Origin: Polyangia bacterium
Lineage (GTDB): Bacteria > Myxococcota_A > Polyangia > Polyangiales > JAUICN01
Direction of reading: 5' to 3'
DNA: 64,000 bases
Assembly (NCBI GenBank): GCA_030427835.1
Contig: JAUICN010000004.1
Location: 186,001-250,000 of the forward strand
Under the pieces are notes generated by a model. It was not told the origin of the DNA and did not search any database. It worked only from the letters and a program-made list of their open reading frames with translations. The stretch's first letter is position 1. Every line of letters starts with the position of its first letter. The translations under genes were made by a program, and so were the position numbers. This document shows positions 1 to 64,000 of this stretch, one piece after another.

Positions 1-297
1 GGTTCCAGTGCGGGCACCGCGGCGTCCGGCGGGTCCGACGTGATTGATGATCCCGCGGTCGCCGGGCCACTCGCAGCCCAGGAGGAGGCAGCCTATCTGG
101 GTCAACTGTTCCAACAGTACGTGCAGGCCAAAACTGCCGCAGGTGAAAACGTGTCCAATATTCCAGAGGACAAGTTCTCCCAACGTGTGCTGCGCAACGC
201 CCAAACCCTTGCCAAAAAGCACGGTGTAAAAGACGTTCGCTTCCAGGTGGAAAACCGAGCGGGCCAGATCGTGCTTCGCCCCGTGCTCATCCGGTAG
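1..297 (+). CDS. C-terminal end of a protein cut by the window edge
   Basis: The frame is open from base 1, so only the last 98 residues of a longer protein are visible. A Gly/Ser/Ala-rich linker is followed by about 75 residues of helix then strand (AQEEAAYLGQLFQQY, KFSQRVLRNAQTLAKKHG, VKDVRFQV). From memory of the family this resembles the short C-terminal domain of myxobacterial MXAN_5187-type proteins, but I cannot search to confirm it. A GTG at 40 could in principle start a small 85-residue protein, but the upstream frame is open and linker-like, so truncation is more likely. The stop lies 39 bases before the next ATG on the same strand, so the two genes may be cotranscribed. Function unknown. 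Confidence 0.6.
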   Translation, partial: GSSAGTAASGGSDVIDDPAVAGPLAAQEEAAYLGQLFQQYVQAKTAAGENVSNIPEDKFSQRVLRNAQTLAKKHGVKDVRFQVENRAGQIVLRPVLIR

Positions 298-336
298 GCC
301 TTGACCAGGGGTGGGTTTTCCATCACTCCGGTGCCC

Positions 337-1056
337 ATGGGTTGGTTGGATTTCTTTCGCTCGGACAGTCCCCGGGCGCTCAAAAAGCACACGGAGCGGG
401 TAGCCAACCGGCGCGCCCAGAACCCGGACCGTTGGGAATCCATTCAGGCCCTTGCAAAGGTGCCCTCTGCGGAGACCTCCGCTGCGCTAATGCAGCGTTT
501 TGGGTTTCGTGTGGACCCAAGCATCGTCGACCAGGAAGAAAAGGAACTGGTGGTGCAAACCCTGGCGCAGGTGGGGGACATCGCCATTGAGCCCGTCCGT
601 GCCTACCTCAACCAATGCGAATCCATCGGGTGGCCCATCAAGGTGCTTTCCCAGTTGGTGGACGAGGTGGAAGTGCACGCAGCGGTGCTCAGCCTGCTCG
701 ACGCCATGGACACCGAGTACGAGCGCGACCCCCAAAAGAAAATCCAGGTCATCGCCTACTTTGAGGAACACAGGGCCACCGGTGTTCTCGAGTCCGTCAC
801 GCCGTTTTTGAACGACATGAACGAAACTGTCCGCTTCCATGCCGTGGGTGCCCTGCTCGCCCAGGGGGCCGACGCCGCCCCGGCGCTGCTCGCCCGGGTA
901 CCAAAAGAAGATTCCGTCCGTGTGCAAACCCGCATCCTGGATGCCGCCGCAGAGAACCAATGGCCCCTGGCCCCCGACCTGCGCGACCACATCAAACAGG
1001 GCCCCCTCAACGACCGCTACTCCCTCACCAAAAACAGCTCCCTCGCCAAGAAGTAG
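337..1056 (+). CDS. HEAT-repeat protein
   Basis: This is a 239-residue soluble protein made of paired helices. It begins MGWLDFFRS and ends in a Lys-rich tail. The segment from about residue 40 to 215 has the alternation of hydrophobic and charged helices seen in HEAT/PBS-lyase repeats, with VRFHAVGALLAQGADAAPALL as the clearest unit. No catalytic motif, signal peptide or membrane segment is visible, so it is probably a cytoplasmic scaffold or adaptor. The frame stays open back to a TTG at 301, but the ATG at 337 gives a start like that of related proteins and is preferred. It follows the truncated gene closely and may share its transcript. The partner protein is not apparent from the sequence. 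Confidence 0.7.
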   Translation: MGWLDFFRSDSPRALKKHTERVANRRAQNPDRWESIQALAKVPSAETSAALMQRFGFRVDPSIVDQEEKELVVQTLAQVGDIAIEPVRAYLNQCESIGWPIKVLSQLVDEVEVHAAVLSLLDAMDTEYERDPQKKIQVIAYFEEHRATGVLESVTPFLNDMNETVRFHAVGALLAQGADAAPALLARVPKEDSVRVQTRILDAAAENQWPLAPDLRDHIKQGPLNDRYSLTKNSSLAKK

Positions 1057-1119
1057 CTCCCCGATGGCGCAGGGGCCGGAGCCGGAGCCGGCGGGGCGCA
1101 GGCGGCGCAGGCGCAGGGC

Positions 1120-2055
1120 CTAGGGCGTGTAGGAGACCTTAGGGGGGACGTAGAAGACGGCGCCCAGGCTGAACATGTGGTTGAACCAGGGGATGCGGTC
1201 GTCGGCATTGATGACGCCGTCAGAGAACTTGCCCGCGGGCCCCGCCTCGTCGGTGCCCGAGGTGTTCCAGGCGAAGGGCAGGCCCCGCCATTCGAGCGCC
1301 ATGCCGGCCCAGTCGGAGAACATCAACGTCAATGCGGCCCCAAAGGTGGGCGCAAGGGTGCTGCGGCTGATCCGCGCCACCTGACTCTGGAGACACGCCG
1401 GAGAGGCGGTCACCCCCGAGCAGATCGACGGGTCAATGAGACTCTGACGCTCTTCCACGCCCACCATGGCAGCCCCGGCAAACACCTGAAAGTCCGCGTC
1501 CACAAACACCTTCTGAAACAGCGCAAGCTTGCCCCGCAGGGGAATAAAACTCAGCTGCAATGCCGTGAACCACTGAATGCGCCCCACCTGCTCCGCAAAG
1601 TTGTCCGCGGAGGGCAGGCTCAACACGTTGAACTCCGTGGTTTGTCCCTCACGGCCAATCTCCCGGGTAAGGGGAGTCTCGGAATCGGACACGTTGAACG
1701 CACCCACAAGCCCAAGGCCAAGCCAATCCATCAGGTGGTAGGAAACCTGGGCACCCAGCAGGCGATGCCGCACATATTGATCCTGAAGTGTGAACGCCAG
1801 AAACGGCTGCACCTGCAGGCGTCCCTCCCGGTACACACGGCAGTGACGGCAGGCCGGCGCATCCGCCAGGGGCCCTGTGAGTTGAATGTCTTCTGCCAGG
1901 GCCGAACCCGCACCCAGGGTGAGGCAAGCGGCAGCCAGCACCACGAGCAAAGGGTTGCGTGCGCCACGACACCGACGGCCAAACGACAGCCGGGAGACGT
2001 GCCATCCGTGATCCTGGGGTTGTGGGGTAGGGTGTTCCATCGATGATCCGTCCAT
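1120..2055 (-). CDS. Outer-membrane beta-barrel protein (GltA/GltB-like)
   Basis: The protein has 311 residues. An Arg-rich n-region, a hydrophobic core near residues 35-50 and an ALA cleavage site (before EDIQLTGPL) form a signal peptide. The mature part is a series of amphipathic strands (QVQPFLAFTLQDQYVRHRL, SYHLMDWLGLGLVGAFNV and similar), as in the myxobacterial outer-membrane beta-barrel family that includes GltA, GltB and GltH. Four Cys lie outside the signal: two in ACRHC near the N-terminus and two in SICSGVTASPAC. Its ATG overlaps the stop of the upstream barrel gene (TGATG), so translation is probably coupled; a second ATG at 2040 is possible. The paired barrels recall the adjacent gltB-gltA genes of Myxococcus. 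The family assignment is by pattern; the link to gliding is inference. Confidence 0.75.
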   Translation of the reverse strand: MDGSSMEHPTPQPQDHGWHVSRLSFGRRCRGARNPLLVVLAAACLTLGAGSALAEDIQLTGPLADAPACRHCRVYREGRLQVQPFLAFTLQDQYVRHRLLGAQVSYHLMDWLGLGLVGAFNVSDSETPLTREIGREGQTTEFNVLSLPSADNFAEQVGRIQWFTALQLSFIPLRGKLALFQKVFVDADFQVFAGAAMVGVEERQSLIDPSICSGVTASPACLQSQVARISRSTLAPTFGAALTLMFSDWAGMALEWRGLPFAWNTSGTDEAGPAGKFSDGVINADDRIPWFNHMFSLGAVFYVPPKVSYTP

Positions 2056-3167
2056 CACTTGGGCAACCTGTACTCAAAGGTTTGGGGCAGGAAGAACGAA
2101 AAGCCCAGGTAGGCCGACACGTTGTTTTCAAGGGAAGGGCTATCCTGGTACCAGGTGCTGTTGTCGAACCGTTGCTCACCCAGGGCCACGCCCACATTCT
2201 CGAAACGTTCGAGGTAGGGGTAGTCCCGGAGCTCGGCGTACACCGCCATCCAACGGGTCAGGAACACACGAATACCAATCCCGGCATTGAACGCCACGCG
2301 CCAATCAAAAGAAAAGGTGCGGGCTTCCGGATCGATCACAGGAGTGGGCCGCGTGCGCAGCGTGCCAACTCCGCCCACCACGTAGGCATCCCACTGGAAG
2401 ATGTACCGGTTGAACATGGCGAACTTGCCGTAGATGGGCACGTAGGTGAAGTTGAAGTGCGCGCCCAGCTGGTACTCGTTGATGGGAATGGCAAGCCGGG
2501 TGGACCGCCGCACGAAGTAGTTGAGGTCCGATTCGCTTTCGAGCCCCTGGTACCACTGAAACGACACACCCGCCGCAAGCACATTGGTAAACCAGTAGTT
2601 GGCGGAAAAGCCCACCGAGGGGTGGCTCACGTAGGGGTCGTTGATAGAAAACCCCAGGTTGGGTGCCAACTCAAAGCGGTTCAGGCGCAGGGCGTACACC
2701 TGCTGCACCGCGTAGATGCGCTCGGGCACGGCCACGGGCGCCTCCTCTTGCGCCATGCTGGCAGCATCGTCTTCTGTGGTCGCGGTCAAGTCTGCAATAA
2801 AATCCAAGGACCCGCCGGATCCGCCATCCGAAGTGTCGCCGCCGGAAAGATCCCCGTCCGAAAAGTCCATGTCCGAAGTGGGGCCGCCCGTTTCATCCGG
2901 GTGCACTTCATCCAGATCGAACGACATGTCCTGGGCCCGGGCCACGGAACTCCCCCAACCAGACGTGCACCATCCAGGCGCACCCCAGCCGAACAATGCC
3001 AACGTTGCGGCAAGAAAAACGGGTTCGGGCCGCCACAAAAGGGGCCCATGAAATACACGCGGAAGTTCCACAGAAAAACCTAGCTTACGAAAAACTTGGG
3101 CTAACCCAACCAGATCTGGCTGCCAGAAGCAACATTCCTCCACACTTCCATCGGGATGTTGCGGCAT
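2055..3167 (-). CDS. Outer-membrane beta-barrel protein with QDMSF N-terminal tag (GltA/GltB-like)
   Basis: From the ATG at 3167 (preceded by GGGGG) the protein has 370 residues. The hydrophobic signal stretch lies unusually deep, near residues 48-77, and ends ARA before the mature start QDMSFDLDEVHPD. An internal start such as the TTG within LLWRPEP would give a normal signal peptide. An acidic Ser/Gly/Asp linker (about residues 90-130) precedes barrel strands such as VGFSANYWFTNVLAAGVSFQ and MAVYAELRDYPYLERF. It belongs to the same barrel family as the downstream gene. The QDMSF tag recurs in the TPR protein at 7314-9101. The gene starts 10 bases after the ftsY stop, so ftsY and the two barrel genes form one tight operon. 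Confidence 0.75.
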   Translation of the reverse strand: MPQHPDGSVEECCFWQPDLVGLAQVFRKLGFSVELPRVFHGPLLWRPEPVFLAATLALFGWGAPGWCTSGWGSSVARAQDMSFDLDEVHPDETGGPTSDMDFSDGDLSGGDTSDGGSGGSLDFIADLTATTEDDAASMAQEEAPVAVPERIYAVQQVYALRLNRFELAPNLGFSINDPYVSHPSVGFSANYWFTNVLAAGVSFQWYQGLESESDLNYFVRRSTRLAIPINEYQLGAHFNFTYVPIYGKFAMFNRYIFQWDAYVVGGVGTLRTRPTPVIDPEARTFSFDWRVAFNAGIGIRVFLTRWMAVYAELRDYPYLERFENVGVALGEQRFDNSTWYQDSPSLENNVSAYLGFSFFLPQTFEYRLPK

Positions 3168-3177
3168 ATTTTACCCC

Positions 3178-4545
3178 CTAGGACGGGTCGGGGTGCAGCA
3201 TGGCTTGCACAAACCCCGCTGCCGCAAAGGGGCGTAGATCCGGAGCCTTCTCCCCCACGCCCACGTAACGCACGGGCAACCGCTCCTGGTGGGCGATCTG
3301 CAACACCACGCCACCCTTGGCCGTTCCGTCCAGTTTGGTGAGGATCACCCCCGTCAAACCCGTGGAAGTGGTTCCCAGGGCCTGGCCGAATTGCCGGGCC
3401 TGCTGCACGGCGTTTTGCCCCGTGGTGGCGTCCACCACCAGCCACACCTGGTCCGGCGCCACGCCACCCCGGGCCTTGGTGGCCGACCGATGCACCTTCT
3501 GCAGCTCCTCCATGAGCGGCGCCCGGGTATGCAAACGGCCCGCCGTATCCACCAGCACCACATCGCAGTCCGATTCCACCGCCTGTTTGACGCCCTCGAA
3601 GGCCACCGAAGCCGGGTCCTGGCCTTCGGCGCCCCGGGTCACCTCGCAGCCCACGCGCCTACCCCAGGCCTCCAACTGCTCCACGGCCGCTGCCCGAAAC
3701 GTATCCCCCGCCACAAGCCGCACCTTGGCACCCCCGGCCGTCCACTGGTGGGCCAGCTTGCCAATGGTGGTGGTCTTTCCCACACCGTTCACGCCCACCA
3801 TCAGAATCACGTAGGGGCCCTGGTCCGAGCGAGATGGCTGAAACGTGGCCGGATCAAAAAGGGGGGCCGTGGCCTCGGATCCTGCCGCGTCCTGGGCGGC
3901 AAGAATCCCCGCGTCCTGGGCGCCAAGAACCCCAGTGGCCTGGGTGCGGAGTGCCTCCCAAAGATCCTCCTCGGTTTTTAGCTCACCGGATTTCCATTGT
4001 TCCCGCAGGCCGTCGAGCCACTGGCCCGTGAGCCCCACCCCCACGTCCGCGCCGATGAGCGCCATCTCCAGGGTCTCCAGCATCTCCTCCGAAAGTGTTT
4101 TGCCGCGAAACATCCCCTGGATGGCAGAAAACAGCTGCCCCCGGGTCCGCGCCATTCCCTGCCGCAGGGCCGCCTGCTCCGTCCCCGGGTCTTCTGGCGC
4201 AGGCTCTCTTGGGTCCTCCGTGTCCCGCTGTGGAACTGGCTCAGAACTTCCGGGCCCAGAACTCCCGGGTTCAGGCACCGTTTCAAGCGGCTCCGGGCTC
4301 GGCGCCATTTCCCGGGGCGGTTCCGACACCGGGCGCTCCTGCTCCCTTGCCCCCACCTCCGACGCCGCCTCGGACCCTGGCTCAGACCCCGCCGCTTCAG
4401 GTGAGTCTCCACGATCCGAATCCATCCCCGGGTGCAGGTTCCTCCGGCGCAACCGCAGGCCCATCCCAAGCACCACCGCACCCAGCCCCACAGCCCACAC
4501 CCAAATCGGAACACCCATCACAACCTCATCCATACCCGCCCTCAT
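3178..4545 (-). CDS. ftsY: Signal recognition particle receptor FtsY
   Basis: FtsY is the membrane-side GTPase that receives the SRP-ribosome complex and passes it to the Sec translocon. The 455 residues show an N-terminal membrane segment (about 12-30), a long acidic Glu/Pro/Ser linker (about 40-125) corresponding to the A domain, the four-helix N domain (about 130-205) and the NG GTPase. The GTPase motifs are GVNGVGKTTTIGKL (G1), DTFRAAA, DTAGR (G3), TKLDGTAKGG (G4) and GVGEKAPDLRPF near the end. The N-terminal membrane anchor is unlike E. coli FtsY but is known in related phyla. An alternative ATG lies at 4533. A short run in the linker before the G1 motif repeats (GAQDAG, AAQDAAG). The gene heads an operon with two outer-membrane barrels, and its promoter must lie in the 141 bases shared with the divergent gene at 4687. 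Confidence 0.95.
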   Translation of the reverse strand: MRAGMDEVVMGVPIWVWAVGLGAVVLGMGLRLRRRNLHPGMDSDRGDSPEAAGSEPGSEAASEVGAREQERPVSEPPREMAPSPEPLETVPEPGSSGPGSSEPVPQRDTEDPREPAPEDPGTEQAALRQGMARTRGQLFSAIQGMFRGKTLSEEMLETLEMALIGADVGVGLTGQWLDGLREQWKSGELKTEEDLWEALRTQATGVLGAQDAGILAAQDAAGSEATAPLFDPATFQPSRSDQGPYVILMVGVNGVGKTTTIGKLAHQWTAGGAKVRLVAGDTFRAAAVEQLEAWGRRVGCEVTRGAEGQDPASVAFEGVKQAVESDCDVVLVDTAGRLHTRAPLMEELQKVHRSATKARGGVAPDQVWLVVDATTGQNAVQQARQFGQALGTTSTGLTGVILTKLDGTAKGGVVLQIAHQERLPVRYVGVGEKAPDLRPFAAAGFVQAMLHPDPS

Positions 4546-4686
4546 ACATCAACCCCCCACCCAGGGCGAGACAGTGCCTTTTCCGTTCCGCGGTGGTTTG
4601 CGGGCCCGGGTTGGTTTCGAAAAAAAAGAACGGACGAAGCAACTCGGGGTGCTCCCGGCCGATAAGGGGGGCGAAACGGAGGAGAG

Positions 4687-5367
4687 ATGTTGCATTTGAA
4701 TCGAGTTCGCGTGGGTGGTTTGGAGGCTTGGGTACTTTTGTTGAGTATTTCCCTGGCGGGCGTTCTTTCCGGCTGCATGAGCACCGCCCAATTTCAGGGC
4801 GTAGACACCGTGCCCAAGGGGGAAATCGAATACGGGGTGGGCGCCTCCTACGTCCGATATGAGGTGGCTTCCCTGCGTGCTCCTGACGGATTGGAAACGC
4901 GCAGATACCTCGTACCGTCCTTTTTTCTCCGCAGGGGATTGTTTAAGGGGGTTGAGTTTCACGTATCGGGGTCCCTCACCGCCTGGTTCTCCCACGGGAT
5001 GAAATTCCAGCTGTTGGGGGGAAGAGAAAAGAACGGCCTGGCCCTATCCTTGGGTTGGGATTTTCACCACTACTACACATTCACTCCAGAGGGCTACAGC
5101 AGCCCCGCGACCACCACGTCCCATACGGATTTGGTGGCACCCGTGTATCTTGGCTACCGCTTTGATCCCGATACGGCCCTCTACGTCACGCCCAAATACG
5201 TACTACGAAGCCGATTGCAAGACTTCGTCGGCATTACCCACGCCGCAGGGGCCACAGCCGGAGCAGAGTTTGGGCATGACAAACGTTTCTTCGTGGAAGG
5301 TGGATTACTCCGTGATTGGAGCCTCAAAAGCTACATCCCCAACTTTGGTGTGGGAATGTCTTTCTAA
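4687..5367 (+). CDS. Probable barrel-like lipoprotein
   Basis: The 226-residue product begins with a signal peptide ending in a lipobox (LSGC, Cys near residue 30), so it should be lipidated. The mature part is rich in alternating aromatic and hydrophobic strands (GEIEYGVGASYVRYEV, LALSLGWDFHHYYTF, APVYLGYRFDPDTALYVTPKY) and ends in Phe, a signature of outer-membrane barrels recognised by the Bam machinery. A lipidated small barrel or barrel-like surface protein is the best reading; I cannot name a family. An AGGAGAG ribosome site precedes the ATG. It is divergent from ftsY and converges with the next gene, with 13 bases between the two stops. Confidence 0.65.
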   Translation: MLHLNRVRVGGLEAWVLLLSISLAGVLSGCMSTAQFQGVDTVPKGEIEYGVGASYVRYEVASLRAPDGLETRRYLVPSFFLRRGLFKGVEFHVSGSLTAWFSHGMKFQLLGGREKNGLALSLGWDFHHYYTFTPEGYSSPATTTSHTDLVAPVYLGYRFDPDTALYVTPKYVLRSRLQDFVGITHAAGATAGAEFGHDKRFFVEGGLLRDWSLKSYIPNFGVGMSF

Positions 5368-5372
5368 ATCCC

Positions 5373-5387
5373 GAAGTGGTCTAGGGA
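5373..5387. repeat. Copy of the end of the 30575-30741 hairpin element
   Basis: The plus strand reads CCGAAGTGGTCTAGG. It matches the right end of the hairpin element at 30727-30741 (GCGAAGCGGTCTAGG) in 13 of 15 positions, with a 14-base core holding one mismatch. It spans the junction between two convergent genes, and read on the minus strand its TAG is the stop codon of the gene at 5381-6361. Flanking ATCCC and GGGAT can pair around it, so it may also act as a weak two-way terminator. No matching left end is nearby. Confidence 0.35.
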
Positions 5388-6361
5388 TCGCTGCCCACAG
5401 GTGTTTCCGCCGCCCTCTGCTGCAACACGGTGAGGGCTTGCCGGGCGCGGCGGCGCCAGTGGGGGTCGGTGAGGTCCACTTGATCGTGGCAATGGCGCTC
5501 GGCCACGTGCAGGGCATTCACCACTTCCACAGGGGTACCGGGTTGCCGTTGCAGTTCCTGCAAAGTCCACCTTTGGCTGACGGTCACCGAGCCCAGGGTC
5601 GCCGCAAATCGTTGGGTTACGGCCCTGTCAAAATCCTCACGAGAGGGAACCCAATCCGCGTCCTCCACGGCTTCTGTGGCATCCGTCCGTGATCCCCGGG
5701 TGGGATCGGGGGCGTCGGCCCATCCGGAGGTTGGCGTGAAGTTCAAGGGTAGGGCGTTCGCCCGCCGCCTGCGGCGCACCACCCACCAAACAAGCCCCCC
5801 AAACAACCAGGGCACCGTACTCACCGCCCCCCAAAGCCAACCCCAACGCCCCACACGCGTTCGCACGGTAGGCTTTGCGATAGGGGTTCCTTCGGCTCCC
5901 TTAGGCGGTAAACCTTCCGCAGCAAACCGATACCGCGCCACACTGGGACCAAGCGTCTCACTGCCAGCAAACCGCACCACCATCTCCCCCGCCGCAGTCC
6001 CCCCCGCCGCAGTCCCCTCTGTCGCCGCTTTCCCTGGGCAGGGCACATCCCACCGCGCACGCCCATCGCTCCCCGTAATCCGCCTGCCAAGATCACCAGA
6101 CGAAAGCCGAGCCCCCGCCACAGCTCCTCCCCCATCATCCCGCAACGTCGCCACCACCCCGCAGCCATGTTCGCCATCTCCCCCAGCGCTAGGCACCCGC
6201 TCAAGCGCCAACACACTCCCCGCCCGCACCACCACATCAACCTCCGCCGCCCCTGCAAGCGACTGCCCAAATACGGTCCTAGACGTTGGGGTCGTAAGGA
6301 ACAGAACAACGAAAACAGCGCCAATGGTTTTTGAGGCCGTGCCCATGGGAGAATGCTCCAT
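5381..6361 (-). CDS. Membrane-anchored protein of unknown function
   Basis: The 326 residues begin with a signal peptide (about 10-33, cleavage near FGQS). A domain of about 130 residues follows, with strand-like stretches reminiscent of carboxypeptidase-regulatory or bacterial Ig folds (GVVATLRDDGGGAVAGARL, RITGSDGRARWDVPC). A transmembrane helix around 195-212 ends in a basic stop-transfer run (VVRRRRRANAL). The C-terminal region of about 110 residues would be cytoplasmic and helical. The layout is an exported sensor or assembly domain tied to a cytoplasmic tail. The ATG directly abuts the yraN stop, so the genes are coupled. A perfect 15-base duplication at 5986-6015 encodes GGTAAGGTAAG. 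I do not recognise the family. Confidence 0.6.
   Translation of the reverse strand: MEHSPMGTASKTIGAVFVVLFLTTPTSRTVFGQSLAGAAEVDVVVRAGSVLALERVPSAGGDGEHGCGVVATLRDDGGGAVAGARLSSGDLGRRITGSDGRARWDVPCPGKAATEGTAAGGTAAGEMVVRFAGSETLGPSVARYRFAAEGLPPKGAEGTPIAKPTVRTRVGRWGWLWGAVSTVPWLFGGLVWWVVRRRRRANALPLNFTPTSGWADAPDPTRGSRTDATEAVEDADWVPSREDFDRAVTQRFAATLGSVTVSQRWTLQELQRQPGTPVEVVNALHVAERHCHDQVDLTDPHWRRRARQALTVLQQRAAETPVGSDP
5986..6015. repeat. Two perfect 15-base tandem copies in a coding linker
   Basis: Unit CCCCCGCCGCAGTCC occurs twice head to tail inside the gene at 5381-6361. It is in frame, adding five residues per copy (Gly/Ala/Thr), so copy-number change would not break the protein. Confidence 0.8.
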
Positions 6362-6721
6362 CTAGAGTGCCTGGGCGTAGTAGTGGATGTCGGGTTGAGT
6401 ATCGCCTGGGCCGAAGGTGACGGCGGCCACGTCGATGCGGACTTCGTCGCAGTTCCAGCGGTTTTCAGCAAGCAACATGGCGGCGGCCCGGCGTATGCGT
6501 TCGGCCTTGGGGCCCACCACAGACTCTGCGGGGTTGCCGTAGTCAGACCGGCTTCGGGAGCGCACCTCGCACACGACCATCAAGGGGCCGTTGATGGCCA
6601 CAAGATCCACCTCGAGCCTGCCAAGGCGCAGGTTGCGCGCCACCACGTCAAAGCCAGATTGTTCGAGTCGCCTGGCCACCAGGTCCTCTGCCAGCCGCCC
6701 ACGGCGCGCCCGCGGATCCAT
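6362..6721 (-). CDS. YraN/UPF0102 family endonuclease-fold protein
   Basis: At 119 residues this has the usual length of the YraN (UPF0102) family, whose fold is that of Holliday-junction-type PD-(D/E)XK nucleases. The conserved landmarks are visible: an N-terminal helix with G-x-x-A-E-D-L-A-x-x-L, then N-L-R-x-G-x-x-E-(V/I)-D-L-(V/I), then V-x-(E)VR-S-R-S, with Asp, Glu and Arg at the places expected for the metal site. The usual K in VEVK is replaced in CEVRSRS, which is common in this family. Its biological role is unsettled in all species. It sits between two genes of unknown function on the same strand and abuts the downstream one. Confidence 0.88.
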   Translation of the reverse strand: MDPRARRGRLAEDLVARRLEQSGFDVVARNLRLGRLEVDLVAINGPLMVVCEVRSRSRSDYGNPAESVVGPKAERIRRAAAMLLAENRWNCDEVRIDVAAVTFGPGDTQPDIHYYAQAL

Positions 6722-6725
6722 CCGT

Positions 6726-7217
6726 CTACTCTGAGCTGATGGTGCTGCTCAGCACGCAGTAACTTCCGCGTACGCCAGGTCCACCCAGGTCCAGCACGTT
6801 TTGGCAGGAATAGCCCGAGGGGCATTTGCACACGGAGGCATTGGGGTCGTCGGGAGCATCGCAGCGGCAGGTGCAGTACACGCGGGCACCCACCTCGTCC
6901 TCCGTGGCACAGGAGGTCTGGCTCGAGGGCGTACACTCGGGCCGGGGGTCGCCAGACAACTGGTACACCATGCACACCCGGGTGCGGCACTGCACGGAGC
7001 TTGTCTCTAGATAGGTCTCCGTGGACACAAAACCACCCTCAGGTACCTGCTCAGGCATGCAGGGATCGCCCACACCCTTGGCCTGGCAGCCCAGGGAGAA
7101 AAGAAGGGCAAGGGCGGTCAGGAAGAACCCTGAGCGGGTCAGCCGATTCACGGAATCCCTAGGAAACGCCGCAGGTGAACCCAATGTGGCGGCCTGTTCT
7201 GTACTTTTGTGCACCAT
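6726..7217 (-). CDS. Cys-rich lipoprotein
   Basis: The 163 residues carry a signal peptide with a lipobox (FSLGC, Cys near residue 44). The mature part has twelve further Cys in about 115 residues, many spaced as in small disulfide-knotted domains (RVYCTCRCD, SVCKCPSGYSC). Such proteins are usually surface- or periplasm-exposed and disulfide-bonded. The frame is open further upstream, but this ATG gives the best n-region. The gene is head to head with the TPR gene at 7314, so about 96 bases hold both promoters. Its position beside the Glt-like operon makes it a candidate accessory lipoprotein (Myxococcus GltK is also a lipoprotein), but I see no sequence proof of homology. Confidence 0.65.
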   Translation of the reverse strand: MVHKSTEQAATLGSPAAFPRDSVNRLTRSGFFLTALALLFSLGCQAKGVGDPCMPEQVPEGGFVSTETYLETSSVQCRTRVCMVYQLSGDPRPECTPSSQTSCATEDEVGARVYCTCRCDAPDDPNASVCKCPSGYSCQNVLDLGGPGVRGSYCVLSSTISSE

Positions 7218-7313
7218 GGTGAGGCCCCAAAGTACAGGGACCAAACCTCCTGTCAAGATTGCCAAGGAGTGGACGGGCGCCCCCCGGCTGACACAGAATG
7301 CCCAAGGCGAACC

Positions 7314-9101
7314 ATGCGCAACATGCCCTATTTTACAAAAAGCACGTCTTTCGGGCCTTTCCGCCCTTTCAGCAGGGTGGGGTTCCTCCCCAAAGCGAGA
7401 CCCCAGGCAGGGGTGTGGAGGCTCGTCCTGCCCTCCGCCCTCGTTTGCAGCTTTGTTGGTTTCCTGGGTGGGCACGCCTCCGCCCAGGACATGTCCTTTG
7501 GCGTAGACGAGGTGCATCCCGACTCAAGCAGCCAGGCCACAGCCCAGGGCCCCATACCCGAGGCCGTACAGCCAGCCCCGGCGACCGAAGCCCTGGAAGC
7601 CCTGCAACGCCAGATCCAGTCCGGCCGTTACGCCGAAGCCGCCATGGCCCTGTTTGATATCACCCAAAGTCGTCGAAAGGCCGATCGGGAACAGCGCCCC
7701 CGCGCCCAGTTCCTGCTTGGGCAAGCCCTCTACGAGCAGGGGTTTTACCAATCGGCCCTGGTGGTCTTTGACGACATCAGCCACACCGGTCCGTCCCACC
7801 CCTTTTACCGTGACGCCCTTCGCTGGCTCGCCACCCTGGCCACGGAACTGCCCGAGGCCGCAGGAATCGTGGAAAAGGTGGGCCGCTACGACGCCCGCAT
7901 TATCGAGGATCTCAACACCGATCAGGATAGGGAGCTCTACAACCAGCTGCTCTATCTATTGGGCCGCAACGCCTACCAAACCGGCGATCTCCAGGCCGCC
8001 ATCCCACTTTTTCAGAAAGTACAGCGGGGCACCCGATTCTATCTCGAAGCCCTGTTTTTCGAGGGCACCACCCACATTCGCCTGCGCAAGGCCCAGCCCG
8101 CCGTCCGCTCATTTCGAAGAATTTTGAAGGAAGTGGAAAAGCCCGACGTCCATCCAGAGGTGGACAAGAGTCGCATGGAAAACCTCGCCCGGATCTCCCT
8201 GGCACGGATTTACTATTCTGCGGCCAACACGGGCAGTGCCGCCGCCGGGGGAGAAAGCAGCATCGACGGCGCCCTCATCGGCAACGCCGTGGACATGTGG
8301 AGCAAGGTCAGCATCTCAAGCGAGTACTGGTTGGATTCCCAGTTCGAAGATGCATGGGCCCTGTTCCTTGCAGACGAGTATTCCCGCGCCCTGGGCAACG
8401 CCCACACCCTCTACTCTCCCTATTTTGCGGACAGCTACTACCCCGAGGCGCTCGTCATCAAGGCGGTCACCTTTTTCATGAACTGCCTTTGGGAGAACGC
8501 GGAACAAACCGTGCGGGATTTTCATCGCCGTTACGATCCCGTGCAGACCGAACTCAACGCCCTGTTGCAAGGCCTCGCCGACAACCAGGCCTTCTTCGAT
8601 TTTCTTGTGGCCGTGGGCAAGGGGCAAGCCAACCTGGCCGACGAAGTGCGCGGCATTGTGCGCACGGCCCTCTCCGATCGCACCTTGCTCAACCATATGG
8701 AATACGTCCGGTTGTTGGATCTGGAGCAAGCCACCCTGGAGCAGGCCGACCCGGCCCTCATGAACTCAGACCTGGGCGGGCAAATCCTCCAGGACGTGGC
8801 CATTGCCCGGGTGTTTGCGGTGGACGCCACAGGGGATCTCGCCCGTGCCCGGTACGACAGGCTAGTGACAGAACTTCAGGAACTCATGAACCAAATCGAC
8901 ACCGTGGAGCTGGAAATCACCACTGCCCGCAGGGACGAGTTGGATTCCGATTTGGAAGATCAAATGAACGAGCTCGCACGCAGGCGTGGCGGCGATGTGA
9001 AGGTGGATGAGGAGCATCAGGTATGGCGGTTCGACGGGGAGTACTGGCGAGACGAACTCGGTTTTTACAGGCAACAGGTGACCTACCAGTGTGGCCGCTA
9101 G
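7314..9101 (+). CDS. Periplasmic TPR protein with QDMSF tag (GltC-like)
   Basis: From the ATG at 7314 the protein has 595 residues; a GTG at 7413 would give a more normal signal peptide (cleavage ASA, before QDMSFGVDEVHPD). After a Pro/Ala linker come TPR-type helical pairs: LEALQRQIQSGRYAEAAMAL, RAQFLLGQALYEQGFYQSAL, LYLLGRNAYQTGDLQAAIPLF and FEGTTHIRLRKAQPAVRSF. The last third is helical without clear TPRs. It is probably a periplasmic scaffold. The N-terminal tag matches that of the outer-membrane barrel at 2055-3167, and in Myxococcus the periplasmic TPR protein GltC works with the barrels GltA and GltB. This makes a GltC-like role attractive, by inference. It opens the plus-strand operon and overlaps the next gene by 13 bases if that starts at 9089. 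Confidence 0.7.
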   Translation: MRNMPYFTKSTSFGPFRPFSRVGFLPKARPQAGVWRLVLPSALVCSFVGFLGGHASAQDMSFGVDEVHPDSSSQATAQGPIPEAVQPAPATEALEALQRQIQSGRYAEAAMALFDITQSRRKADREQRPRAQFLLGQALYEQGFYQSALVVFDDISHTGPSHPFYRDALRWLATLATELPEAAGIVEKVGRYDARIIEDLNTDQDRELYNQLLYLLGRNAYQTGDLQAAIPLFQKVQRGTRFYLEALFFEGTTHIRLRKAQPAVRSFRRILKEVEKPDVHPEVDKSRMENLARISLARIYYSAANTGSAAAGGESSIDGALIGNAVDMWSKVSISSEYWLDSQFEDAWALFLADEYSRALGNAHTLYSPYFADSYYPEALVIKAVTFFMNCLWENAEQTVRDFHRRYDPVQTELNALLQGLADNQAFFDFLVAVGKGQANLADEVRGIVRTALSDRTLLNHMEYVRLLDLEQATLEQADPALMNSDLGGQILQDVAIARVFAVDATGDLARARYDRLVTELQELMNQIDTVELEITTARRDELDSDLEDQMNELARRRGGDVKVDEEHQVWRFDGEYWRDELGFYRQQVTYQCGR

Positions 9102-12100
9102 TGCGATCCGTCCCCACGATCAACGGCCTCCGTGTGGCCTCCGTGCTCCTGGGGGCATGGGTCACGACCGGGTCGGTGCACGCACAACCCGCCACGTCGT
9201 CAACGGCAGCGGAACCCACCGCTGTGCCCGCCGTTGCCGTGGAAGAGGCCATCTGCCTCGCACCGTCCGCCCCCGTGTTTCAGTGCACCGGAAACCGTAC
9301 CCGGCCCACCCGCAACAACAGCCCACCAAGCCACGTGCGTGTCACAGACAACCGTTCCAAGGCCGAAGGCAACGCGGGCCCCACAGGCCCCTCCATCGAG
9401 TTCGACACCGCTGCCTGGGCACGGCACTCCAGCCAGGCCCGTGCGTGGGAGTTGTTGCAACGGGAGGTGCAGGTCCTGGAACGCCTGGTACGCAACACCG
9501 CTGCGGCCGACGACCGACGCCCGGAGATCCTACTGCGTCTTGCGGACACCTATTTTGAAATGCAGGTCGCGCTTAAGGGCACCGTCCGTTCCTTCGATGA
9601 GCCCATGTACGCCGCGCGCCAGCAGGGGGACAAAAAGCGGGTAGCTGAACTCAAGCAGCGCCAGGACCGGGCAGAAGCCCAGTTGGACGACACCCGTCGA
9701 AAAACCGTGCGCACCTACGCGCAACTCGTGGAGGGCTACCCCGAGTTTCCGAAAATCGATCAGGTGCTCTTTGCCCTGGCCTTCAGTGTGGAGGAGTTGG
9801 GCGAACGGGATTCCGCACGCCAGGTGTACTTCCGGTTGATCAACAACCACCCCAACAGCCCCTACGTGCCCCACGCCTACCTTTCCTTCGCGGAGTACTA
9901 CTTTGCCCGCGGCGACATGGGCGACGCGCTCCAGTTCTACAACAAGGTGCTCGAGTACCCGCCGGAAAACAACGCGGTCTACGGCTTTGCGCTCTACAAA
10001 AGCGCCTGGGCCCACTTCAACGTGCAGGCCTTCAAGGATTCGCTTCGCACCTTTGTGCAGGTCATCGAGTTTGCCACAGCCAATCCGGACGCCAACGACG
10101 CCACCAACCTTGCCCGCCAATCCCGTCGGGAGATGGTCATGCCCTACGCCATGTTTGGTCGGCCTTCCCAGGCCCTGGGCTTCTTCCGGCGCTACGCGGG
10201 CAGCAACGAGCTCGCACTCGATGTGTTTGAAAGCCTGGGCGAGCTCTACGTGGACACCGGCAAATGGAACGAAGCCATCGAGGTTTACCGGGAGCTCATC
10301 GCAGAGGAGCCCGCATCCCCCAAACTTTGCCGTTGGCAGGCCCAAATCGCCCTGGCTCATATGCCCGAAAAGTCCAAACGGGAACAACGGGTGGAAGCGG
10401 AGCAACTGGCCCGCGTCTTTCACCAGTTTGCAGAGCGCCCCAGCAGCCCCGCGGACGAGGTGCAAATCTGCGGCCAAAAATCCGCCACGTTGCTCTTTGA
10501 ACTGGCCACCTCCTGGCACCGTGAGGCCGTGGGCACAAAGGAACACCCCGGTACGCGAAACCCGTTGACCATGCAGTTGGCTTCGGAGCTTTACGGCGTG
10601 TTGCTGGAACATTTCCCCACCCTGGACAACATGCAGTTCCCCGCCCTTGATCGCAGGGACTGGCCCAGTCGCTACAAGGTCAGTTACTACGCGGCCGAAC
10701 TGCTCTGGAAGCAGGGCGATTGGCTCCACTGCGGGCCCGCCTTCGATCGCGTGGTGGAAGAAAACCCCAACGGCGAATACACCAACGACGCCGCCTACGC
10801 CGCGGTGCTCTGTTACAACAACCTGTACGACCAACAGTACGCCGCCCGGGAACGCCGCCGCAGCAGCGAGCAGGCTTCGGGTCAACAGGCGAGTTTTGCT
10901 CCCCGGGAGTTCACCGAAACCGAACAGGGCATGCTGCGAGCTTTTGATCGCTACATCTGCTTTGTGTCCGAGAGCAAGGAGCTCCCCAAAATCAAGTACC
11001 GGCGCGCACGCATCTACTACGAAGCCAACCACTTCGACCAAGCCGCCCACTTGTTCAAGGACATCGCATTCCAACATCGGGACAGCGACCTGGCTTCCTT
11101 TGCGGCCAACCTCTATCTGGATTCCCTCAACGTGTTGTCTGAAAAGGTGGAACAGCCACGCCCCCAGTGCCTGTTTGAAATGAAAGAAAACATCGATCCC
11201 CTGTGGGCCGCCTATTGTGGCGACGGTGCCGCCGGCGACAGCTCAGGGCAGCTCTGCCCCGTGCTTGAGCAGGTACGGTGCGACGTCACACGCAAGGTGG
11301 CCGAAACCCAGGAGAAGAAAAAGCAGTTCAAGGAAGCCGCGCGCACCTACGTGCAAATCGCTCGGCAGTACAGGGGCTGCGGCCAACTGGATGAGGTGCT
11401 CTTCAACGCGGCCATCAACTTCGAAGCTGCCCGGCTGTTGGGCCGTTCCATTCAAGTGCGCAAGGTGCTCATCGATCGCTTTTCCGAGAGCCCCCTGGCC
11501 AAGCGTTCCATCTATCTGGTGGGGGCCAACTACCACGCGCTCGCCATCTACAGTCAAGCCGCCGACTACTACGAACGGTTTGCACGGGAGGTGGGTTCCC
11601 GGCGGTGCGCAAGCACAGACGAACTTCCCGGTGGCTGTGCCCAGGCGCCGGATTCCCTAAAGACCGCAGTACTGTTTCGCATTGGTCTGGGTGAATACGA
11701 CAAGGCCATCGAGGATATCGAACTCTTCGAGAGCCTCTACAAGCGGACGTTTCCCCGGGACACCGCCCAGGTCATGTTTTCACTTGGAACGGTGTACAAA
11801 CGGCAACGCAATCTGACCGATCTGGTCAAGCACTACAGGGAATACGTCAAGGTCTACCGCCGGTCTGCCCTACCGCACCTGCTGGTCAAGGCCCACGTGG
11901 AAATTGGCAACGCGTTTCGAGAGACCAACAACGGCGACCGCGCAGCGGCTGCGTTCAGTGATGCGGTGCGCACCTGGTCCCGCGGCATGGAGCGCCGCAT
12001 TCAAACCGTGCCGGATTCCACCGAAGAAGAACGCGCCAAATGGATGCTGGAAGCCAAGGACGCGGTATCCGAAGCGCTGTTTTACCTTGCGGAAGTAAAG

Positions 12101-12685
12101 TTTGAAGATTTCCAGGCCATTCGCTTCCCGCGGTACCGTGGGCGAGGAACCCTGCGAAGCGTCAACAACTGGGCCAAGGACGACTTCAGCCCCTGGATCG
12201 CGAAAAAGCAAAAGGCCCTTGTGGCCGCCCAGAAGGCCTTTGAAAAGATCGCCGAACTGGAAGTTCCCCGGTGGGAAATCGCCGCGGCCTCCAGGGTAGG
12301 GCAGATGTGGCACTCCTTCGTCAACGAGTTTCGGGATGCGCCCATCCCCAACGAAATCGAGGAAGTTCCTGAGCTCTTTGACGTGTACGTGGGCACCCTG
12401 GACGAAAAGTCAGAGCCCTTCCAGAGGCAGGCCATCGACAAGTTCGAGTTCTGTATGATTGTGGCCACCCGTGTGCGCTGGTTCAGCGAGTACTCCCAGA
12501 CCTGCGAGACGGCCCTGAATCAACTCAACCCCCGGGAGTACCCCCTGGCCAACGAGTTGCGCGGCGTTCCCACCTACATCCGTTCGGAACCCTCCATGCC
12601 CGGGCCTGTTCTTGAGCTCGAACAAACCGAAGACGAGGACGACCTGTCGGGTGCAGAGGGCACGAATGCGGAGGCAAACCCATGA
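9089..12685 (+). CDS. Large periplasmic TPR protein (GltD/AgmU-like)
   Basis: The predicted product has 1198 residues, close to the length I recall for Myxococcus AgmU/GltD (about 1200). The GTG at 9089 has AGGTGA seven bases upstream; a second GTG at 9101 overlaps the previous stop (TAGTG). A signal peptide ends near VHA/QPATSS. After a low-complexity stretch, TPR and TPR-like units run almost to the end, for example LRLADTYFEMQVAL, ALAFSVEELGERDSARQVYF, AYLSFAEYYFARGDMGDALQFY and SLGTVYKRQRNLTDLVKHY. No enzyme motif is present. In Myxococcus AgmU is a periplasmic part of the gliding and focal-adhesion machine; here the same role is inferred from size, repeat type and gene order. Confidence 0.72.
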   Translation: MWPLVRSVPTINGLRVASVLLGAWVTTGSVHAQPATSSTAAEPTAVPAVAVEEAICLAPSAPVFQCTGNRTRPTRNNSPPSHVRVTDNRSKAEGNAGPTGPSIEFDTAAWARHSSQARAWELLQREVQVLERLVRNTAAADDRRPEILLRLADTYFEMQVALKGTVRSFDEPMYAARQQGDKKRVAELKQRQDRAEAQLDDTRRKTVRTYAQLVEGYPEFPKIDQVLFALAFSVEELGERDSARQVYFRLINNHPNSPYVPHAYLSFAEYYFARGDMGDALQFYNKVLEYPPENNAVYGFALYKSAWAHFNVQAFKDSLRTFVQVIEFATANPDANDATNLARQSRREMVMPYAMFGRPSQALGFFRRYAGSNELALDVFESLGELYVDTGKWNEAIEVYRELIAEEPASPKLCRWQAQIALAHMPEKSKREQRVEAEQLARVFHQFAERPSSPADEVQICGQKSATLLFELATSWHREAVGTKEHPGTRNPLTMQLASELYGVLLEHFPTLDNMQFPALDRRDWPSRYKVSYYAAELLWKQGDWLHCGPAFDRVVEENPNGEYTNDAAYAAVLCYNNLYDQQYAARERRRSSEQASGQQASFAPREFTETEQGMLRAFDRYICFVSESKELPKIKYRRARIYYEANHFDQAAHLFKDIAFQHRDSDLASFAANLYLDSLNVLSEKVEQPRPQCLFEMKENIDPLWAAYCGDGAAGDSSGQLCPVLEQVRCDVTRKVAETQEKKKQFKEAARTYVQIARQYRGCGQLDEVLFNAAINFEAARLLGRSIQVRKVLIDRFSESPLAKRSIYLVGANYHALAIYSQAADYYERFAREVGSRRCASTDELPGGCAQAPDSLKTAVLFRIGLGEYDKAIEDIELFESLYKRTFPRDTAQVMFSLGTVYKRQRNLTDLVKHYREYVKVYRRSALPHLLVKAHVEIGNAFRETNNGDRAAAAFSDAVRTWSRGMERRIQTVPDSTEEERAKWMLEAKDAVSEALFYLAEVKFEDFQAIRFPRYRGRGTLRSVNNWAKDDFSPWIAKKQKALVAAQKAFEKIAELEVPRWEIAAASRVGQMWHSFVNEFRDAPIPNEIEEVPELFDVYVGTLDEKSEPFQRQAIDKFEFCMIVATRVRWFSEYSQTCETALNQLNPREYPLANELRGVPTYIRSEPSMPGPVLELEQTEDEDDLSGAEGTNAEANP

Positions 12686-12702
12686 GTCACTTCTCCATCT
12701 CA

Positions 12703-12756
12703 CAACTCCTCCACCCGCAACTCCTCCACCCGCAACTCCTCCACCCGCAACTCCCT
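12703..12756. repeat. 15-base minisatellite between two glt-like genes
   Basis: Three perfect copies of CAACTCCTCCACCCG (12703, 12718, 12733) are followed by a partial fourth. They lie between the stop at 12685 and the preferred ATG at 12790. If translation began at the overlapping ATG at 12682 they would encode repeated LLHPQ. Confidence 0.9.
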
Positions 12757-12789
12757 GCCCTGCAGGGCCATGCCGTACAAAACCTGTCC

Positions 12790-14151
12790 ATGAACCGTTC
12801 GAAAACCCCACGTCTTCTTTTTTTTCTAGGGCTGATCCCTCTCGTGCTCATCGTCGCCTGTGGTGGAAAAAAGGCCGGTTCCGCTGGTGGTGCGCAAGAA
12901 CCCGACGGGGCCGCAGTGACATCCGGTGGCCATGAGGTCAGCGTCCAAGCTCACGAGCATTGGCTCCAGGGCGTGGCCCTGGTCGAACAGGTCCAGATGG
13001 AACAGCAACAGGCGCAGGGAGAGGGGGCCCAAGGAGAAGGCTGGACCCAGGAGCGCTGCCGTCAGGCCAAACGTGCGTTTTCCAACGCGGCGGATAGCCA
13101 AAGCCGCGGCTTTCCTGACGCGACCTACATGGTCGGTTGGGTGTCAGCGCAATGCGGTGACGCGGAGGGCGCCCAGCGTTCGTTTCAACGGGCCGCCGAA
13201 CAGGATCGCCACCACTGTGAGGCCCAGACCGCCGCGGGAGTGCGGCTCATGAACGCCGGAAACGCCGAACGGGCGGTGCGGGTTTTTGAGGCCGTGATTC
13301 AGGCGGACGCCACCTGCGCTCCGGCCTACCTCAACCTGGCCATGATCCAGCGCACCCAAGGAAAGACCAAGGCCCGTGACGCGCTCAACAACATTCGCCG
13401 GGCCCTTGCGGTCAACGCCTACTACCTGGAGGCGTTTGATCAAATGGCATTGCTTTACCTGGAGCAGGGGCAACGCGAAAAGGACGACCGCTACCTAGAT
13501 CTCGCCACGGTCGTATGCCGGCAGGCGCAACTCATTGACGACAACTACGCACCCATTTTCAATACCTGGGGGCTCATCTTCGTGGAGCGGGACAACATCA
13601 CGGAAGCCCTTCGGTACTTCGAGCGCGCCGTGCAGTTGGATGATGACTTCTTCGAGGCCCATATGAACTTTGGGCAAGTCACACTCTCCTTTCGGGGATA
13701 CGAGGACGCCAAGAAGTCGTTCAAACGGGCCACGGAGCTGCGACCCCAAAGTTACGACGCACACATTGGTCTCGGGGTGGCCCTGCGCGGTCTTAAGGAA
13801 ATGGATGGGGCCAAGTCCGAATACGAAGTGGCCCGGAGCCTGGATTCCCGGCGCCCGGATGCCCACATGAACCTGGGCATTCTCTACCAGGATCACCTTT
13901 CCGGATCCGTGGATGATCTGGCGCAGGCCAAGAGCCACCTGGAGAAGTTCCTGGAACTCGCAGGGGAACAGGCCATCTACCGTGACGCGGTAAAAGAGGT
14001 GGCCCAACGCTGCGAACCCACCCGGCGCCGCCGGCGCACCCAGTGCCGCCCTGGGCGCCTTCAGAACATCGAAACCGCCATGGAAGCCCTAAAAGCGGCC
14101 GCCGAAGCCATGGCCCAAATGCCGGCCAGCGCAGCATCCGGCCCCCAATAG
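12790..14151 (+). CDS. TPR lipoprotein (GltE/AglT-like)
   Basis: The chosen ATG gives 453 residues with a basic n-region, a hydrophobic core and a lipobox (IVAC, Cys near residue 24). The frame continues upstream to an ATG at 12682 that overlaps the previous stop (ATGA), but this would bury the signal peptide behind 36 repeat-encoded residues. About eight TPRs follow, for instance AYLNLAMIQRTQGKTKARDAL, NTWGLIFVERDNITEALRYFERAV, AHMNFGQVTLSFRGYEDAKKSF and AHIGLGVALRGLKEMDGAKSEY. Its place after the AgmU-like gene matches the gltD-gltE (agmU-aglT) order in Myxococcus, where AglT is an envelope TPR protein needed for gliding. An Arg-rich stretch (RRRRRTQCRPGR) sits near the C-terminus. Confidence 0.72.
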   Translation: MNRSKTPRLLFFLGLIPLVLIVACGGKKAGSAGGAQEPDGAAVTSGGHEVSVQAHEHWLQGVALVEQVQMEQQQAQGEGAQGEGWTQERCRQAKRAFSNAADSQSRGFPDATYMVGWVSAQCGDAEGAQRSFQRAAEQDRHHCEAQTAAGVRLMNAGNAERAVRVFEAVIQADATCAPAYLNLAMIQRTQGKTKARDALNNIRRALAVNAYYLEAFDQMALLYLEQGQREKDDRYLDLATVVCRQAQLIDDNYAPIFNTWGLIFVERDNITEALRYFERAVQLDDDFFEAHMNFGQVTLSFRGYEDAKKSFKRATELRPQSYDAHIGLGVALRGLKEMDGAKSEYEVARSLDSRRPDAHMNLGILYQDHLSGSVDDLAQAKSHLEKFLELAGEQAIYRDAVKEVAQRCEPTRRRRRTQCRPGRLQNIETAMEALKAAAEAMAQMPASAASGPQ

Positions 14152-14242
14152 GCCGCGCTTGAGCCTGGGCCCGCAACCCGACTAGCCCTATTTGGGTGTC
14201 CTTTCATTGCTTCTCGGGCCCCAGGTCCGGTAGACTCGGCAG

Positions 14243-14587
14243 GTGCGTTGTACCCAAACCTCCCGTGCTTCGACCCGATCCGGTGCCCCAGGGGCATCCG
14301 CTGCCACCCGTGTTTTCGGGCGGCCACTCCTCCCATGGTTTCCCAGGGTGTGTGGCCTTGCGGTGATGACCCTAGGGTTCGTAGGCCCAACCGTGGCTGC
14401 GAATGTGGCCCGTGCCCAGGAGGCGGAGCCCACCACCTATGACTTCGACGACGACCTGGTCCAGGGAGACCTGGTGAGACCCGACGGTGAGTTGCTTAAC
14501 ATTCGCAAGCGCCAGGGGCGTTCCTCCCTGATTCGTATTCGCAAGCACTTCGTTCCCGAGATGTTGAAGTCCGTGGAGAACCTGTAG
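14243..14587 (+). CDS. Small exported protein of the glt-like cluster
   Basis: The 114 residues from a GTG at 14243 include one hydrophobic segment (about 36-56) ending in an ARA signal-peptidase-like site. The mature part is about 56 residues: an acidic strand YDFDDDLVQGDLVRPDGE, then a basic segment KRQGRSSLIRIRKHFVPEM. From memory, proteins with this acidic-to-basic plan (DDD-V-x-G-x-L-x-x-P-x-G, then SLI-x-x-R-x-x-F-x-P-E) are common next to AgmX/PglI-type TonB proteins in myxobacteria. The place corresponds to gltF, although I cannot show homology with it. It ends 9 bases before the FHA/TonB gene, so the two are probably cotranscribed. Confidence 0.6.
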   Translation: MRCTQTSRASTRSGAPGASAATRVFGRPLLPWFPRVCGLAVMTLGFVGPTVAANVARAQEAEPTTYDFDDDLVQGDLVRPDGELLNIRKRQGRSSLIRIRKHFVPEMLKSVENL

Positions 14588-14596
14588 CCATCCCGA

Positions 14597-16648
14597 TTGC
14601 AAACCAACGTGTCTAGAAGCAAACAAAACTTCCAACTCATGATCCAGGTCACCCCCCTTTCTGAGGGTGGTGAAAGCCAGGAGCATACCTTTCACCGAGA
14701 TGTGGTGCGTGTGGGCTGCGGCCCCGCCAGCCACCTGCGACTAGGGGGGCCTGGTGTTTCCGACATGCACGCGGTCATCGAGGTCAACAACCCCGAGACC
14801 GTCGCCGTCAATGATCTTGGATCAGTCACCGGCATTCAGTTCCGCGGCGAGGCTGTCCGGCAGGCGACGCTTGCCGTCGGTGAGAGCGTTCAGATTGGCG
14901 ACCACCGCGTCGAGGTGCTTTCCATCGCTCCGTCCAATGTGTCCATGCGACCTTCGGCAGCGCCCCCGGCAGGGTCCTCTACAGCACCTTCCGCTGCCCC
15001 TGGGCCCTCCGCGCTCGCGGTTCCCGCACCCGCGTTTGCAATTCCCGGTCAACCCGCCGTGCCCACATTTGGCACCCCGGGTGCCTCGCCCACAGGCGGA
15101 TTCACAGGCGGGCCCATGGCGGGTTCCGGGAGGTCATCGTTCATGCCCCCCCACATGGGTGCAGCCATGGGAGCTGGCATGGGCACGGGTCCTGTTGCGG
15201 ATCCTTCCCTCGCGGAATTGGACGCCGCGGACGGTTCCGCCATCGAGGTTCGTGTACGTTGGGGCGACGATGCCGTCCTACAGGTCTCTCACCTGTCCCC
15301 ACCTCGACCGTTTGTGGTGGGCGACGTGCAAGAGGGCGAAAAACTAGACCCTCCAGATTTTCTTCTTGGATCCGAGACCCTTGGCTTTCCAAGGTGGCCC
15401 CTGGTAGTGGAACATGGCGCAGGCCATGCCGTGGTGGTTCCCCAGGGCGCCCAGGGCGACGTGCAGACCCAGGGGCAACTGTTTTCCATCGCGCAACTCC
15501 AACAGTCCGGAGCGGCCGTTGCCACTTCGGAACTTCCGGGTGCGGTTGCCGTGGGCATCACCCAGGGCACGATCATTACGGTTCGCCTGGGTGGTTTTGT
15601 CTTTGAGGTGAAATCCGTGGCCGCGGCCCGCCCCTTCATCGGTGGGTCCACCATCGATTGGAGGCCTGTGCCGTTTCTTCTCGGGTCGGCAGGGCTCTTC
15701 GGGCTCATGCTCCTGTTCTTTGCGCTCTCGCCACCCCGCTCCAGTTCACTTTCCCTGGATCTCATTGACGACGAATCCCTCATTCTGGATTTCCTGGTAC
15801 GCGCGGAGGAGAAAGAAAAGGAACGCATCTTTACCCAGGGGCCCACCGGCGAGAGCGGAGGCGAAGAGGGCGAGCGCCACGAGGGGGACGAAGGGGAAAT
15901 GGGCAAGGAAGAAACGCCCAACACCAAAAAGCGCTACGGAATCAAAGGCCCTGAAGACAACGCAGACCCCCACATGGCCAAGGAACGGGCCATCGCCCAG
16001 GCCAAGACCGCCGGTATCCTTGGCATTCTACAAAATACGCTCGGTGACATGGGCCCCACCTCGCCCTTTGGTCGAGATACGGCCCTCGGTCGCGACAGCC
16101 TCAGTGCCCTGGGCAATCTGGTGGGTGGAGAGATTGGTGAATCCGGTGGATTTGGCGGTCTCGCCCTCAGTGGGAGTGGCCGTGGTGGCGGAGGAACCGG
16201 TGAAGGCACCGTGGGTATGGGCAGTGTGGGCACCCTTGGTCGTGGTGGCCGTGGCCAGGGAGGCACCGGTTTCGGTTCCGGTCGTGGCGGACTCGGTGGC
16301 CGGGGCGCTTCGGTTCCTGTGGTGCGACAGGGAGTGGCCACCACCGTGGGATCGCTGTCCAAGGAAGTCATTCGCCGCGTGGTACGGCGCCACATCAACG
16401 AGGTGAGCTTCTGCTACGAGCAGCGTTTGGCCAAGCGCCCAGACCTGGAGGGCCGCGTGACCATCAACTTCATTATTTCCCAATCGGGTGCAGTGCAGTC
16501 TTCCCAAGTGAAGGAAAGCACACTCGGAGACGGCCAGGCCGAGAGTTGCATTGCCCAGGCCGTGCGTCGGTGGACATTCCCCGCACCCGAAGGGGGAGGC
16601 ATTGTGGTCGTGAACTACCCCTTCCTCCTCAACCCCGTGGACCACTAA
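14597..16648 (+). CDS. FHA-TM-TonB-type energy-coupling protein (GltG/AgmX-like)
   Basis: The protein has up to 683 residues. The start is uncertain: TTG 14597, GTG 14609 and ATG 14639 are all possible and none has a good ribosome site. An N-terminal FHA-like domain (about 15-115) is followed by a Pro/Ala linker, a second cytoplasmic beta domain (about 215-340), one transmembrane helix (about 357-377), a charged Glu-rich stretch, a Gly-rich run (about 515-580) and a C-terminal domain (about 590-683). This last domain is like TonB and the AgmX/PglI family: RRHINEVSFCYEQRL, GRVTINFII, WTFPAPEGGG. In Myxococcus GltG and GltJ are inner-membrane TonB-like proteins that pass motor energy across the periplasm; GltG has the FHA domain, which fits this protein. 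The FHA phosphothreonine-binding Arg is replaced by Cys. Confidence 0.82.
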   Translation: MQTNVSRSKQNFQLMIQVTPLSEGGESQEHTFHRDVVRVGCGPASHLRLGGPGVSDMHAVIEVNNPETVAVNDLGSVTGIQFRGEAVRQATLAVGESVQIGDHRVEVLSIAPSNVSMRPSAAPPAGSSTAPSAAPGPSALAVPAPAFAIPGQPAVPTFGTPGASPTGGFTGGPMAGSGRSSFMPPHMGAAMGAGMGTGPVADPSLAELDAADGSAIEVRVRWGDDAVLQVSHLSPPRPFVVGDVQEGEKLDPPDFLLGSETLGFPRWPLVVEHGAGHAVVVPQGAQGDVQTQGQLFSIAQLQQSGAAVATSELPGAVAVGITQGTIITVRLGGFVFEVKSVAAARPFIGGSTIDWRPVPFLLGSAGLFGLMLLFFALSPPRSSSLSLDLIDDESLILDFLVRAEEKEKERIFTQGPTGESGGEEGERHEGDEGEMGKEETPNTKKRYGIKGPEDNADPHMAKERAIAQAKTAGILGILQNTLGDMGPTSPFGRDTALGRDSLSALGNLVGGEIGESGGFGGLALSGSGRGGGGTGEGTVGMGSVGTLGRGGRGQGGTGFGSGRGGLGGRGASVPVVRQGVATTVGSLSKEVIRRVVRRHINEVSFCYEQRLAKRPDLEGRVTINFIISQSGAVQSSQVKESTLGDGQAESCIAQAVRRWTFPAPEGGGIVVVNYPFLLNPVDH

Positions 16649-16652
16649 CAAC

Positions 16653-17555
16653 GTGACCGTGACAACACACTTCAAGTTCAACCGTACCCTCCAAACCTCC
16701 CGCGCTCTTTTTCTGGGCCTACTCGCATGGCTGGGAGCTTGCTCCAGGGCGAATGTGGAATCCCTCGAGGCCATGAACGTTGGTGTTGCTGCCGCCCAGC
16801 AGCAACAGTTTGAGCAAGCGGTGGAGCATTTTCAGAAGTCGGCTGCGTTGGATCCGACCAACGATCAGGCCTACCAAAACCTGGGTATCGTGTACCTCAA
16901 GCTCGACAAGCTCGACGATGCGCGCATGGCTTTTGAAAAAGCCATGGCGGCCGCTCCCCACAATGCCACCTATCCCCTCCGGCTTGCGGGTGTGCTCAGT
17001 AGCAAGGGGGATTTTGCGGGTGCCCGGGGTGCCCTCGAACAGGCCATTCGCATCGATGAAACCCGGTTTCGACCCCACTACGATCTGGCCCGGGTCCATG
17101 AACAGCTGGATGACCCCCAAAATGCCCTGCGGCAATACACCGCTGCGGCTCGCAAGGGGCCAAGGTTCCTTTCCGGTTACACAAGCCTCGCACGTCTTTA
17201 CGAAGACCTGGGGTACGTGGATGAGGCTGCCCAGGTACTGGAGGCCGCCCTGGTGGTAGCCTTGCCCGGCACCGAGGAGCGTTCCACGGTCCACCATATG
17301 TTGGGCACCGTGTACGAACAGTCAGGCAAGCTGGACGCCGCAGTGACCCAGTTTGAGCAGGCCATCACGGTGTCTCCCGATCGATGGGAGCCCCTGTTTT
17401 CTTTGGCTTGGGTGCAAGCATCCCTCGGGGATCCTGAGCCCGCCGCGGCAAGCTTTGAAAAGTTCCTGGCCCTTGGCGGTGCAGGGGCGCCCCCCCACTA
17501 CGTACGTGCCGCGCGCCAGTGGGTATCGGAGCACAACTCCCGTGGAGGAAAATAG
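16653..17555 (+). CDS. TPR lipoprotein of the glt-like cluster
   Basis: The 300-residue product starts at a GTG four bases after the previous stop. It has a signal peptide and lipobox (LGAC, Cys near residue 33). Seven or so TPRs cover the rest with near-consensus spacing: AYQNLGIVYLKLDKLDDARMAF, YPLRLAGVLSSKGDFAGARGAL, GYTSLARLYEDLGYVDEAAQVL and HHMLGTVYEQSGKLDAAVTQFE. It would be a periplasmic, membrane-tethered scaffold. No named Glt protein is an obvious match. The stop TAG shares its G with the GTG of the giant TPR gene (TAGTG), a strong sign of coupled translation. Confidence 0.8.
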   Translation: MTVTTHFKFNRTLQTSRALFLGLLAWLGACSRANVESLEAMNVGVAAAQQQQFEQAVEHFQKSAALDPTNDQAYQNLGIVYLKLDKLDDARMAFEKAMAAAPHNATYPLRLAGVLSSKGDFAGARGALEQAIRIDETRFRPHYDLARVHEQLDDPQNALRQYTAAARKGPRFLSGYTSLARLYEDLGYVDEAAQVLEAALVVALPGTEERSTVHHMLGTVYEQSGKLDAAVTQFEQAITVSPDRWEPLFSLAWVQASLGDPEPAAASFEKFLALGGAGAPPHYVRAARQWVSEHNSRGGK

Positions 17556-20500
17556 TGTCGGACGACAACGCACCCTCAGATGCAGAAAAGGCGAGTACCG
17601 TGGATCTCGAGCAACTGGACGCACAAATCGAACAGCACCGTACCCAGAAACGGTGGTCCGACGTGGTGCGACTGTTAGTGCAAAAGGCAGACCAGGTTCC
17701 CGAACAACCGGATCTTCAGATCCAGTGTTGGATGGAGGCCGGAAAGCTTGCGGAGGAAAGAAACGCGCTGGAGGCCATTCGGTGCTTTGAGCGCGTTCTG
17801 GAGGTGCGGTCCAACGACGAAGATGCGGTAGGGCGGCTGCGTGAACTGTATCAACGCCGGCGGGATTGGGAAAAGTTGGTCGCTCTTCTTCGCAACGAAG
17901 CGGAGGAGTTCCAGGGGGAAGCTCGCATGGATCGTCTGGTGGAAATCGGCGATCTTGCAACCCAGCGGTTGCGAAAACCCGACCTTTGCATCGAGCTTTG
18001 GAACGAGGTCCTTGACGCAGAGCCCCGTCACGAACGTGCCCTGCGAGCCCTGGCACCCCTTCATGAACGTGCGCGACAGTGGGAACCCTTGGCACAGGTC
18101 ATGGAAGGCCTGGTGGAGATTTCCAACGATCCGACCGAACAGGTCCAGTCACTGCACAAGCTTGGGCTCCTCTACAGCGACAAACTGGAGAACGAGGCGC
18201 GCGCCATGGAGACCTTTGAGCGTGTGCTCGTGCTCGCTCCCGAGGACCGTCGCGCCCAGGAACAACTCAAGCGCCGACAAATTGCCCTGGGACGGTGGGA
18301 TGATCTGGAGACCCTGTTTTCGCAACAGGGGCGGTGGGACGAGCTGATTCGTGTGCTGGAACGGGAAGCGGAATCCGCGGATCGAACCCAGGAAGAGAAA
18401 GTCGCGCTCCTGTTTCGGGTGGCCCGACTCTGGAACGAGGAACGGGAAAAACCGGAACGCGCCATGCGCGCCTACGAAAAGGTGCTCCAGGTGGACGACA
18501 GCAACCTGGACGCCGCCGATCGATTGCTTGAGATCTACCGGGAGGGGAGGGACCCGAGGAAGCTCGCCCAGGTCCTGGAGGTCAAACGCGTCCACACCGA
18601 AGACGAAGCCCAACAGATTCAACTGTTGGAAGAGCTGCTTGCCCTCTACAACGACCGTTTGCGGGATCCAAGCGGAGCCCTTCGTTGCCAGTTGTCGTTG
18701 CTTGCTCTTGAGCCCGAGCGCGCCGAAAGGGTAGAGGCACTCGCCTCCCTGGCCCCCTCCGCAGAGGACGGTTGGGCCCAACTGGTGGATCGGCTTCCGC
18801 CGATTCTAGGGGCTGAAAGTGCCCCTTCAGGGGACCTTGCGCTTGATTTGGGGACCCTGCTTGCCCAGGCCTTGCAGCACACGGGGGACACGGACAACGC
18901 GATTGACCAGTATCAAGGGGTACTGCAGCAGCAGCCCGAACGGATAGGGGTCTACGGCCCGCTCGCGGAGCTTCTACGGCAACCGGTCGACGAGGGCGAG
19001 CAAGTTGAGGCGGGTTCGAACCTCAACCTAGAACGGAGCGAACAGCTTGCCCAAACCCTGCAGGGTTGGTTGGACAACGATCCCGATGGGGAGAATCGCC
19101 GCCCCGTGCTTCTGGAGCTAGGGCAACTGCAGGCCAGAACCCTTTCCCAGCCAGAACGGGCGGTGGAAACCCTTGTCCTTTTGCTTGGGCAGGGTTCCCA
19201 AGAGCAACAGGCGGAGCAAGTGGATCTGGACGGGATTCAGATTCAGGCGTTTGAGCTTCTGGCCGCCCTCTACGAAGAGAGCTCCCGCTGGGCGGAGCTC
19301 GCGGCGTTGTTGGAACAACGTGTGAACGTACGTGGGGCCTCCAATGAGGACGAACAGATCACGCTCCAGGCCCGTCTTGCCCAGGTCCACGTGGAACATC
19401 TGGCCGATCCTCGATCGGGCGTGGCCGTACTCCAGGCCATCGCATCCCAAGGCGAGCTTCCGGATACCAGTGTTCAACTGTTGGAAGCGTTGCTGCAATC
19501 GAGCGCGGCAGAAGGTTCAGACACCCCAGGAGATTCGGAACCCAAAGAGGCGTCCGAAGAAACGCGGGAAGCCGCCAGTCAATTGCTCGACGCCGTGTAC
19601 GAGGCCCAGGAGCGCCACGACGAGCGCCTGACCCTTCACCGCTCCATGGCGGACCGTGCTTCTTCCCCCGAGGCTGTGGCCTGGCACCTAAGGGTGGTTG
19701 CGACTCTGTTGGATACACAACAGGAGGACGTGGATGGTGCACTTGCCGCATGGCAACAATCCATTGAGGCCGACCCGAGCAACGACGATGCGCTTTCGGA
19801 GTATCTCGCCTTTGCAGAGCAAAGGGATCGCTTGGAGCAGGTCACCGAACAACTGTCGTCCCTCGCAAAATCATCGGGCTCCGAAGGGGCGACCGCAGCC
19901 CATTTGTGGAGAGCCGTAGGGCGTCTGCGCCTTGAAAAGCTAGAGGATGCCCAGGGTGCCACCGAGGCCTTCATGCATGCCCGGTCCCTCAACCCGGACG
20001 ACGTTCAGAACCTGCAGTCCCTTGCCAACCTGTTGGAACAGTTTTCCCGTTGGGAAGAGCTCAAGGACGTGCTCACATCGCTCGCTTCGGCCCAGGAAGA
20101 TTCACTGGATCGGGTGGACGTGCTGCTGCGTCGGGCCCGTGTGGAAGCCCATTCCATGGGGGACCGTGCCACTGCCATCGAAACCCTTGGGGTCCTGACG
20201 GCCGTACCGGATGTCTATTCGGAAGAGGCCTTCGATGAGTTGATCCAACTCCTGGATGCGGAGTCCCGTCATGGGGAAATGGTGGAAACACTTTCCCGAA
20301 TGATCGAAGAGACCCCCGACATGGAGCGGGCCCTGGAGCTCCAATTGAACCGTGCCAAGGTCCAACACCACAAGCTGGATGCCGCCGCCGCGGCACTTGC
20401 GGACTACGCAGGCATCCTCGAATCCGAACCGACCCACTCGGACGTGACCACCCAACTTGAGATGCTGCTTGATCAGGCCGCGCCCCAGGAAAAGAAGGAC

Positions 20501-23500
20501 GCAGCGCAACTGCTCGTCCAGGTGTACGGAGCCCTTGAGGATGCAGCGCGACTCGCTTCCGTTTACCTGCGTTTGGCGGACGTCCTTGAGGATCCCAATG
20601 AGATCGAAGACGCCCTCGACCAGGCCGCGGAACTTCAGGAGAACCAACTGAAGGACCTTTCCGCCGCGTTCGAAACGCGAGCACGATGGTTCGCGCTTCG
20701 TCCCGATAGTTTGCCCGGGCGCAGCGCACTGGAGGGCCTTGCGGAGTCGCTCAACAAGTGGGGAGAGCTGATAGCCCAATACAATAGGGTGGCCTCCTCA
20801 TCCGATTCGACGACCGAAGTGGCCCTATCGAGCGGAACACGGGCGGAGTTGTTTTCCCGGGCCGGTGAGCTTGCCCACAGCCGGCTCAACGATCCCGCAC
20901 TTGCGATTGAAAACTACGAGAGTGCTTTGGGGTGCTCCGACAACCCCTTAGAGATTCTAGAAGTGTTGACAACCCTCTACGTCTCCACCGGGGATAGGAA
21001 AGGTCAGGCTCGGGTGTTGGAGCACACCGCCGAGGCGTCCCAGGATCCGACCACGCGCGTCCAGTCCTGGATGGGGGCCGCGAAGATCCATGCCGGTGCA
21101 GATCAAGAGAGCGGGCAAGGCGATGTTTCCGAAGAGTCGCGAACGGAGGCCATACGTTTGCTCCAGCTCGCCCGGGGAGAAGACCCAGAGAACCTCGAGA
21201 TCCTGGATTTTCTGTGCAGTCTCTATCAAGGATCAGGTGACGTTCGATCCCTGGTGGAGGTGCTTCAATCCTCCGCCCAGGTGGACCCGGAACCGGATGG
21301 ACAGATCACCCGCTGGATGCGCGTGTCTCAGCTGCTGCAGGATTCGCCGGATCTACCCGAGGAACCTGAGCACCCGACCACGGCCGTGCACGCCCTTGAG
21401 CAAGTACTGAATATTGATCCGACCCATTCCGAGGCCTTGCAAGGCCTTGCGTTACTCCATCGGGAGGCCGAGTCCTGGGAACCGTTGCTAGAGGTATTGG
21501 ACAAGCAGTTGCAGGTGGAGGACTCGAAAGAAAAGCAGATCGAGATCCATGGCGCCATGGCCAGTCTCCTACATCGCAAGCTGAACGATACGCCGCGAGC
21601 CATCGACATCTATCGGGATATTTTGTCCGAAGAGTCTGGGCATCAGGAATCCGTGGATGCCCTCCATGAAATCGCACTTGAGCGCGCCCATCGAAGCCTT
21701 GCCATGGCCGTGCTTGAGCCTGAGCTCACGATGGCTGCGAACTGGGAGCGCCTCATTCAGATCCACACCCAGGTGGTGGACGCCGAACAGGTAGGCACTC
21801 GCGCTGGGAACCAGGACGCCTTGCAAAATGATTCAACTGAAGAGGACGCCGACCTGGAGTCAGGTCCCGTACCGGAGCCCCAGGACCTGGAGGAAAGCCT
21901 TCGCCAACAACGGAATGCCATGACGCGCATTGCCGAAATTCAGGAACTGGAGTTGAATGATCAGGCGGCGGCCTACGACGCATGGGTTCATCCCTCCCTG
22001 TTTCAGCCCACCGAAGATTCACAACTGCTCAAACTGCAGCAACTGGCCGAGGCCACAGGACGCTTTCCTGATTTGGTACAGCGTGTGGGCAGTCATGCGG
22101 ACGCCCTGGAAGATGACATCCTCAAGGGGGACCTGTTTGAAACCGCGGCAACCCTAAGTGAAACCAAAGCGGATGACGTGGCCCAGGCCATCACCTGGCT
22201 TGAAAAAGCCGTGCAGCTCGATCCTGAGCGCAGTGACGCGCAGACTGCGCTGGAGCGCCTGTACAACGATCAGGCGCGCTGGGACGATCTGATCGGTCTT
22301 TTGGAGGGCAGGGCGGAACATGCGGCCTACCCAGAGGATGCGTTGGATCTCCAATGCCACATCGGACGGGTCCTTCTCGAAAAGAAGATCGACCTGGATG
22401 GGGCCATCGGCCGTTACGAACGCGTACTGCAGAGTGCACCGGAACACGAGCTGGCCCGGACAGCCCTGTTGGAGCTGTTTGCCCGGGGTGTGGAAGTGGT
22501 GCGCATCGCCCAGATTCTGGAGCCCCTCTACCGGGCTGAACAGCAATGGGATCAGGTGCTTCATGTCCTGGAGACTTGGTTGGGTGCGGAGGAGTCGCCC
22601 GAACAACGTCAGCAGCTCCTGGCGAAGCTGGTGCGGGTCGCGGACGAAAAACTCGCAGATCCGGAGCTGACCTTTGCCTGGGTGCAACGCGCACTGCTGG
22701 AGGATCCCCGCAACGATCAATGGCTGGGTCTGATCAAGCAGCTGGGGGATCAGCTGGGGTGTTGGCCCGACGTGGCGGAGACCTTTGCGGCTGCTCTCAA
22801 CGTGGTCGAGATCGATGCAGATGCTCCATCGTCGGTGGAGGACGACGGGTCGTCCCATATTCCCTGGGGCTGCGGTTGGGAGTTGGCACAGGTGTATCTG
22901 GGCCCCCTAGGGGACATGGAACGGGCCGAAGCCACCTGCCGTCGCCTTCTGGCGTGGAGAGACACCGACGAGGTATTGGCGCTCCTGGACAAGTTGTATT
23001 CCGAGCGGAACATGCACGAACCCCTGATCGAGGTTCTCAAGCGTCGTACCGCGCACCACGAAGATTCGCGGGACGTTCAGGAGTTCCAATACCGCACCGC
23101 CCGCGCGCTCTTTCAGGGGTTGGGGAAGGCCGATGAGGCGGCTCGCCTTCTGGAGAGCGACCCAACGGGGAGCCATCCAGCAGAGAGCTACCCAGAAGGG
23201 GGAAGTTCTGGAGAGGGAGCCTCGTTTCATCTTGGCAGCACGCGGATCCTGCAGAGTATTTATGCACAGCGTCAGGACGCACCCAAGCTCTTTCAGTTCA
23301 TGGAGCTGGAGCGTGATCATACCTCTGGCGATGCCGCCCGTGCGGATGTGGTTGCGCGAATGGCACACGTGGCCTGGCATCAACTGGGCGATGCACCCCG
23401 GGCGACGGAGCTCTGGAACCAGGTGCTCGAACTACGCGGCGAGGATCGTGAAGCCCTCAATGCCCTGGGGGATATCCATGCAAGCCAAGAAAACTGGCAG

Positions 23501-26500
23501 GATCTAAAGGACGTTCTTGAGCGTGAGTCTGCCGTGGTGGACGACGAGCAGCAACGGGCCGCCGTGGACGCGGATTTGGCGCGTCTTTTATGGAAGCGTC
23601 TCGACCGCCCGGATCGTGCTCTGGAGTGCTTTGAACGTGTTCTGGATGTGGATCCCACCCATCGCGAGGCCCTGTTTTCCATGGCGGATATTCATCAGGG
23701 CGCCGGGCGTCACCATGAACAGGTCGATGCCATCAACCGCATTGTGGATGCCTGTGGAGACCACCTTTCTTCGGTGGAACGCGCTCACCTTCATATGGAG
23801 CTGGGGTGGCTCTACAGCACCCATTTGGAGCAGCCCATGGATGCCGTGGAGGCCTACCGCAGCCTTCTGGATCAGGACCCCAACCACACCCTCGCGTTGG
23901 ACGCCATGGAGTTCATCCAGCGCCAGGAGCAAATGTGGGACGATTGTCTGGAGACCATGGAGAAACGCATCGCGACCATGGAGTCTTCCGAGCAACAATG
24001 CCTGGAATACCGGCGTGCCTTCGATCTCTGCGTCGTCTCCCTTCAGGACGCTTCCCGTGGCGTTTCCTACCTGGAGGGCATGCTCTCCATCAACGCCTAT
24101 GATCCGTTTGCCTTTGAGGCGTTGCAGGAAATCTACCAAACGGAAGAACGTTGGGAAGATCTCATCTCCCTGTTCCTGGATCGGTACGAGGTTTCGGAAA
24201 GCACACCTGAGCGCACGGGCCTGCTGCGAGAATGCGCACACCTCTACAACGATCAGATGGGCGACGCCGAACAGGCCTTTGAGGCCCTGCGCATTGCCTG
24301 GACGGAGGACTTCACGGACAACGCCATCGCCGACGAGTTGGAACGTTTTGCGGCCACCACCCAGTCGTGGAACGTGTTGCTGGAGACGGCCAACGAGACC
24401 CTGCAAACCGAGCAGGATATTCAAGTTCGCATTGCGATTTGTCTTCGATGCGCCCGTTGGTACGGCCAACGCCTAGGTCGGCCAGACTACGCGCTCCCCT
24501 ATTACCAGCAGGTCCTTTCCATGGATCCCGCAAGTGTTCCCGCCATGCGACAGATGGCAGAGCTCCACAAGCAGGCGGGCGAATGGCAGACCTACAGCGA
24601 AGCCCTGTTACGCCTTGTGGACATGGCGCAGGACCCTGCCGAGAAGGCCGAGATCTACGTGGAACTCGGCGACCTCTACGAACAACAGTTTTCACAGATG
24701 GAGCGTGCGGTAGCCATGTACCGGGCTGCCCTGGATCATGATCCAAAAAGCCATCTTGCCATGCATGCATTGGAACGTCTGTACGACGAGAGCGAGCAGT
24801 GGGCCGCCCTGTTGGAAATCCTCCAATCACAACTCAGCCTGGTGGAAACCCAGGAAGATGGGATTTCAATTCGCCTGCGGATGGCCCAGGCCCACGAGTA
24901 CCGCATTCGGGATATGGATGGCGCCATCCAAGCCTATGAACAGGTCCGGCAGATGGATCCCGGCAACGGAGTGGCGCTCAAGGGGTTGGAACGCCTTTAC
25001 TCATCCCAGGAAAAATGGGCAGAGCTGTTGGATATTCTGGAAGCGGAACTACAGCGTTCGACCATTGAGCGGGAGCGTGTGGATATCCTCGAACGACAGG
25101 CCACACTTTGGGAAGAACAGTTTCTCAAACCCGAACGTGCGGTTCAGTGCCTAGAGCGTTTGGTGGAGGAGTTCCCCCAGCACGTGGAAGGCATGGCCCG
25201 TCTATCCCATCTCTACCGGACCACCCGGCAGTGGGATTCCCTCGTGGAGAATCTAGAGCAGCGGGTGTCCTTGAGCACAGCCCGCGCGGAGAAGGTTCAG
25301 CTGCACCGGGAGTTGGGTCAGGTGTGGGTGGATCACATGGGCAAAGCCGATCGCGCGATCGATGCCCTGCTGGATGCCCTGAACCTGGATGAAAACGACC
25401 CCGCAACCCTGGTGGAGTTGGCCCGCGCCTACGGTCAAGACAACGACCATGGGCGCGCTGCGGAAACCTGGGAACGGGTCATCGCGTTGACGCCAGATCC
25501 CGCGGAACGGGTGGAGTTGCTGATGCGACTGGGGCAGTTGTTTGAACAGCAGCTCAATGATGAGCTTGCCGCCCTGGACAAGTACGAGGCCGTGTTGGCC
25601 CTGGACAGCACACGCATGGACGCCCTGGCGGCGGTGCGGCGCATCAACGAGCAACGTCAGGATTGGCCCGAGGTGGTGCGAATCCTGGAGATGCAAATCC
25701 AGTCCGACGCAAGCGAGCATGTTCGCGCACGTTTGCATGTGGAACTGGGGACGATTCTTCGTGACCAATTGCAGGATAGAGACGCGGGTCTCCGTGCGTT
25801 TGAAGCTGCGCTTGAGTTGGATCGCCGTCAACCCCAGGCCGCCTACCCCGTGGCCATGCACTACGTGGAGCACGAGCGCTGGGAAGAAGCTTTCCCATTG
25901 TTGGATCTCCTCGTACGTCAGGGTGCTTCCCAGGACGGCGACGAACAGGAAATGGCACTCATGCTTGGCGAAGCCGCGCGCCACCTGGCCAACCACGAAG
26001 CCGCGGTCCGCGCATTTGAGCGGGCCCATCAGATGGATGCCACCGATCTGCGAGCCCTTCAGGGCCTGGCAGATGCCCACTTTGCGGCAGGCAATTGGGA
26101 ACAGACTTTTAAGTTCTACCAACTGCTCCTTTCCCACCATCGCGATTCCCTGGCGCCGACCGATCTGGCGGAAGTCTACTACCACTTGGCACTTGCGCGC
26201 CGGGAACAGGGGGATCGCCGAAAAGCCGTGCACATGTTGGAAAAGGCCGTGGAGGTGGATGCCTACCACGAGCCGTCGCTGCAGGTACTGGTGGGAGTAC
26301 ATACCGAATCCCAGTCTTGGGATCAGGTGGTGCACTACAAGCGTCAATTGCTTGAAACCTGGACCGACGAACAGAAGCGCTTTGAGACCCTGATCGAAAT
26401 CGGAGACACCTGGAAAGATCATATCCAGAACCGTGCAAAAGCCAGTGAAGCGTATACCGAGGCTCGGGCCCTTCGACCCGACGACCACCAGGTGCTGCAC

Positions 26501-27997
26501 CGGTTGCTCGACTGCTACCAGAAGACGCGACAGTGGGATCACGCCATTGAAATCATCGAGGCCATTCGTGACATGGATTCCCGACCCGAGGCCAAGTCCA
26601 AGTACACCTACACCATGGCCGTGGTACTGCGCGACGAGCTCAAGGATCCGGACGCTGCCCTAGAGCGGTTCAACGAAGCGCTGGATCAGGACCCCACCCA
26701 GCTCAAGGCCTTTGAGGCGATCAATCGGTTGCACACCGAGCAACGCCAATGGAAGGAACTGGAGCGAGCCTACCGTAAGATGCTTCACCGGGTGGTGGGC
26801 AAGGGCAACGCCGATCTGGAGTTTGATCTCTGGCACAACCTCGGCATCATCTACCGGGATCGTCAAAACAACCTGGCCGCCGCCGCAGAGTCCTTCGAAA
26901 TGGCAAGCCAGATCAAGCCAGACAACGCCCGTGAGCACGGGATTCTCGCAGAACTCTACGAGCGGGTTCCGGATTCCATCGAGCGGGCCATCGAGCACCA
27001 CCAATGGATTCTACGGTCGGATCCCTACAACGTGGAACCCTATCGGGCGCTCTATCGTTTGTACTTTCAGGCCCGCGCCTACGACAAGGCCTGGTGTTTG
27101 GCCGCGGCCCTTACCTTCTTGAAAAAGGCAGACAGCGAACAGCACCAGTTCTTTGAGCAGTACCGTCCCAAGGGAACGATCAAGCCCCGTGCACGCCTGG
27201 ACAACGAACTATGGGTCAAGCACGTGTTTCACCCGGGAGAAGATCTCTATGTCAGTAAGATACTGGAGGCATTGGCTCCAGCCGTGTACCAACTGCGAGC
27301 CACCTCAGACCGTGCCCTGAAGCTCCAAAAAAAGCACCTTGTGGATCCCCAGCAATCCACGGCCACCTTTGCGCGGACATTTGGGTTTGTTTCCCAGGTG
27401 TTTAATGTGCCCACCGTACCAAGGTTGTTTCTTCGTTCGGATCTTCAAGGTGGATTGAGTCACGTGGTGGGAAGCCACCCCCCAGCTCTTGTGTGCGGTG
27501 CAAGCTTGCTATCCGGGTTTTCGCCCCAGGATCTGGCCTTCGTGGTGGGTCGGCAACTGGCCTATTTCCGACCTGAACATATCGTGCGAACGATGATCAC
27601 CACCCATACCGAGTTGAAAACACTGCTCCTGGCGGGCCTTCGTATCGGTGGAGTTGGCCCCGACGATCCCGAGGTGGAGAAGACCGCAGCCAACCTGAGC
27701 TCGGCCCTTGCTCCCACCCAGCTGGAGGCCCTGCGGGCCATCGCCAAGCGTTTTGTGGATGAGGGCGCCCAGGCCAATGTCAAACGTTGGATGCAGTTGG
27801 TGGATGTGAGTTGTTGCCGCGCCGGGCTTTTGGCCTCAAGTGACCTGGAATCTTCCGTGAAAATGGTGCAATCCCTGCCTGCGGAGGGGCCCACCGATCT
27901 CCCGCCCAAGGACAAGGTCACCGAACTCGTACTGTTCAGTGTTTCAGAGTCCTATTTTCAGCTGCGCGAAGCCCTGGGCATTCAAATATCGGTATAG
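17555..27997 (+). CDS. Giant TPR protein with pseudo-peptidase C-terminus (AgmK/GltI-like)
   Basis: The predicted 3480-residue protein starts at a GTG that overlaps the previous stop and has GGAGG seven bases upstream. There is no signal peptide, so it should be cytoplasmic. Residues 1 to about 3190 are an almost unbroken series of degenerate TPR pairs in 70-75-residue units: W-x-x-L-x-x-L-L/LE, then L-A-x-L, then DP-x-x-A-x-x-x-(Y/F)-x-x-(V/A)-L, ending in AL-x-x-L-x-x-LY. Myxococcus AgmK/GltI is likewise a giant cytoplasmic TPR protein of more than 3000 residues needed for gliding. The last 290 residues are different and globular: SHPPALVCGASLL, then DLAFVVGRQLAYFRPEH. This resembles the M48 metallopeptidase core, but the HExxH zinc motif reads GRQLA, so it should be inactive. 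Confidence 0.85.
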   Translation: MSDDNAPSDAEKASTVDLEQLDAQIEQHRTQKRWSDVVRLLVQKADQVPEQPDLQIQCWMEAGKLAEERNALEAIRCFERVLEVRSNDEDAVGRLRELYQRRRDWEKLVALLRNEAEEFQGEARMDRLVEIGDLATQRLRKPDLCIELWNEVLDAEPRHERALRALAPLHERARQWEPLAQVMEGLVEISNDPTEQVQSLHKLGLLYSDKLENEARAMETFERVLVLAPEDRRAQEQLKRRQIALGRWDDLETLFSQQGRWDELIRVLEREAESADRTQEEKVALLFRVARLWNEEREKPERAMRAYEKVLQVDDSNLDAADRLLEIYREGRDPRKLAQVLEVKRVHTEDEAQQIQLLEELLALYNDRLRDPSGALRCQLSLLALEPERAERVEALASLAPSAEDGWAQLVDRLPPILGAESAPSGDLALDLGTLLAQALQHTGDTDNAIDQYQGVLQQQPERIGVYGPLAELLRQPVDEGEQVEAGSNLNLERSEQLAQTLQGWLDNDPDGENRRPVLLELGQLQARTLSQPERAVETLVLLLGQGSQEQQAEQVDLDGIQIQAFELLAALYEESSRWAELAALLEQRVNVRGASNEDEQITLQARLAQVHVEHLADPRSGVAVLQAIASQGELPDTSVQLLEALLQSSAAEGSDTPGDSEPKEASEETREAASQLLDAVYEAQERHDERLTLHRSMADRASSPEAVAWHLRVVATLLDTQQEDVDGALAAWQQSIEADPSNDDALSEYLAFAEQRDRLEQVTEQLSSLAKSSGSEGATAAHLWRAVGRLRLEKLEDAQGATEAFMHARSLNPDDVQNLQSLANLLEQFSRWEELKDVLTSLASAQEDSLDRVDVLLRRARVEAHSMGDRATAIETLGVLTAVPDVYSEEAFDELIQLLDAESRHGEMVETLSRMIEETPDMERALELQLNRAKVQHHKLDAAAAALADYAGILESEPTHSDVTTQLEMLLDQAAPQEKKDAAQLLVQVYGALEDAARLASVYLRLADVLEDPNEIEDALDQAAELQENQLKDLSAAFETRARWFALRPDSLPGRSALEGLAESLNKWGELIAQYNRVASSSDSTTEVALSSGTRAELFSRAGELAHSRLNDPALAIENYESALGCSDNPLEILEVLTTLYVSTGDRKGQARVLEHTAEASQDPTTRVQSWMGAAKIHAGADQESGQGDVSEESRTEAIRLLQLARGEDPENLEILDFLCSLYQGSGDVRSLVEVLQSSAQVDPEPDGQITRWMRVSQLLQDSPDLPEEPEHPTTAVHALEQVLNIDPTHSEALQGLALLHREAESWEPLLEVLDKQLQVEDSKEKQIEIHGAMASLLHRKLNDTPRAIDIYRDILSEESGHQESVDALHEIALERAHRSLAMAVLEPELTMAANWERLIQIHTQVVDAEQVGTRAGNQDALQNDSTEEDADLESGPVPEPQDLEESLRQQRNAMTRIAEIQELELNDQAAAYDAWVHPSLFQPTEDSQLLKLQQLAEATGRFPDLVQRVGSHADALEDDILKGDLFETAATLSETKADDVAQAITWLEKAVQLDPERSDAQTALERLYNDQARWDDLIGLLEGRAEHAAYPEDALDLQCHIGRVLLEKKIDLDGAIGRYERVLQSAPEHELARTALLELFARGVEVVRIAQILEPLYRAEQQWDQVLHVLETWLGAEESPEQRQQLLAKLVRVADEKLADPELTFAWVQRALLEDPRNDQWLGLIKQLGDQLGCWPDVAETFAAALNVVEIDADAPSSVEDDGSSHIPWGCGWELAQVYLGPLGDMERAEATCRRLLAWRDTDEVLALLDKLYSERNMHEPLIEVLKRRTAHHEDSRDVQEFQYRTARALFQGLGKADEAARLLESDPTGSHPAESYPEGGSSGEGASFHLGSTRILQSIYAQRQDAPKLFQFMELERDHTSGDAARADVVARMAHVAWHQLGDAPRATELWNQVLELRGEDREALNALGDIHASQENWQDLKDVLERESAVVDDEQQRAAVDADLARLLWKRLDRPDRALECFERVLDVDPTHREALFSMADIHQGAGRHHEQVDAINRIVDACGDHLSSVERAHLHMELGWLYSTHLEQPMDAVEAYRSLLDQDPNHTLALDAMEFIQRQEQMWDDCLETMEKRIATMESSEQQCLEYRRAFDLCVVSLQDASRGVSYLEGMLSINAYDPFAFEALQEIYQTEERWEDLISLFLDRYEVSESTPERTGLLRECAHLYNDQMGDAEQAFEALRIAWTEDFTDNAIADELERFAATTQSWNVLLETANETLQTEQDIQVRIAICLRCARWYGQRLGRPDYALPYYQQVLSMDPASVPAMRQMAELHKQAGEWQTYSEALLRLVDMAQDPAEKAEIYVELGDLYEQQFSQMERAVAMYRAALDHDPKSHLAMHALERLYDESEQWAALLEILQSQLSLVETQEDGISIRLRMAQAHEYRIRDMDGAIQAYEQVRQMDPGNGVALKGLERLYSSQEKWAELLDILEAELQRSTIERERVDILERQATLWEEQFLKPERAVQCLERLVEEFPQHVEGMARLSHLYRTTRQWDSLVENLEQRVSLSTARAEKVQLHRELGQVWVDHMGKADRAIDALLDALNLDENDPATLVELARAYGQDNDHGRAAETWERVIALTPDPAERVELLMRLGQLFEQQLNDELAALDKYEAVLALDSTRMDALAAVRRINEQRQDWPEVVRILEMQIQSDASEHVRARLHVELGTILRDQLQDRDAGLRAFEAALELDRRQPQAAYPVAMHYVEHERWEEAFPLLDLLVRQGASQDGDEQEMALMLGEAARHLANHEAAVRAFERAHQMDATDLRALQGLADAHFAAGNWEQTFKFYQLLLSHHRDSLAPTDLAEVYYHLALARREQGDRRKAVHMLEKAVEVDAYHEPSLQVLVGVHTESQSWDQVVHYKRQLLETWTDEQKRFETLIEIGDTWKDHIQNRAKASEAYTEARALRPDDHQVLHRLLDCYQKTRQWDHAIEIIEAIRDMDSRPEAKSKYTYTMAVVLRDELKDPDAALERFNEALDQDPTQLKAFEAINRLHTEQRQWKELERAYRKMLHRVVGKGNADLEFDLWHNLGIIYRDRQNNLAAAAESFEMASQIKPDNAREHGILAELYERVPDSIERAIEHHQWILRSDPYNVEPYRALYRLYFQARAYDKAWCLAAALTFLKKADSEQHQFFEQYRPKGTIKPRARLDNELWVKHVFHPGEDLYVSKILEALAPAVYQLRATSDRALKLQKKHLVDPQQSTATFARTFGFVSQVFNVPTVPRLFLRSDLQGGLSHVVGSHPPALVCGASLLSGFSPQDLAFVVGRQLAYFRPEHIVRTMITTHTELKTLLLAGLRIGGVGPDDPEVEKTAANLSSALAPTQLEALRAIAKRFVDEGAQANVKRWMQLVDVSCCRAGLLASSDLESSVKMVQSLPAEGPTDLPPKDKVTELVLFSVSESYFQLREALGIQISV

Positions 27998-28057
27998 AGC
28001 CTGGTGCCACAGAACCCCACACTCCTTCGTGACCGATCCACAACCTGATACACTGCA

Positions 28058-30028
28058 GTGGTGGCCAAGGAAGACCCAGTAGGCCTTCTCCAGAATCAAG
28101 TGGAGTTTGGTCGTTACGAGCCCCTGTTCCGAATTGCGGCAGGGGGCATGGCGGAGGTGTACGCCGCGCGGGTTTCGGGTGTGGCCGGCTTCGAAAAGCT
28201 GGTAGCTGTCAAACGCATGCTGCCCCAGCTGGCAGATGACGAAGAGTTCGTCACCATGTTCCTGGACGAGGCCAAGGTGGCCGCCCACATCAACAGCCCC
28301 CACGTGGTGCAAACCCTGGAACTGGGCCAGGGGAGTGACAATTCACTCTACATCGCCATGGAGTTGGTGGTGGGCGTGACCCTGGCGCGGTTGCTCCGGT
28401 GGTCGGCCCGAAACCGTTACCCCATACCCATCGGTGTGGCCGTGAACCTCCTATGGCAGGCGTCCCAGGGCCTTCACGATGCCCACGAGGCCACCACCGC
28501 CCTCGGCGAGCCCCTGGACGTGGTGCACCGGGATGTATCCCCCCAAAACATCCTTGTTGGAGTGAACGGCCGTGTGCGACTCACCGACTTTGGTGTGGCC
28601 AAGGCCATGCGCCGTGCCACCCGTACGGAAGCCGGCCGCATTAAGGGTAAGTACGCCTACTGCGCGCCCGAGCATATTACAGGCAAGGACGTGGACCGTC
28701 GTGCGGACGTGTTTAGCCTTGGTGTGGTGGCCTGGGAGTTTTTCACCGGGCAGAGATTGTTTTTGGGGGATCATCCCGCAGAAACCATCGAACGGGTACG
28801 CACCATGCCCATCCCCGCCCTCCATCAGGTGCGACCCGACGTTCCCCAGAGTGTCTCCGACGCCGTGTCCTGGGCCCTCGAGCGTGACCTGACCGCCCGG
28901 GCGCCCACGGCCCTCGCGTTTGGTGAGGCCCTGCGGGCCGCGGCCCTGGAACATCAAGGCCAGCCAGAGAAGGAAGAAATCATCCGTTTCGTCCGGTCTG
29001 CGGGGGGTGAGGCCTTGCACCGACTCCAGGACAATATTGTGCGTGCATTGAAGGACCGCCGTGCGATTGAAGCGCTTCAGGCCCAGGGTGACCTTGGGCT
29101 CACCCCCACTGCAGGCTCGCGCACAGAATCGGGTGACCACCCTTCGGCGGTTCCTAGGACGCCAGCCCCTGGATCGCCAGCCCCTGGAACACCGCCCAGG
29201 GATTCGACCCGATACAGTCCACCCCAGAGCCATGGGTCCCCATCGAGCAGTACCCCTCCCCAACCGGGCCTGACGCGCGAGGATCACGCGCTCAGGGATT
29301 CTGTGCCCATGGAAGAAACCCTGGATCCCACGGACTTGGAGGAGGTGGTGGTGCCCGTGGAGCAACGGGACGCGGACGCTTCGGTGCCCGGAGCCGCGAC
29401 CAAACCCGGAAGTGTGTTCCCACCCCAGTTGGGCCTAACGTCACCCCTTCCCCCCAATCCGGTACCACGTCAGGCGCCCACCCGTTGGCCCCTGGCGCTC
29501 AAGGTGACGGTGGGGGCATCGGTGTTGTTGTTGCTTGCCGGGGCCGCGCTTGTGGCAATGGGTTGGCTGCGCGGCACCCCCTATCGCAACAACGAGGTGC
29601 CCAGCGGCCCAACCCCGGGCTCGGCCCGACCGCCCACACAGGTCAATCTCGGCCACGAGCCCGTCAGGATCGAAGCCTATTCTTCGGAGAACACTACCGA
29701 CCACGAAGATCCTCCCTTGCAAGGAGAGCCTTCGTCCCTTGGCACAGGTACCCGAAATTCACCCACGCCAGGATCCGAGGATCCCACCGTCCCAGGGGCG
29801 GGCAGCGGAGGCCGTACCCAAGGAGGTCATTCAAACTTAGGGCAGACGCCCACCCCCCCCACGGGCGGTTCTGCCACAGGCCAGCACGGCGACACCAGGG
29901 CGGAAACGGGCTCAACGATTGGCCCAGCAGCGGACCCAGCAAGGAGCCCAGCAAAGGATCCGACGAACGACCCGGCAAGCGGAATGGTGGGGCTTGATGT
30001 CTTTGACAGGGACAGGGAAGCCGAATGA
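28058..30028 (+). CDS. Transmembrane Ser/Thr protein kinase
   Basis: This is a 656-residue Hanks-type kinase. The catalytic domain (about 18-290) has the glycine loop AAGGMAEVY, the lysine in VAVKRM, the catalytic loop HRDVSPQNIL, DFGVAK and the APE-like CAPEH. A Pro/Ser-rich juxtamembrane linker leads to one transmembrane helix (about 480-503) and a periplasmic tail of about 150 low-complexity residues (Pro, Gly, Thr, Asp) with no recognisable sensor domain. It starts at a GTG 61 bases downstream of the giant TPR gene on the same strand and may be in its operon. Its neighbours include an FHA-containing protein, so a regulatory link to the envelope machine is plausible but not shown. The stop overlaps the start of tsaE (ATGA). 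Confidence 0.92.
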   Translation: MVAKEDPVGLLQNQVEFGRYEPLFRIAAGGMAEVYAARVSGVAGFEKLVAVKRMLPQLADDEEFVTMFLDEAKVAAHINSPHVVQTLELGQGSDNSLYIAMELVVGVTLARLLRWSARNRYPIPIGVAVNLLWQASQGLHDAHEATTALGEPLDVVHRDVSPQNILVGVNGRVRLTDFGVAKAMRRATRTEAGRIKGKYAYCAPEHITGKDVDRRADVFSLGVVAWEFFTGQRLFLGDHPAETIERVRTMPIPALHQVRPDVPQSVSDAVSWALERDLTARAPTALAFGEALRAAALEHQGQPEKEEIIRFVRSAGGEALHRLQDNIVRALKDRRAIEALQAQGDLGLTPTAGSRTESGDHPSAVPRTPAPGSPAPGTPPRDSTRYSPPQSHGSPSSSTPPQPGLTREDHALRDSVPMEETLDPTDLEEVVVPVEQRDADASVPGAATKPGSVFPPQLGLTSPLPPNPVPRQAPTRWPLALKVTVGASVLLLLAGAALVAMGWLRGTPYRNNEVPSGPTPGSARPPTQVNLGHEPVRIEAYSSENTTDHEDPPLQGEPSSLGTGTRNSPTPGSEDPTVPGAGSGGRTQGGHSNLGQTPTPPTGGSATGQHGDTRAETGSTIGPAADPARSPAKDPTNDPASGMVGLDVFDRDREAE

Positions 30029-30579
30029 GCCCTCCACATCCCCGGCAACCCCTGTCCGACCGTACATCGAAACCTGCTGCAGAAGGTGGGCTCGAGGGGA
30101 TCCACACAACGGTGGAACTCCCCACCGAGGCCAGCACCCAGGATTGGGCCCGGGCCCTGGCACCCCAGCTCAAGGGAGGAGACGTCCTTTTTTTGGAGGG
30201 GCCCCTAGGTGCGGGGAAAACCGCCCTGGTGCGCTTTCTTGCCCGGAGTTTAGGGCTTGATGAGGACGAGCCCGTACCAAGCCCTTCCTACACGCTTCTG
30301 CAGGAGATCCCTTCGGACCTTCCTATCCTACACGGAGACTTCTACCGGCTGGCAGGGGAGGCCGACGTGGATACCCTGGGCGTGGACGATTGGAATGGGT
30401 TCCCCGGGGTGCTTGTGGTGGAATGGCCCGGGCCCCTGATCGCGCGCCGGACGCCCGACCTGGTACTGACCCTGGAAATCACGGGAGAAACCTCCAGGCG
30501 CCTCTGCGCGACGGCACAATCCGTCCGTGGCCAGGAAATCCTTCGCCACGTCAACCTTGCTCGATCCGGCAATACCTAG
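30025..30579 (+). CDS. tsaE: tRNA threonylcarbamoyladenosine biosynthesis ATPase TsaE
   Basis: TsaE is the ATPase that works with TsaB and TsaD to make t6A at position 37 of ANN-decoding tRNAs. The 184 residues show the P-loop GPLGAGKTALVR (about 58-69), the PSPSYTLLQE segment and LHGDFYRL typical of the family, then VVEWPGPL near the end of the core (E. coli has a Trp-Pro or Trp-Ala pair here). An N-terminal extension of about 30 residues is not conserved. The ATG overlaps the kinase stop. The stop codon TAG lies inside the left inverted repeat of the hairpin element that follows, so the element abuts or has supplied the gene's end. No tsaB or tsaD is in the window. Confidence 0.92.
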   Translation: MSPPHPRQPLSDRTSKPAAEGGLEGIHTTVELPTEASTQDWARALAPQLKGGDVLFLEGPLGAGKTALVRFLARSLGLDEDEPVPSPSYTLLQEIPSDLPILHGDFYRLAGEADVDTLGVDDWNGFPGVLVVEWPGPLIARRTPDLVLTLEITGETSRRLCATAQSVRGQEILRHVNLARSGNT

Positions 30580-30741
30580 ACCGCTTCGTGTTTTAGATGA
30601 ACGAATGATCGGTGTTCAGCGGAGCCACCATGGCGTGACAACCGACGAGGCAATGTAGGAACATTGTTGAGGAGGTTGGAGGGTCATGGTCGCTTTGCTG
30701 GGCTCCGAGGGCCGATCAGGTAAAACGCGAAGCGGTCTAGG
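30575..30741. mobile_element. MITE-like hairpin element with 21-base terminal inverted repeats
   Basis: The ends 30575-30595 and 30721-30741 are inverted copies of each other: 20 of 21 positions pair as Watson-Crick and the remaining one as G-T. The left end begins CCTAGACCGCTTCG and the right end finishes CGAAGCGGTCTAGG. Inner segments continue the fold in nested order: TGATCGG/CCGATCA, CGGAGCC/GGCTCCG, ACCATG/CATGGT, CAACC/GGTTG and a tip CAATGT-AGGA-ACATTG. The whole 167 bases can form one long hairpin. CTAG sits at both borders and could be a 4-base target duplication around 16-base repeats. No ORF is present. A miniature inverted-repeat element is the best reading; a structured leader RNA upstream of carB is the alternative. 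Confidence 0.7.
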
Positions 30742-30782
30742 CCAACCTTGCTCCCGGGAAGGGGGGGTGGTAAGCGCCGCCG

Positions 30783-33700
30783 GTGCCGAGACGTACCGAC
30801 CTAAAAAGCATTCTCCTGTTGGGCTCCGGCCCCATTGTCATTGGCCAGGCCTGCGAGTTTGACTACTCCGGCACCCAGGGCGCCAAAGCCCTACGGCAAG
30901 AGGGGTATCGGGTCATTCTGGTCAACTCCAACCCCGCCACCATCATGACGGACCCGGAGTTTGCGGACCGCACCTATGTGGAGCCCCTCACACCGGAGGT
31001 GGTGGAGCAGATCCTCCGACGGGAAAAACCAGACGCCGTCTTGCCCACCCTGGGTGGCCAAACCGCCCTGAACCTGGCCCTGGAAATGGAATCCCGTGGC
31101 GTGCTTGCCGAACTGGGCATTGAACTGTTGGGCGCACGGGTGGACACCATACACAAGGCGGAAGACCGGGAACTGTTCAAGGCCCTGGTGGAGAAACTGG
31201 GCCTCCGTTGCCCCCGTGCCCGCACGGCCCGTACCCTGGAGGAGGCCCACGAAGCTCTCAAGGAAGTGGGCTTCCCCGTGATCCTTCGCCCGTCCTTTAC
31301 CATGGGAGGTTCCGGGGGCGGCGTGGTCTACAACCGGGAGGATTTCGACAGCGCCATTCTCTGGGCATTTCAACAGAGCCCCACCCACGAGTGTCTTGTG
31401 GAAGAAAGCGTGCTCGGTTGGAAAGAGTATGAGCTGGAGGTTATTCGCGACAGCGCCGACAATTTTTCAGTCATTTGCACCATTGAGAACATCGACCCCA
31501 TGGGAGTCCACACGGGGGATTCGGTGACCGTGGCGCCGGCCATGACCCTCACTGACAAGGAGTACCAACGGCTCCGGGACGCGTCGCGCCGGATCATCAC
31601 TGAGGTGGGCGTGGAAACGGGAGGCGCGAACATCCAGTTCGGTGTCAACCCCGACAACGGCGACTTCGTAGTCATTGAAATGAATCCGCGGGTGTCCCGT
31701 TCCAGTGCTCTTGCGTCGAAGGCCACCGGTTACCCCATCGCAAAGATCGCAGCGAAACTGGCCGTGGGATACACGCTGGATGAACTGCGCAACGACATGA
31801 CCGGCACCAGCGCCGCCTTTGAACCCACCATCGACTACGTGGTAGTAAAAGCACCCCGGTTTGCCTTTGAAAAGTTCCCGGGAGCGGACCCAAGGCTCAC
31901 CACCCAAATGAAATCCGTGGGCGAAGCCATGTCCATCGGGCGCACGTTCTCAGAGGCGTTTCAGAAGGCCATGCGTTCCCTGGAAATCGGCCGGGATGGG
32001 CTCGACAGTCTACTCGACCGCGTGGACTACCCGCGGTTGGCGCAACAGTTGCGGCTCAAGAGTGTGGGCACCGACGAAAGTTCTCCCCTGTCTGAGATCC
32101 CCCTGCTTGCCACCCGGCCGGGCACACCTGGCAGTGTTTCTGCTGCGGATCCACGTGCCCCGGGGATCCACGCAAAGGAAATTTCGCCCGATCAGGTCCA
32201 CCCCCACCAGGGTGTGCCCCTGGGAGAACTGCGTCGGGCCATTGCCGACATCATTCAAACCCCCCTGGCCGAGAGACTCTTCTATTTGGCCGACGGGTTT
32301 CGCGTGGGGCTTGGGATCGAGGAGGTCCATGACCGTACGAAGATCGACCCATGGTTTCTACATCACCTGCGGTCCATCGCGTTGAAGACGAACCGGGGCC
32401 CCACCGCAGAGCACAACCCCCAGGGCGAAACCCTGTTCTACAAAGTGGATACCTGCGCCGGCGAGTTTGAGGCGAAAACCAACTATTTCTATTCCACCCG
32501 ATCCCGTGGGGGCACCCTGGGCGGCCCGGCCGCGGGCAATCCTGTCTCTGAAGCCACCGTTGCCGACGACAAGCCCGTCATGATCCTTGGCGGCGGCCCA
32601 AACCGCATTGGCCAGGGCATTGAGTTTGATTACTGCTGCGTGCACGCGGCCTTTGCCTGTCGCGAATTGAACATCCCCTCGGTGATGGTGAACTGCAATC
32701 CGGAGACCGTCTCCACCGACTTCGACACCTCCGACCGTCTTTACTTCGAACCACTAACCTTTGAAGACGTCATGAACATTGTGGCCGTGGAACAGCCCCG
32801 GGGCGTCATTGTGCAGCTGGGTGGGCAGACTCCCCTCAAGCTGGCGGTACAACTTGCGGAGGCCGGCGTGCCTATTCTGGGCACCCCTGCCGACGCCATC
32901 GATCGTGCAGAGGACCGCGAGCGGTTCGATGCACTTCTCGAAAAACTAAAACTCAAGCGCCCACCTGGAAACACGGCCACCAGCGTGGAGCAGGCCCTGC
33001 AAGTCACCAAGGACCTGGGCTTCCCTGTGGTGGTTCGCCCAAGCTACGTGCTTGGTGGCCGAGCCATGGAAATCGTGCATTCCGGCGATGACCTCATGCG
33101 CTTCATTCAAGCCGCCTTCGATGCGGTGCGCGGCGCGGCAAGCCAAACCATTCTCGTGGATCGCTTTCTCCAGGATGCCATCGAGGTGGATGTGGATTGT
33201 GTGTGCGACGGCAAGCAGGTGGTGATCGGCGCCATCATGCAACACATCGAGGAAGCGGGAGTGCACTCCGGGGATTCCTCCCTTGTGCTTCCGGCCCACA
33301 CCCTGTCCGAATCCCTGTTGGATGAAATCCGGGAATCCACCCGCGCCATGGCCCTTGAGTTGGGAGTGGTCGGTCTCATGAACGTGCAGTACGCGGTTCA
33401 GGGAGACGACGTGTACGTCATTGAGGTGAACCCGCGGGCCTCCCGCACGGTGCCCTTTGTGGCCAAGGCCACGGGGTTCCCGCTCGCGCGCATCGCAGCC
33501 AAGGTCATGATGGGCCATTCCCTGGAATCCCTTGGGTACACCAAAGAGATCATCCCCACCCACGTTGCCGTGAAGGAGTCGGTGTTCCCCTTTCACAAGT
33601 TTGCGGGCGTGGACACCCTGTTGGGCCCCGAAATGCGGTCCACGGGTGAGGTCATGGGCATCGACCAAAACTTCCCCCGGGCCTTCATGAAAGCCCAGCT

Positions 33701-34130
33701 CGCCGCCTCCACCGCTCTTCCCGAAAAAGGCACGGTGCTGCTGAGTGTTCGTGACGGCGACAAGCCTTCCATATGCAAGGTGGCACAACGTCTTCAGGAG
33801 GCGGGGTTCAGCCTGGTGGCCACGCGAGGCACCGCCGACGCCCTTCGGCAGGCATCCATCGAGGTCGACGTGGTGAACAGGGTCAACGAGGGGCGGCCCC
33901 ACATTGTGGATATGCTCCGCAATGACGAGATTCACATGGTGATCAACACCACCGAGGGGGCCAGGGCCATCGAGGACAGCAAATCTTTGCGTAGGCAGAC
34001 CCTACTCAGCGGCGTGCCCTACTTCACCACCGCCGCTGCCGCCGAGGCCGCCGCCCAGGCCATGCAAGAAGCCCAAAAAGGCCCCATCCAGGTCCGTTCC
34101 CTCCAGGAGTTCGCCGCCACCGCAGGATAG
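30783..34130 (+). CDS. carB: Carbamoyl-phosphate synthase large subunit
   Basis: CarB makes carbamoyl phosphate from bicarbonate, ammonia and two ATP for pyrimidine and arginine synthesis. Two homologous ATP-grasp halves are evident. The first starts [29 protein letters not shown] and the second starts near residue 595 with [23 protein letters not shown]; both carry the [20 protein letters not shown]-type or [18 protein letters not shown]-type metal-binding segments. A C-terminal MGS-like domain ends the protein. It has 1115 residues against about 1070 usually. The excess is largely a Ser/Pro-rich insertion near residues 430-475 in the oligomerisation region. The start is a GTG preceded by a G-rich stretch. 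No carA is present in the window, so the glutaminase subunit is encoded elsewhere. Confidence 0.97.
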
Positions 34131-34181
34131 GGGGAATGTCATCCTTGCTGACGGCACCGTGAGGGCTACAGTGTGGGCACT

Positions 34182-34649
34182 ATGGAAAACGTTCCCATGA
34201 CTCCTGAAGGCTTTGCGGCCATGAAAAAGCAGTTGGCGGAGCTCAAGGCGCTTCGCGTGGGGATTTCCCGCGAGATCGAAGTGGCCCGGGAGCACGGTGA
34301 CCTGAAGGAGAACGCGGAGTACCACGCCGCCAAGGACAAGCAGGGGATCAGCGAAGCCCACATTCGGGATATGGAAGACAAGCTTTCCCGGGCAGAGGTC
34401 ATTGACCCGGCCACCCTGGGCGGTGATCGGGTGAAGTTTGGTGCCACCGTCGATCTCGAGGACGTGGAATCCGGCCAGGCCGTAACCTACCGCATTGTGG
34501 GGGCAGACGAGAGCAACATTGACGAGGGAACCATCTCGGTCACCTCTCCAGTCGGTCGAGCCCTCATCAACAAGGAAGCGGGCGACGAAGTACGGGTGAA
34601 GGCCCCAGGCGGGATCCGCGTCTATGAAGTCCAGAACGTCCGCTGGTAA
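34182..34649 (+). CDS. greA: Transcription elongation factor GreA
   Basis: GreA rescues backtracked RNA polymerase by stimulating cleavage of the transcript 3' end. The 155 residues have the normal length and plan. The N-terminal coiled coil (about 8-78) contains the tip acidic pair in DLKENAEYHAAKDKQ, where the Asp and Glu act at the polymerase active site. The C-terminal domain has the FKBP-like end (RIVGADESNIDEGTISVTSPVGRALINKEAGDEV). A GTG nine bases upstream could also serve. The gene overlaps the start of the pseudouridine synthase gene by 26 bases, so the two are coupled. Confidence 0.96.
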   Translation: MENVPMTPEGFAAMKKQLAELKALRVGISREIEVAREHGDLKENAEYHAAKDKQGISEAHIRDMEDKLSRAEVIDPATLGGDRVKFGATVDLEDVESGQAVTYRIVGADESNIDEGTISVTSPVGRALINKEAGDEVRVKAPGGIRVYEVQNVRW

Positions 34650-35766
34650 CGAAGAAAACGAAGACGAAGCCCTTCCGTCCATCACGTTGCGATTTCCGGT
34701 CCCCCGGGAACACGAGGGCATGCGGGTGGACCAGTTTATCCAAAACCGCATTCCCCGGTTGTCGCGCACCCGTGCAACCGAGATTGTGCGCACATGTGCC
34801 CAGACCGAGGACGGAACAAGGCTCCGCCCGGGCCAACGTGTTCGCCGTGGGCAAGAGATTCAGCTGATTCGGCCCGGGTTTCGGGAGCCGGAAGTCCCCC
34901 TGTATTTCGACGTGCTGACCGACGATGCAGACATGCTGGCGGTGGACAAGCCCTCGGGGCTGCCCATGCACCCCAGCGCCACCTACCACCGGCACACGCT
35001 CACCTACCTATTGAGGCAGCGCTACCCGGAGAACACACCCCATATCGCCCACCGCCTGGACAGGGAAACCAGTGGAATCGTGTTGTGTGCCCGTCACCTT
35101 GAGGCCGAGCGAAACCTCAAGATCCAGTTCCAGGATCGTAAGGTCCGCAAGGCCTACCTTGCCATGGTCACAGGGCATGTACCGGGGGTGCCCCTGTTGG
35201 GGAAAGCCGGTGAACCGAACGGCCTGGAAATCGATCTTCCCCTACGACCTGGCAAGGAAGGCATGCACGTGAAAATGGAGGTGGCTGCCCCCGACCAGGG
35301 GTCTGCAGCGGTCACCCATGCCTGGGCCCTATGCAAAGGAGAAGGGCACAGTCTTCTTTGGTTGGAACCCCACACGGGAAGACAGCACCAACTCAGGGTG
35401 CACCTGGCGGCGCTTGGGCACCCTATTGTGGGCGACAAACTCTACGGTCCCCACGGGGAACAGGCGTTTTTGGAGTTCATTGCCCACAACGCCCAACCCC
35501 ACGAGGATTGGCTAAAACTCACCATTCATCACCGGCAGGCGCTCCACGCCCATGCGGTGGGCTATGCACACCCCACCCGGTCCACTCCCGAGATCACCGT
35601 GGCTCCGCTCCCTGAGGATCTGTGCGAGCTGTGGGAACGGTTGGAGCCCGGCAGCTCCCTTGCGCCCGTGCTGGAGAGGGGGCATCAAAGGCTTTCACAA
35701 TGGCCGATGGCCGCAGACTTGGGTCAAACGCCGGCCTTTGCTACCATCCCAAACCAAGGATCCTGA
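34624..35766 (+). CDS. RluA-family pseudouridine synthase
   Basis: The enzyme converts specific uridines in rRNA or tRNA to pseudouridine. The 380 residues comprise an acidic N-terminal tail, an S4-type RNA-binding domain (about 20-90, GMRVDQFIQNRIPRLSRTRATEIV) and the catalytic domain. The catalytic domain holds the motif HRLDRETSG with the catalytic Asp near residue 143, then RKAYLAMVTG and the RQHQLRVHLAALGHPIVGDKLYG motif. The domain order matches RluC/RluD. The target nucleotide cannot be read from the sequence. A C-terminal extension of about 60 residues is family-variable. The stop shares a base with the next ATG (TGATG), so the lipoprotein downstream is coupled. Confidence 0.92.
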   Translation: MKSRTSAGNEENEDEALPSITLRFPVPREHEGMRVDQFIQNRIPRLSRTRATEIVRTCAQTEDGTRLRPGQRVRRGQEIQLIRPGFREPEVPLYFDVLTDDADMLAVDKPSGLPMHPSATYHRHTLTYLLRQRYPENTPHIAHRLDRETSGIVLCARHLEAERNLKIQFQDRKVRKAYLAMVTGHVPGVPLLGKAGEPNGLEIDLPLRPGKEGMHVKMEVAAPDQGSAAVTHAWALCKGEGHSLLWLEPHTGRQHQLRVHLAALGHPIVGDKLYGPHGEQAFLEFIAHNAQPHEDWLKLTIHHRQALHAHAVGYAHPTRSTPEITVAPLPEDLCELWERLEPGSSLAPVLERGHQRLSQWPMAADLGQTPAFATIPNQGS

Positions 35767-36422
35767 TGAGCGCCCCACCACCCCTGGATAGCAAGCATGG
35801 CCCGTACCAAAAGGCCACTACGCCGTTGAGGCACCCCTTTCGGGTGCTCGCGTCTGTGCTTGTGTGCGGATCGCTTGCGGGTGTGGCCCAGGGCTGCGGA
35901 TCCCAGAACGCGGAAATTCGCCCATCTTCACCTTTTACGGAGGAAATGGCCGTTATTTTTGATGATGGCGCGGATTTCGTAGGAGATCCAGACGTGCTGG
36001 AAGGCCGGTGGCGCCAGGGTTGGTCAGAGGACCTCCAGGCCAGGGTAGGGGGTGCAGATCTGATCGCAGGGATCAAAGTGCGCACGATTCGCACCGACAC
36101 GGACCTCAACCGCCGCCAAACCCATCGGCTTGTGATCCATTTCGAGGAAGTGTACCAGGGCAGGAAACCCTCTGGGGAGCTCACGCTCCTGGTAAGCGAT
36201 GACCAACCCGGATACTCCACCGTGGACGGCAACGACAGGCAACTTCTCCGCGGAACGTTCATGCTCTACCTGAAGTGGGTGCAGGCCCAGGATGGGACGT
36301 TGGGGTCCCACTGGCACCTTTCACCGGGAACCGACCCGGTGATTCGCTACACCCGTTTGGCCATTCGCGGAGCCACCGACTTTAAGCCCCGAAGCTACAC
36401 CGTGGTGCAGCCCACCGAATAG
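35766..36422 (+). CDS. Lipoprotein of unknown function
   Basis: The 218 residues begin with an n-region of about 25 residues, a hydrophobic core and a lipobox (AQGC, Cys near residue 45). The mature domain of about 170 residues mixes strands and short helices (EEMAVIFDDGADFVGDPDVLEG, LIAGIKVRTIRTDTDLNRRQTHRLVIHF, PVIRYTRLAIRG) and has no further Cys, so it is a soluble periplasmic or outer-membrane-facing domain. I do not recognise the family. The ATG is fused to the stop of the upstream gene, an unusual pairing of an RNA-modifying enzyme with a lipoprotein. The gene converges with the kinase gene at 36466. Confidence 0.7.
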   Translation: MSAPPPLDSKHGPYQKATTPLRHPFRVLASVLVCGSLAGVAQGCGSQNAEIRPSSPFTEEMAVIFDDGADFVGDPDVLEGRWRQGWSEDLQARVGGADLIAGIKVRTIRTDTDLNRRQTHRLVIHFEEVYQGRKPSGELTLLVSDDQPGYSTVDGNDRQLLRGTFMLYLKWVQAQDGTLGSHWHLSPGTDPVIRYTRLAIRGATDFKPRSYTVVQPTE

Positions 36423-36465
36423 CCCGAAAAATACCCTGCTGAATGCCCTGCTAGAATCCTATGGT

Positions 36466-37482
36466 TTAATGTGGCTCTTGGGATCGCTGCGGGGGGGCCG
36501 CCGGCGCTCCCTCTGCAGTGAGTGCCAGGGCCTCCAGCCGACGAAGATCCCGTTCGATTTCTTCCTGAAAGAGACCGCGCACCATGGAGGAACACTGGGC
36601 GCGGTCATAGGTAGGGTGGGTGCTCCTTAGAAAGCCGCGCAGGGCCTCCGCAAACTCCCGAGCCGTTTGGTAACGGGCGGAACGGGAGCGGTTCATGGCC
36701 CTTTCCAAAATGGCGCACAGTTCCGGCGGAATGTGGGGGTTGACCTCGGAGCACAACGGAGGCGTCGCTTCGCGCACCTCGAAGATGAGATCCACCTCCG
36801 TACGCGCGGCAAACGGAGGCCGACCCGTACAGAGCTCGTACAGGACACTGCCTGCGCTGAACACGTCGCTGCGGCGATCCAACTGACGGCCATAGGCCTG
36901 TTCCGGCGACATGTATTTGACCTTGCCCTTAATGACGCCCGACCGGGTATTCACCAAACTGTCGGTGGCCTTGGCCACTCCAAAATCGCAAATCTTCACA
37001 AGACCGCTGTAGGAAATAAGAATGTTGGATGGGCTGAAGTCCCGGTGAACAATATGCACCGGCACACCCTGTTCGTCGGTGGATCGATGGGCGTGATCCA
37101 GGCCGTCAAGCGCGCGGCTCATGAGGTAGACACTGTCCGCGAGGCTTGGCCACCGCCCCCGGCGTTGGGAACGTTTCAACACCGAACGCAAATCGGGGCC
37201 GTCCACATATTCGAGAACGAAGTACACGGCCCCATCGCTCTTGCAGAGCTCAAAGACCGAGGCGATGTTGGGGTGCCGCAGCCGCCGGATGATCTTGAAC
37301 TCCTCCGACAACATCAGAACAAACTGGGTGTCCTGCAAATACCTGGTGTGCAGCCGCTTGATGGCCACATCCTGACGAAAGCCGTCGGCGTCAAAGGCAA
37401 ACCCACGGAAAATCTCCGCCATCCCCCCGTGACCCACGCGGTGCAGCAGTGTGTATCTCCCTAGCGTTTCCAGCTCGTTCAT
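36466..37482 (-). CDS. Soluble Ser/Thr protein kinase
   Basis: This is a 338-residue Hanks-type kinase with no transmembrane helix. The motifs are GHGGMAEIF (glycine loop), VAIKRL (lysine), HRDFSPSNIL (catalytic loop, with Phe in place of the usual Val or Ile), CDFGVAK and the activation-segment end KYMSPEQ. After the kinase core (about 8-285) a short helical tail of about 50 residues ends in a Pro/Ala/Gln stretch. It should act in the cytoplasm. The frame opens at a TTG at 37533, but the ATG at 37482 sits just before the core and is preferred. The gene is divergent from the lipoprotein at 37610, with about 127 bases for both promoters. Confidence 0.92.
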   Translation of the reverse strand: MNELETLGRYTLLHRVGHGGMAEIFRGFAFDADGFRQDVAIKRLHTRYLQDTQFVLMLSEEFKIIRRLRHPNIASVFELCKSDGAVYFVLEYVDGPDLRSVLKRSQRRGRWPSLADSVYLMSRALDGLDHAHRSTDEQGVPVHIVHRDFSPSNILISYSGLVKICDFGVAKATDSLVNTRSGVIKGKVKYMSPEQAYGRQLDRRSDVFSAGSVLYELCTGRPPFAARTEVDLIFEVREATPPLCSEVNPHIPPELCAILERAMNRSRSARYQTAREFAEALRGFLRSTHPTYDRAQCSSMVRGLFQEEIERDLRRLEALALTAEGAPAAPPQRSQEPH

Positions 37483-37609
37483 AGGATGTGGACTCAACCC
37501 CAGAGGGGACGGTGAATGCACAGTCTGGGCCAAAAAGCCGCTTTTGCCAAAACTCGCGAAATTGGAACGCTTGATTCACAACCCGTGGGTGTGCGGTAAT
37601 AGGGAAGGT

Positions 37610-38212
37610 ATGAATTCCCGTTCCCCTTCCATGAGTTCAATCCCCCACAGGCGTCGATCGGGGAGGTGTGTTCTGTGGATGGCATTCACGGGGGTAGTGT
37701 TGTGGGTTGCCTGCGGATCCAACAACAAGCCCACGCCCGAGCCCTCCCCGCCGCCATCATCCGCAGGCCCATCCGCTGGTCCATCCGCAGTGGTGCCGAC
37801 CGGGGGCAAGGCCACAACACCCGCGGCGACCAAGGCGGGAAGCGAACCGGAATCCATCGATGAAGACACCTTTGCCATGGAAGTGGTGGGAGCGCGTGAG
37901 CTCCCGGTCGGCGAGCCCCAGCGTTTGCAACTGAAAATACAAACCAAGGGCCCCTGGCATATCAATCAGGAGTACCCCCTGGAGGTATTGCTGAAATCCA
38001 ACCATCCCGAGGTGGTGCACGTGGATACAACGCCCGCGGATCGTAGTACGGCCAACTACGAGGGTGAAACCCAGGTGTGGTTTCCCCTCGTCGTCACGCC
38101 GAAACAGTCCGGTTCCGCCACAATACAGGTGGAGGTGGATTTTGCGGTGTGCACGGACGAAAACTGTGTTCCCGAGCAGCGCATACTCCAGCTGACCCTG
38201 GGAGTGAAATAG
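37610..38212 (+). CDS. Lipoprotein with DsbD-alpha-like domain
   Basis: The 200 residues start with a signal peptide and lipobox (WVAC, Cys near residue 35), then a Pro/Ser/Ala linker. The mature domain (about 85-200) has the immunoglobulin-like strands of the DsbD N-terminal (disulfide corrector) family, including the typical phrase GPWHINQEYPLEV. A two-Cys segment near the C-terminus (FAVCTDENCVPEQ) is the place where DsbD alpha domains carry their redox pair. It may therefore exchange thiols in the periplasm or be a surface lipoprotein that kept the fold. It is 4 bases upstream of prkA, suggesting cotranscription. The family assignment is by pattern only. Confidence 0.65.
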   Translation: MNSRSPSMSSIPHRRRSGRCVLWMAFTGVVLWVACGSNNKPTPEPSPPPSSAGPSAGPSAVVPTGGKATTPAATKAGSEPESIDEDTFAMEVVGARELPVGEPQRLQLKIQTKGPWHINQEYPLEVLLKSNHPEVVHVDTTPADRSTANYEGETQVWFPLVVTPKQSGSATIQVEVDFAVCTDENCVPEQRILQLTLGVK

Positions 38213-38216
38213 CGCC

Positions 38217-40499
38217 ATGGCGGATCCCGAACCATGGAATGTGTGGGAATCCGTAGTGGCCAACGTTCACGACACCTTTGCACAGCAGAGGAGTCTTCTT
38301 TCCTTTGAACAGTACCTTGAGCGCTACCGCCAGGAACCCGAGCGCCAGAGCCGCAATGCCGCCCACTACCTGCTGGACACGGTGGAGCACTTTGGGACCG
38401 AGAGCCGCCCCATGGCGGGGGGTGCCGTGGATCGTTACAAACTGTTTGACCTGGAGTTTGATCCCAGCCCCGACGCACCACGCCTCATCGGGCAGGAATC
38501 CCTACAGGCATCCCTGGTGCAATCCCTGCGTAACTTTGTACGGGAAGGCCGCGCCAATCGTTTGTTGTTGCTCCATGGCCCCAACGGCAGTGCCAAATCC
38601 ACCTTTGTGCGCTGCCTCATGCGGGGCCTTGAACAGTACTCCTCCCTGGAAGAGGGGGCGCTCTACCGATTCAACTGGGTGTTTGAAAAGGAAAGCAGCG
38701 GTAGTTCTATTGGGTTCTCCAATATCGCACGCAGCGCTGGTGGGTTGCGTGGCGTGGTGGGAAGCGATGAAAACAACATCTCCCTTCGCATTCGCGGCAC
38801 GGTGCGTGAGCACCCGCTATTGCTGCTCCCCCTGGCCCAGCGCAGGGCCCTGCTCGAACAGATCCACGGTGAGCGCAAAGCCGCTCCGCCCCGGTGGTTG
38901 TGGGAAGGCCAAGCCAGTCACAAGAACCAACAAATCTTCCAGGCCCTGTTGAGTGCCTACCGCGGGGATCTGGCACGGGTGCTCCAGCATGTGGAAGTGG
39001 AACGCTACGTTCTCTCCAGATTCTACCGAACCGGGGCAGTCACCATTGGACCTGAGATGTCGGTGGACGCATCCGAACGTCAGTTGACCGTGGATAGCCT
39101 TGCCCGGTCCATTCCCGCATCCCTCAGTACCCTGGCGCTCACCGAACCGGTGGGTGAGCTGGTGGATGGGTTGGCCGGGATCATCGAATACAGCGATCTC
39201 ATGAAACGCCCCCTGGACGCCTGGAAATACCTGTTGCTTGCCGTGGAGTCCGGCGAGGTGGCACTTTCCCAATCCAATCTGGCCCTGAATGCGGTCACCA
39301 TTGCCACGTCAAACGAGCTTCACTACGAGGCCTTTCGGCAACATCATGAATACCGGTCCTTCCGCGGGCGTTTGCAGGCCTTCCGTGTGCGCTACCTGGT
39401 GCACTACGACGACGAACAGCGCATCTACGAACGTCAACTCCGTACTCTCGGGCCGCAACCTGCACCCCATACCGGGTTCGTGGCGGCACTGTGGGCCGTG
39501 CTCACCCGACTGCGGCGCGCACAACCCTCGGCTTACGACGATGGAACACTGGGCCACCTTGCCCAGGGCCTGACCCCCATGGAAAAGGCTCATCTCTACG
39601 CCAAGGGGAAGATACCCGCCCGATTGGATGCCGAGCAGGCGCGCCTATTGAGGGGCCACATTGCCAAGGTCAAGCGGGAGGGGGAAGAGACCGCCGAAGA
39701 TACGGGGGCAGCCGAGGGTGAGTTTGGGGTCTCTCCCAGGGACGTGCAGCGGTTTCTCCTAAACGTGGCATCCACGGCCGGCGACCGCACCGTGACTCCC
39801 GTGGATGTGATGGAGGAGATTCGTCGATTTTGCGAAGACGCCGACCACGAAATGTTCGAGATGAACCCGGACCACGGGTACCACGATGCGGGCGGCCTGC
39901 TCGAGCAGGTGCACCGGCAGTGGTTGCTCCGCGTGCAGGATGAGTTGCGTCGAAGTGCGTCCATGGTGGACGAGCAGAGCCACGAGATGCTCTTTGAACG
40001 GTACGTCACCCACGTGTCCTTCTGGTTGAAGAACGAACGCCTGACCGATCCGGTCACAGGCCAGCAACAGGACCCCGATCAGGAACTGATGAACAACGTG
40101 GAAGGCATGTTGGATGTGGCTGCCTCCCAGGAGAAGGCCGAGAACTTCCGCAGGGAGTTGATTCGCACCGTGGCCGGCGTGGCCATCGACCACCCCGGGG
40201 AACCCGTGGACTACCGCACCCTGTTCTCCCAGGAGATCGCAAAGCTCCAGCAGGTGTTCTACGAACAGCGTTCCGAAAAAATCCGTGCCCTGGCGGAGGA
40301 TATTCTGCAGTTCCTCCAACAGGATGAGCAGACCCGAGCCGAGGGCACCGCCGGCTCCCCATCCACGGAGTTGGACACGGCCGGGCAACAGCAGGTCGAG
40401 CAGACGACCCAACGCCTGTTTAGGGACTTCGGATACACGCCCCACAGCCTTCGTATCGCCCTAAGCCAAATCATCGATCGGCCAAATCAGGGGGGCTAG
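38217..40499 (+). CDS. prkA: PrkA-family serine protein kinase / AAA protein
   Basis: The 760-residue protein has the PrkA layout. An N-terminal AAA-type domain (about 80-420) has the P-loop GPNGSAKSTF; upstream of it lie LLSFEQYLERY and HYLLDTVEHFG, both characteristic of the family. A C-terminal helical and kinase-like region follows. PrkA proteins are phosphorylated or phosphorylate others under starvation and, in Bacillus, at sporulation. The usual length is about 630-690, so this one carries extra residues, probably in the central linker (KREGEETAEDTGAAEGEFG). The partner genes yeaH and ycgB found in enterobacteria are absent. A good family match, but the cellular role here is unknown. 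Confidence 0.9.
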   Translation: MADPEPWNVWESVVANVHDTFAQQRSLLSFEQYLERYRQEPERQSRNAAHYLLDTVEHFGTESRPMAGGAVDRYKLFDLEFDPSPDAPRLIGQESLQASLVQSLRNFVREGRANRLLLLHGPNGSAKSTFVRCLMRGLEQYSSLEEGALYRFNWVFEKESSGSSIGFSNIARSAGGLRGVVGSDENNISLRIRGTVREHPLLLLPLAQRRALLEQIHGERKAAPPRWLWEGQASHKNQQIFQALLSAYRGDLARVLQHVEVERYVLSRFYRTGAVTIGPEMSVDASERQLTVDSLARSIPASLSTLALTEPVGELVDGLAGIIEYSDLMKRPLDAWKYLLLAVESGEVALSQSNLALNAVTIATSNELHYEAFRQHHEYRSFRGRLQAFRVRYLVHYDDEQRIYERQLRTLGPQPAPHTGFVAALWAVLTRLRRAQPSAYDDGTLGHLAQGLTPMEKAHLYAKGKIPARLDAEQARLLRGHIAKVKREGEETAEDTGAAEGEFGVSPRDVQRFLLNVASTAGDRTVTPVDVMEEIRRFCEDADHEMFEMNPDHGYHDAGGLLEQVHRQWLLRVQDELRRSASMVDEQSHEMLFERYVTHVSFWLKNERLTDPVTGQQQDPDQELMNNVEGMLDVAASQEKAENFRRELIRTVAGVAIDHPGEPVDYRTLFSQEIAKLQQVFYEQRSEKIRALAEDILQFLQQDEQTRAEGTAGSPSTELDTAGQQQVEQTTQRLFRDFGYTPHSLRIALSQIIDRPNQGG

Positions 40500-40641
40500 G
40501 CACCGCTTTTACCGTGAGACGGGTGGTGGCCTGGGGTGTAGGGGCCCTGGCGGGGCGCGTCATTGGGGCACATATGTAGGGGACAATCCCACATGACCCG
40601 CGGTTTCTGGAGCATTTGCTGTGACCCTTTTGTCCGGATTT

Positions 40642-40658
40642 GGAACATTTTCTGTTCC
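40642..40658. promoter_or_regulatory. Palindrome upstream of the sigma factor gene
   Basis: GGAACATTTTCTGTTCC is a perfect inverted repeat (6-base arms, 5-base spacer) about 90 bases before the sigma-factor ATG. A second paired set, GGCCTGTT at 40664-40671 and AACAGGCC at 40712-40719, lies between. GGAAC is also the core of many ECF -35 elements, so autoregulation is possible; an operator for a dimeric repressor is the alternative. No matching -10 was clear. Confidence 0.4.
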
Positions 40659-40747
40659 AGTGGGGCCTGTTTGGAGCCGCAATTGTGGCATCTGCGGTGT
40701 TTTCGAGTTGGAACAGGCCTTGCATCCTATTTTGGGTAGAGGTGACC

Positions 40748-41326
40748 ATGGACCCCAGCTCCCCCCATACGATGCGAAAGCCCCCGTCCCAGCGCCGGGC
40801 TCCCCACGGTTCCAGTGGGCACCAACTCCACGGCACCCTGCACCGGTGCATGGACAGCCTTCGTGGAACCGCGCTCAGGCTCACCCGGAACCGGGCAGAT
40901 GCGGAAGATCTGCTCCACGACGCGGTGGTTCGTGCGTGGTCTTCCAGGGACAGGTTTGACGACAGCCGCAATGGTGGCGCCTGGATGCACCGCATCCTGA
41001 AAAATACCTTTGTCAGCCACTACAGGCGTGCCCGCCTGGAGCGCACCGTCATGCACGAACAGGGGGTTGCCCTTCAACGGTCCATGAGCAGTCGGCCCCC
41101 CGCCGTGGAATCCAGGCGTGTCTCCAGTGAAGTGCAAGTGGCCATGGATACCCTGCCCGAAAACTACGCCCAGGCCCTTCGGCTCGTGGACCTGGACGAA
41201 ATGAGCTACGTGGACGCGGCCAAGCGTCTGCAATGCCCCGTGGGGACGGTCATGAGCCGCCTGCACCGGGGCCGGCAAATGTTGCGCACAGCCCTGGAAG
41301 ACAACCCAACCCGCAGTGCCGCTTAA
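40748..41326 (+). CDS. ECF-type RNA polymerase sigma factor
   Basis: The 192 residues hold only sigma regions 2 and 4, as in ECF sigma factors. Region 2 (about 30-100) includes LRLTRNRADAEDLLHDAVVRAW and GAWMHRILKNTFVSHYRR. Region 4 (about 130-185) includes a helix-turn-helix with MDTLPENYAQALRLVDLDEMSYVDAAKRLQCPVGTVMSRLHRGR. The start has AGAGGTGA just upstream. No anti-sigma gene is adjacent on either side, so its activity may be controlled otherwise or by an unlinked factor. The upstream palindromes are candidate control sites. The next gene, a rhodanese-MoeB fusion, has its own promoter-like sequence. Confidence 0.92.
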   Translation: MDPSSPHTMRKPPSQRRAPHGSSGHQLHGTLHRCMDSLRGTALRLTRNRADAEDLLHDAVVRAWSSRDRFDDSRNGGAWMHRILKNTFVSHYRRARLERTVMHEQGVALQRSMSSRPPAVESRRVSSEVQVAMDTLPENYAQALRLVDLDEMSYVDAAKRLQCPVGTVMSRLHRGRQMLRTALEDNPTRSAA

Positions 41327-41368
41327 GGCAGCAGTTTAGTATTCTTGACTCATCCGATGGACGAATAA

Positions 41369-41387
41369 GTGAATTTTGGAAATTCAC
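41369..41387. promoter_or_regulatory. Perfect 19-base palindrome before the rhodanese-MoeB gene
   Basis: GTGAATTTTGGAAATTCAC has 8-base perfect arms around TGG. It ends 10 bases before a -35-like TTGACG at 41398. It is AT-rich and lacks a T-tract, so it looks like an operator for a dimeric regulator rather than a terminator for the sigma-factor gene. Confidence 0.6.
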
Positions 41388-41397
41388 CTGGAATCCC

Positions 41398-41425
41398 TTG
41401 ACGGATCCGGCCTGAAATCCATATT
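41398..41425 (+). promoter_or_regulatory. Sigma-70-like promoter of the rhodanese-MoeB gene
   Basis: TTGACG (41398-41403) and CATATT (41420-41425) are separated by 16 bases and lie 22 bases upstream of the ATG at 41447. A ribosome site AGGAGA (41432) follows. The spacing is near ideal; no transcript data can be read from sequence. Confidence 0.45.
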
Positions 41426-41446
41426 GGTGCCAGGAGAACAGGTACC

Positions 41447-42607
41447 ATGGCCAGCTATTCAGACCTCTTGCAGCAGGTTCGCGATTCGATTCAAATCCTC
41501 TCGCTGGAGGACCTCAAGGCCGAACTGGATTCTGCGCAGCCACCCCTGGTGGTGGACGTGCGGGAAAAGGACGAATGGCGCCAGGGCTACATCCCCGGAG
41601 CAATCCACCTACCCCGTGGATTTCTAGAGATGCAGGCCGGGTCTCGACTTCCGGACCCCAGCGCCAACATCGTGGTCTACTGCGCCGGCGGCGTGCGTTC
41701 CGCGTTTGCGGCCAAGGCCCTCCAGGATCTTGGGTACAGCAAGGTTCGCTCCGCCAACCCGGGCTTCGGCAATTGGAAGGACAAGGGCTTTCCCGTGGAA
41801 CGCCCCGTACAGCTCACGGAAGCCCAGCAGGAACGGTACTCCCGCCATCTGCTGTTGCCCGAGGTGGGTGAACTTGGCCAAAAGAAACTACTGGAGTCCC
41901 GAGTGCTGCTGCTCGGTGCTGGAGGCCTCGGTTCCCCGGCCGCCATGTACCTGGCAGCTGCCGGCGTGGGCACCCTGGGCATCATCGACAACGACGTGGT
42001 GGATTCCTCCAACTTGCAGCGCCAAATCCTCCACGGAGAGGACCGGGTAGGGGCCCCCAAGGTCGAAAGTGCGGCCAAGACACTCACCAACCTCAACCCC
42101 GATATCGAGGTCATCCCCTTCCAGGAGCGGCTCACCAGTGAAAACGTGGACCGCATCTTCGACCAAAAGTGGGACGTGATCGTGGACGGGCTGGACAACT
42201 TCCCCACCCGTTATTTGGTCAACGATGCCTCCGTTTGGAAAAACGTTCCCGTAGTGCACGGATCCATCTTTCGATTTGAGGGGCAAGTCACCACCTTCTG
42301 GCCCAAACAGGGCCCCTGCTACCGGTGCCTTTACCCCGAGCCGCCACCGGCACACCTGGCCCCTTCCTGTGCCGAAGCGGGCGTGCTTGGAGTGCTCCCT
42401 GGGATCATCGGAACCCTGCAAGCCACCGAGGCCGTCAAGATCATCCTGGGCAAGGGTGACCCTCTCGTGGGCCGCCTGCTCACCTACGACTCCCTGCGCA
42501 TGAACTTCCGCACCCTGAAGCTCCGCCGCAACACCGACTGCCCCGTCTGCGGCGACGCCCCCACCATCAAGAAGTACATCGACTACGAAGACTTCTGCAG
42601 CCGCTAG
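41447..42607 (+). CDS. Rhodanese-MoeB/ThiF fusion (sulfur-carrier adenylyltransferase)
   Basis: The 386-residue protein joins an N-terminal rhodanese domain (about 15-118) to a MoeB/ThiF-type E1-like enzyme (about 125-386). The rhodanese part has VVDVREKDEW and the active Cys in VYCAGGVRSAF. The E1 part has the nucleotide loop GAGGLGSPAA, the DNDVVDSSNLQRQ segment, the catalytic Cys in PSCAEAG and two zinc CXXC pairs (CYRC, CPVC). MoeB-like enzymes adenylate the C-terminal Gly of MoaD or ThiS-type sulfur carriers, and a fused rhodanese can supply the persulfide. In eukaryotic MOCS3 the rhodanese is C-terminal; here the order is reversed. No carrier or sulfur-pathway gene is adjacent, so the partner (molybdopterin, thiamine or cysteine pathway) is unresolved. 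Confidence 0.9.
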   Translation: MASYSDLLQQVRDSIQILSLEDLKAELDSAQPPLVVDVREKDEWRQGYIPGAIHLPRGFLEMQAGSRLPDPSANIVVYCAGGVRSAFAAKALQDLGYSKVRSANPGFGNWKDKGFPVERPVQLTEAQQERYSRHLLLPEVGELGQKKLLESRVLLLGAGGLGSPAAMYLAAAGVGTLGIIDNDVVDSSNLQRQILHGEDRVGAPKVESAAKTLTNLNPDIEVIPFQERLTSENVDRIFDQKWDVIVDGLDNFPTRYLVNDASVWKNVPVVHGSIFRFEGQVTTFWPKQGPCYRCLYPEPPPAHLAPSCAEAGVLGVLPGIIGTLQATEAVKIILGKGDPLVGRLLTYDSLRMNFRTLKLRRNTDCPVCGDAPTIKKYIDYEDFCSR

Positions 42608-42632
42608 CCCCACCGACGGTGTAGGATCTGCA

Positions 42633-43178
42633 ATGCCTCCCATCATGAAATACGCGTCGCTTCATACACTTGCCCTAGTGACCACCTTCGCCGGTTTGTC
42701 CCAGGGATGTTCCCAGAATGCTTCCTGTGAATCGGAGTCCTGTAAGGACAGGGCCGAGTTGCGGGAAAACAAAACGAAATGGCAGGCCGAGGGCCCCAGC
42801 TCCTACGAGTACACCCTGGTGACCCAATCGTTCACGGCCGCCCGCACGGAAACCAAATACACCGTGCGCAACGGCGCCCTGGAGCAACGGGAGTTTCAAT
42901 GGTGGGAAAGGGACCGCGACAACAACGAACAGCTCTTTGATGCCTGGACCGAAACCACCGAACAGCTTGGAGACAACGATCACTACTACGGCCTGTGGAC
43001 CATGGATGACCTCTACACCCATTGCGAAGAAACCGTGCTCAACCAGGACCCGGACGAAAACGAAATCACACTCACCTTTGGCGATGACGGTGCCCTCGAC
43101 GTGTGCGAATACCGCGCCATCAACTGCGCCGACGACTGCTCCTCCGGCTTCGACGTGGGCACCCTCACCGCCCTGTGA
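42633..43178 (+). CDS. Lipoprotein with DUF6174-like domain
   Basis: The 181 residues start with a signal peptide and lipobox (SQGC, Cys near residue 26). After a short Cys-containing linker, the mature part has the pattern of DUF6174 proteins: a helix with NKTKWQAEGPSSYEYTL, then strands (YTVRNGALEQREF), a helix over the middle, and a strand pair with ITLTFGDDGALDVCEY. These are small periplasmic or outer-membrane-facing lipoproteins of unknown role. Seven Cys outside the lipobox, several near the ends, suggest disulfides (CESESC, INCADDC). An alternative ATG lies at 42645. It follows the rhodanese-MoeB gene at 25 bases and may share its transcript. Confidence 0.65.
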   Translation: MPPIMKYASLHTLALVTTFAGLSQGCSQNASCESESCKDRAELRENKTKWQAEGPSSYEYTLVTQSFTAARTETKYTVRNGALEQREFQWWERDRDNNEQLFDAWTETTEQLGDNDHYYGLWTMDDLYTHCEETVLNQDPDENEITLTFGDDGALDVCEYRAINCADDCSSGFDVGTLTAL

Positions 43179-43237
43179 GTATCCATCCACCCACTGATCC
43201 TGGCGCGAGGCTCGAGAATCAGGGATGATTGCAGTGC

Positions 43238-43435
43238 ATGGAAGACAATCCAAAGCACAGCGACGTTCCACCTGAGATTCTTCAGAAGGCCCTGCGCAGC
43301 GCAAGCAAGCGCGCAGTAGACGAAACATTTGCTTTAGGCCTCACCATTCTTATCGAGCGGGACGGAAAACTTGTGGAGCTCTTCCCCGACGGCACTGAAC
43401 GGGATGTTCCGGCGGAAGAGAATGAAAAACCATGA
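43238..43435 (+). CDS. Small protein upstream of a zeta toxin (antitoxin candidate)
   Basis: The predicted 65-residue protein starts at an ATG (43238) and is mainly one amphipathic helix (PPEILQKALRSASKRAVDETFALG), a short strand pair (LTILIERDGKLVELFPDG) and an acidic tail. It is acidic overall in its second half, like many antitoxins. It is not the classic epsilon antitoxin of streptococcal plasmids. Its stop overlaps the toxin ATG (ATGA), the usual order and coupling for antitoxin-toxin pairs. Small proteins of this plan (a helix, then ER-DGKLVELFPDG) are often found directly before zeta-type genes, from memory. Function as antitoxin is inference. Confidence 0.6.
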   Translation: MEDNPKHSDVPPEILQKALRSASKRAVDETFALGLTILIERDGKLVELFPDGTERDVPAEENEKP

Positions 43436-44184
43436 CCTCTGCTATTCAAGCGGCAGTCCCACGGTTGCGTCTGTTTGCGGGACCAAACGGGTCAGGGAAG
43501 TCCACGTTGTATTTTGATCTTAAGGATCGATTCCCCATGGGGCACTACATCAATGCCGACGATATTCTGTCTCGATTATTAGGCCGTGGGTTCTTTCACC
43601 TCCATGATTTTGGTTTGCAAGCAACACAGGAAGATTGGGAGAGGTTCCTAGCAGGTAGCAGCTTGTTTATTCAGAAGATTGAGAACAGGGCGCGGATAGA
43701 TTCCGTGAAAATCGAGCGGAACGTGGTTGTTTGCCAAGAGCAAGCAATAGACTCCTACCTGACCGCGCTAGTGGCAGAGTTTTTGAGATCAGCGCTGCTG
43801 CAGTCGCGTCAATCCATGAGCTTTGAGTCCGTCATGTCCCACCCCAGCAAGGTGGCGTTCTTGAAATCAGCGAAGGACGCAGGCTACCGCACCTACGTAT
43901 ATTTCGTGGCCACCAACAACGTGCGAATCAACCTGTCCCGGGTCCAGGCGCGTGCCGTAAAGAAAGGCCATGATGTTCCAAAGGACAAAATTCGGCAAAG
44001 GTACGCAAGATCCATCGCGCTTCTTCCAGAAGCAATTCACCATGCGGATCGCGCATACATTTTTGACAACAGTTCTACCCACATGAAGTTGATTGCCGAG
44101 GTTACCGACGGTAGCCAACTGGCCTTGAAAACCGAGGATGCCCCCGACTGGATATCAAACACGGTGTTGCCAGCCTTCACGTAA
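43432..44184 (+). CDS. Zeta-toxin family kinase
   Basis: Zeta toxins phosphorylate UDP-GlcNAc or related nucleotide sugars and so stop cell-wall synthesis. The 250 residues have the P-loop GPNGSGKST near residue 17, the substrate segment INADDI, then MSFESVMSHPSK and a GHDVPKDKIRQRYARS motif in which a Lys/Arg pair acts on the phosphates. Length is normal. The first residues (MTSAIQAAVPRLRLFAG) lead straight into the fold. The DNA here is visibly more AT-rich and less biased at third positions than its neighbours, suggesting horizontal transfer. It is translationally coupled to the small upstream gene and stops 12 bases before the convergent aat gene. Confidence 0.9.
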   Translation: MTSAIQAAVPRLRLFAGPNGSGKSTLYFDLKDRFPMGHYINADDILSRLLGRGFFHLHDFGLQATQEDWERFLAGSSLFIQKIENRARIDSVKIERNVVVCQEQAIDSYLTALVAEFLRSALLQSRQSMSFESVMSHPSKVAFLKSAKDAGYRTYVYFVATNNVRINLSRVQARAVKKGHDVPKDKIRQRYARSIALLPEAIHHADRAYIFDNSSTHMKLIAEVTDGSQLALKTEDAPDWISNTVLPAFT

Positions 44185-44195
44185 GATGGATGTGT

Positions 44196-44882
44196 TTAGC
44201 TTTCGAGCGTCCAAGTACCGTACAGGGTGGGGCGTTCTAGGCTTTTGCGGAGTTTTTGGATGAACCGCGTGCGGGGGAAGGGCTGTGCGCCAAAACGTGC
44301 CGTGTGCTCCGAGTGGGTTTGGCAGTCCACAAAATCAAAACCCTTGGCGGATGCAAAATCGAGCAACGCCAGGAACGCGGCCTTGGATGCATGGGGCACC
44401 AGGTGAAACATGGATTCCCCAAAAAACGCACCCCCAAGTGAAACCCCGTAGAGCCCACCCACAAGCGCCCCGTCACGCCACGCCTCAAACGAGTGCGCCA
44501 AACCCATACGGTGCAACCCCCTGTAACCCCGTGAGAGCTCCCGCGTGATCCAGGTGCCGTCCTGACCCTCCCTGGGGACATGGGCACAGCGGTGGATGAC
44601 CTCATCAAAGGCGGAGTCCACTCGTATCTCAAAGCGTGAGCGCCTGACGTCCTTCTCCACTGATCGTGGCACATGCACCCCGTTCAATGGGATCACCCAG
44701 CGCGGATCGGGACTGAACCACAGAAGCGGCAAACCCTCTGAAGGCCAAGGAAAAATACCCTGCCCATAGGCCAGCACCAACTGGGTCGGACTCGCAGCCC
44801 CCCCCACAGCCACAAGCCCATCCTCCGTCGCCGACTCCACCGGCGGAAAATCAAACGTCTTCCCTGTGTCGAGTGTCGTCAT
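44196..44882 (-). CDS. aat: Leucyl/phenylalanyl-tRNA-protein transferase
   Basis: Aat adds Leu or Phe from charged tRNA to proteins that begin with Arg or Lys, marking them for ClpS-ClpA-ClpP degradation. The 228 residues have the expected length and landmarks: GLVAVGG, LAYGQGIFPWPSEG, LLWFSPDPRWVI, THSEHTARFGAQPFPR near the end, and GGLYGVSLGGAFFGESMFH in the middle. The ATG at 44882 is preceded on the minus strand by AAGGGGG. Two genes away are clpA and clpS, so the N-degron enzyme, adaptor and unfoldase sit within about 5 kb. That link is expected biologically but not universal in gene order. Confidence 0.95.
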   Translation of the reverse strand: MTTLDTGKTFDFPPVESATEDGLVAVGGAASPTQLVLAYGQGIFPWPSEGLPLLWFSPDPRWVIPLNGVHVPRSVEKDVRRSRFEIRVDSAFDEVIHRCAHVPREGQDGTWITRELSRGYRGLHRMGLAHSFEAWRDGALVGGLYGVSLGGAFFGESMFHLVPHASKAAFLALLDFASAKGFDFVDCQTHSEHTARFGAQPFPRTRFIQKLRKSLERPTLYGTWTLES

Positions 44883-45223
44883 CGAGCTGGCCCCCTTGTG
44901 CGACCTTGCGTTCCACAGGGTGTTTCCTGGCAAGGTTGTGGTGCGAGATCGGTCTGGATACCCATGAGGCCAAAAACAGCAAAAGTCATCGGGCGGAGGT
45001 TTAAGTCGGCCGGACAGGTTTTGTGCCTGTGGTTTCCGGGGTTGCTTTCCACGACAACGGAATCCCTGATGTGCGCGTCGTACAGGTGCATGGCCATGAA
45101 ACTGTTTAAAAAGAATTGCAGGGAAAGATCAGCTGGTTTTTCTGCACCGTAGCGGAGCACACGTGCACCGTAACCGGTGGGCCAGCAGATTTGATATTCC
45201 CATGAGAGACTTCTGAGTTCCAT
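44879..45223 (-). CDS. Doubtful small ORF
   Basis: A minus-strand frame of up to 133 codons runs through the gap upstream of aat and overlaps its ATG. From the ATG at 45223 it would give 114 residues (MELRSLSWEYQICW and on). It has no signal peptide, motif or known family. Third-position GC is only moderate. It may be a real small gene transcribed into aat, or chance. Conservation would decide. Confidence 0.2.
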   Translation of the reverse strand: MELRSLSWEYQICWPTGYGARVLRYGAEKPADLSLQFFLNSFMAMHLYDAHIRDSVVVESNPGNHRHKTCPADLNLRPMTFAVFGLMGIQTDLAPQPCQETPCGTQGRTRGPAR

Positions 45224-45326
45224 CATTTCTGCTGTGTCACTCACCCGTTGACAGGCTTTTTCCTCTTGTGCTTCCTTCAATTGGGGTTTTCAGACGACAG
45301 GCGTCTCGCCCCTGAGAAGGGAAATC
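44883..45326. other. 444-base stretch without a confident gene
   Basis: This gap lies between aat (minus) and the lipoprotein at 45327 (plus), so it should hold both promoters. It contains the doubtful minus-strand ORF described separately and a TTGACA at 45249 without a convincing -10 box. Composition is less GC-rich than the flanks. I saw no repeat, tRNA or hairpin of note. Confidence 0.5.
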
Positions 45327-45932
45327 ATGATCGCACATATACGTTCTCTCGTTCTTCTTTGCTCACTCGGCTTTGTGCTCCTCTTTGCCGCGGCCTCTGG
45401 GTGCAAGGATAGCAAGGGGAAGCAAGCCGAAGGCGCCAATGACGATACCAAGGCCACCGCCGCCCCGGCAAACAGTAGGGTGGACATGGAGACCACACGG
45501 AACGGGTTGTTTGGTTTCTCGAACTTCGCCAACGGCTACCCCAAGATCCTTGTGGACTCCTACCAGGGCGCCTACGGAGGAGATGACGACCCGGCGCACC
45601 GCACGAACTTTGTGCGCAGCATGAAGGTGTCAGGGCTGACAGAGTCCCTCAAGGTGATCGATGCGCAGCTGAAAATAGGCGAAGCCGAATTGGCGGCGGC
45701 GAAGGCAAACCCCCCAGAAGCGATGGTGCCTCTAGTAGAGGCGGCCCAGTCATGCATGGAGAACTTCGTTGCCGGCTTGAAGGGCGTCAAAGAAATCCAC
45801 GCAAAAGAACAGGGAGGAGAACCCGACACGGACGGCACCAAGTACAAGGCCCTGCGTGCAACCATTGCGGAGCACTTTCAAGTGTTTGAGACCACTCGCC
45901 AGAAACTGGCCGAAGAAGCTCCCAAACTCTAG
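45327..45932 (+). CDS. Lipoprotein, possibly DUF3829-like
   Basis: The 201 residues begin with a signal peptide and a lipobox (ASGC, Cys near residue 26). After a linker rich in Lys, Ala and Asp the mature part is helical (FSNFANGYPKILVDSYQGAY, LKVIDAQLKIGEAELAAAKANP, FQVFETTRQKLAEEA). This resembles the all-helical lipoproteins of the DUF3829/YiiG type, although the match is loose. A GAGAAGG-type ribosome site precedes the ATG. The stop codon is part of a short inverted repeat (45929-45960) related to the hairpin element at 30575. Confidence 0.55.
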   Translation: MIAHIRSLVLLCSLGFVLLFAAASGCKDSKGKQAEGANDDTKATAAPANSRVDMETTRNGLFGFSNFANGYPKILVDSYQGAYGGDDDPAHRTNFVRSMKVSGLTESLKVIDAQLKIGEAELAAAKANPPEAMVPLVEAAQSCMENFVAGLKGVKEIHAKEQGGEPDTDGTKYKALRATIAEHFQVFETTRQKLAEEAPKL

Positions 45933-45960
45933 ACCGCTTAACCGTAATACCGAAGCCTAG
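45929..45960. repeat. Short degenerate relative of the hairpin element
   Basis: CTAGACCGCTT (45929-45939) equals bases 2-12 of the left end of the element at 30575. Thirteen bases later AAGCCTAG (45953-45960) is its inverted partner with GGT missing. As at 30575, the TAG inside the left arm is the stop codon of the upstream gene. It could serve as a weak terminator. Confidence 0.4.
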
Positions 45961-45980
45961 CGGCGTGTAAGAAACGGCCT

Positions 45981-46520
45981 TCAGATTTTCTCTAGGAAGT
46001 CGATCCTCCAGTGCTCTCCGTACTGGGCAATGATGTCGTCCATGGCTGAGTTGGCGCAAGCTTGGTAGTCCTGAAGTGTTGGCGTTGGATTGCCACTGAT
46101 TTGGAACTTGCCTTCCAAGTTGAAGACGCGACTTGGGTTGGTATTCAAAATACTGAACGTGCCCTCGCAACCTGGCGTGTCGGACCGGATTTGCAGGAAC
46201 CCTTGGTTGAAGGAGGGGCGCACCCCTCGCACCCCCAGGAAATGAACCACACCATCGGGAAGCTCCAGCGACAAGCTGCACGCGTACCCTACCGGCCCGA
46301 CCGAGCACCCGGGGCCCTGAAACGCGTTGGTTACTTCGGTCATGTCGAGATCGTACTGATTGAGAGCCACCGTCGAATAGGTCCCCCGGTTTTGAAAGAA
46401 CTGGGAAAAGTTCTGCACAGGCGACACGACCTGGACCCACGCAATGGCCGCGGACGGAATCGCGAAAAGCAAAAAGGCCAAAACCACCGGCTTCGAACAA
46501 CCGGAAACAAAAGTTTTCAT
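45981..46520 (-). CDS. Secreted protein of unknown function
   Basis: The 179 residues begin with an n-region and hydrophobic core (about 10-25) cleaved near AIA, with no lipobox. The mature domain of about 153 residues is strand-rich with four Cys (GPGCSVGPVGYACSL, TPGCEGTF, DYQACANS), likely forming two disulfides. AAGGAG lies upstream of the ATG on the minus strand. No family is recognised. The mature start WVQVVSPVQNFSQF is typical of exported proteins. It sits between the lipoprotein at 45327 (convergent) and clpA, 141 bases downstream of the clpA stop on the same strand. Confidence 0.6.
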   Translation of the reverse strand: MKTFVSGCSKPVVLAFLLFAIPSAAIAWVQVVSPVQNFSQFFQNRGTYSTVALNQYDLDMTEVTNAFQGPGCSVGPVGYACSLSLELPDGVVHFLGVRGVRPSFNQGFLQIRSDTPGCEGTFSILNTNPSRVFNLEGKFQISGNPTPTLQDYQACANSAMDDIIAQYGEHWRIDFLEKI

Positions 46521-46661
46521 CACAGACAAACTCCTTAACGCGGTCGACCGCCGACCGAAGATCCAATCTGCTACCACCCGAAATTCATTCCAAGCGTATT
46601 TTTTTGAATCAGGTGTCGGGAGCAGAGAACGGGGAACCCACAGCGAAGCCCCCTTGCAAAC

Positions 46662-48998
46662 TCAGGCGGATGCGAGGGTGAGTGTGTTGCCTTCCTCTTG
46701 CACACGAACTGTCAGAGAATCGGCTTTGCCTGAGGAGTGCTCAAACAACATCAGTTTCGCTAGCGGGAGTTTGATTTGCTGTTCGATGAGTCTTGCGAGG
46801 GGGCGGGCGCCCATGGTGGGCTCGAAGCCCTTGTCGGTGAGGTAACTCACCACGCTGTCGTCGAATTGGAGGTTCACAGATTTGGTGGTGGCCAGGGCCT
46901 GCAGTTCATTGAGGCTCTTTTTTACGATGCGCTCCATGGTGCCCTTGGATAGGGGGCCGAACTGGATGGTGGCGTCCAGGCGGTTGCGGAACTCGGGGCT
47001 GAAGGCCCGCTCCACGGCGGCCTTGGTGGCGGATGCCATGTCTCCGGAGTGATCCCCGAAACCCACGGTGCTCCGTGCCGCGTCTCGCACGCCCAGGTTC
47101 GACGTCATGATGAGCGTGACGTGGCGAAAATCCGCGCGCTTGCCGCTGTTGTCGGTGAGCTGTGCGTGGTCCATGACCTGAAGCAGTAGGTGAAACAGGT
47201 CGGGGTGGGCCTTTTCGATTTCATCGAGCAGCAATACGCAGTGGGGGTGTTGGCGAATGGCATCGGTCAGCAGTCCACCCCGGTCGTACCCCACGTAGCC
47301 GGGCGGTGATCCAATGAGCCGCGAGAGGGAATGGGCTTCCCCGTATTCGCTCATGTCAAACCGTTCGCAGGGCACGCCCAGGTGGGTGGCAAGCTGACGT
47401 GCAAGCTCCGTTTTACCCACTCCCGTGGGCCCACAAAATAGAAACGAGCCCACGGGTTTGCTGTCGGCCCGCAACCCCGCCCGCGCCAATTGCACGGCGC
47501 TGGCCAGCCGTTCCACGGCCTCGTCCTGGCCAAAGATGACCTGCCTCAAATCGGACTCCAGGGAGCGAAGCGCTTGCCTGTCATCGGACGACACCGACGC
47601 CGGCGGGATCTTGGCCATGCGACTGACGGTGGTTTCAATGTCCACCACGTCGATGGTGCCGGTGGGAGAGTCGCCCTCCGTGCCGTCCTCCGGGGCGGCC
47701 TCCGGGGCGGCCGGGGTGTGTGCCCGTTTGGCAGAACCGGCTTCGTCGATGAGGTCGATGGCGGTGTCGGGAAGGAACCGGTCGGTCAGGTGTTTGTGGG
47801 CCAGGGCAACCGCGGCTTCGATGGACTCCGGGGTGTAGGTCACGCGATGGTGCTGCTCGTACCTTTCCTGCAGGCCCCGTAGGATCTCCACGGCTTGCTC
47901 TTCGGAGGGAGGTTCGATGTCCACGGTTTGAAAACGGCGTGCGAAGGCGGGCTCCCGTTCAAGGCCTCCCTTGTATTCCTGGTAGGTGGTGGCGCCCATG
48001 CAGCGCAGGCGCCCATTGGCGAGCAGGGGTTTGAGCAGGTTGGAAGCATCGAGACTACCTCCCTGGGTGGAGCCGGCACCGACCAGCGTGTGGATTTCGT
48101 CCACGAACAAGATCGCACCATCGGGAAGGCTCTTGAGCACACCCTTCAGGCGTTGTTCAAACTGGCCACGGTATTTGGTACCCGCCAGGATGCCACCCAG
48201 GTCGAGCGCGTACACGGGGGTGTCGGCAAGAAACCCTGGCACCCGGTCCTCGGCAATGTGCAACGCCAGGCCCTCGGCGATGGCGGTCTTTCCCACGCCG
48301 GGTTCGCCCACCAACAGCGGGTTGCACTTGCGGCGGCGACCCAGGATTTGAATCACCCGGGCAACCTCCCGCTCCCGCCCCACAAGGGGATCGATGAACC
48401 CCTCCCGGGCCTGGGCCACAAGATCCGTGGTGTAAGCCGTAAGCGGATGGCCCCGGGGCGATGGCGCCTCCGAATCCCCCATCTCCGGAGCCATGGAGTC
48501 CCCTCCCAGATCCTCCGGCGGTTCCGATTCCATGGGGTCCCCGTGGAACGGCTCGCCGTGCATGCCGGAGAGCACCTGCTTCAATACCAGTGGCGAGAGC
48601 CCCTCTAACCGCATGACGTAGGACGCAAAGGAATCGGGCTCTTCCAGGATTTGCACCAACACATGGCGCCCATCCAGTTCCGACATCTCGGATGAAATCG
48701 CGTGAATCGCCGTGTTGTTGAGTACCCGTTCCAGGTCCACGGTTTGCTGGGGGGACCCCACCGCCGCGTCCTCCGCAAGGGAGGGGATGCGGCGCTGCAG
48801 GAACTGATCCAACCGCTGGCACATGTCGCCCACATGGCCCTCGCACTGTTGCACCACCGTGGCCACGTGGGGTTCCTGAAGCAGCGACAGCAGCAGGTGT
48901 TCCAGGGTCACATACTCATGGCGGTGTTGCAGGGCATGATCGTTTGCCGCCCGCAATGCCCGTTGCAGCCCCGCGTGCACACTTGGATTGGAGGCCAT
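46662..48998 (-). CDS. clpA: Clp protease ATPase subunit ClpA
   Basis: ClpA is the hexameric unfoldase that feeds ClpP. The 778 residues show the N-terminal double repeat that binds ClpS (about 1-145, LEHLLLSLLQEPHV), then D1 with the Walker A GEPGVGKTAIAEG (near 232) and VDEIHTLVGAG, and D2 with GPTGVGKTELARQL (near 520) and LLLDEIEKAHPD. No ClpB-type middle coiled coil is present, which separates it from ClpB. A Pro/Glu/Asp linker lies between the domains. The ATG at 48998 is two bases after the clpS stop, so the genes are coupled. A TTG at 49007 is less likely as a start. clpP is not in the window. Confidence 0.96.
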   Translation of the reverse strand: MASNPSVHAGLQRALRAANDHALQHRHEYVTLEHLLLSLLQEPHVATVVQQCEGHVGDMCQRLDQFLQRRIPSLAEDAAVGSPQQTVDLERVLNNTAIHAISSEMSELDGRHVLVQILEEPDSFASYVMRLEGLSPLVLKQVLSGMHGEPFHGDPMESEPPEDLGGDSMAPEMGDSEAPSPRGHPLTAYTTDLVAQAREGFIDPLVGREREVARVIQILGRRRKCNPLLVGEPGVGKTAIAEGLALHIAEDRVPGFLADTPVYALDLGGILAGTKYRGQFEQRLKGVLKSLPDGAILFVDEIHTLVGAGSTQGGSLDASNLLKPLLANGRLRCMGATTYQEYKGGLEREPAFARRFQTVDIEPPSEEQAVEILRGLQERYEQHHRVTYTPESIEAAVALAHKHLTDRFLPDTAIDLIDEAGSAKRAHTPAAPEAAPEDGTEGDSPTGTIDVVDIETTVSRMAKIPPASVSSDDRQALRSLESDLRQVIFGQDEAVERLASAVQLARAGLRADSKPVGSFLFCGPTGVGKTELARQLATHLGVPCERFDMSEYGEAHSLSRLIGSPPGYVGYDRGGLLTDAIRQHPHCVLLLDEIEKAHPDLFHLLLQVMDHAQLTDNSGKRADFRHVTLIMTSNLGVRDAARSTVGFGDHSGDMASATKAAVERAFSPEFRNRLDATIQFGPLSKGTMERIVKKSLNELQALATTKSVNLQFDDSVVSYLTDKGFEPTMGARPLARLIEQQIKLPLAKLMLFEHSSGKADSLTVRVQEEGNTLTLASA

Positions 48999-49000
48999 TG

Positions 49001-49372
49001 CTAACAATCCCCGTTTTCGTTGGGAAGATCCGGCTCCATGGTGAGCTGCAGGGGGAACTCTTCGGCCCGGGCCATGGATTCCGCTTCCATGATTTTGGTT
49101 TCAGCCACGCCCCTGGGGTACAGCCCCGCACGGCCCGCACCGTTGCGATGCACATGCACCATGATCGCCGTGGCCTGGGCTTCGTCGTGGTGGAACACCT
49201 GCTTCAGCACGTCCACCACAAAATCCCGCGTGGTGTAGTCGTCGTTGTGGATCCACACCAGGTACATGGGGGGCTCCCGCAGGTCCTCTTCAACGAGGGC
49301 GCCGGTTTCAGCAGCCTCCTGTGGGTAGGCACTTCCTAGATCGTCTGGATCGTGATCCGTCATCTCCCCCAT
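49001..49372 (-). CDS. clpS: ClpS adaptor for N-degron substrates
   Basis: ClpS delivers proteins with N-terminal Leu, Phe, Trp or Tyr to ClpA. The 123 residues contain the core family sequence: YLVWIHNDDYTTRDFVVDVL, where the Asn-Asp pair helps hold the substrate amino group, then AIMVHVHRNGAGRAGLYPRGVAETK and the C-terminal PLQLTMEPD. An N-terminal acidic extension of about 35 residues is variable and in other species delivers the substrate. It is followed by clpA at two bases. With aat 4 kb downstream on the same strand, this gives a nearly complete N-degron set. Confidence 0.96.
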   Translation of the reverse strand: MGEMTDHDPDDLGSAYPQEAAETGALVEEDLREPPMYLVWIHNDDYTTRDFVVDVLKQVFHHDEAQATAIMVHVHRNGAGRAGLYPRGVAETKIMEAESMARAEEFPLQLTMEPDLPNENGDC

Positions 49373-49455
49373 TGTCGCCCGGAAAGCCGCTAGGCATCAA
49401 GCCCCATCCACAGGTTTCACCCACGGGTTCCACCCAGGGGCAATCCTGCCCGGCC

Positions 49456-49845
49456 CTACCGCAGTACGAGCCGGAAATGGAAGTTTTCCCGGGTGCCATT
49501 GCGCAGTTCCACCCGGTTTTCGTCCACGGAAAGTACCCGGCATAGATCCCCAGAGGCCAGGGAGGCGCCCGACCCGTCCGATTCAAAGGAGAGGTACACC
49601 AGCACGCTGCGTGGAACACGCCCCAAATCATGTTCCACCACCATGGTTCCCTGGCTGGGGTAGGTGAGCCAATCCTCTCCGGCCCATCCCACGCTCTGCC
49701 AATTGCCGGCGCTGTCTGTGCCAGCGCTTGCGGGAAGCTCCGAAAGGGCGAACTCCACCAGGGGCTCCGCCTGGGCATCGGTGCAACCGGCGATGAAGCC
49801 GAGACACAGGTTCCAATGAAGGATCCAATACAGGGGGTGACGCAT
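49456..49845 (-). CDS. Small lipoprotein of unknown function
   Basis: The 129 residues start with a signal peptide and a lipobox (IAGC, Cys near residue 20). The mature domain has strands (TMVVEHDLGRVPRSVLVYLSFESDG, NRVELRNGTRENFHFRLVLR) and fits a small beta sandwich. A Trp-rich stretch (NWQSVGWAGEDWLTY) lies before it. No further Cys except one in the middle. I do not recognise the family. The gene lies between clpS and the CobA-HemD fusion on the same strand, with about 80 and 40 bases of spacing. Confidence 0.55.
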   Translation of the reverse strand: MRHPLYWILHWNLCLGFIAGCTDAQAEPLVEFALSELPASAGTDSAGNWQSVGWAGEDWLTYPSQGTMVVEHDLGRVPRSVLVYLSFESDGSGASLASGDLCRVLSVDENRVELRNGTRENFHFRLVLR

Positions 49846-49888
49846 GGCCCAACGCTGCCACCCCAAAAGGTGTGGTGCCACTCAACGA

Positions 49889-51478
49889 CTATGCCGGGTC
49901 CTGAAAGTGCCGGAGCACGGCGTTCACCACCCCGTCCATGCTGTGGGGGGTGGCCTCCCGGGCGACTTTGAGCCCAAGGGACCGCACCGCTTCGCTGGTG
50001 CGTGGGCCCACGGAAAATAAGGGGCAGGAAAACAGGGTGTGCCGCAGGGGTTCGGGGCAGGCGCTCCACAGGGAGTGAACTGCACTGGGGGAGGCAAAGG
50101 TGAGCCCGTCGAAGGGGCCATCGCTCAAGTGAGACTCAAGCGCTTCCACGTTCACGTCCCCATGGGTTTGGTAGAGCGGCCAGGTGTCCACGGTTTTAAA
50201 CAGGCCACTGCCACAGAGGACCTGGGCTAGGGCAGGGTGGGCCTGGGCAGATTGGGGGATCAGTGCCCGCAGCCCAGGTGCAACTCCAGTCTCCCGGGGT
50301 TGTGCCTGGGTAAGGTGGTCCACCAGTGCCGCACCCAGGGCCGTGCCGTGCTGCACCGAAGGCACAAGGTCCGTGAGGATCCCAAAATCCCGGGCCGCCT
50401 GGGCGGTCTGCTTGCCCACCGTAGCCACACGAACACCGTGCAATGCGCGGGCATCCAATCCCTGACGCCCGAGTGCGTCGAAAAAGAAACGCACCGCGCG
50501 GGCGCTGGTCCACAACAACCAGTCGTAGCTCCCCAGCTGTGAAAGAAAGGGTACGGCAGTTTTATCCCAGCCAGGATCCGCCTGGCTACGGATGGCCGGG
50601 ATGTGGCATGGCTCCGCTCCCAAATCCCAGAGGCGTGAGGCCACCCCGGGGGCGAGGTCCTCCCGGGTGACCGCAATTCGCTTTCCCGCCAGCGGCAAAC
50701 GCCCGTGCCAATCCAACACCCCATGGAGTTTGCAGACGTCACCCACCACGGTGAGCGAGGGCATGCCCAGGTCGGCCTCCTGGGCCAGGGCCGCGAGCGT
50801 GCCCACCGTTCCCCGCACCACACGTTGTTTTGCAAGGGATGCCCATTGCACCACCGCAGCGGGGGTGTTTGCCGGGCGACCGTGGGCAATGAGCCGCCCC
50901 ATCAACGAGTCGAGCTTGCGCAGGCCCATGAAGATCACAAGGGTCTCGGTGCCCGTGGCAAGCTTTGGCCAATCGTGGCTGCTTTGATCTTTTTCGGGGG
51001 ATTCCGTGGCGGTCACGTAGGCCACGCTGCTGGAGAGGTGGCGATCGGTCATGGGGATGCCTGCGTAGGCGGCCACGGCGGAAGGAGAAGACACCCCGGG
51101 TACCACCTCAAACGGGATCCCTGCCGCGTGCAGGGCCTGGGCCTCCTCAGACCCCCGTGCGAACAACAGGGGGTCCCCTCCCTTGAGTCGCACGACGGAC
51201 TTCCCTGCACGGGCCGCCTGCACCATGTGGTCATGAATGCGCGATTGCCGTTCGCTGGGTGTACCCGCGCGCTTGCCCACAAACCGCAAACGCGCGCCGG
51301 GTTTGCAGTGGGTCAGTAGGGATCTGTGGACCAGGGCGTCGTAGAGCACCACGTCCGCACGGGAAAGCAATCGCCTGCCCCGAAGGGTCAGCAGTTCCGG
51401 ATGACCCGGCCCCGCACCCACCAGATACACCATTGCCGGATCCGATCCTTCGCCCACTTGTGCGCTGCTAGCGGTCAT
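49889..51478 (-). CDS. CobA-HemD fusion: uroporphyrinogen-III methyltransferase/synthase
   Basis: Two steps of tetrapyrrole synthesis are fused in 529 residues. The N-terminal part (about 16-255) is an SAM-dependent uroporphyrinogen-III C-methyltransferase (SUMT, CobA). It has YLVGAGPGHPELLTLRG, the Gly-rich VRLKGGDPLLFARGSEE loop and PGVSSPSAVAAYAGIP. The C-terminal part (about 265-529) is a uroporphyrinogen-III synthase (HemD), much less conserved but with the family's DWLLWTSARAV, KTAQAARDFG and LTFASPSAVHSL segments. The combined enzyme makes uroporphyrinogen III and then precorrin-2 (toward siroheme or cobalamin). Such fusions are known in Firmicutes and some delta-proteobacteria. No hemA, hemC or sirohaem gene is adjacent. 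It is divergent from the cyclophilin gene. Confidence 0.93.
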   Translation of the reverse strand: MTASSAQVGEGSDPAMVYLVGAGPGHPELLTLRGRRLLSRADVVLYDALVHRSLLTHCKPGARLRFVGKRAGTPSERQSRIHDHMVQAARAGKSVVRLKGGDPLLFARGSEEAQALHAAGIPFEVVPGVSSPSAVAAYAGIPMTDRHLSSSVAYVTATESPEKDQSSHDWPKLATGTETLVIFMGLRKLDSLMGRLIAHGRPANTPAAVVQWASLAKQRVVRGTVGTLAALAQEADLGMPSLTVVGDVCKLHGVLDWHGRLPLAGKRIAVTREDLAPGVASRLWDLGAEPCHIPAIRSQADPGWDKTAVPFLSQLGSYDWLLWTSARAVRFFFDALGRQGLDARALHGVRVATVGKQTAQAARDFGILTDLVPSVQHGTALGAALVDHLTQAQPRETGVAPGLRALIPQSAQAHPALAQVLCGSGLFKTVDTWPLYQTHGDVNVEALESHLSDGPFDGLTFASPSAVHSLWSACPEPLRHTLFSCPLFSVGPRTSEAVRSLGLKVAREATPHSMDGVVNAVLRHFQDPA

Positions 51479-51492
51479 GCCAACCCATTGCC

Positions 51493-52404
51493 ATGAAACC
51501 TACCGTACTTGGCCCCGTTGTTCGAACGCTCTTGCTTGGGATGGTGATTCCCACAGTGGGCCTGCCCACCATGGCACTGGTGGGTTGCGGGAACCGGGAG
51601 GATGCCGGGGCGACCAGGGGCCGTCCAACCGCGGCTCCCAATGCCACTGCGCCCAATGCCACTGCGCCCAACGCCGCGGCTCCCAACGCCGCTGCCACAA
51701 AAAAAGACCCGGCCCATGCTCCTACCTCAAATTCCACCTCCGTAGGCAGTTCGACAAAACGCGCCGGGTCTCCCGCGCGCCCACCCACACGAACCCGCAA
51801 CCCCACCGCGCCGGATCCGCGGGCAGGAAGCTTTACCCTGGCCCAGGCCCTGGCCGGCGACGCAGGCCTACAGGGGAAGGGGACGCTGGTCGCCACGCTT
51901 CACACATCAAAAGGGGAACTGACGTGTGATCTGGATGCCAAGGCCGCTCCCAACACGGTGGCCAATTTCGTGGGCCTGGCCCGCGGTACCCGGCCCTGGT
52001 GGGATGCGGAGAGCGCCCAGTGGGTCACCCGCCCCCTCTACGACGGCACCACGTTTCACCGCACCATCCAGGGGTTCATGATTCAAGGGGGCGATCCCCT
52101 GGGAGACGGTACCGGCGGCGTGGGGTACGTCATTGACGATGAAATCCCTGCCGGCGCCACCCACGACCGGGCGGGGCAACTGTGCATGGCCAACCGTGGA
52201 CCAAACACCAACGGCTCCCAGTTTTTCATCACCGATGGTGCCGCCCCCCACCTGGACGGCGGTTACACCATCTTTGGTCAGTGTACGCCCACCGACCTGG
52301 TATCCAAGATCGCACGGCTGCCGCTCGCGGCGGCCAGCGGCGACCGCCCCGTGCAACCGGTGCCCATCGAAAAGATGGTGATTCAACTCAAACGGAGTCG
52401 TTAG
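51493..52404 (+). CDS. Cyclophilin-type peptidyl-prolyl isomerase lipoprotein
   Basis: Cyclophilins speed cis-trans isomerisation of prolyl bonds and help fold exported proteins. The 303 residues start with a signal peptide and lipobox (LVGC, Cys near residue 32). A low-complexity linker follows (about 45-120) and includes the repeated NATAP/NAAAP. The cyclophilin domain (about 128-303) has TTFHRTIQGFMIQGGDP, GYVIDDEI, LCMANRGPNTNGSQFFIT and a closing HLDGGYTIFGQ. The catalytic Arg of FHR and Gln of GSQFF are present. It should act in the periplasm or outer membrane. Its 3' end overlaps the convergent gene by 17 bases. A 15-base tandem repeat sits in the linker. Confidence 0.9.
   Translation: MKPTVLGPVVRTLLLGMVIPTVGLPTMALVGCGNREDAGATRGRPTAAPNATAPNATAPNAAAPNAAATKKDPAHAPTSNSTSVGSSTKRAGSPARPPTRTRNPTAPDPRAGSFTLAQALAGDAGLQGKGTLVATLHTSKGELTCDLDAKAAPNTVANFVGLARGTRPWWDAESAQWVTRPLYDGTTFHRTIQGFMIQGGDPLGDGTGGVGYVIDDEIPAGATHDRAGQLCMANRGPNTNGSQFFITDGAAPHLDGGYTIFGQCTPTDLVSKIARLPLAAASGDRPVQPVPIEKMVIQLKRSR
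51637..51696. repeat. 15-base tandem repeats in the cyclophilin linker
   Basis: Four units begin CCCAA; the first two are identical (CCCAATGCCACTGCG) and the others diverge (CCCAACGCCGCGGCT, CCCAACGCCGCTGCC). The array is in frame and encodes an Asn-Ala-Thr-Ala-Pro series. Confidence 0.85.
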
Positions 52405-52939
52405 AACTCTCTGGATCGCTCAGGCGATCGTTTCCCCCAGAGTGGGTGTCCGAGTCGGCGCCGGTGGATTCGAGGTTGAACTCGGGTTTTCCCACGTGCG
52501 CCTGCACCCCCTTGCCATCGTCATTGGGCACAAAGCGCACCTCCGTTCGAACGTCCAGCTTCACCGAGGTCAGCGCCCGGAAGAACTCCGCGGACACATC
52601 GGTGGCGGACAAAAACTCCCGAACCTCCTTGGCCACGCCCCGAACCACCGCACTTTTGGTGCCCTCCACCTGGTTCAGCACCTGGGCCATCAGTTCCTTG
52701 GGCATCTTGGCGTCGGCCATGAGATCCCGAATGGCACTGTCGGTACGGGTGAGGGTGCCAAGCCCGGTTTCGATGCCCTTTTCAATCCCCTTTTTGATGA
52801 CCTCGCGCACCGCACGATCAAGACTTCGCCCCCGGACTTGGCCGTCTGCCGGTTCTCCGAAGGGTTCGTCCCCGTGGCCCAAGTCCCCCAGATCGGGAGC
52901 GGGTGGGGAGTCGCCAGGCGGTGGATAGTTCTCGGACAT
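52388..52939 (-). CDS. Hypothetical coiled/helical protein
   Basis: The 183 residues have a Pro/Gly/Asp-rich N-terminal tail (about 1-30), a helical centre (about 35-125; VREVIKKGIEKGIETGL, MPKELMAQVLNQVEGTKSAVVRGVAKEVREFL) and a short strand with a disordered tail. There is no signal peptide or membrane helix. The central pattern recalls phasin- or PhaF-like helical proteins, but only weakly. Its 3' end overlaps the convergent cyclophilin gene by 17 bases, an arrangement that allows antisense contact of the two transcripts. Function unknown. Confidence 0.55.
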   Translation of the reverse strand: MSENYPPPGDSPPAPDLGDLGHGDEPFGEPADGQVRGRSLDRAVREVIKKGIEKGIETGLGTLTRTDSAIRDLMADAKMPKELMAQVLNQVEGTKSAVVRGVAKEVREFLSATDVSAEFFRALTSVKLDVRTEVRFVPNDDGKGVQAHVGKPEFNLESTGADSDTHSGGNDRLSDPESSNDSV

Positions 52940-53043
52940 CCCTACACACTAGCGGGTTTGGCGCGTTGTGTCATGGCCGAAAACGGTACCTTTCGGGACC
53001 GGGCGCTGGTGCCGCCCCTGGGGGCAGGCCATGGTGAAGCCCC

Positions 53044-54201
53044 GTGCCTGCCCGCCCTGATACATTGCCCGAAGAGTTGCCCAAGGTGTGCATGGTAAGC
53101 CCGCCGGTGCGCCCCCCCTGGACCCACGGAACGGTCAACCTGGTACGTGATCTCAGTGGCGCCATGACACGATACCGTGCGGTCACGAACCGGGGTCTGC
53201 CCACCCCGGGCAGTCGGATCGAGGCGCCGAGCTCTGCAAAACTAAAATCCGCCGAAAAGTGGGCCAGCATGCTTGCCCATGTGGCCGGCGGGCGACGCGC
53301 ATCGATCTGGCATTTCTTTTTCACCCCCACCGCCACCACCGCCCGCTGGGCCCGCCGTATGTGTGGATCGCTGCGACCCCGGTCCCTGCGATCCCAGGTC
53401 GTGCAAACCCTGTGCAGTGCGCCGGAGCGGCCCCGCCTGGAACACCTGTTTGCGCCCACGGTCATCACGCTCTCCGAGCACACGCGGCAGCGCTACCTGG
53501 AGGTGGGCGCGGATCCAAACAGGCTGGTGCACATTCCCCCATGTGCTGCGGTGCCTGAACCCGTGTCACCCACGCGGGCCGCGGAGATACGGGCCGCCTT
53601 TGGCATCGCGGCCCAAACCCTGTGGTTGTTGTACGTGGGGGACCTGGAGTTTGGGCAGGGCCCGAAGCCCACCGTGCAGGCCCTTGCACAATTGCGCAGG
53701 CAGGGGTTGCCGGCCCATCTTACGGTGGCCTCTCGCATGAAAACACCGGCGGCCATGGAACGGTACCGGGACGTGCAGCGTTTTGCCCAATCCCTGGGTG
53801 TGCATGCCCAGGTGAACGGTTTGAAGTCAACCGAGGTGCAGGACATTTCCTTTCACAATCTTCTTGGTTCGGTCGACCTGGTGTTGCTGCCGTCGCCGAC
53901 CCTGACCGCAAAAATGGACTACCCCTTGACCCTATTGGAGGCCGCCCACCTGGGTCGCGCCATTGTGGTGAGCGAGAGCAGCGCTGCCCGGGAGTTGGTG
54001 GACCGGGCCATGGCGGTGGCGGTGGGGCCGGGAATCGGGGATCTGGCCCAGGTGATCCAGACCTGGGCGTCCCCTTCCATGGGCAAGGCCCTTGGAGAAA
54101 CGGCACGGGTGCGGGCCCAGGAGTTCCTTGCACCCAAAGTGGCCGCAGCCCACGAGGCCCTCTACGATCGGATGGTGCACAACCAGGAACTGGGATCATG
54201 A
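53044..54201 (+). CDS. Family-4-type glycosyltransferase
   Basis: The 385 residues follow the GT-B plan. The N-terminal Rossmann domain begins KVCMVSPPVRPPWTHGTVNLVRDL, with a Gly region near the start that binds the acceptor. The C-terminal domain has the hinge strand LWLLYVGDLEFGQGPKPTVQAL, DLVLLPS, and the donor-binding stretch PLTLLEAAHLGRAIVVSESSAARELV, matching the E-x7-E area of GT4 enzymes (the first Glu is in LLEAAHLG, the second in ARELV). The sugar and acceptor are unknown. An ATG at 53092 is an alternative start to the GTG at 53044. The stop overlaps the ATG of the methyltransferase, so the two probably act in one surface-glycan or lipid path. Confidence 0.82.
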   Translation: MPARPDTLPEELPKVCMVSPPVRPPWTHGTVNLVRDLSGAMTRYRAVTNRGLPTPGSRIEAPSSAKLKSAEKWASMLAHVAGGRRASIWHFFFTPTATTARWARRMCGSLRPRSLRSQVVQTLCSAPERPRLEHLFAPTVITLSEHTRQRYLEVGADPNRLVHIPPCAAVPEPVSPTRAAEIRAAFGIAAQTLWLLYVGDLEFGQGPKPTVQALAQLRRQGLPAHLTVASRMKTPAAMERYRDVQRFAQSLGVHAQVNGLKSTEVQDISFHNLLGSVDLVLLPSPTLTAKMDYPLTLLEAAHLGRAIVVSESSAARELVDRAMAVAVGPGIGDLAQVIQTWASPSMGKALGETARVRAQEFLAPKVAAAHEALYDRMVHNQELGS

Positions 54202-55004
54202 GCAGCCACGACACGCCCCCCCACTCACCTCTGCGTTCACCTCTGCGTTCACCTCTGCGCTCGGGCACGGGGCAATCCCTGAAGGTGAGCGAGTACTACG
54301 ACGCCTTTAGCGAAACCTACGACGACCCAAGGGATGGCGCGTACCACCGTTGGATCGATGACCAGCAGGTGGGGATCCTCACGCCCTACGCCCAGGGGCG
54401 CGTGCTGGAAGTGGGGTGTGGTACGGGCAGGTTGCTTGACCGGGTGCGAGCCCTCAGTGACGAGGCCCACGGCATTGACATCTCGGAGGGCATGCTTCGG
54501 CACGCTCGGGAAAGGGGGCTGTTGGTAAGCTGCGCAAGCGCCACCCACATCCCGTACCCGGATCAGTACTTTGATCTTACCTACAGCTTCAAGGTGTTGG
54601 CCCATGTCCGCGAAGTGGGCCAGGCCCTCCGTGAAATGGCCCGGGTCACCCAGCCCGGGGGTATGGTCGTGGCCGAGTTCTACAACCGGTGGTCCCTACG
54701 ACACCTGGCCCGCACCCTGCGCCGTCCAGGCGTGATCGGGCGATCCGGCAAGGTCCCCGGGCGGTTTAGGGGTGTCACGGAACAGGATGTCTTCACCCGT
54801 TGGGATAGGCCCGCACAGATGCGCAGACATCTCCCAGGGAACCTTTGCCCCGTGGCTTGGCACGGGATCCGCGTGATCACCCCGCTGCCCTCCCTGTTGG
54901 AAGTGCCCCGGCTGGGGCCAGGTCTTGTGGGCCTGGAGAAGCGATTGCAGCGCCGTTTGTGGCAATTGGGTGGCTTTGTGGCCGTGGTGGCCCGCAAGGA
55001 GTAG
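54198..55004 (+). CDS. SAM-dependent methyltransferase
   Basis: The 268-residue class I methyltransferase has the SAM loop VLEVGCGTGRLLDRV near residue 66, the acidic post-loop residue in GIDISEGML, then ASATHIPYPDQYFDLTYSFKVL and REMARVTQPGGMVVAEFYN, all typical of the UbiE/COQ5-like group. The substrate is unknown; the upstream glycosyltransferase suggests a glycan or glycolipid. The ATG overlaps the upstream stop (ATGA). The N-terminus carries an in-frame 12-base repeat (encoding SPLR). A much longer upstream frame that would fuse into the glycosyltransferase gene was rejected. Confidence 0.82.
   Translation: MSSHDTPPHSPLRSPLRSPLRSGTGQSLKVSEYYDAFSETYDDPRDGAYHRWIDDQQVGILTPYAQGRVLEVGCGTGRLLDRVRALSDEAHGIDISEGMLRHARERGLLVSCASATHIPYPDQYFDLTYSFKVLAHVREVGQALREMARVTQPGGMVVAEFYNRWSLRHLARTLRRPGVIGRSGKVPGRFRGVTEQDVFTRWDRPAQMRRHLPGNLCPVAWHGIRVITPLPSLLEVPRLGPGLVGLEKRLQRRLWQLGGFVAVVARKE
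54225..54260. repeat. 12-base tandem repeat at the start of the methyltransferase gene
   Basis: TCACCTCTGCGT occurs at 54225 and 54237, with a third copy at 54249 differing in the last base. In frame it encodes SPLR three times near the N-terminus. Confidence 0.9.
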
Positions 55005-55028
55005 GTTTACCGCTCTTTCTTACGCACC

Positions 55029-57599
55029 ATGAGCACGGCAAAACCATTTCGACCGGAATCCAAGGCACCGGCCCCTCCCTCCAACCGGCCCCGACCGAAC
55101 GCACCGAGGGAAGGCTTACCGGGATCCGACGCAGCAGGACCCGACGTGCCAGGACCCGACCCGGGAATGGCTCGCCGGGCGACGTCATCCATGCCCCCCG
55201 CCATCCCAGGGAAAGCCGCGGCTCCCGTTCAACCGGTACCCTTTGGGGCCTACCTTTTGTTGCGCCGGGTGGCCACCGGCGGCATGGCCGAGGTGTACAA
55301 GGCCAAGGCGTTTGGCGCGGAGGGCTTTGAGCGTTTCCTGGCCGTCAAAAAGATCCTTCCGGGGATCGCAGAGGACGATGAGTTCACCGCCATGTTCATT
55401 GACGAGGCCAAGATTGCGGCCCAGCTAACCCATGCGCACATTGCCCAGGTGTTCGATCTGGGGCGGGTGGATCAGGACCTGTTCATCGCCATGGAATACG
55501 TGCCGGGGCGCAACCTGCGATCCCTCACCCAGTTTGCACGCACCCAGGGCCACCCCTTGCCGCTCGGCATGGCCTGTTACGTGCTTGCCAAGGCCTGTGA
55601 GGGGCTGGACTACGCCCACAACCGACGATCCCCCACCGGCGAAACGATCGCTCTTGTACACCGGGACATCTCTCCCCAAAACATCCTCGTATCCTATGAA
55701 GGCGAAGTGAAAGTGATCGACTTTGGCATTGCCAAGGCGGCTGGAAAAATCTCCAGCACCCAGTCTGGCATGTTGAAGGGCAAGTTTGGTTACATGTCTC
55801 CAGAGCAGGTTCAGGAGAAACCGCTCGACCATCGTAGTGATATTTTTGGTGTGGGGATTTGTCTGTACGAACTGCTCACGGGGCAACGTTTGTTCGATGC
55901 GGAAAACGACCTGGCGACCGTGGAGCGTATTCAAAAATGGGAGGGGCTTGGGCCCACTTCCAAGGCACCGGCGGGCACGGCTTCGGTGAACGCCGCACTG
56001 AAGAACATACCCCAACCCCTGGTGCTGATCCTTCGCCGCGCGCTCGCGCCCGATCCGCAAGCGAGGTACTCCACCGCCATGGAGCTGCACGACGACCTGC
56101 AGGCCTTCATGTACACGACCGACAATATTGTGACCCGGGCAGACGTGAGTGCCCACATGTACGAGCACTTTAAGGACGACATCCAGCGGGAGCAGCGGGA
56201 GAACGAACGCTACCGACATGCCCGCCCCTGGTTCACCTCCCTCGGTGGAACGCCAGAGGAACAACTGGGGTTGGATGATTTTGAGCCGACCCATCCTCGC
56301 AACCGTGGGCCCGCAAGAGCGGGGCTTGCGCAGGGCTTCCTATCCAACACAGGAGCGGGACCGCTCGCCCACCCTGATGGGCCCACAGGATCCGAGTCGG
56401 ACCCGTCGGGGGGATCCATGGGGGTTCACTCCTCGGTTCGCCCATCGCCAAAAGCGTTTCAGCAGGACGCCTCGGGACGGGGGGCACCCGTTGCCCAGGA
56501 CGGCTCCAACGTGGACCCGCGAATCCGTTCCAGGGCGGCAAGGCGCCGTCTGGTGGACGGGGCGCGATTGGGCATTCTAGGGGCACTTACGGCCATTGCG
56601 GTCGCCGTATTTTTTTGGGTGTGGCAACAACCCAGGACGGGCACGTTGCAGTTTTCCACCGAACCCTTTGATGCTCTGGTGCAAGTGAATGGCACGCCCA
56701 TCGCATCCAAATCAAGCCCCTTTATCATCACCGATTTGTCTCCCCTACAGGTGCACGAAATCATCGTGAAACGACCCGGCTACACGCCCTGGTCGACCCG
56801 CGTGCAAGTCCCCGCCGGGCAGGTGCACAGCTTGCCGCTTGTACGGTTGAATCCGGAGCGAGGCCGTTTGGGCACCACGCTTTCCCTGCTTTCCATACCC
56901 CGTGGTGCGGAGGTGATTGTCGATGGTAAACCCACCGGGCACGTGACCCCCGCGCAACTGGACTCCGTGGAACCCGGCATCGTGGAGGTGGTCCTTCAGG
57001 CCCCGGGGTGCGCGCCCTGGAGGGCCACGATCCAGGTGAGCGCGCACGGGACCATCGTGCCCACGGCGATCCTCCAGTGTGAACAGGCCGGGGTGGCATC
57101 CATGGGCCGGGGTTCCGATACCCGTCCTGTCGGGCGGCCCACCCAGGGGGCGCGCCCCACAGGAGAGGCTGTACGTACGACGGTAGCCGCTTCCCCATCT
57201 GCGACCGGTCCGCGGAACCCCCCGGGCTCGCCGAGGCAACCTTCTCCGCCAGCGGTCAAAAACCCCAGGGAAGGGTTGGCCGGGGACCCTCCTCCCCCCG
57301 TTGCCGACGTTCCACAGCCGTCGCCCGTGGCAGGTTCTGAATCACCGGGATCCGGTGGTGCCGTCGCCCGGGAACCCACCATGCCCAGGGGGCACGGGGC
57401 GCTACGGCTCAACACCCAACCCTGGACGACGGTGTACATCGACGGGCAACTGCTTGGAACGACCCCTGTGGTCGATCATTTTCTAAAGGCAGGATCCCAC
57501 AAACTGACCCTGGTCAACGACGACTACAACCTGCGTCGGGACGTGACCGTGCGCATACAGGCGGGACAAACCACCACCAAGGTGGTTCGGCTCAATTAG
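55029..57599 (+). CDS. Transmembrane Ser/Thr kinase with three PEGA domains
   Basis: The 856 residues comprise a low-complexity N-terminus (about 1-75), a Hanks-type kinase (about 75-370), a Pro/Ser/Gly linker, a transmembrane helix (about 513-533) and a periplasmic region. The kinase has VATGGMAEVYKAK, LAVKKI, HRDISPQNIL, DFGIAKAAG and GYMSPEQ. The periplasmic part has three PEGA-type beta domains: TEPFDALVQVNGTPI (about 540-600), IPRGAEVIVDGKPTG (about 620-675) and TQPWTTVYIDGQLLGTTP (about 790-856). PEGA domains are thought to bind surface polymers or other envelope components. It starts 24 bases after the methyltransferase stop, so it could share its operon. The signal sensed is unknown. 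Confidence 0.93.
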   Translation: MSTAKPFRPESKAPAPPSNRPRPNAPREGLPGSDAAGPDVPGPDPGMARRATSSMPPAIPGKAAAPVQPVPFGAYLLLRRVATGGMAEVYKAKAFGAEGFERFLAVKKILPGIAEDDEFTAMFIDEAKIAAQLTHAHIAQVFDLGRVDQDLFIAMEYVPGRNLRSLTQFARTQGHPLPLGMACYVLAKACEGLDYAHNRRSPTGETIALVHRDISPQNILVSYEGEVKVIDFGIAKAAGKISSTQSGMLKGKFGYMSPEQVQEKPLDHRSDIFGVGICLYELLTGQRLFDAENDLATVERIQKWEGLGPTSKAPAGTASVNAALKNIPQPLVLILRRALAPDPQARYSTAMELHDDLQAFMYTTDNIVTRADVSAHMYEHFKDDIQREQRENERYRHARPWFTSLGGTPEEQLGLDDFEPTHPRNRGPARAGLAQGFLSNTGAGPLAHPDGPTGSESDPSGGSMGVHSSVRPSPKAFQQDASGRGAPVAQDGSNVDPRIRSRAARRRLVDGARLGILGALTAIAVAVFFWVWQQPRTGTLQFSTEPFDALVQVNGTPIASKSSPFIITDLSPLQVHEIIVKRPGYTPWSTRVQVPAGQVHSLPLVRLNPERGRLGTTLSLLSIPRGAEVIVDGKPTGHVTPAQLDSVEPGIVEVVLQAPGCAPWRATIQVSAHGTIVPTAILQCEQAGVASMGRGSDTRPVGRPTQGARPTGEAVRTTVAASPSATGPRNPPGSPRQPSPPAVKNPREGLAGDPPPPVADVPQPSPVAGSESPGSGGAVAREPTMPRGHGALRLNTQPWTTVYIDGQLLGTTPVVDHFLKAGSHKLTLVNDDYNLRRDVTVRIQAGQTTTKVVRLN

Positions 57600-57684
57600 T
57601 TCAGAATCGAACACACTATTCAAAACGGTATTGGGTGTGCAGCACTCCCGGCCCCTGCCACTGCCCATCCTGAAGGATAAGGGT

Positions 57685-58218
57685 TCAAAAAAACGTGGCG
57701 AGGTGGGAGTCACCATCCCGATTGGCCACGGCCACGACCCGAACCGTGGCGTTGTGGTGTTTGTCACTGGCTTCACAGGGCGCGCCCGTCACTTCGACTC
57801 GGTACTGGTAGTCCAACGTCAACCCCTGCTCGAATCCCAGGGCTTTCCACAGGTTCCCACGCCCGGGGTCCCTGGGCTGAAAAAGGGTTTCAGGGCCTGG
57901 GATGGGATCGGGTATGTGCGTGCTAGGAGGAAGGCAATGATGCAAAATCCGGGACCCCTGGGGATCCACATCGGTTTCATCCGGGGACCGGCCCACGGCG
58001 TAGTAGTGCTGCACACCCTGGACCAATCGATCGAGATGGGCGGGCATCCCCACCTGGGCGGTGTGGGGCAAGTCCTTAACGAACACCGTCACAAACGTCA
58101 CCAGAATACTCGCGGCCAAACACAGGAGGCCTGCCAGCTCCCAGCGGAGACCCCGTTTGGAAGTGGGGCGACGTCGGGCAACAATCCGGGGTTGCCTATT
58201 TCCGCCCGGGTTTAGCAT
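57685..58218 (-). CDS. Pilin-like protein
   Basis: The 177 residues start with a basic n-region, then a hydrophobic helix (about 28-48) reaching into a helical stem (VGMPAHLDRLVQGVQHYYAVG), as in type IV pilins. The canonical GFTLIE cleavage site is replaced by GLRWELAG. The C-terminal half has the pilin-like phrase LWKALGFEQGLTLDYQYRVEVTG and ends VANRDGDSHLATFF, close to the G-D-x-D-G-D closing segment of myxobacterial pilin relatives. It may be a minor pilin or pseudopilin with an altered leader, or a distant cousin. No pil genes are adjacent. The next gene upstream ends 13 bases before its start. Confidence 0.5.
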   Translation of the reverse strand: MLNPGGNRQPRIVARRRPTSKRGLRWELAGLLCLAASILVTFVTVFVKDLPHTAQVGMPAHLDRLVQGVQHYYAVGRSPDETDVDPQGSRILHHCLPPSTHIPDPIPGPETLFQPRDPGRGNLWKALGFEQGLTLDYQYRVEVTGAPCEASDKHHNATVRVVAVANRDGDSHLATFF

Positions 58219-58231
58219 CCAAGGCCCCGGC

Positions 58232-58534
58232 CTAACCCGTAAACCCTGCCCGTCGTGGAGAAGCGTTTTCGTGGCGGTACTCCAGGCCCGCCACCTTGTC
58301 GTACTCCACCAGAACACATTTCTTGGATGTTCGGAGCTCAAGCATGTCGGCACAGGGGCTCACCGCCACAATGGGCCCCACCGAGGAGGCGGAACCCGCT
58401 TCCACATCCAGATAGACCACCACGTTGCTGACAGCGGGGACCTCCACCAGGGTGTTTTCCGTGGCTTCTGCCAGTGCACTCGAGTCCAGTTCAGGCACCT
58501 TGGCAAGGGCCTGCATCAATACGTTGCGTTCCAT
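58232..58534 (-). CDS. Small hypothetical protein
   Basis: The 100 residues begin MERNVLMQALAKVPEL. A helix, then strands (SNVVVYLDVEAG, GPIVAVSPCADMLELRTSKKCVLVEYDKV) make a compact soluble fold with two Cys. There is no signal peptide and no familiar motif. The ATG at 58534 is preferred over one at 58588 because it leaves room for a divergent promoter with the enoyl-CoA hydratase gene (40 bases). It ends 13 bases before the pilin-like gene on the same strand. Function unknown. Confidence 0.5.
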   Translation of the reverse strand: MERNVLMQALAKVPELDSSALAEATENTLVEVPAVSNVVVYLDVEAGSASSVGPIVAVSPCADMLELRTSKKCVLVEYDKVAGLEYRHENASPRRAGFTG

Positions 58535-58574
58535 GGTTGTTCTTCTCCCCGACCCCGCCGTAGAATGGGCCGGC

Positions 58575-59402
58575 ATGAATGTCAACAACGCAAGCTCCGG
58601 GACCGATGGCCCCCTGACCGTTCAAGAACTGGGCCATCACAAACTGGGCCATGGGGTACAGCTGTGGACCTTGAATCGCCCCCAACGCATGAACGCGCTT
58701 TCCGCTGGGTTAGTCGCCGAGCTTACCCAGCGTGCACGGGAGATGACTCCGGGTCCAGCTTGCCGCGCGGTCATTGTGACCGGGGCCGGGGATCGCGCGT
58801 TTTGCGCCGGGGCCGACCTCAAGGAGCGGGCGGGCATGGGCCGAAATCAGGTCATCGAAACCCTGAACACCTATCGCGCTTGTTTGGACGCCATCGATGC
58901 CATGCCGGTTCCGGTCGTTGCCGCCATCCAGGGTGTGGCCCTCGGCGGTGGGCTCGAGCTGGCACTCGCCTGCGATTTTCGAGTGGCACGATCCACGGCG
59001 GTGCTCGCTCTCCCTGAGGTGACCCTTGGGATCATTCCTGGTGCCGGCGGTACCCAGCGCCTCACGCGTCTGGTGGGAGAGGCGCGGGCCAAACAGTGGA
59101 TTCTGCGGGCAGAAAAACACAACGCCCAGGACGCGTTTTCCTCAGGAGTTGTGGATCATGTGGTGGACGAAAGCGAAGACCTCATCGTGGCCACCCTTCA
59201 ATGGCTTGCGCCCATGCATCGGGGCGCACCCCTGGCCGTGAGCGCGGCACTGCAAGCCATCGACGCCGGTGGGGGTGTGGAGTTGAGCGAAGGGCTGGAT
59301 AGGGAACGGCAAGCCTACCTAATTACCCTGGACACCCAGGACCGGCTTGAGGCGCTGGCGGCGTTCCAGGAAAAGCGCCCGCCCAAGTTCCGCGGTGAAT
59401 AG
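58575..59402 (+). CDS. Enoyl-CoA hydratase/isomerase family protein
   Basis: The enzyme hydrates 2-enoyl-CoA in fatty-acid or branched-chain oxidation. The 275-residue protein has LNRPQRMNALSAG, the oxyanion-hole loop AFCAGADLKER, the Gly-rich GVALGGGLELALACDFR and PEVTLGIIPGAGGTQRLTR. The two catalytic Glu seen in crotonase (in GGGLELA and LPEVTLG) are both present, which supports hydratase activity rather than another crotonase reaction. The pattern is close to methylglutaconyl-CoA hydratase. The frame opens at 58425, but the ATG at 58575 avoids overlap with the divergent gene. No other beta-oxidation gene is adjacent. Confidence 0.9.
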   Translation: MNVNNASSGTDGPLTVQELGHHKLGHGVQLWTLNRPQRMNALSAGLVAELTQRAREMTPGPACRAVIVTGAGDRAFCAGADLKERAGMGRNQVIETLNTYRACLDAIDAMPVPVVAAIQGVALGGGLELALACDFRVARSTAVLALPEVTLGIIPGAGGTQRLTRLVGEARAKQWILRAEKHNAQDAFSSGVVDHVVDESEDLIVATLQWLAPMHRGAPLAVSAALQAIDAGGGVELSEGLDRERQAYLITLDTQDRLEALAAFQEKRPPKFRGE

Positions 59403-59414
59403 GCCTAAGGATTC

Positions 59415-60269
59415 CTAGGCTGGAACCGCGAGCCCTTCGTCCAGCAGTTGTTGATTGAGGTGGATGCCGTTTTTCGCCAGGGACGCAAACGACATTTCCT
59501 TTTTGGAATACATCACATGGGCAATGTAGCGACCATACTTGTCGGTACGCCGCGTCTGCAGGCAGAGCTGGGGGCGATCTGAAAGCGCTCGTTTCACAAA
59601 CTCCGTGGCGCGCTTGCCCTGTGCGGTCGCCCCCGGCGGCGTGTCCACCCCAGCCAATCGGATCCGCTCCTTCTTCAGCACCCCAAACCCAAGATCAAAA
59701 GTCACGATCAACGTGTCGCCGTCCACTACCCGATCCAGGGTGGCCCCGTACACGTACCGCGGCTCCAGGGGGCGTTTCAGGGCAGGTGCCTTCGAGGACC
59801 TGTTGCGATTTCGTTTCGCCGAAGCATGCCGTCGGTCCGCAATCGCTTGCACCAGGCGCGCGACGGGCAATCGGCCTTCTGAGGCAAAGGAAGCGTACCA
59901 GTCCCGCTGTTCCTGGTTGGGCAACGCAAGTAACGTGCGGTAGTGGGACCAGGTAAGGTGCGTATGCGTAGGTAGCGCATCAAACGCCTGAGCAAACGCC
60001 ATTGCTCGGTACAGCGTTTGGTGGGGAACTCGAAGGTCCTTGGAGAGCATCCGGATCCTCCTGTCCCCATGGGAGGACCCGAGTTCAAGGCGAGCCTGGT
60101 TGAGCTGCTGGCCAAGGTGCCAATGGGTGTTCACGACGACCTGCCGCGTGACCGTTTCAACTTGAGTTTGTCCCCGGGCAAGAACCATCTGAAGGCGCGC
60201 CAGTAGAGATTGGTAAGCTGGCGTGTTTGCGGGCGACTTTTGCGAAATACTTAAATGATTTTCGGGCAT
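59415..60269 (-). CDS. DUF1016N-thermonuclease fusion protein
   Basis: The 284 residues join two parts. Residues about 18-150 match the N-terminal domain of DUF1016 (YhcG) proteins: VVVNTHWHLGQQLNQARLE, MLSKDLRVPHQTLYRAMAFAQAFD, LTWSHYRTLLAL. After a basic linker (KRNRNRSSKAPALKR) a staphylococcal-nuclease fold follows (about 165-284): VVDGDTLIVTF, RIRLAGVDTPP, GKRATEFVKRAL, DKYGRYIAHV. The two Arg of the nuclease site (in RIRL and YGR) are present, but the Glu that follows DTP is Pro here. In place of the usual DUF1016 nuclease domain this protein thus carries a different nuclease. A defence or mobile-element role is plausible. A perfect palindrome lies just upstream of the ATG. Confidence 0.8.
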   Translation of the reverse strand: MPENHLSISQKSPANTPAYQSLLARLQMVLARGQTQVETVTRQVVVNTHWHLGQQLNQARLELGSSHGDRRIRMLSKDLRVPHQTLYRAMAFAQAFDALPTHTHLTWSHYRTLLALPNQEQRDWYASFASEGRLPVARLVQAIADRRHASAKRNRNRSSKAPALKRPLEPRYVYGATLDRVVDGDTLIVTFDLGFGVLKKERIRLAGVDTPPGATAQGKRATEFVKRALSDRPQLCLQTRRTDKYGRYIAHVMYSKKEMSFASLAKNGIHLNQQLLDEGLAVPA

Positions 60270-60287
60270 CGTTTCATGAAATCAAAA

Positions 60288-60303
60288 TTCGCCCTAGGGC
60301 GAA
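60288..60303. promoter_or_regulatory. Perfect palindrome upstream of the DUF1016N-nuclease gene
   Basis: TTCGCCCTAGGGCGAA reads the same on both strands and starts 19 bases before the gene's ATG on the minus strand. It is in position to overlap a promoter or block ribosome entry, so an autoregulatory operator is a fair guess. AGTCATTT (60305) and AAATGACT (60382) form a further inverted pair nearby. Confidence 0.5.
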
Positions 60304-60336
60304 AGTCATTTGTCGCCACGAAATGCTCCGTCAAGG

Positions 60337-60429
60337 AATCGAACCTGGGTCAAATCCCCTGCGAGGTCTGCCAACATGCGTAAATGACTGAAATTACTTC
60401 AGGCACGCGCTTGAAATCGAACGTGGGTC
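60337..60429. repeat. Two copies of AATCGAACnTGGGTC, 78 bases apart
   Basis: The 15-mers at 60337 and 60415 differ at one base. On the minus strand they read GTTCGATT, like a tRNA T-arm, and the spacing is near a tRNA length. I could not fold a full cloverleaf or find a matching acceptor strand, so a degraded tRNA or attachment-site remnant is only a possibility. Confidence 0.3.
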
Positions 60430-60494
60430 GTTTCCACGGGTTGTTTTCACGGGGACGTGGAAGACGGCTACCGGGGGGGGCTGGCGCGGTGCGG

Positions 60495-61346
60495 TTAGGC
60501 TTTTCTGGCCTGGTAGGCGGCGGCGGTGGAGCGGGGGCCCAGTTCGGTCCAGTCGAAGGTTTCGCTGTGTTTGAGGGGTTGGTCCCTGGAGGTCAGGACT
60601 TCGGCGCCTTCGCGAGTGACGATCAGGGTGTGCTCAAACTGGGCCGAAAGGGTTCGGTCCTGGGTGCGTACCGTCCAGTCGTCAGATTCCAACACGCATT
60701 CGTAGCCGCCCAGGTTCACCATGGGCTCAATGGTGAAGATCATGCCGGTTTTCATTCTCCGCCCGGTCCCCGCGGTGCCGTAGTGGGGAATTTGCGGTGC
60801 ACTGTGGAACTCTCGGCCAATGCCATGGCCCACGTAGTCGCGCACCACCGAGCACCCCCGGGATTCGGCAAGGGCCTGGATGGCGGCCCCAATGTCACCG
60901 ATGCGAGCGCCGTGTTTCACCTGGGCAATGCCCACCTCCAGGCAGGCCCGTGCGGTTTCGGTCACAAGCTTGGCTTCCTTAGAAGGTTTTCCCACGTAAA
61001 AAGTCACGCTGGTGTCGCCGTGAAATCCCTTCTTTGACGGCAGGTAGGTGGTCACATCCACGTTCACAATATCGCCGTCCACAAGCGTCACTGCTTTGTC
61101 GGGAATACCGTGGCAAACCACGTCATTGACGCTGGTGCACACGCTTTTGGGGAACCCCCGGTAGTTGAGCGGGGAGGGGTAGGCGTCGTGGGAGGTAATG
61201 AACTGGTGCACCAGGGTGTTGATGTCCTCGGTGGTCATGCCCACCCGCAGGTTCTCATCCACATGAACCAGGGTGGCCGCCGCCAACTTACAACTCGCAC
61301 GCATCTGTTCCACCGCCTTGCCCGACAAGATTTCCACTGCACCCAT
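60495..61346 (-). CDS. map: Methionine aminopeptidase
   Basis: Map removes the initiator Met from new proteins. The 283 residues have the pita-bread fold and all five metal ligands in order: Asp in DGDIVNVDVTT (two Asp), His in GHGIGREFH, Glu in FTIEPMVN and Glu in QFEHTLIV. The substrate His in VVCHGIP is also present. It is of the type I class without an N-terminal zinc-finger extension. The C-terminal tail of about 30 residues (DQPLKHSETFDWTELGPRS) is longer than usual. The ATG at 61346 is preferred to an upstream TTG at 61376 that would overlap the Rieske gene. Confidence 0.95.
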   Translation of the reverse strand: MGAVEILSGKAVEQMRASCKLAAATLVHVDENLRVGMTTEDINTLVHQFITSHDAYPSPLNYRGFPKSVCTSVNDVVCHGIPDKAVTLVDGDIVNVDVTTYLPSKKGFHGDTSVTFYVGKPSKEAKLVTETARACLEVGIAQVKHGARIGDIGAAIQALAESRGCSVVRDYVGHGIGREFHSAPQIPHYGTAGTGRRMKTGMIFTIEPMVNLGGYECVLESDDWTVRTQDRTLSAQFEHTLIVTREGAEVLTSRDQPLKHSETFDWTELGPRSTAAAYQARKA

Positions 61347-61365
61347 GGCCCAATGGTGCAGAGCC

Positions 61366-61752
61366 TTATTGCCCAACGCAACCCAAGAACACGCGCCGTT
61401 GCCGAACTTCGAAGGGTATCGCTGTCAACCGTTCTCCCGTACAGGGGCCTGCGGTGCAGAGTCCATCGTTCAATCGGTACTCTGCGCCGTGGGTGTGGCA
61501 CATCAGGCGTTGTCGTCCTGGCGTCATCAGTGTCACATGGGGTGGCCCCAGGGGAACCGGAATGTGCTGGCACTCGTTGAGGTAGGCCACCACACGGCCC
61601 TGTTCGTCCCGGCTAAGGATGGCGTATTGGGGGCGTTGGCCCGGCCTTCTACCCCGCACAAGCACGCAGAGGGTACGGCCGGGTTCAATATCCTCGAGGG
61701 CAATGCCCTCGTCACTCGGAGCCGTGGCCCCATCCACGTCGGGCCCGCTCAC
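61366..61752 (-). CDS. Rieske-type [2Fe-2S] protein
   Basis: The 128 residues form a small Rieske fold. The cluster ligands are Cys and His in NECQHIPVPLG (C-x-H) and Cys and His in LMCHTHGAEY (C-x-x-H), about 20 residues apart as in ferredoxin-type Rieske proteins. A further Cys pair (LCTAGPC) lies after. It is probably an electron carrier or an orphan domain. The GTG start overlaps the upstream gene's stop (GTGA), so it is coupled to the phosphoesterase. The longer open frame to 61827 would overlap that gene and was rejected. No oxygenase partner is nearby. Confidence 0.82.
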   Translation of the reverse strand: MSGPDVDGATAPSDEGIALEDIEPGRTLCVLVRGRRPGQRPQYAILSRDEQGRVVAYLNECQHIPVPLGPPHVTLMTPGRQRLMCHTHGAEYRLNDGLCTAGPCTGERLTAIPFEVRQRRVFLGCVGQ

Positions 61753-62408
61753 ACCCGTGGCTCCCCAACCTGCACAAGCTGCCGTTCGGGAAGCAACAGG
61801 CCCGTCAGGGGGCCGCCGTACACACATCCCGTGTCCAACCCGGTGGCATGCTCGTACGGCTGTAGCCCGCGAATAGCGTCATGCCCAAACACCACATGCT
61901 CCGGCCCGCTCCACCTGGAGGCCCAGGGCACGCCATCCTCAATCACCTTGGATCCGGTGCCGTCCGGGCAAATGGAGCGCAGGTTCATCAGCAAAAAAGG
62001 GTCCTGTTCCCCTAGGGGGATCCCGGGCATCACGCCCCCGTGCACCACCACCGTGTGGCAACAGGGCAGCTCCAACCAAAAGGGCAGGGCGCCCAGCCAT
62101 TGCCAGTCCTCCTCGGTAAACCTCAGATAGCTGGGGTCGGGAGGTGCCAGGCCCGGTTCCAACCGCACGCGCGCTCTCCAGCCAAGGGCATGGGAATCGT
62201 GGTTGCCCCGCACCGCCCGGATCCCCCGCTTCCGACAGTACCGAACCACCCCCAGGGAATCGGGCCCCTTGGCCACCAAATCCCCCACCATCACCATTTC
62301 CCGTTCCCCCACGGCCGGAGCCGCGCTCAGGGCCTGTAGGGCCCGCAAACAGCCGTGCACGTCCCCTACCACCAGGTGGCCCCCGCATTGTCGGTCCGCC
62401 CTAGTCAT
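61749..62408 (-). CDS. ApaH/PP2A-like metallophosphoesterase
   Basis: The 219 residues have the phosphoesterase motifs: GDVHG (metal ligands), GDLVAKGPDS, RGNHD and later VVVHGG and FGHD. The middle GDLV departs from the common GDxVD-RG only in ending AKGP. The family includes diadenosine tetraphosphatase ApaH and bacterial PrpE-type protein phosphatases; the length fits either. Its substrate is open. An unusually long insertion (about 85-130) is Trp-rich. It is upstream of and coupled to the Rieske gene, with a promoter probably in the 29 bases shared with bcp (divergent). Confidence 0.85.
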   Translation of the reverse strand: MTRADRQCGGHLVVGDVHGCLRALQALSAAPAVGEREMVMVGDLVAKGPDSLGVVRYCRKRGIRAVRGNHDSHALGWRARVRLEPGLAPPDPSYLRFTEEDWQWLGALPFWLELPCCHTVVVHGGVMPGIPLGEQDPFLLMNLRSICPDGTGSKVIEDGVPWASRWSGPEHVVFGHDAIRGLQPYEHATGLDTGCVYGGPLTGLLLPERQLVQVGEPRV

Positions 62409-62437
62409 CCTGCCCGCCTCCTGCTAGGCCTGGCCCC

Positions 62438-62902
62438 ATGCTCGCGGAGAACAAAAAAGCCCCGGCCTTCAGTCTGCCTTCCACGGATGGAGGCAAGCTT
62501 TCGCTCAAGGATTTTGCTGGAAAAACGCTCATTCTCTACTTCTACCCCAGGGACAATACCCCAGGTTGTACCACCGAAGCCCAGGAGTTCCGCGACGCCC
62601 TACCTGAGCTGCAGAAATTGGGCGCCGAAGTGGTGGGCGTAAGCAAGGACACCATCGACACCCACTGCGGTTTTCGCGACAAGCACAGCCTCACGTTCCC
62701 CCTCCTGACCGACGCGGACGGCAGGGTCATGGAAAAATACGGCGCCTGGGGAGAAAAAAACAACTACGGCAAGGTCACCGTGGGCGTCATTCGAACCACC
62801 GTGATCATCGGTGCGGACGGCAAGGTTCAGAAAATCTTTCCGCGCGTCCGGGTCAAGGGCCATGTGGACCGCGTGGTGCAAACCGTACGGGATCTGCAGT
62901 AG
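62438..62902 (+). CDS. bcp: Peroxiredoxin Bcp (PrxQ type)
   Basis: Bcp reduces hydroperoxides with thioredoxin as donor. The 154 residues have the normal length and start (APAFSLPSTDGGKLSLKDFAGKTLILYFYPRDNTPGCTTEAQEF). The peroxidatic Cys is in TPGC (near residue 44). The resolving Cys usually five residues later is absent (EAQ instead of EAC). The only other Cys is in THCGFRDKH (near residue 69), close to where PrxQ proteins of the alpha-3 type place theirs, three residues offset. So the enzyme may form a disulfide there or act as a 1-Cys type. It is divergent from the phosphoesterase gene and 7 bases before the site-2 protease gene. Confidence 0.93.
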   Translation: MLAENKKAPAFSLPSTDGGKLSLKDFAGKTLILYFYPRDNTPGCTTEAQEFRDALPELQKLGAEVVGVSKDTIDTHCGFRDKHSLTFPLLTDADGRVMEKYGAWGEKNNYGKVTVGVIRTTVIIGADGKVQKIFPRVRVKGHVDRVVQTVRDLQ

Positions 62903-62909
62903 CCCTCAC

Positions 62910-63593
62910 GTGTCCGCCGATACCCTCCAGAACCTGGCGCTCTTTTTGCCCGCCCTGTTTCTTTCCCTTTCCGTGCATGAGTTTGCCCACGCCTGGGCTG
63001 CCACACGCCTGGGGGACCCCACGCCAGCCGAACAGGGTAGGCTCACCCTCTCGCCCATGGCCCACCTGGATCCCATCGGTTCGTTGGCCTTTCCCATTCT
63101 TCTGCAAGTCACCTCCGGTGGCTTCTTTGGCTGGGCCAAGCCGGTACAGTTTCGACCCCATCGGTTCAACCGTGACGTTTCCATTCGCACCGGCACCGCC
63201 CTGACCGCCGCCGCCGGGCCCGCGTCGAATCTTGTGTTGGCCCTTTTGTTTGCCGTGGTCACCCGCATTCTTGTGCAAACGGGGGTGGGCCATACGGGCA
63301 ACGCCGCCCTGGCCATGATCTCCGAGTTTTGCAGCGTCATGGTGGGCCTCAACATTCTGCTCGCCGTATTCAACCTGTTCCCCTTGCCACCGCTGGATGG
63401 TAGTCACCTGTTGCCCGCGTCCATGGATTCCGCCAAGGCCTGGATGGAGCGCTACTCCATGATCCTGTTCATGGTGCTTTTCTTTGTTCCCTTACCTGGC
63501 CTGGGCGGCTCCCTTGGCTTCCTGGTCATCGGGCCCGTGGAGGCCTTGCTGAGCCACGGGATCTGGGCCATGGCCTTCGCCGGATTGCGATGA
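62910..63593 (+). CDS. Site-2 protease family (M50) membrane peptidase
   Basis: The 227 residues form a compact membrane protein with about six hydrophobic segments. The zinc motif HEFAHA (HExxH) lies in the first helix near residue 25 and the third ligand is the Asp in [10 protein letters not shown] (near 160). The pattern matches the short M50B-type site-2 proteases without a PDZ domain, which cut transmembrane segments of regulators. The GTG at 62910 is chosen because it is the first start after the bcp stop that precedes the first membrane helix. Substrates are unknown; no sigma or anti-sigma gene is adjacent. Seven bases separate it from scpA. Confidence 0.9.
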
Positions 63594-63600
63594 CGTCCCC

Positions 63601-64000
63601 ATGAACGCACCCACAACATCCGATCCCTCCCATGGATCCGAGCTCCCATCCGACGCCAGCCTATCGGACGCCAGCCCATCGGACGCCACCCCGTTGGACG
63701 CCACCCCATCGGTCCAGGATTCTGTGAGTCAGGGTTCCACGGCTCTGGATCGAAAGGACGCAGAAGCCGCTCTCACCCACAAACCCGGAGAAAACTTCCG
63801 CATCCAGTTGCCCGGCCTCCCTGGCAACGCCGAAGGGCCCCAGGCCGGGGGCACGGGGTTCGAAGGCCCGCTCGATCTGTTGCTTCACCTAATTCAGAAG
63901 CACGAGCTCAACGTACTGGACTTGCCCATCTCGTTTGTGACCGAACGGTACCTGGAATACCTGGAGCTCATGGAGGAGCTCAACCTGGACATGGCCAGCG
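63601..64000 (+). CDS. scpA: Segregation and condensation protein A (partial, cut at 3' end)
   Basis: ScpA is the kleisin that bridges the SMC heads in the bacterial condensin. Only the first 133 residues are visible. A Ser/Asp/Thr/Pro-rich N-terminal tail of about 60 residues is not typical of ScpA. The conserved start [35 protein letters not shown] follows at about residues 88-122, then [10 protein letters not shown]. The tail contains four 15-base repeats (63649-63708) encoding [15 protein letters not shown] and LDATP. It begins 7 bases after the protease stop, likely the same transcript. scpB and smc would be beyond the window. Confidence 0.93.
63649..63708. repeat. Four 15-base repeats in the scpA N-terminal tail
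   Basis: Units TCCGACGCCAGCCTA, TCGGACGCCAGCCCA, TCGGACGCCACCCCG and TTGGACGCCACCCCA differ by a few bases. All are in frame and add (S/L)DA(S/T)(L/P). Confidence 0.85.

Follow-up and report, generated by a model that had tools for sequence, protein, structure and literature searches.

A hairpin element between tsaE and carB belongs to an order-wide family of TA-target, probably mobile repeats in the Myxococcota

Introduction

In the draft genome of a Polyangia bacterium (GCA_030427835.1), a long hairpin bordered by CTAG tetranucleotides occupies the gap between tsaE and carB, and the stop codon of tsaE falls within its left border. What placed it there, and does it serve the neighbouring genes or only itself? 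The window referred to below is the whole stretch of 64,000 nucleotides that was analysed (contig JAUICN010000004.1, positions 186,001 to 250,000), and all coordinates without a contig name are positions in it. A preliminary description of this stretch favoured a miniature inverted-repeat transposable element (MITE) and named a structured RNA in front of carB as the rival. We weighed these readings, and others that arose, by comparing copies and insertion sites at the sequence level.

Results

A rod-like hairpin with CTAG borders

The features of the locus are as follows.

30576..30740, + strand (the strand with the conserved tip motif): full-length hairpin element with its CTAG borders, defined by the fold, 17 genomic copies and their alignment
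30577..30578, no strand: left copy of the duplicated target TA, within CTAG; with G30579 it makes up the tsaE stop codon
30738..30739, no strand: right copy of the duplicated target TA, within CTAG
30579..30737, + strand: element proper, the 159 bases enclosed by the TAs, which open with GACCGC and close with GCGGTC; delimited by comparing copies with unequal outer bases
30579..30595, + strand: left terminal inverted repeat, inside the TA, from copy alignments and covariation; its sequence varies by subfamily, and its pairing with the right repeat is always kept
30721..30737, - strand: right terminal inverted repeat, from copy alignments and covariation
30644..30674, + strand: conserved tip GACGAGGCAATGTAGGAACATTGTTGAGGAG, an apical stem-loop between GA/GA internal loops
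30025..30579, + strand: tsaE, an open reading frame matching PF02367, with its TAG stop inside the target CTAG
30783..34130, + strand: carB, an open reading frame with CPSase domains, the downstream neighbour, starting 43 bases after the element

The hairpin measures 165 bases. Its ends, CCTAGACCGCTTCGTGTTTTA and TAAAACGCGAAGCGGTCTAGG, are complementary over 21 bases apart from a single G-T pair, and the sequence folded alone forms a single unbranched rod down to a 4-base loop, as the preliminary description had it. The folding energy of 30560-30760 is -110.6 kcal/mol, compared with -67.1 +/- 4.2 kcal/mol for shuffled sequences (z -10.3; 0/200 shuffles as good). No longer inverted repeat was found at such spacing within the window, and a comparable one occurred in 0/20 shuffled windows. 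As the hairpin is inverted along its whole length, its 165 bp leave no space for a transposase gene. The limits first proposed, 30575-30741 (167 bases), enclose a real hairpin and are one base too wide on each side: CTAG lies at 30576-30579 and 30737-30740, and the outer C-G pair 30575/30741 belongs to the flank. The direct repeat CAACCTTGCTC, present in the window at 30552 and 30743 only, does flank the element as had been reported. It is nevertheless ruled out as the target duplication, both by its off-centre placement, with 13 bases separating it from the left CTAG but 2 from the right, and by its absence from the aligned flanks of the other copies.

Copies in the same genome

A search of the genome, a 98% complete draft of 3.3 Mb in 30 contigs, yielded 17 copies, 15 of them complete and two cut by contig ends. 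Fifteen places matched over most of the length, and two more (L031 and L142) were added with an end pattern and a covariance model. The element thus recurs around the genome with its ends fixed, and the flanks of the copies are unrelated to each other. Several subfamilies can be distinguished. Members of the window's own subfamily (L001-L004) are 0-2 bases apart, which points to recent spread or to uniformity that is maintained. Two contigs terminate within copies of this subfamily, so further copies may be missing from the assembly. The existence of copies already refutes a chance palindrome, a reading that the fold relative to shuffled sequences and the scan of shuffled windows also contradict and that we regard as having practically no likelihood.

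Isolated pieces of the element occur as well. At 5364-5385 the window contains a solo right end, CTAAATCCCGAAGTGGTCTAGG, without a hairpin, whose TAA terminates the open frame upstream of it, and several more solo ends are found elsewhere in the genome. At another locus (L032, G000:C18:136900-137500, positions 310-341), two element ends abut in a 32-base palindrome, TTTGCTAGACCGGTTCGAGGCGGTCTAGCAAA, perhaps the remnant of an internal deletion.

Target site and duplication

Among the 15 complete copies of the genome, 13 are bordered by CTAG at either end; the other two read TTAG/CTAG and, in L008, CAAG/CAAG. The relative G053 shows recent spread of the element: it carries 15 copies, 12 of which are identical between the TAs. 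Their borders read CTAG/CTAG in 11 cases, TTAG/CTAG in two, ATAG/CTAG in one and CTAG/CTAT in one, i.e., the outer base is unequal in four copies and the TA is kept in all. Since fresh copies vary in the outer base and never in the TA, the duplicated part is TA (once AA), with the outer C and G reflecting a target preference; L008 then reads as an insertion into AA. The preliminary description had taken CTAG as a whole for the target duplication. A duplication does exist, but the unequal outer bases of recent copies rule out one of four bases, and what remains of CTAG is a preference. This preference is strong, as CTAG is scarce among TA sites: it accounts for 5% of them in the window and for about 13% in a G053 sample, the latter a rough guide only because the sample contains element ends.

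The sister species G084 lacks the element at the orthologous gaps of two G053 copies; these gaps have diverged (70-77% identity) and show absence rather than the exact bases of an empty site. In another relative, G082, several older copies (L118-L125) have CTAG on one side and CGAG, CGAA or CAAG on the other, with the same base changed recurrently. One locus of G053 (L104, G053:C1:381960-382524) has two hairpins, at 37-204 and 201-365, one inserted in the terminal CTAG of another of the same family; the second hairpin is 168 bases long, and over 20 additional matches to its subfamily occur in that genome. In G057 (L056, G057:C54, about 1504-1720), the last ~40 bases of a copy are repeated in tandem beyond its right end.

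The tsaE stop codon and the carB leader

Before insertion, the site would have read AAT ACC TAG G. The tsaE stop would thus be older than the insertion and regenerated by it. The preliminary description was correct that the stop (30577-30579) lies at the left end of the element, in the left CTAG, but not that the element placed it there: the reconstructed site indicates that it belongs to the target and was left unchanged. The terminal TAG also ends a flanking open frame at several other copies, and at L006 and L015 open frames from both sides end in it, as expected if the target was a CTAG common to convergent stops.

The hairpin might instead be a cis-acting, conserved RNA leader in the tsaE-carB gap that regulates carB. 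The conserved fold, the strong covariation and the favouring of one strand described below would suit such a role. However, the same element sits at about 17 unrelated sites in this genome, next to unrelated genes and in both orientations, and no relevant Rfam match was obtained for the window copy and five relatives. Open frames ending at the element enter from both sides, seven into the tip-bearing strand and nine against it (frames called mechanically, not curated genes); this lack of an orientation rule argues against a leader or terminator RNA. The dispersed copies exclude a carB leader RNA at the tsaE-carB location, and as a general account of the hairpin we consider it most improbable.

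A family across the order

Starting from a similar element in G049, which represents a different genus of the order, copies were located in G057 and G058; their stems are other ones, but their fold is unchanged. With a covariance model built from 15 sequences, and with the tip required in addition, the family was found in 24 of 184 genomes of the order, mostly at lengths of 150-168 bases and often in at least 10 copies per genome among the best 15 candidates scored for each. The tip was required as independent evidence because the model (R1) scores any rod of such length, so that true members read on their opposite strand still reach about 35-74 bits; a score within this range was not accepted as homology on its own. 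Among 31 representatives from 22 genomes, nearly all have the tip GACGARG..ATGC...GYAT..TYGAGGA or a close variant; most are TA-ended, and many have CTAG.

One genome of the same phylum and another class, G311, has both tip and fold, with five repeated hits of which one was checked for the fold. In the phylum-wide search, run with two mismatches, the tip pattern also matches GC-rich coding sequence, so isolated matches beyond the order were left out of the count. One exact tip variant also occurs in named records, every one of them a Myxococcales or Deltaproteobacteria metagenome-assembled genome. A pattern of both ends at MITE spacing gave no match in genomes of other species, and neither did distant blastn searches of plasmids and phages or the tip pattern in viral contigs. 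No paper describing the family was found in the literature searched, which does not disprove that one exists elsewhere, and the family is apparently undescribed.

Covariation and strand asymmetry

Across the order, the stems change in compensating pairs while the tip motif is retained. In an alignment made from sequence only (A1), 97.1% of pair cells hold standard pairs, and 27 of 53 pairs have changed on both sides. None of 500 shuffles reached these values, and slid partners gave 34-40%. In the genome under study alone, 12 pairs have changed on both sides. Covariation, proposed at the outset as a check, is hence strongly positive, and is so wherever the element sits rather than at one gene.

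The mismatches that remain are asymmetric: counted on the tip-bearing strand, G-U and A-C types stand at 240:35, in the same direction in 22 of 22 genomes. These counts come from a symmetric arm-to-arm alignment in which all mismatches are scored alike. They are to be read with the shared ancestry of the copies in mind, and most genomes past the first four were gathered with an RNA model, which is biased towards G-U. For the genomes reached by DNA similarity, the ratio is 49:6 in the genome under study (five representatives, including L142, a copy that the model had supplied) and 23:3 for G049, G057 and G058 together. Restricting the count in the former to Watson-Crick consensus columns leaves 12 G-U and 3 A-C departures. 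As G-U on one strand is A-C on the other, the asymmetry suggests that the fold of the tip-bearing strand matters, and this folded form seems to be under selection.

It is conceivable that the hairpin is a DNA MITE whose compensating changes arise by repair between the arms, through template switching in the palindrome, rather than because a folded strand is selected. In long inverted repeats one arm is readily corrected against the other, and the pairs are mostly Watson-Crick. Such correction should, however, erase internal loops and G-U pairs alike, yet the GA/GA loops of the tip are kept and G-U outnumbers A-C sevenfold on one strand. We find this explanation quite unlikely.

The search for the mover

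As published in PMC2170065 and in the work of Tenzen and Ohtsubo to which it refers, IS630/Tc1-mariner elements duplicate TA, occasionally AA (ISY100), and IS630 prefers CTAG. It is mainly this target signature that favours an IS630-type enzyme acting in trans, and such movement would be the most likely mechanism. The order does contain IS630-family genes. Two were inspected, and both have terminal repeats that start GTGC and are flanked by CTAG: one in G056 (NF033545, E 3e-68) and one in G040 (a 234-residue frame, E 2.6e-24, under that family's cut-off). Some hairpin subfamilies (G082, G007, G009 and G022) likewise start GTGC after the TA.

Several observations count against this account. The genome under study, at 98% completeness, gave no match to DDE_3 (IS630), DDE_Tnp_1 or DDE_5, and neither G053 nor G082 gave a DDE_3 match. 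G053 contains no longer element with the ends of the hairpin, as all 30 ends found there belong to its 15 hairpins. In G056 and G040, the hairpin ends differ from the IS630 ends (TA-GTGC) of the same genomes. The assignment to IS630 leans mainly on one AA/AA copy and the TA pattern, and the unequal ends (CTAG/CGAG) of some old G082 copies require later mutation.

A different mover would be a Y1 transposase (RAYT) that carries a REPIN-like hairpin as single-stranded DNA and inserts it 3' of CTA, the apparent TA duplication then being the target plus a right end of like sequence. Compensating changes between arms are known in REPINs (PMC3116915), a strand-specific fold suits a single-stranded intermediate, and Y1 matches occur in 7 of 10 genomes tested, with one RAYT gene in the genome under study. 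Against this, L008 (CAAG/CAAG) would require a joint change of target and right end, three of the 10 hairpin-bearing genomes have no Y1 match (two of these assemblies are 82-90% complete), and the RAYTs of the order carry other terminal repeats (GGGGACA...) or parS-like palindromes. No family hairpin was found near RAYT genes or sharing their ends. We judge movement by a RAYT to be unlikely.

The only RAYT gene found in the genome under study (L177, G000:C3, about 31.8-35.2 kb) is flanked by several palindromes with TGTTTCACGTGAAACA, which resembles the ParB site parS; with these palindromes around it and no family hairpin nearby, it was rejected as the mover. In relatives, the RAYT genes at L178, L179, L181 and L183 lie between inverted repeats of 63-70 bases that begin with or just inside GGGGACA. 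These units are a different mobile element of the same order.

Discussion

We consider it probable that the hairpin is a non-autonomous mobile element, a MITE, that targets TA and whose folded strand is selected, with movement in trans by an IS630-type enzyme. The original proposal of a miniature transposable element holds up well, supported by 17 copies whose flanks are unrelated, by recent copies that are almost identical, by a target duplication and by two orthologous sites of a relative that are free of the element. An IS630/Tc1-mariner-type transposase would move the hairpin into the TA of CTAG. The window copy would have entered the CTAG carrying the tsaE stop, and the duplication would have restored the stop and left tsaE unaltered. 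Insertion at a stop-codon CTAG may be nearly harmless, which would explain the many copies at gene ends. The folded, tip-bearing strand, as RNA or single-stranded DNA, presumably bears on whether the element survives or spreads, given that G-U pairs are tolerated on it and A-C mismatches are not.

The hairpin is an order-wide, apparently undescribed variant of the TA-target MITEs of the RUP, Correia and ERIC kind. RUP, Correia/NEMIS and ERIC are also about 100-200 bp long and (nearly) non-coding, with TA termini and a target duplication, and their transcripts are predicted to fold as long stem-loops (PMC2229807). RUP is proposed to be moved by IS630-Spn1, and many described bacterial MITEs are likewise without a known parent (PMC2229807). 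These elements live in other hosts and have conserved terminal repeats (7-24 bp), whereas in the present family ends and stems vary by subfamily and genus and the tip is conserved. Compared with IS630/Tc1-mariner elements proper, the hairpin has no transposase gene inside. REPINs are similarly dispersed, and GTAG-tagged REPs share a terminal tetranucleotide tag (PMC3733652); in REPs, however, the ends are conserved and the middle is variable, the reverse of the hairpin family, for which no link to RAYT genes was seen. The bcr1-bcr18 repeats of Bacillus cereus are dispersed, 100-400 bp long and of inferred mobility as well; bcr1-3 have been called MITE-like, and bcr10 and bcr18 have conserved secondary structures (PMC6542083, PMC3446304). 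They differ in their TTTAT motif and in their host group.

Terminal repeats are usually taken to define a MITE and to link it to its transposase. A more speculative possibility, which we hold only tentatively, is that the family forms a lineage, spread through the order, of mobile nucleic acids that are recognised by their folded shape, with the tip bound by a mobilising or host factor. What is bound would be the tip of one strand, including its pair of GA/GA motifs, in the form of RNA or single-stranded DNA; stems and terminal repeats would then be free to change as long as they remain paired. If so, the identity of the element would reside in its fold and tip, not in its terminal repeats.

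In one order of the Myxococcota, then, ends and stems are replaced in sequence while fold, length and tip are retained, and what seems to be the mark of selection on a folded form is seen on one strand. The family puts a name to many unannotated intergenic repeats in genomes of this order, and it offers a well-sampled natural series on what bacterial hairpin elements must keep in order to spread.
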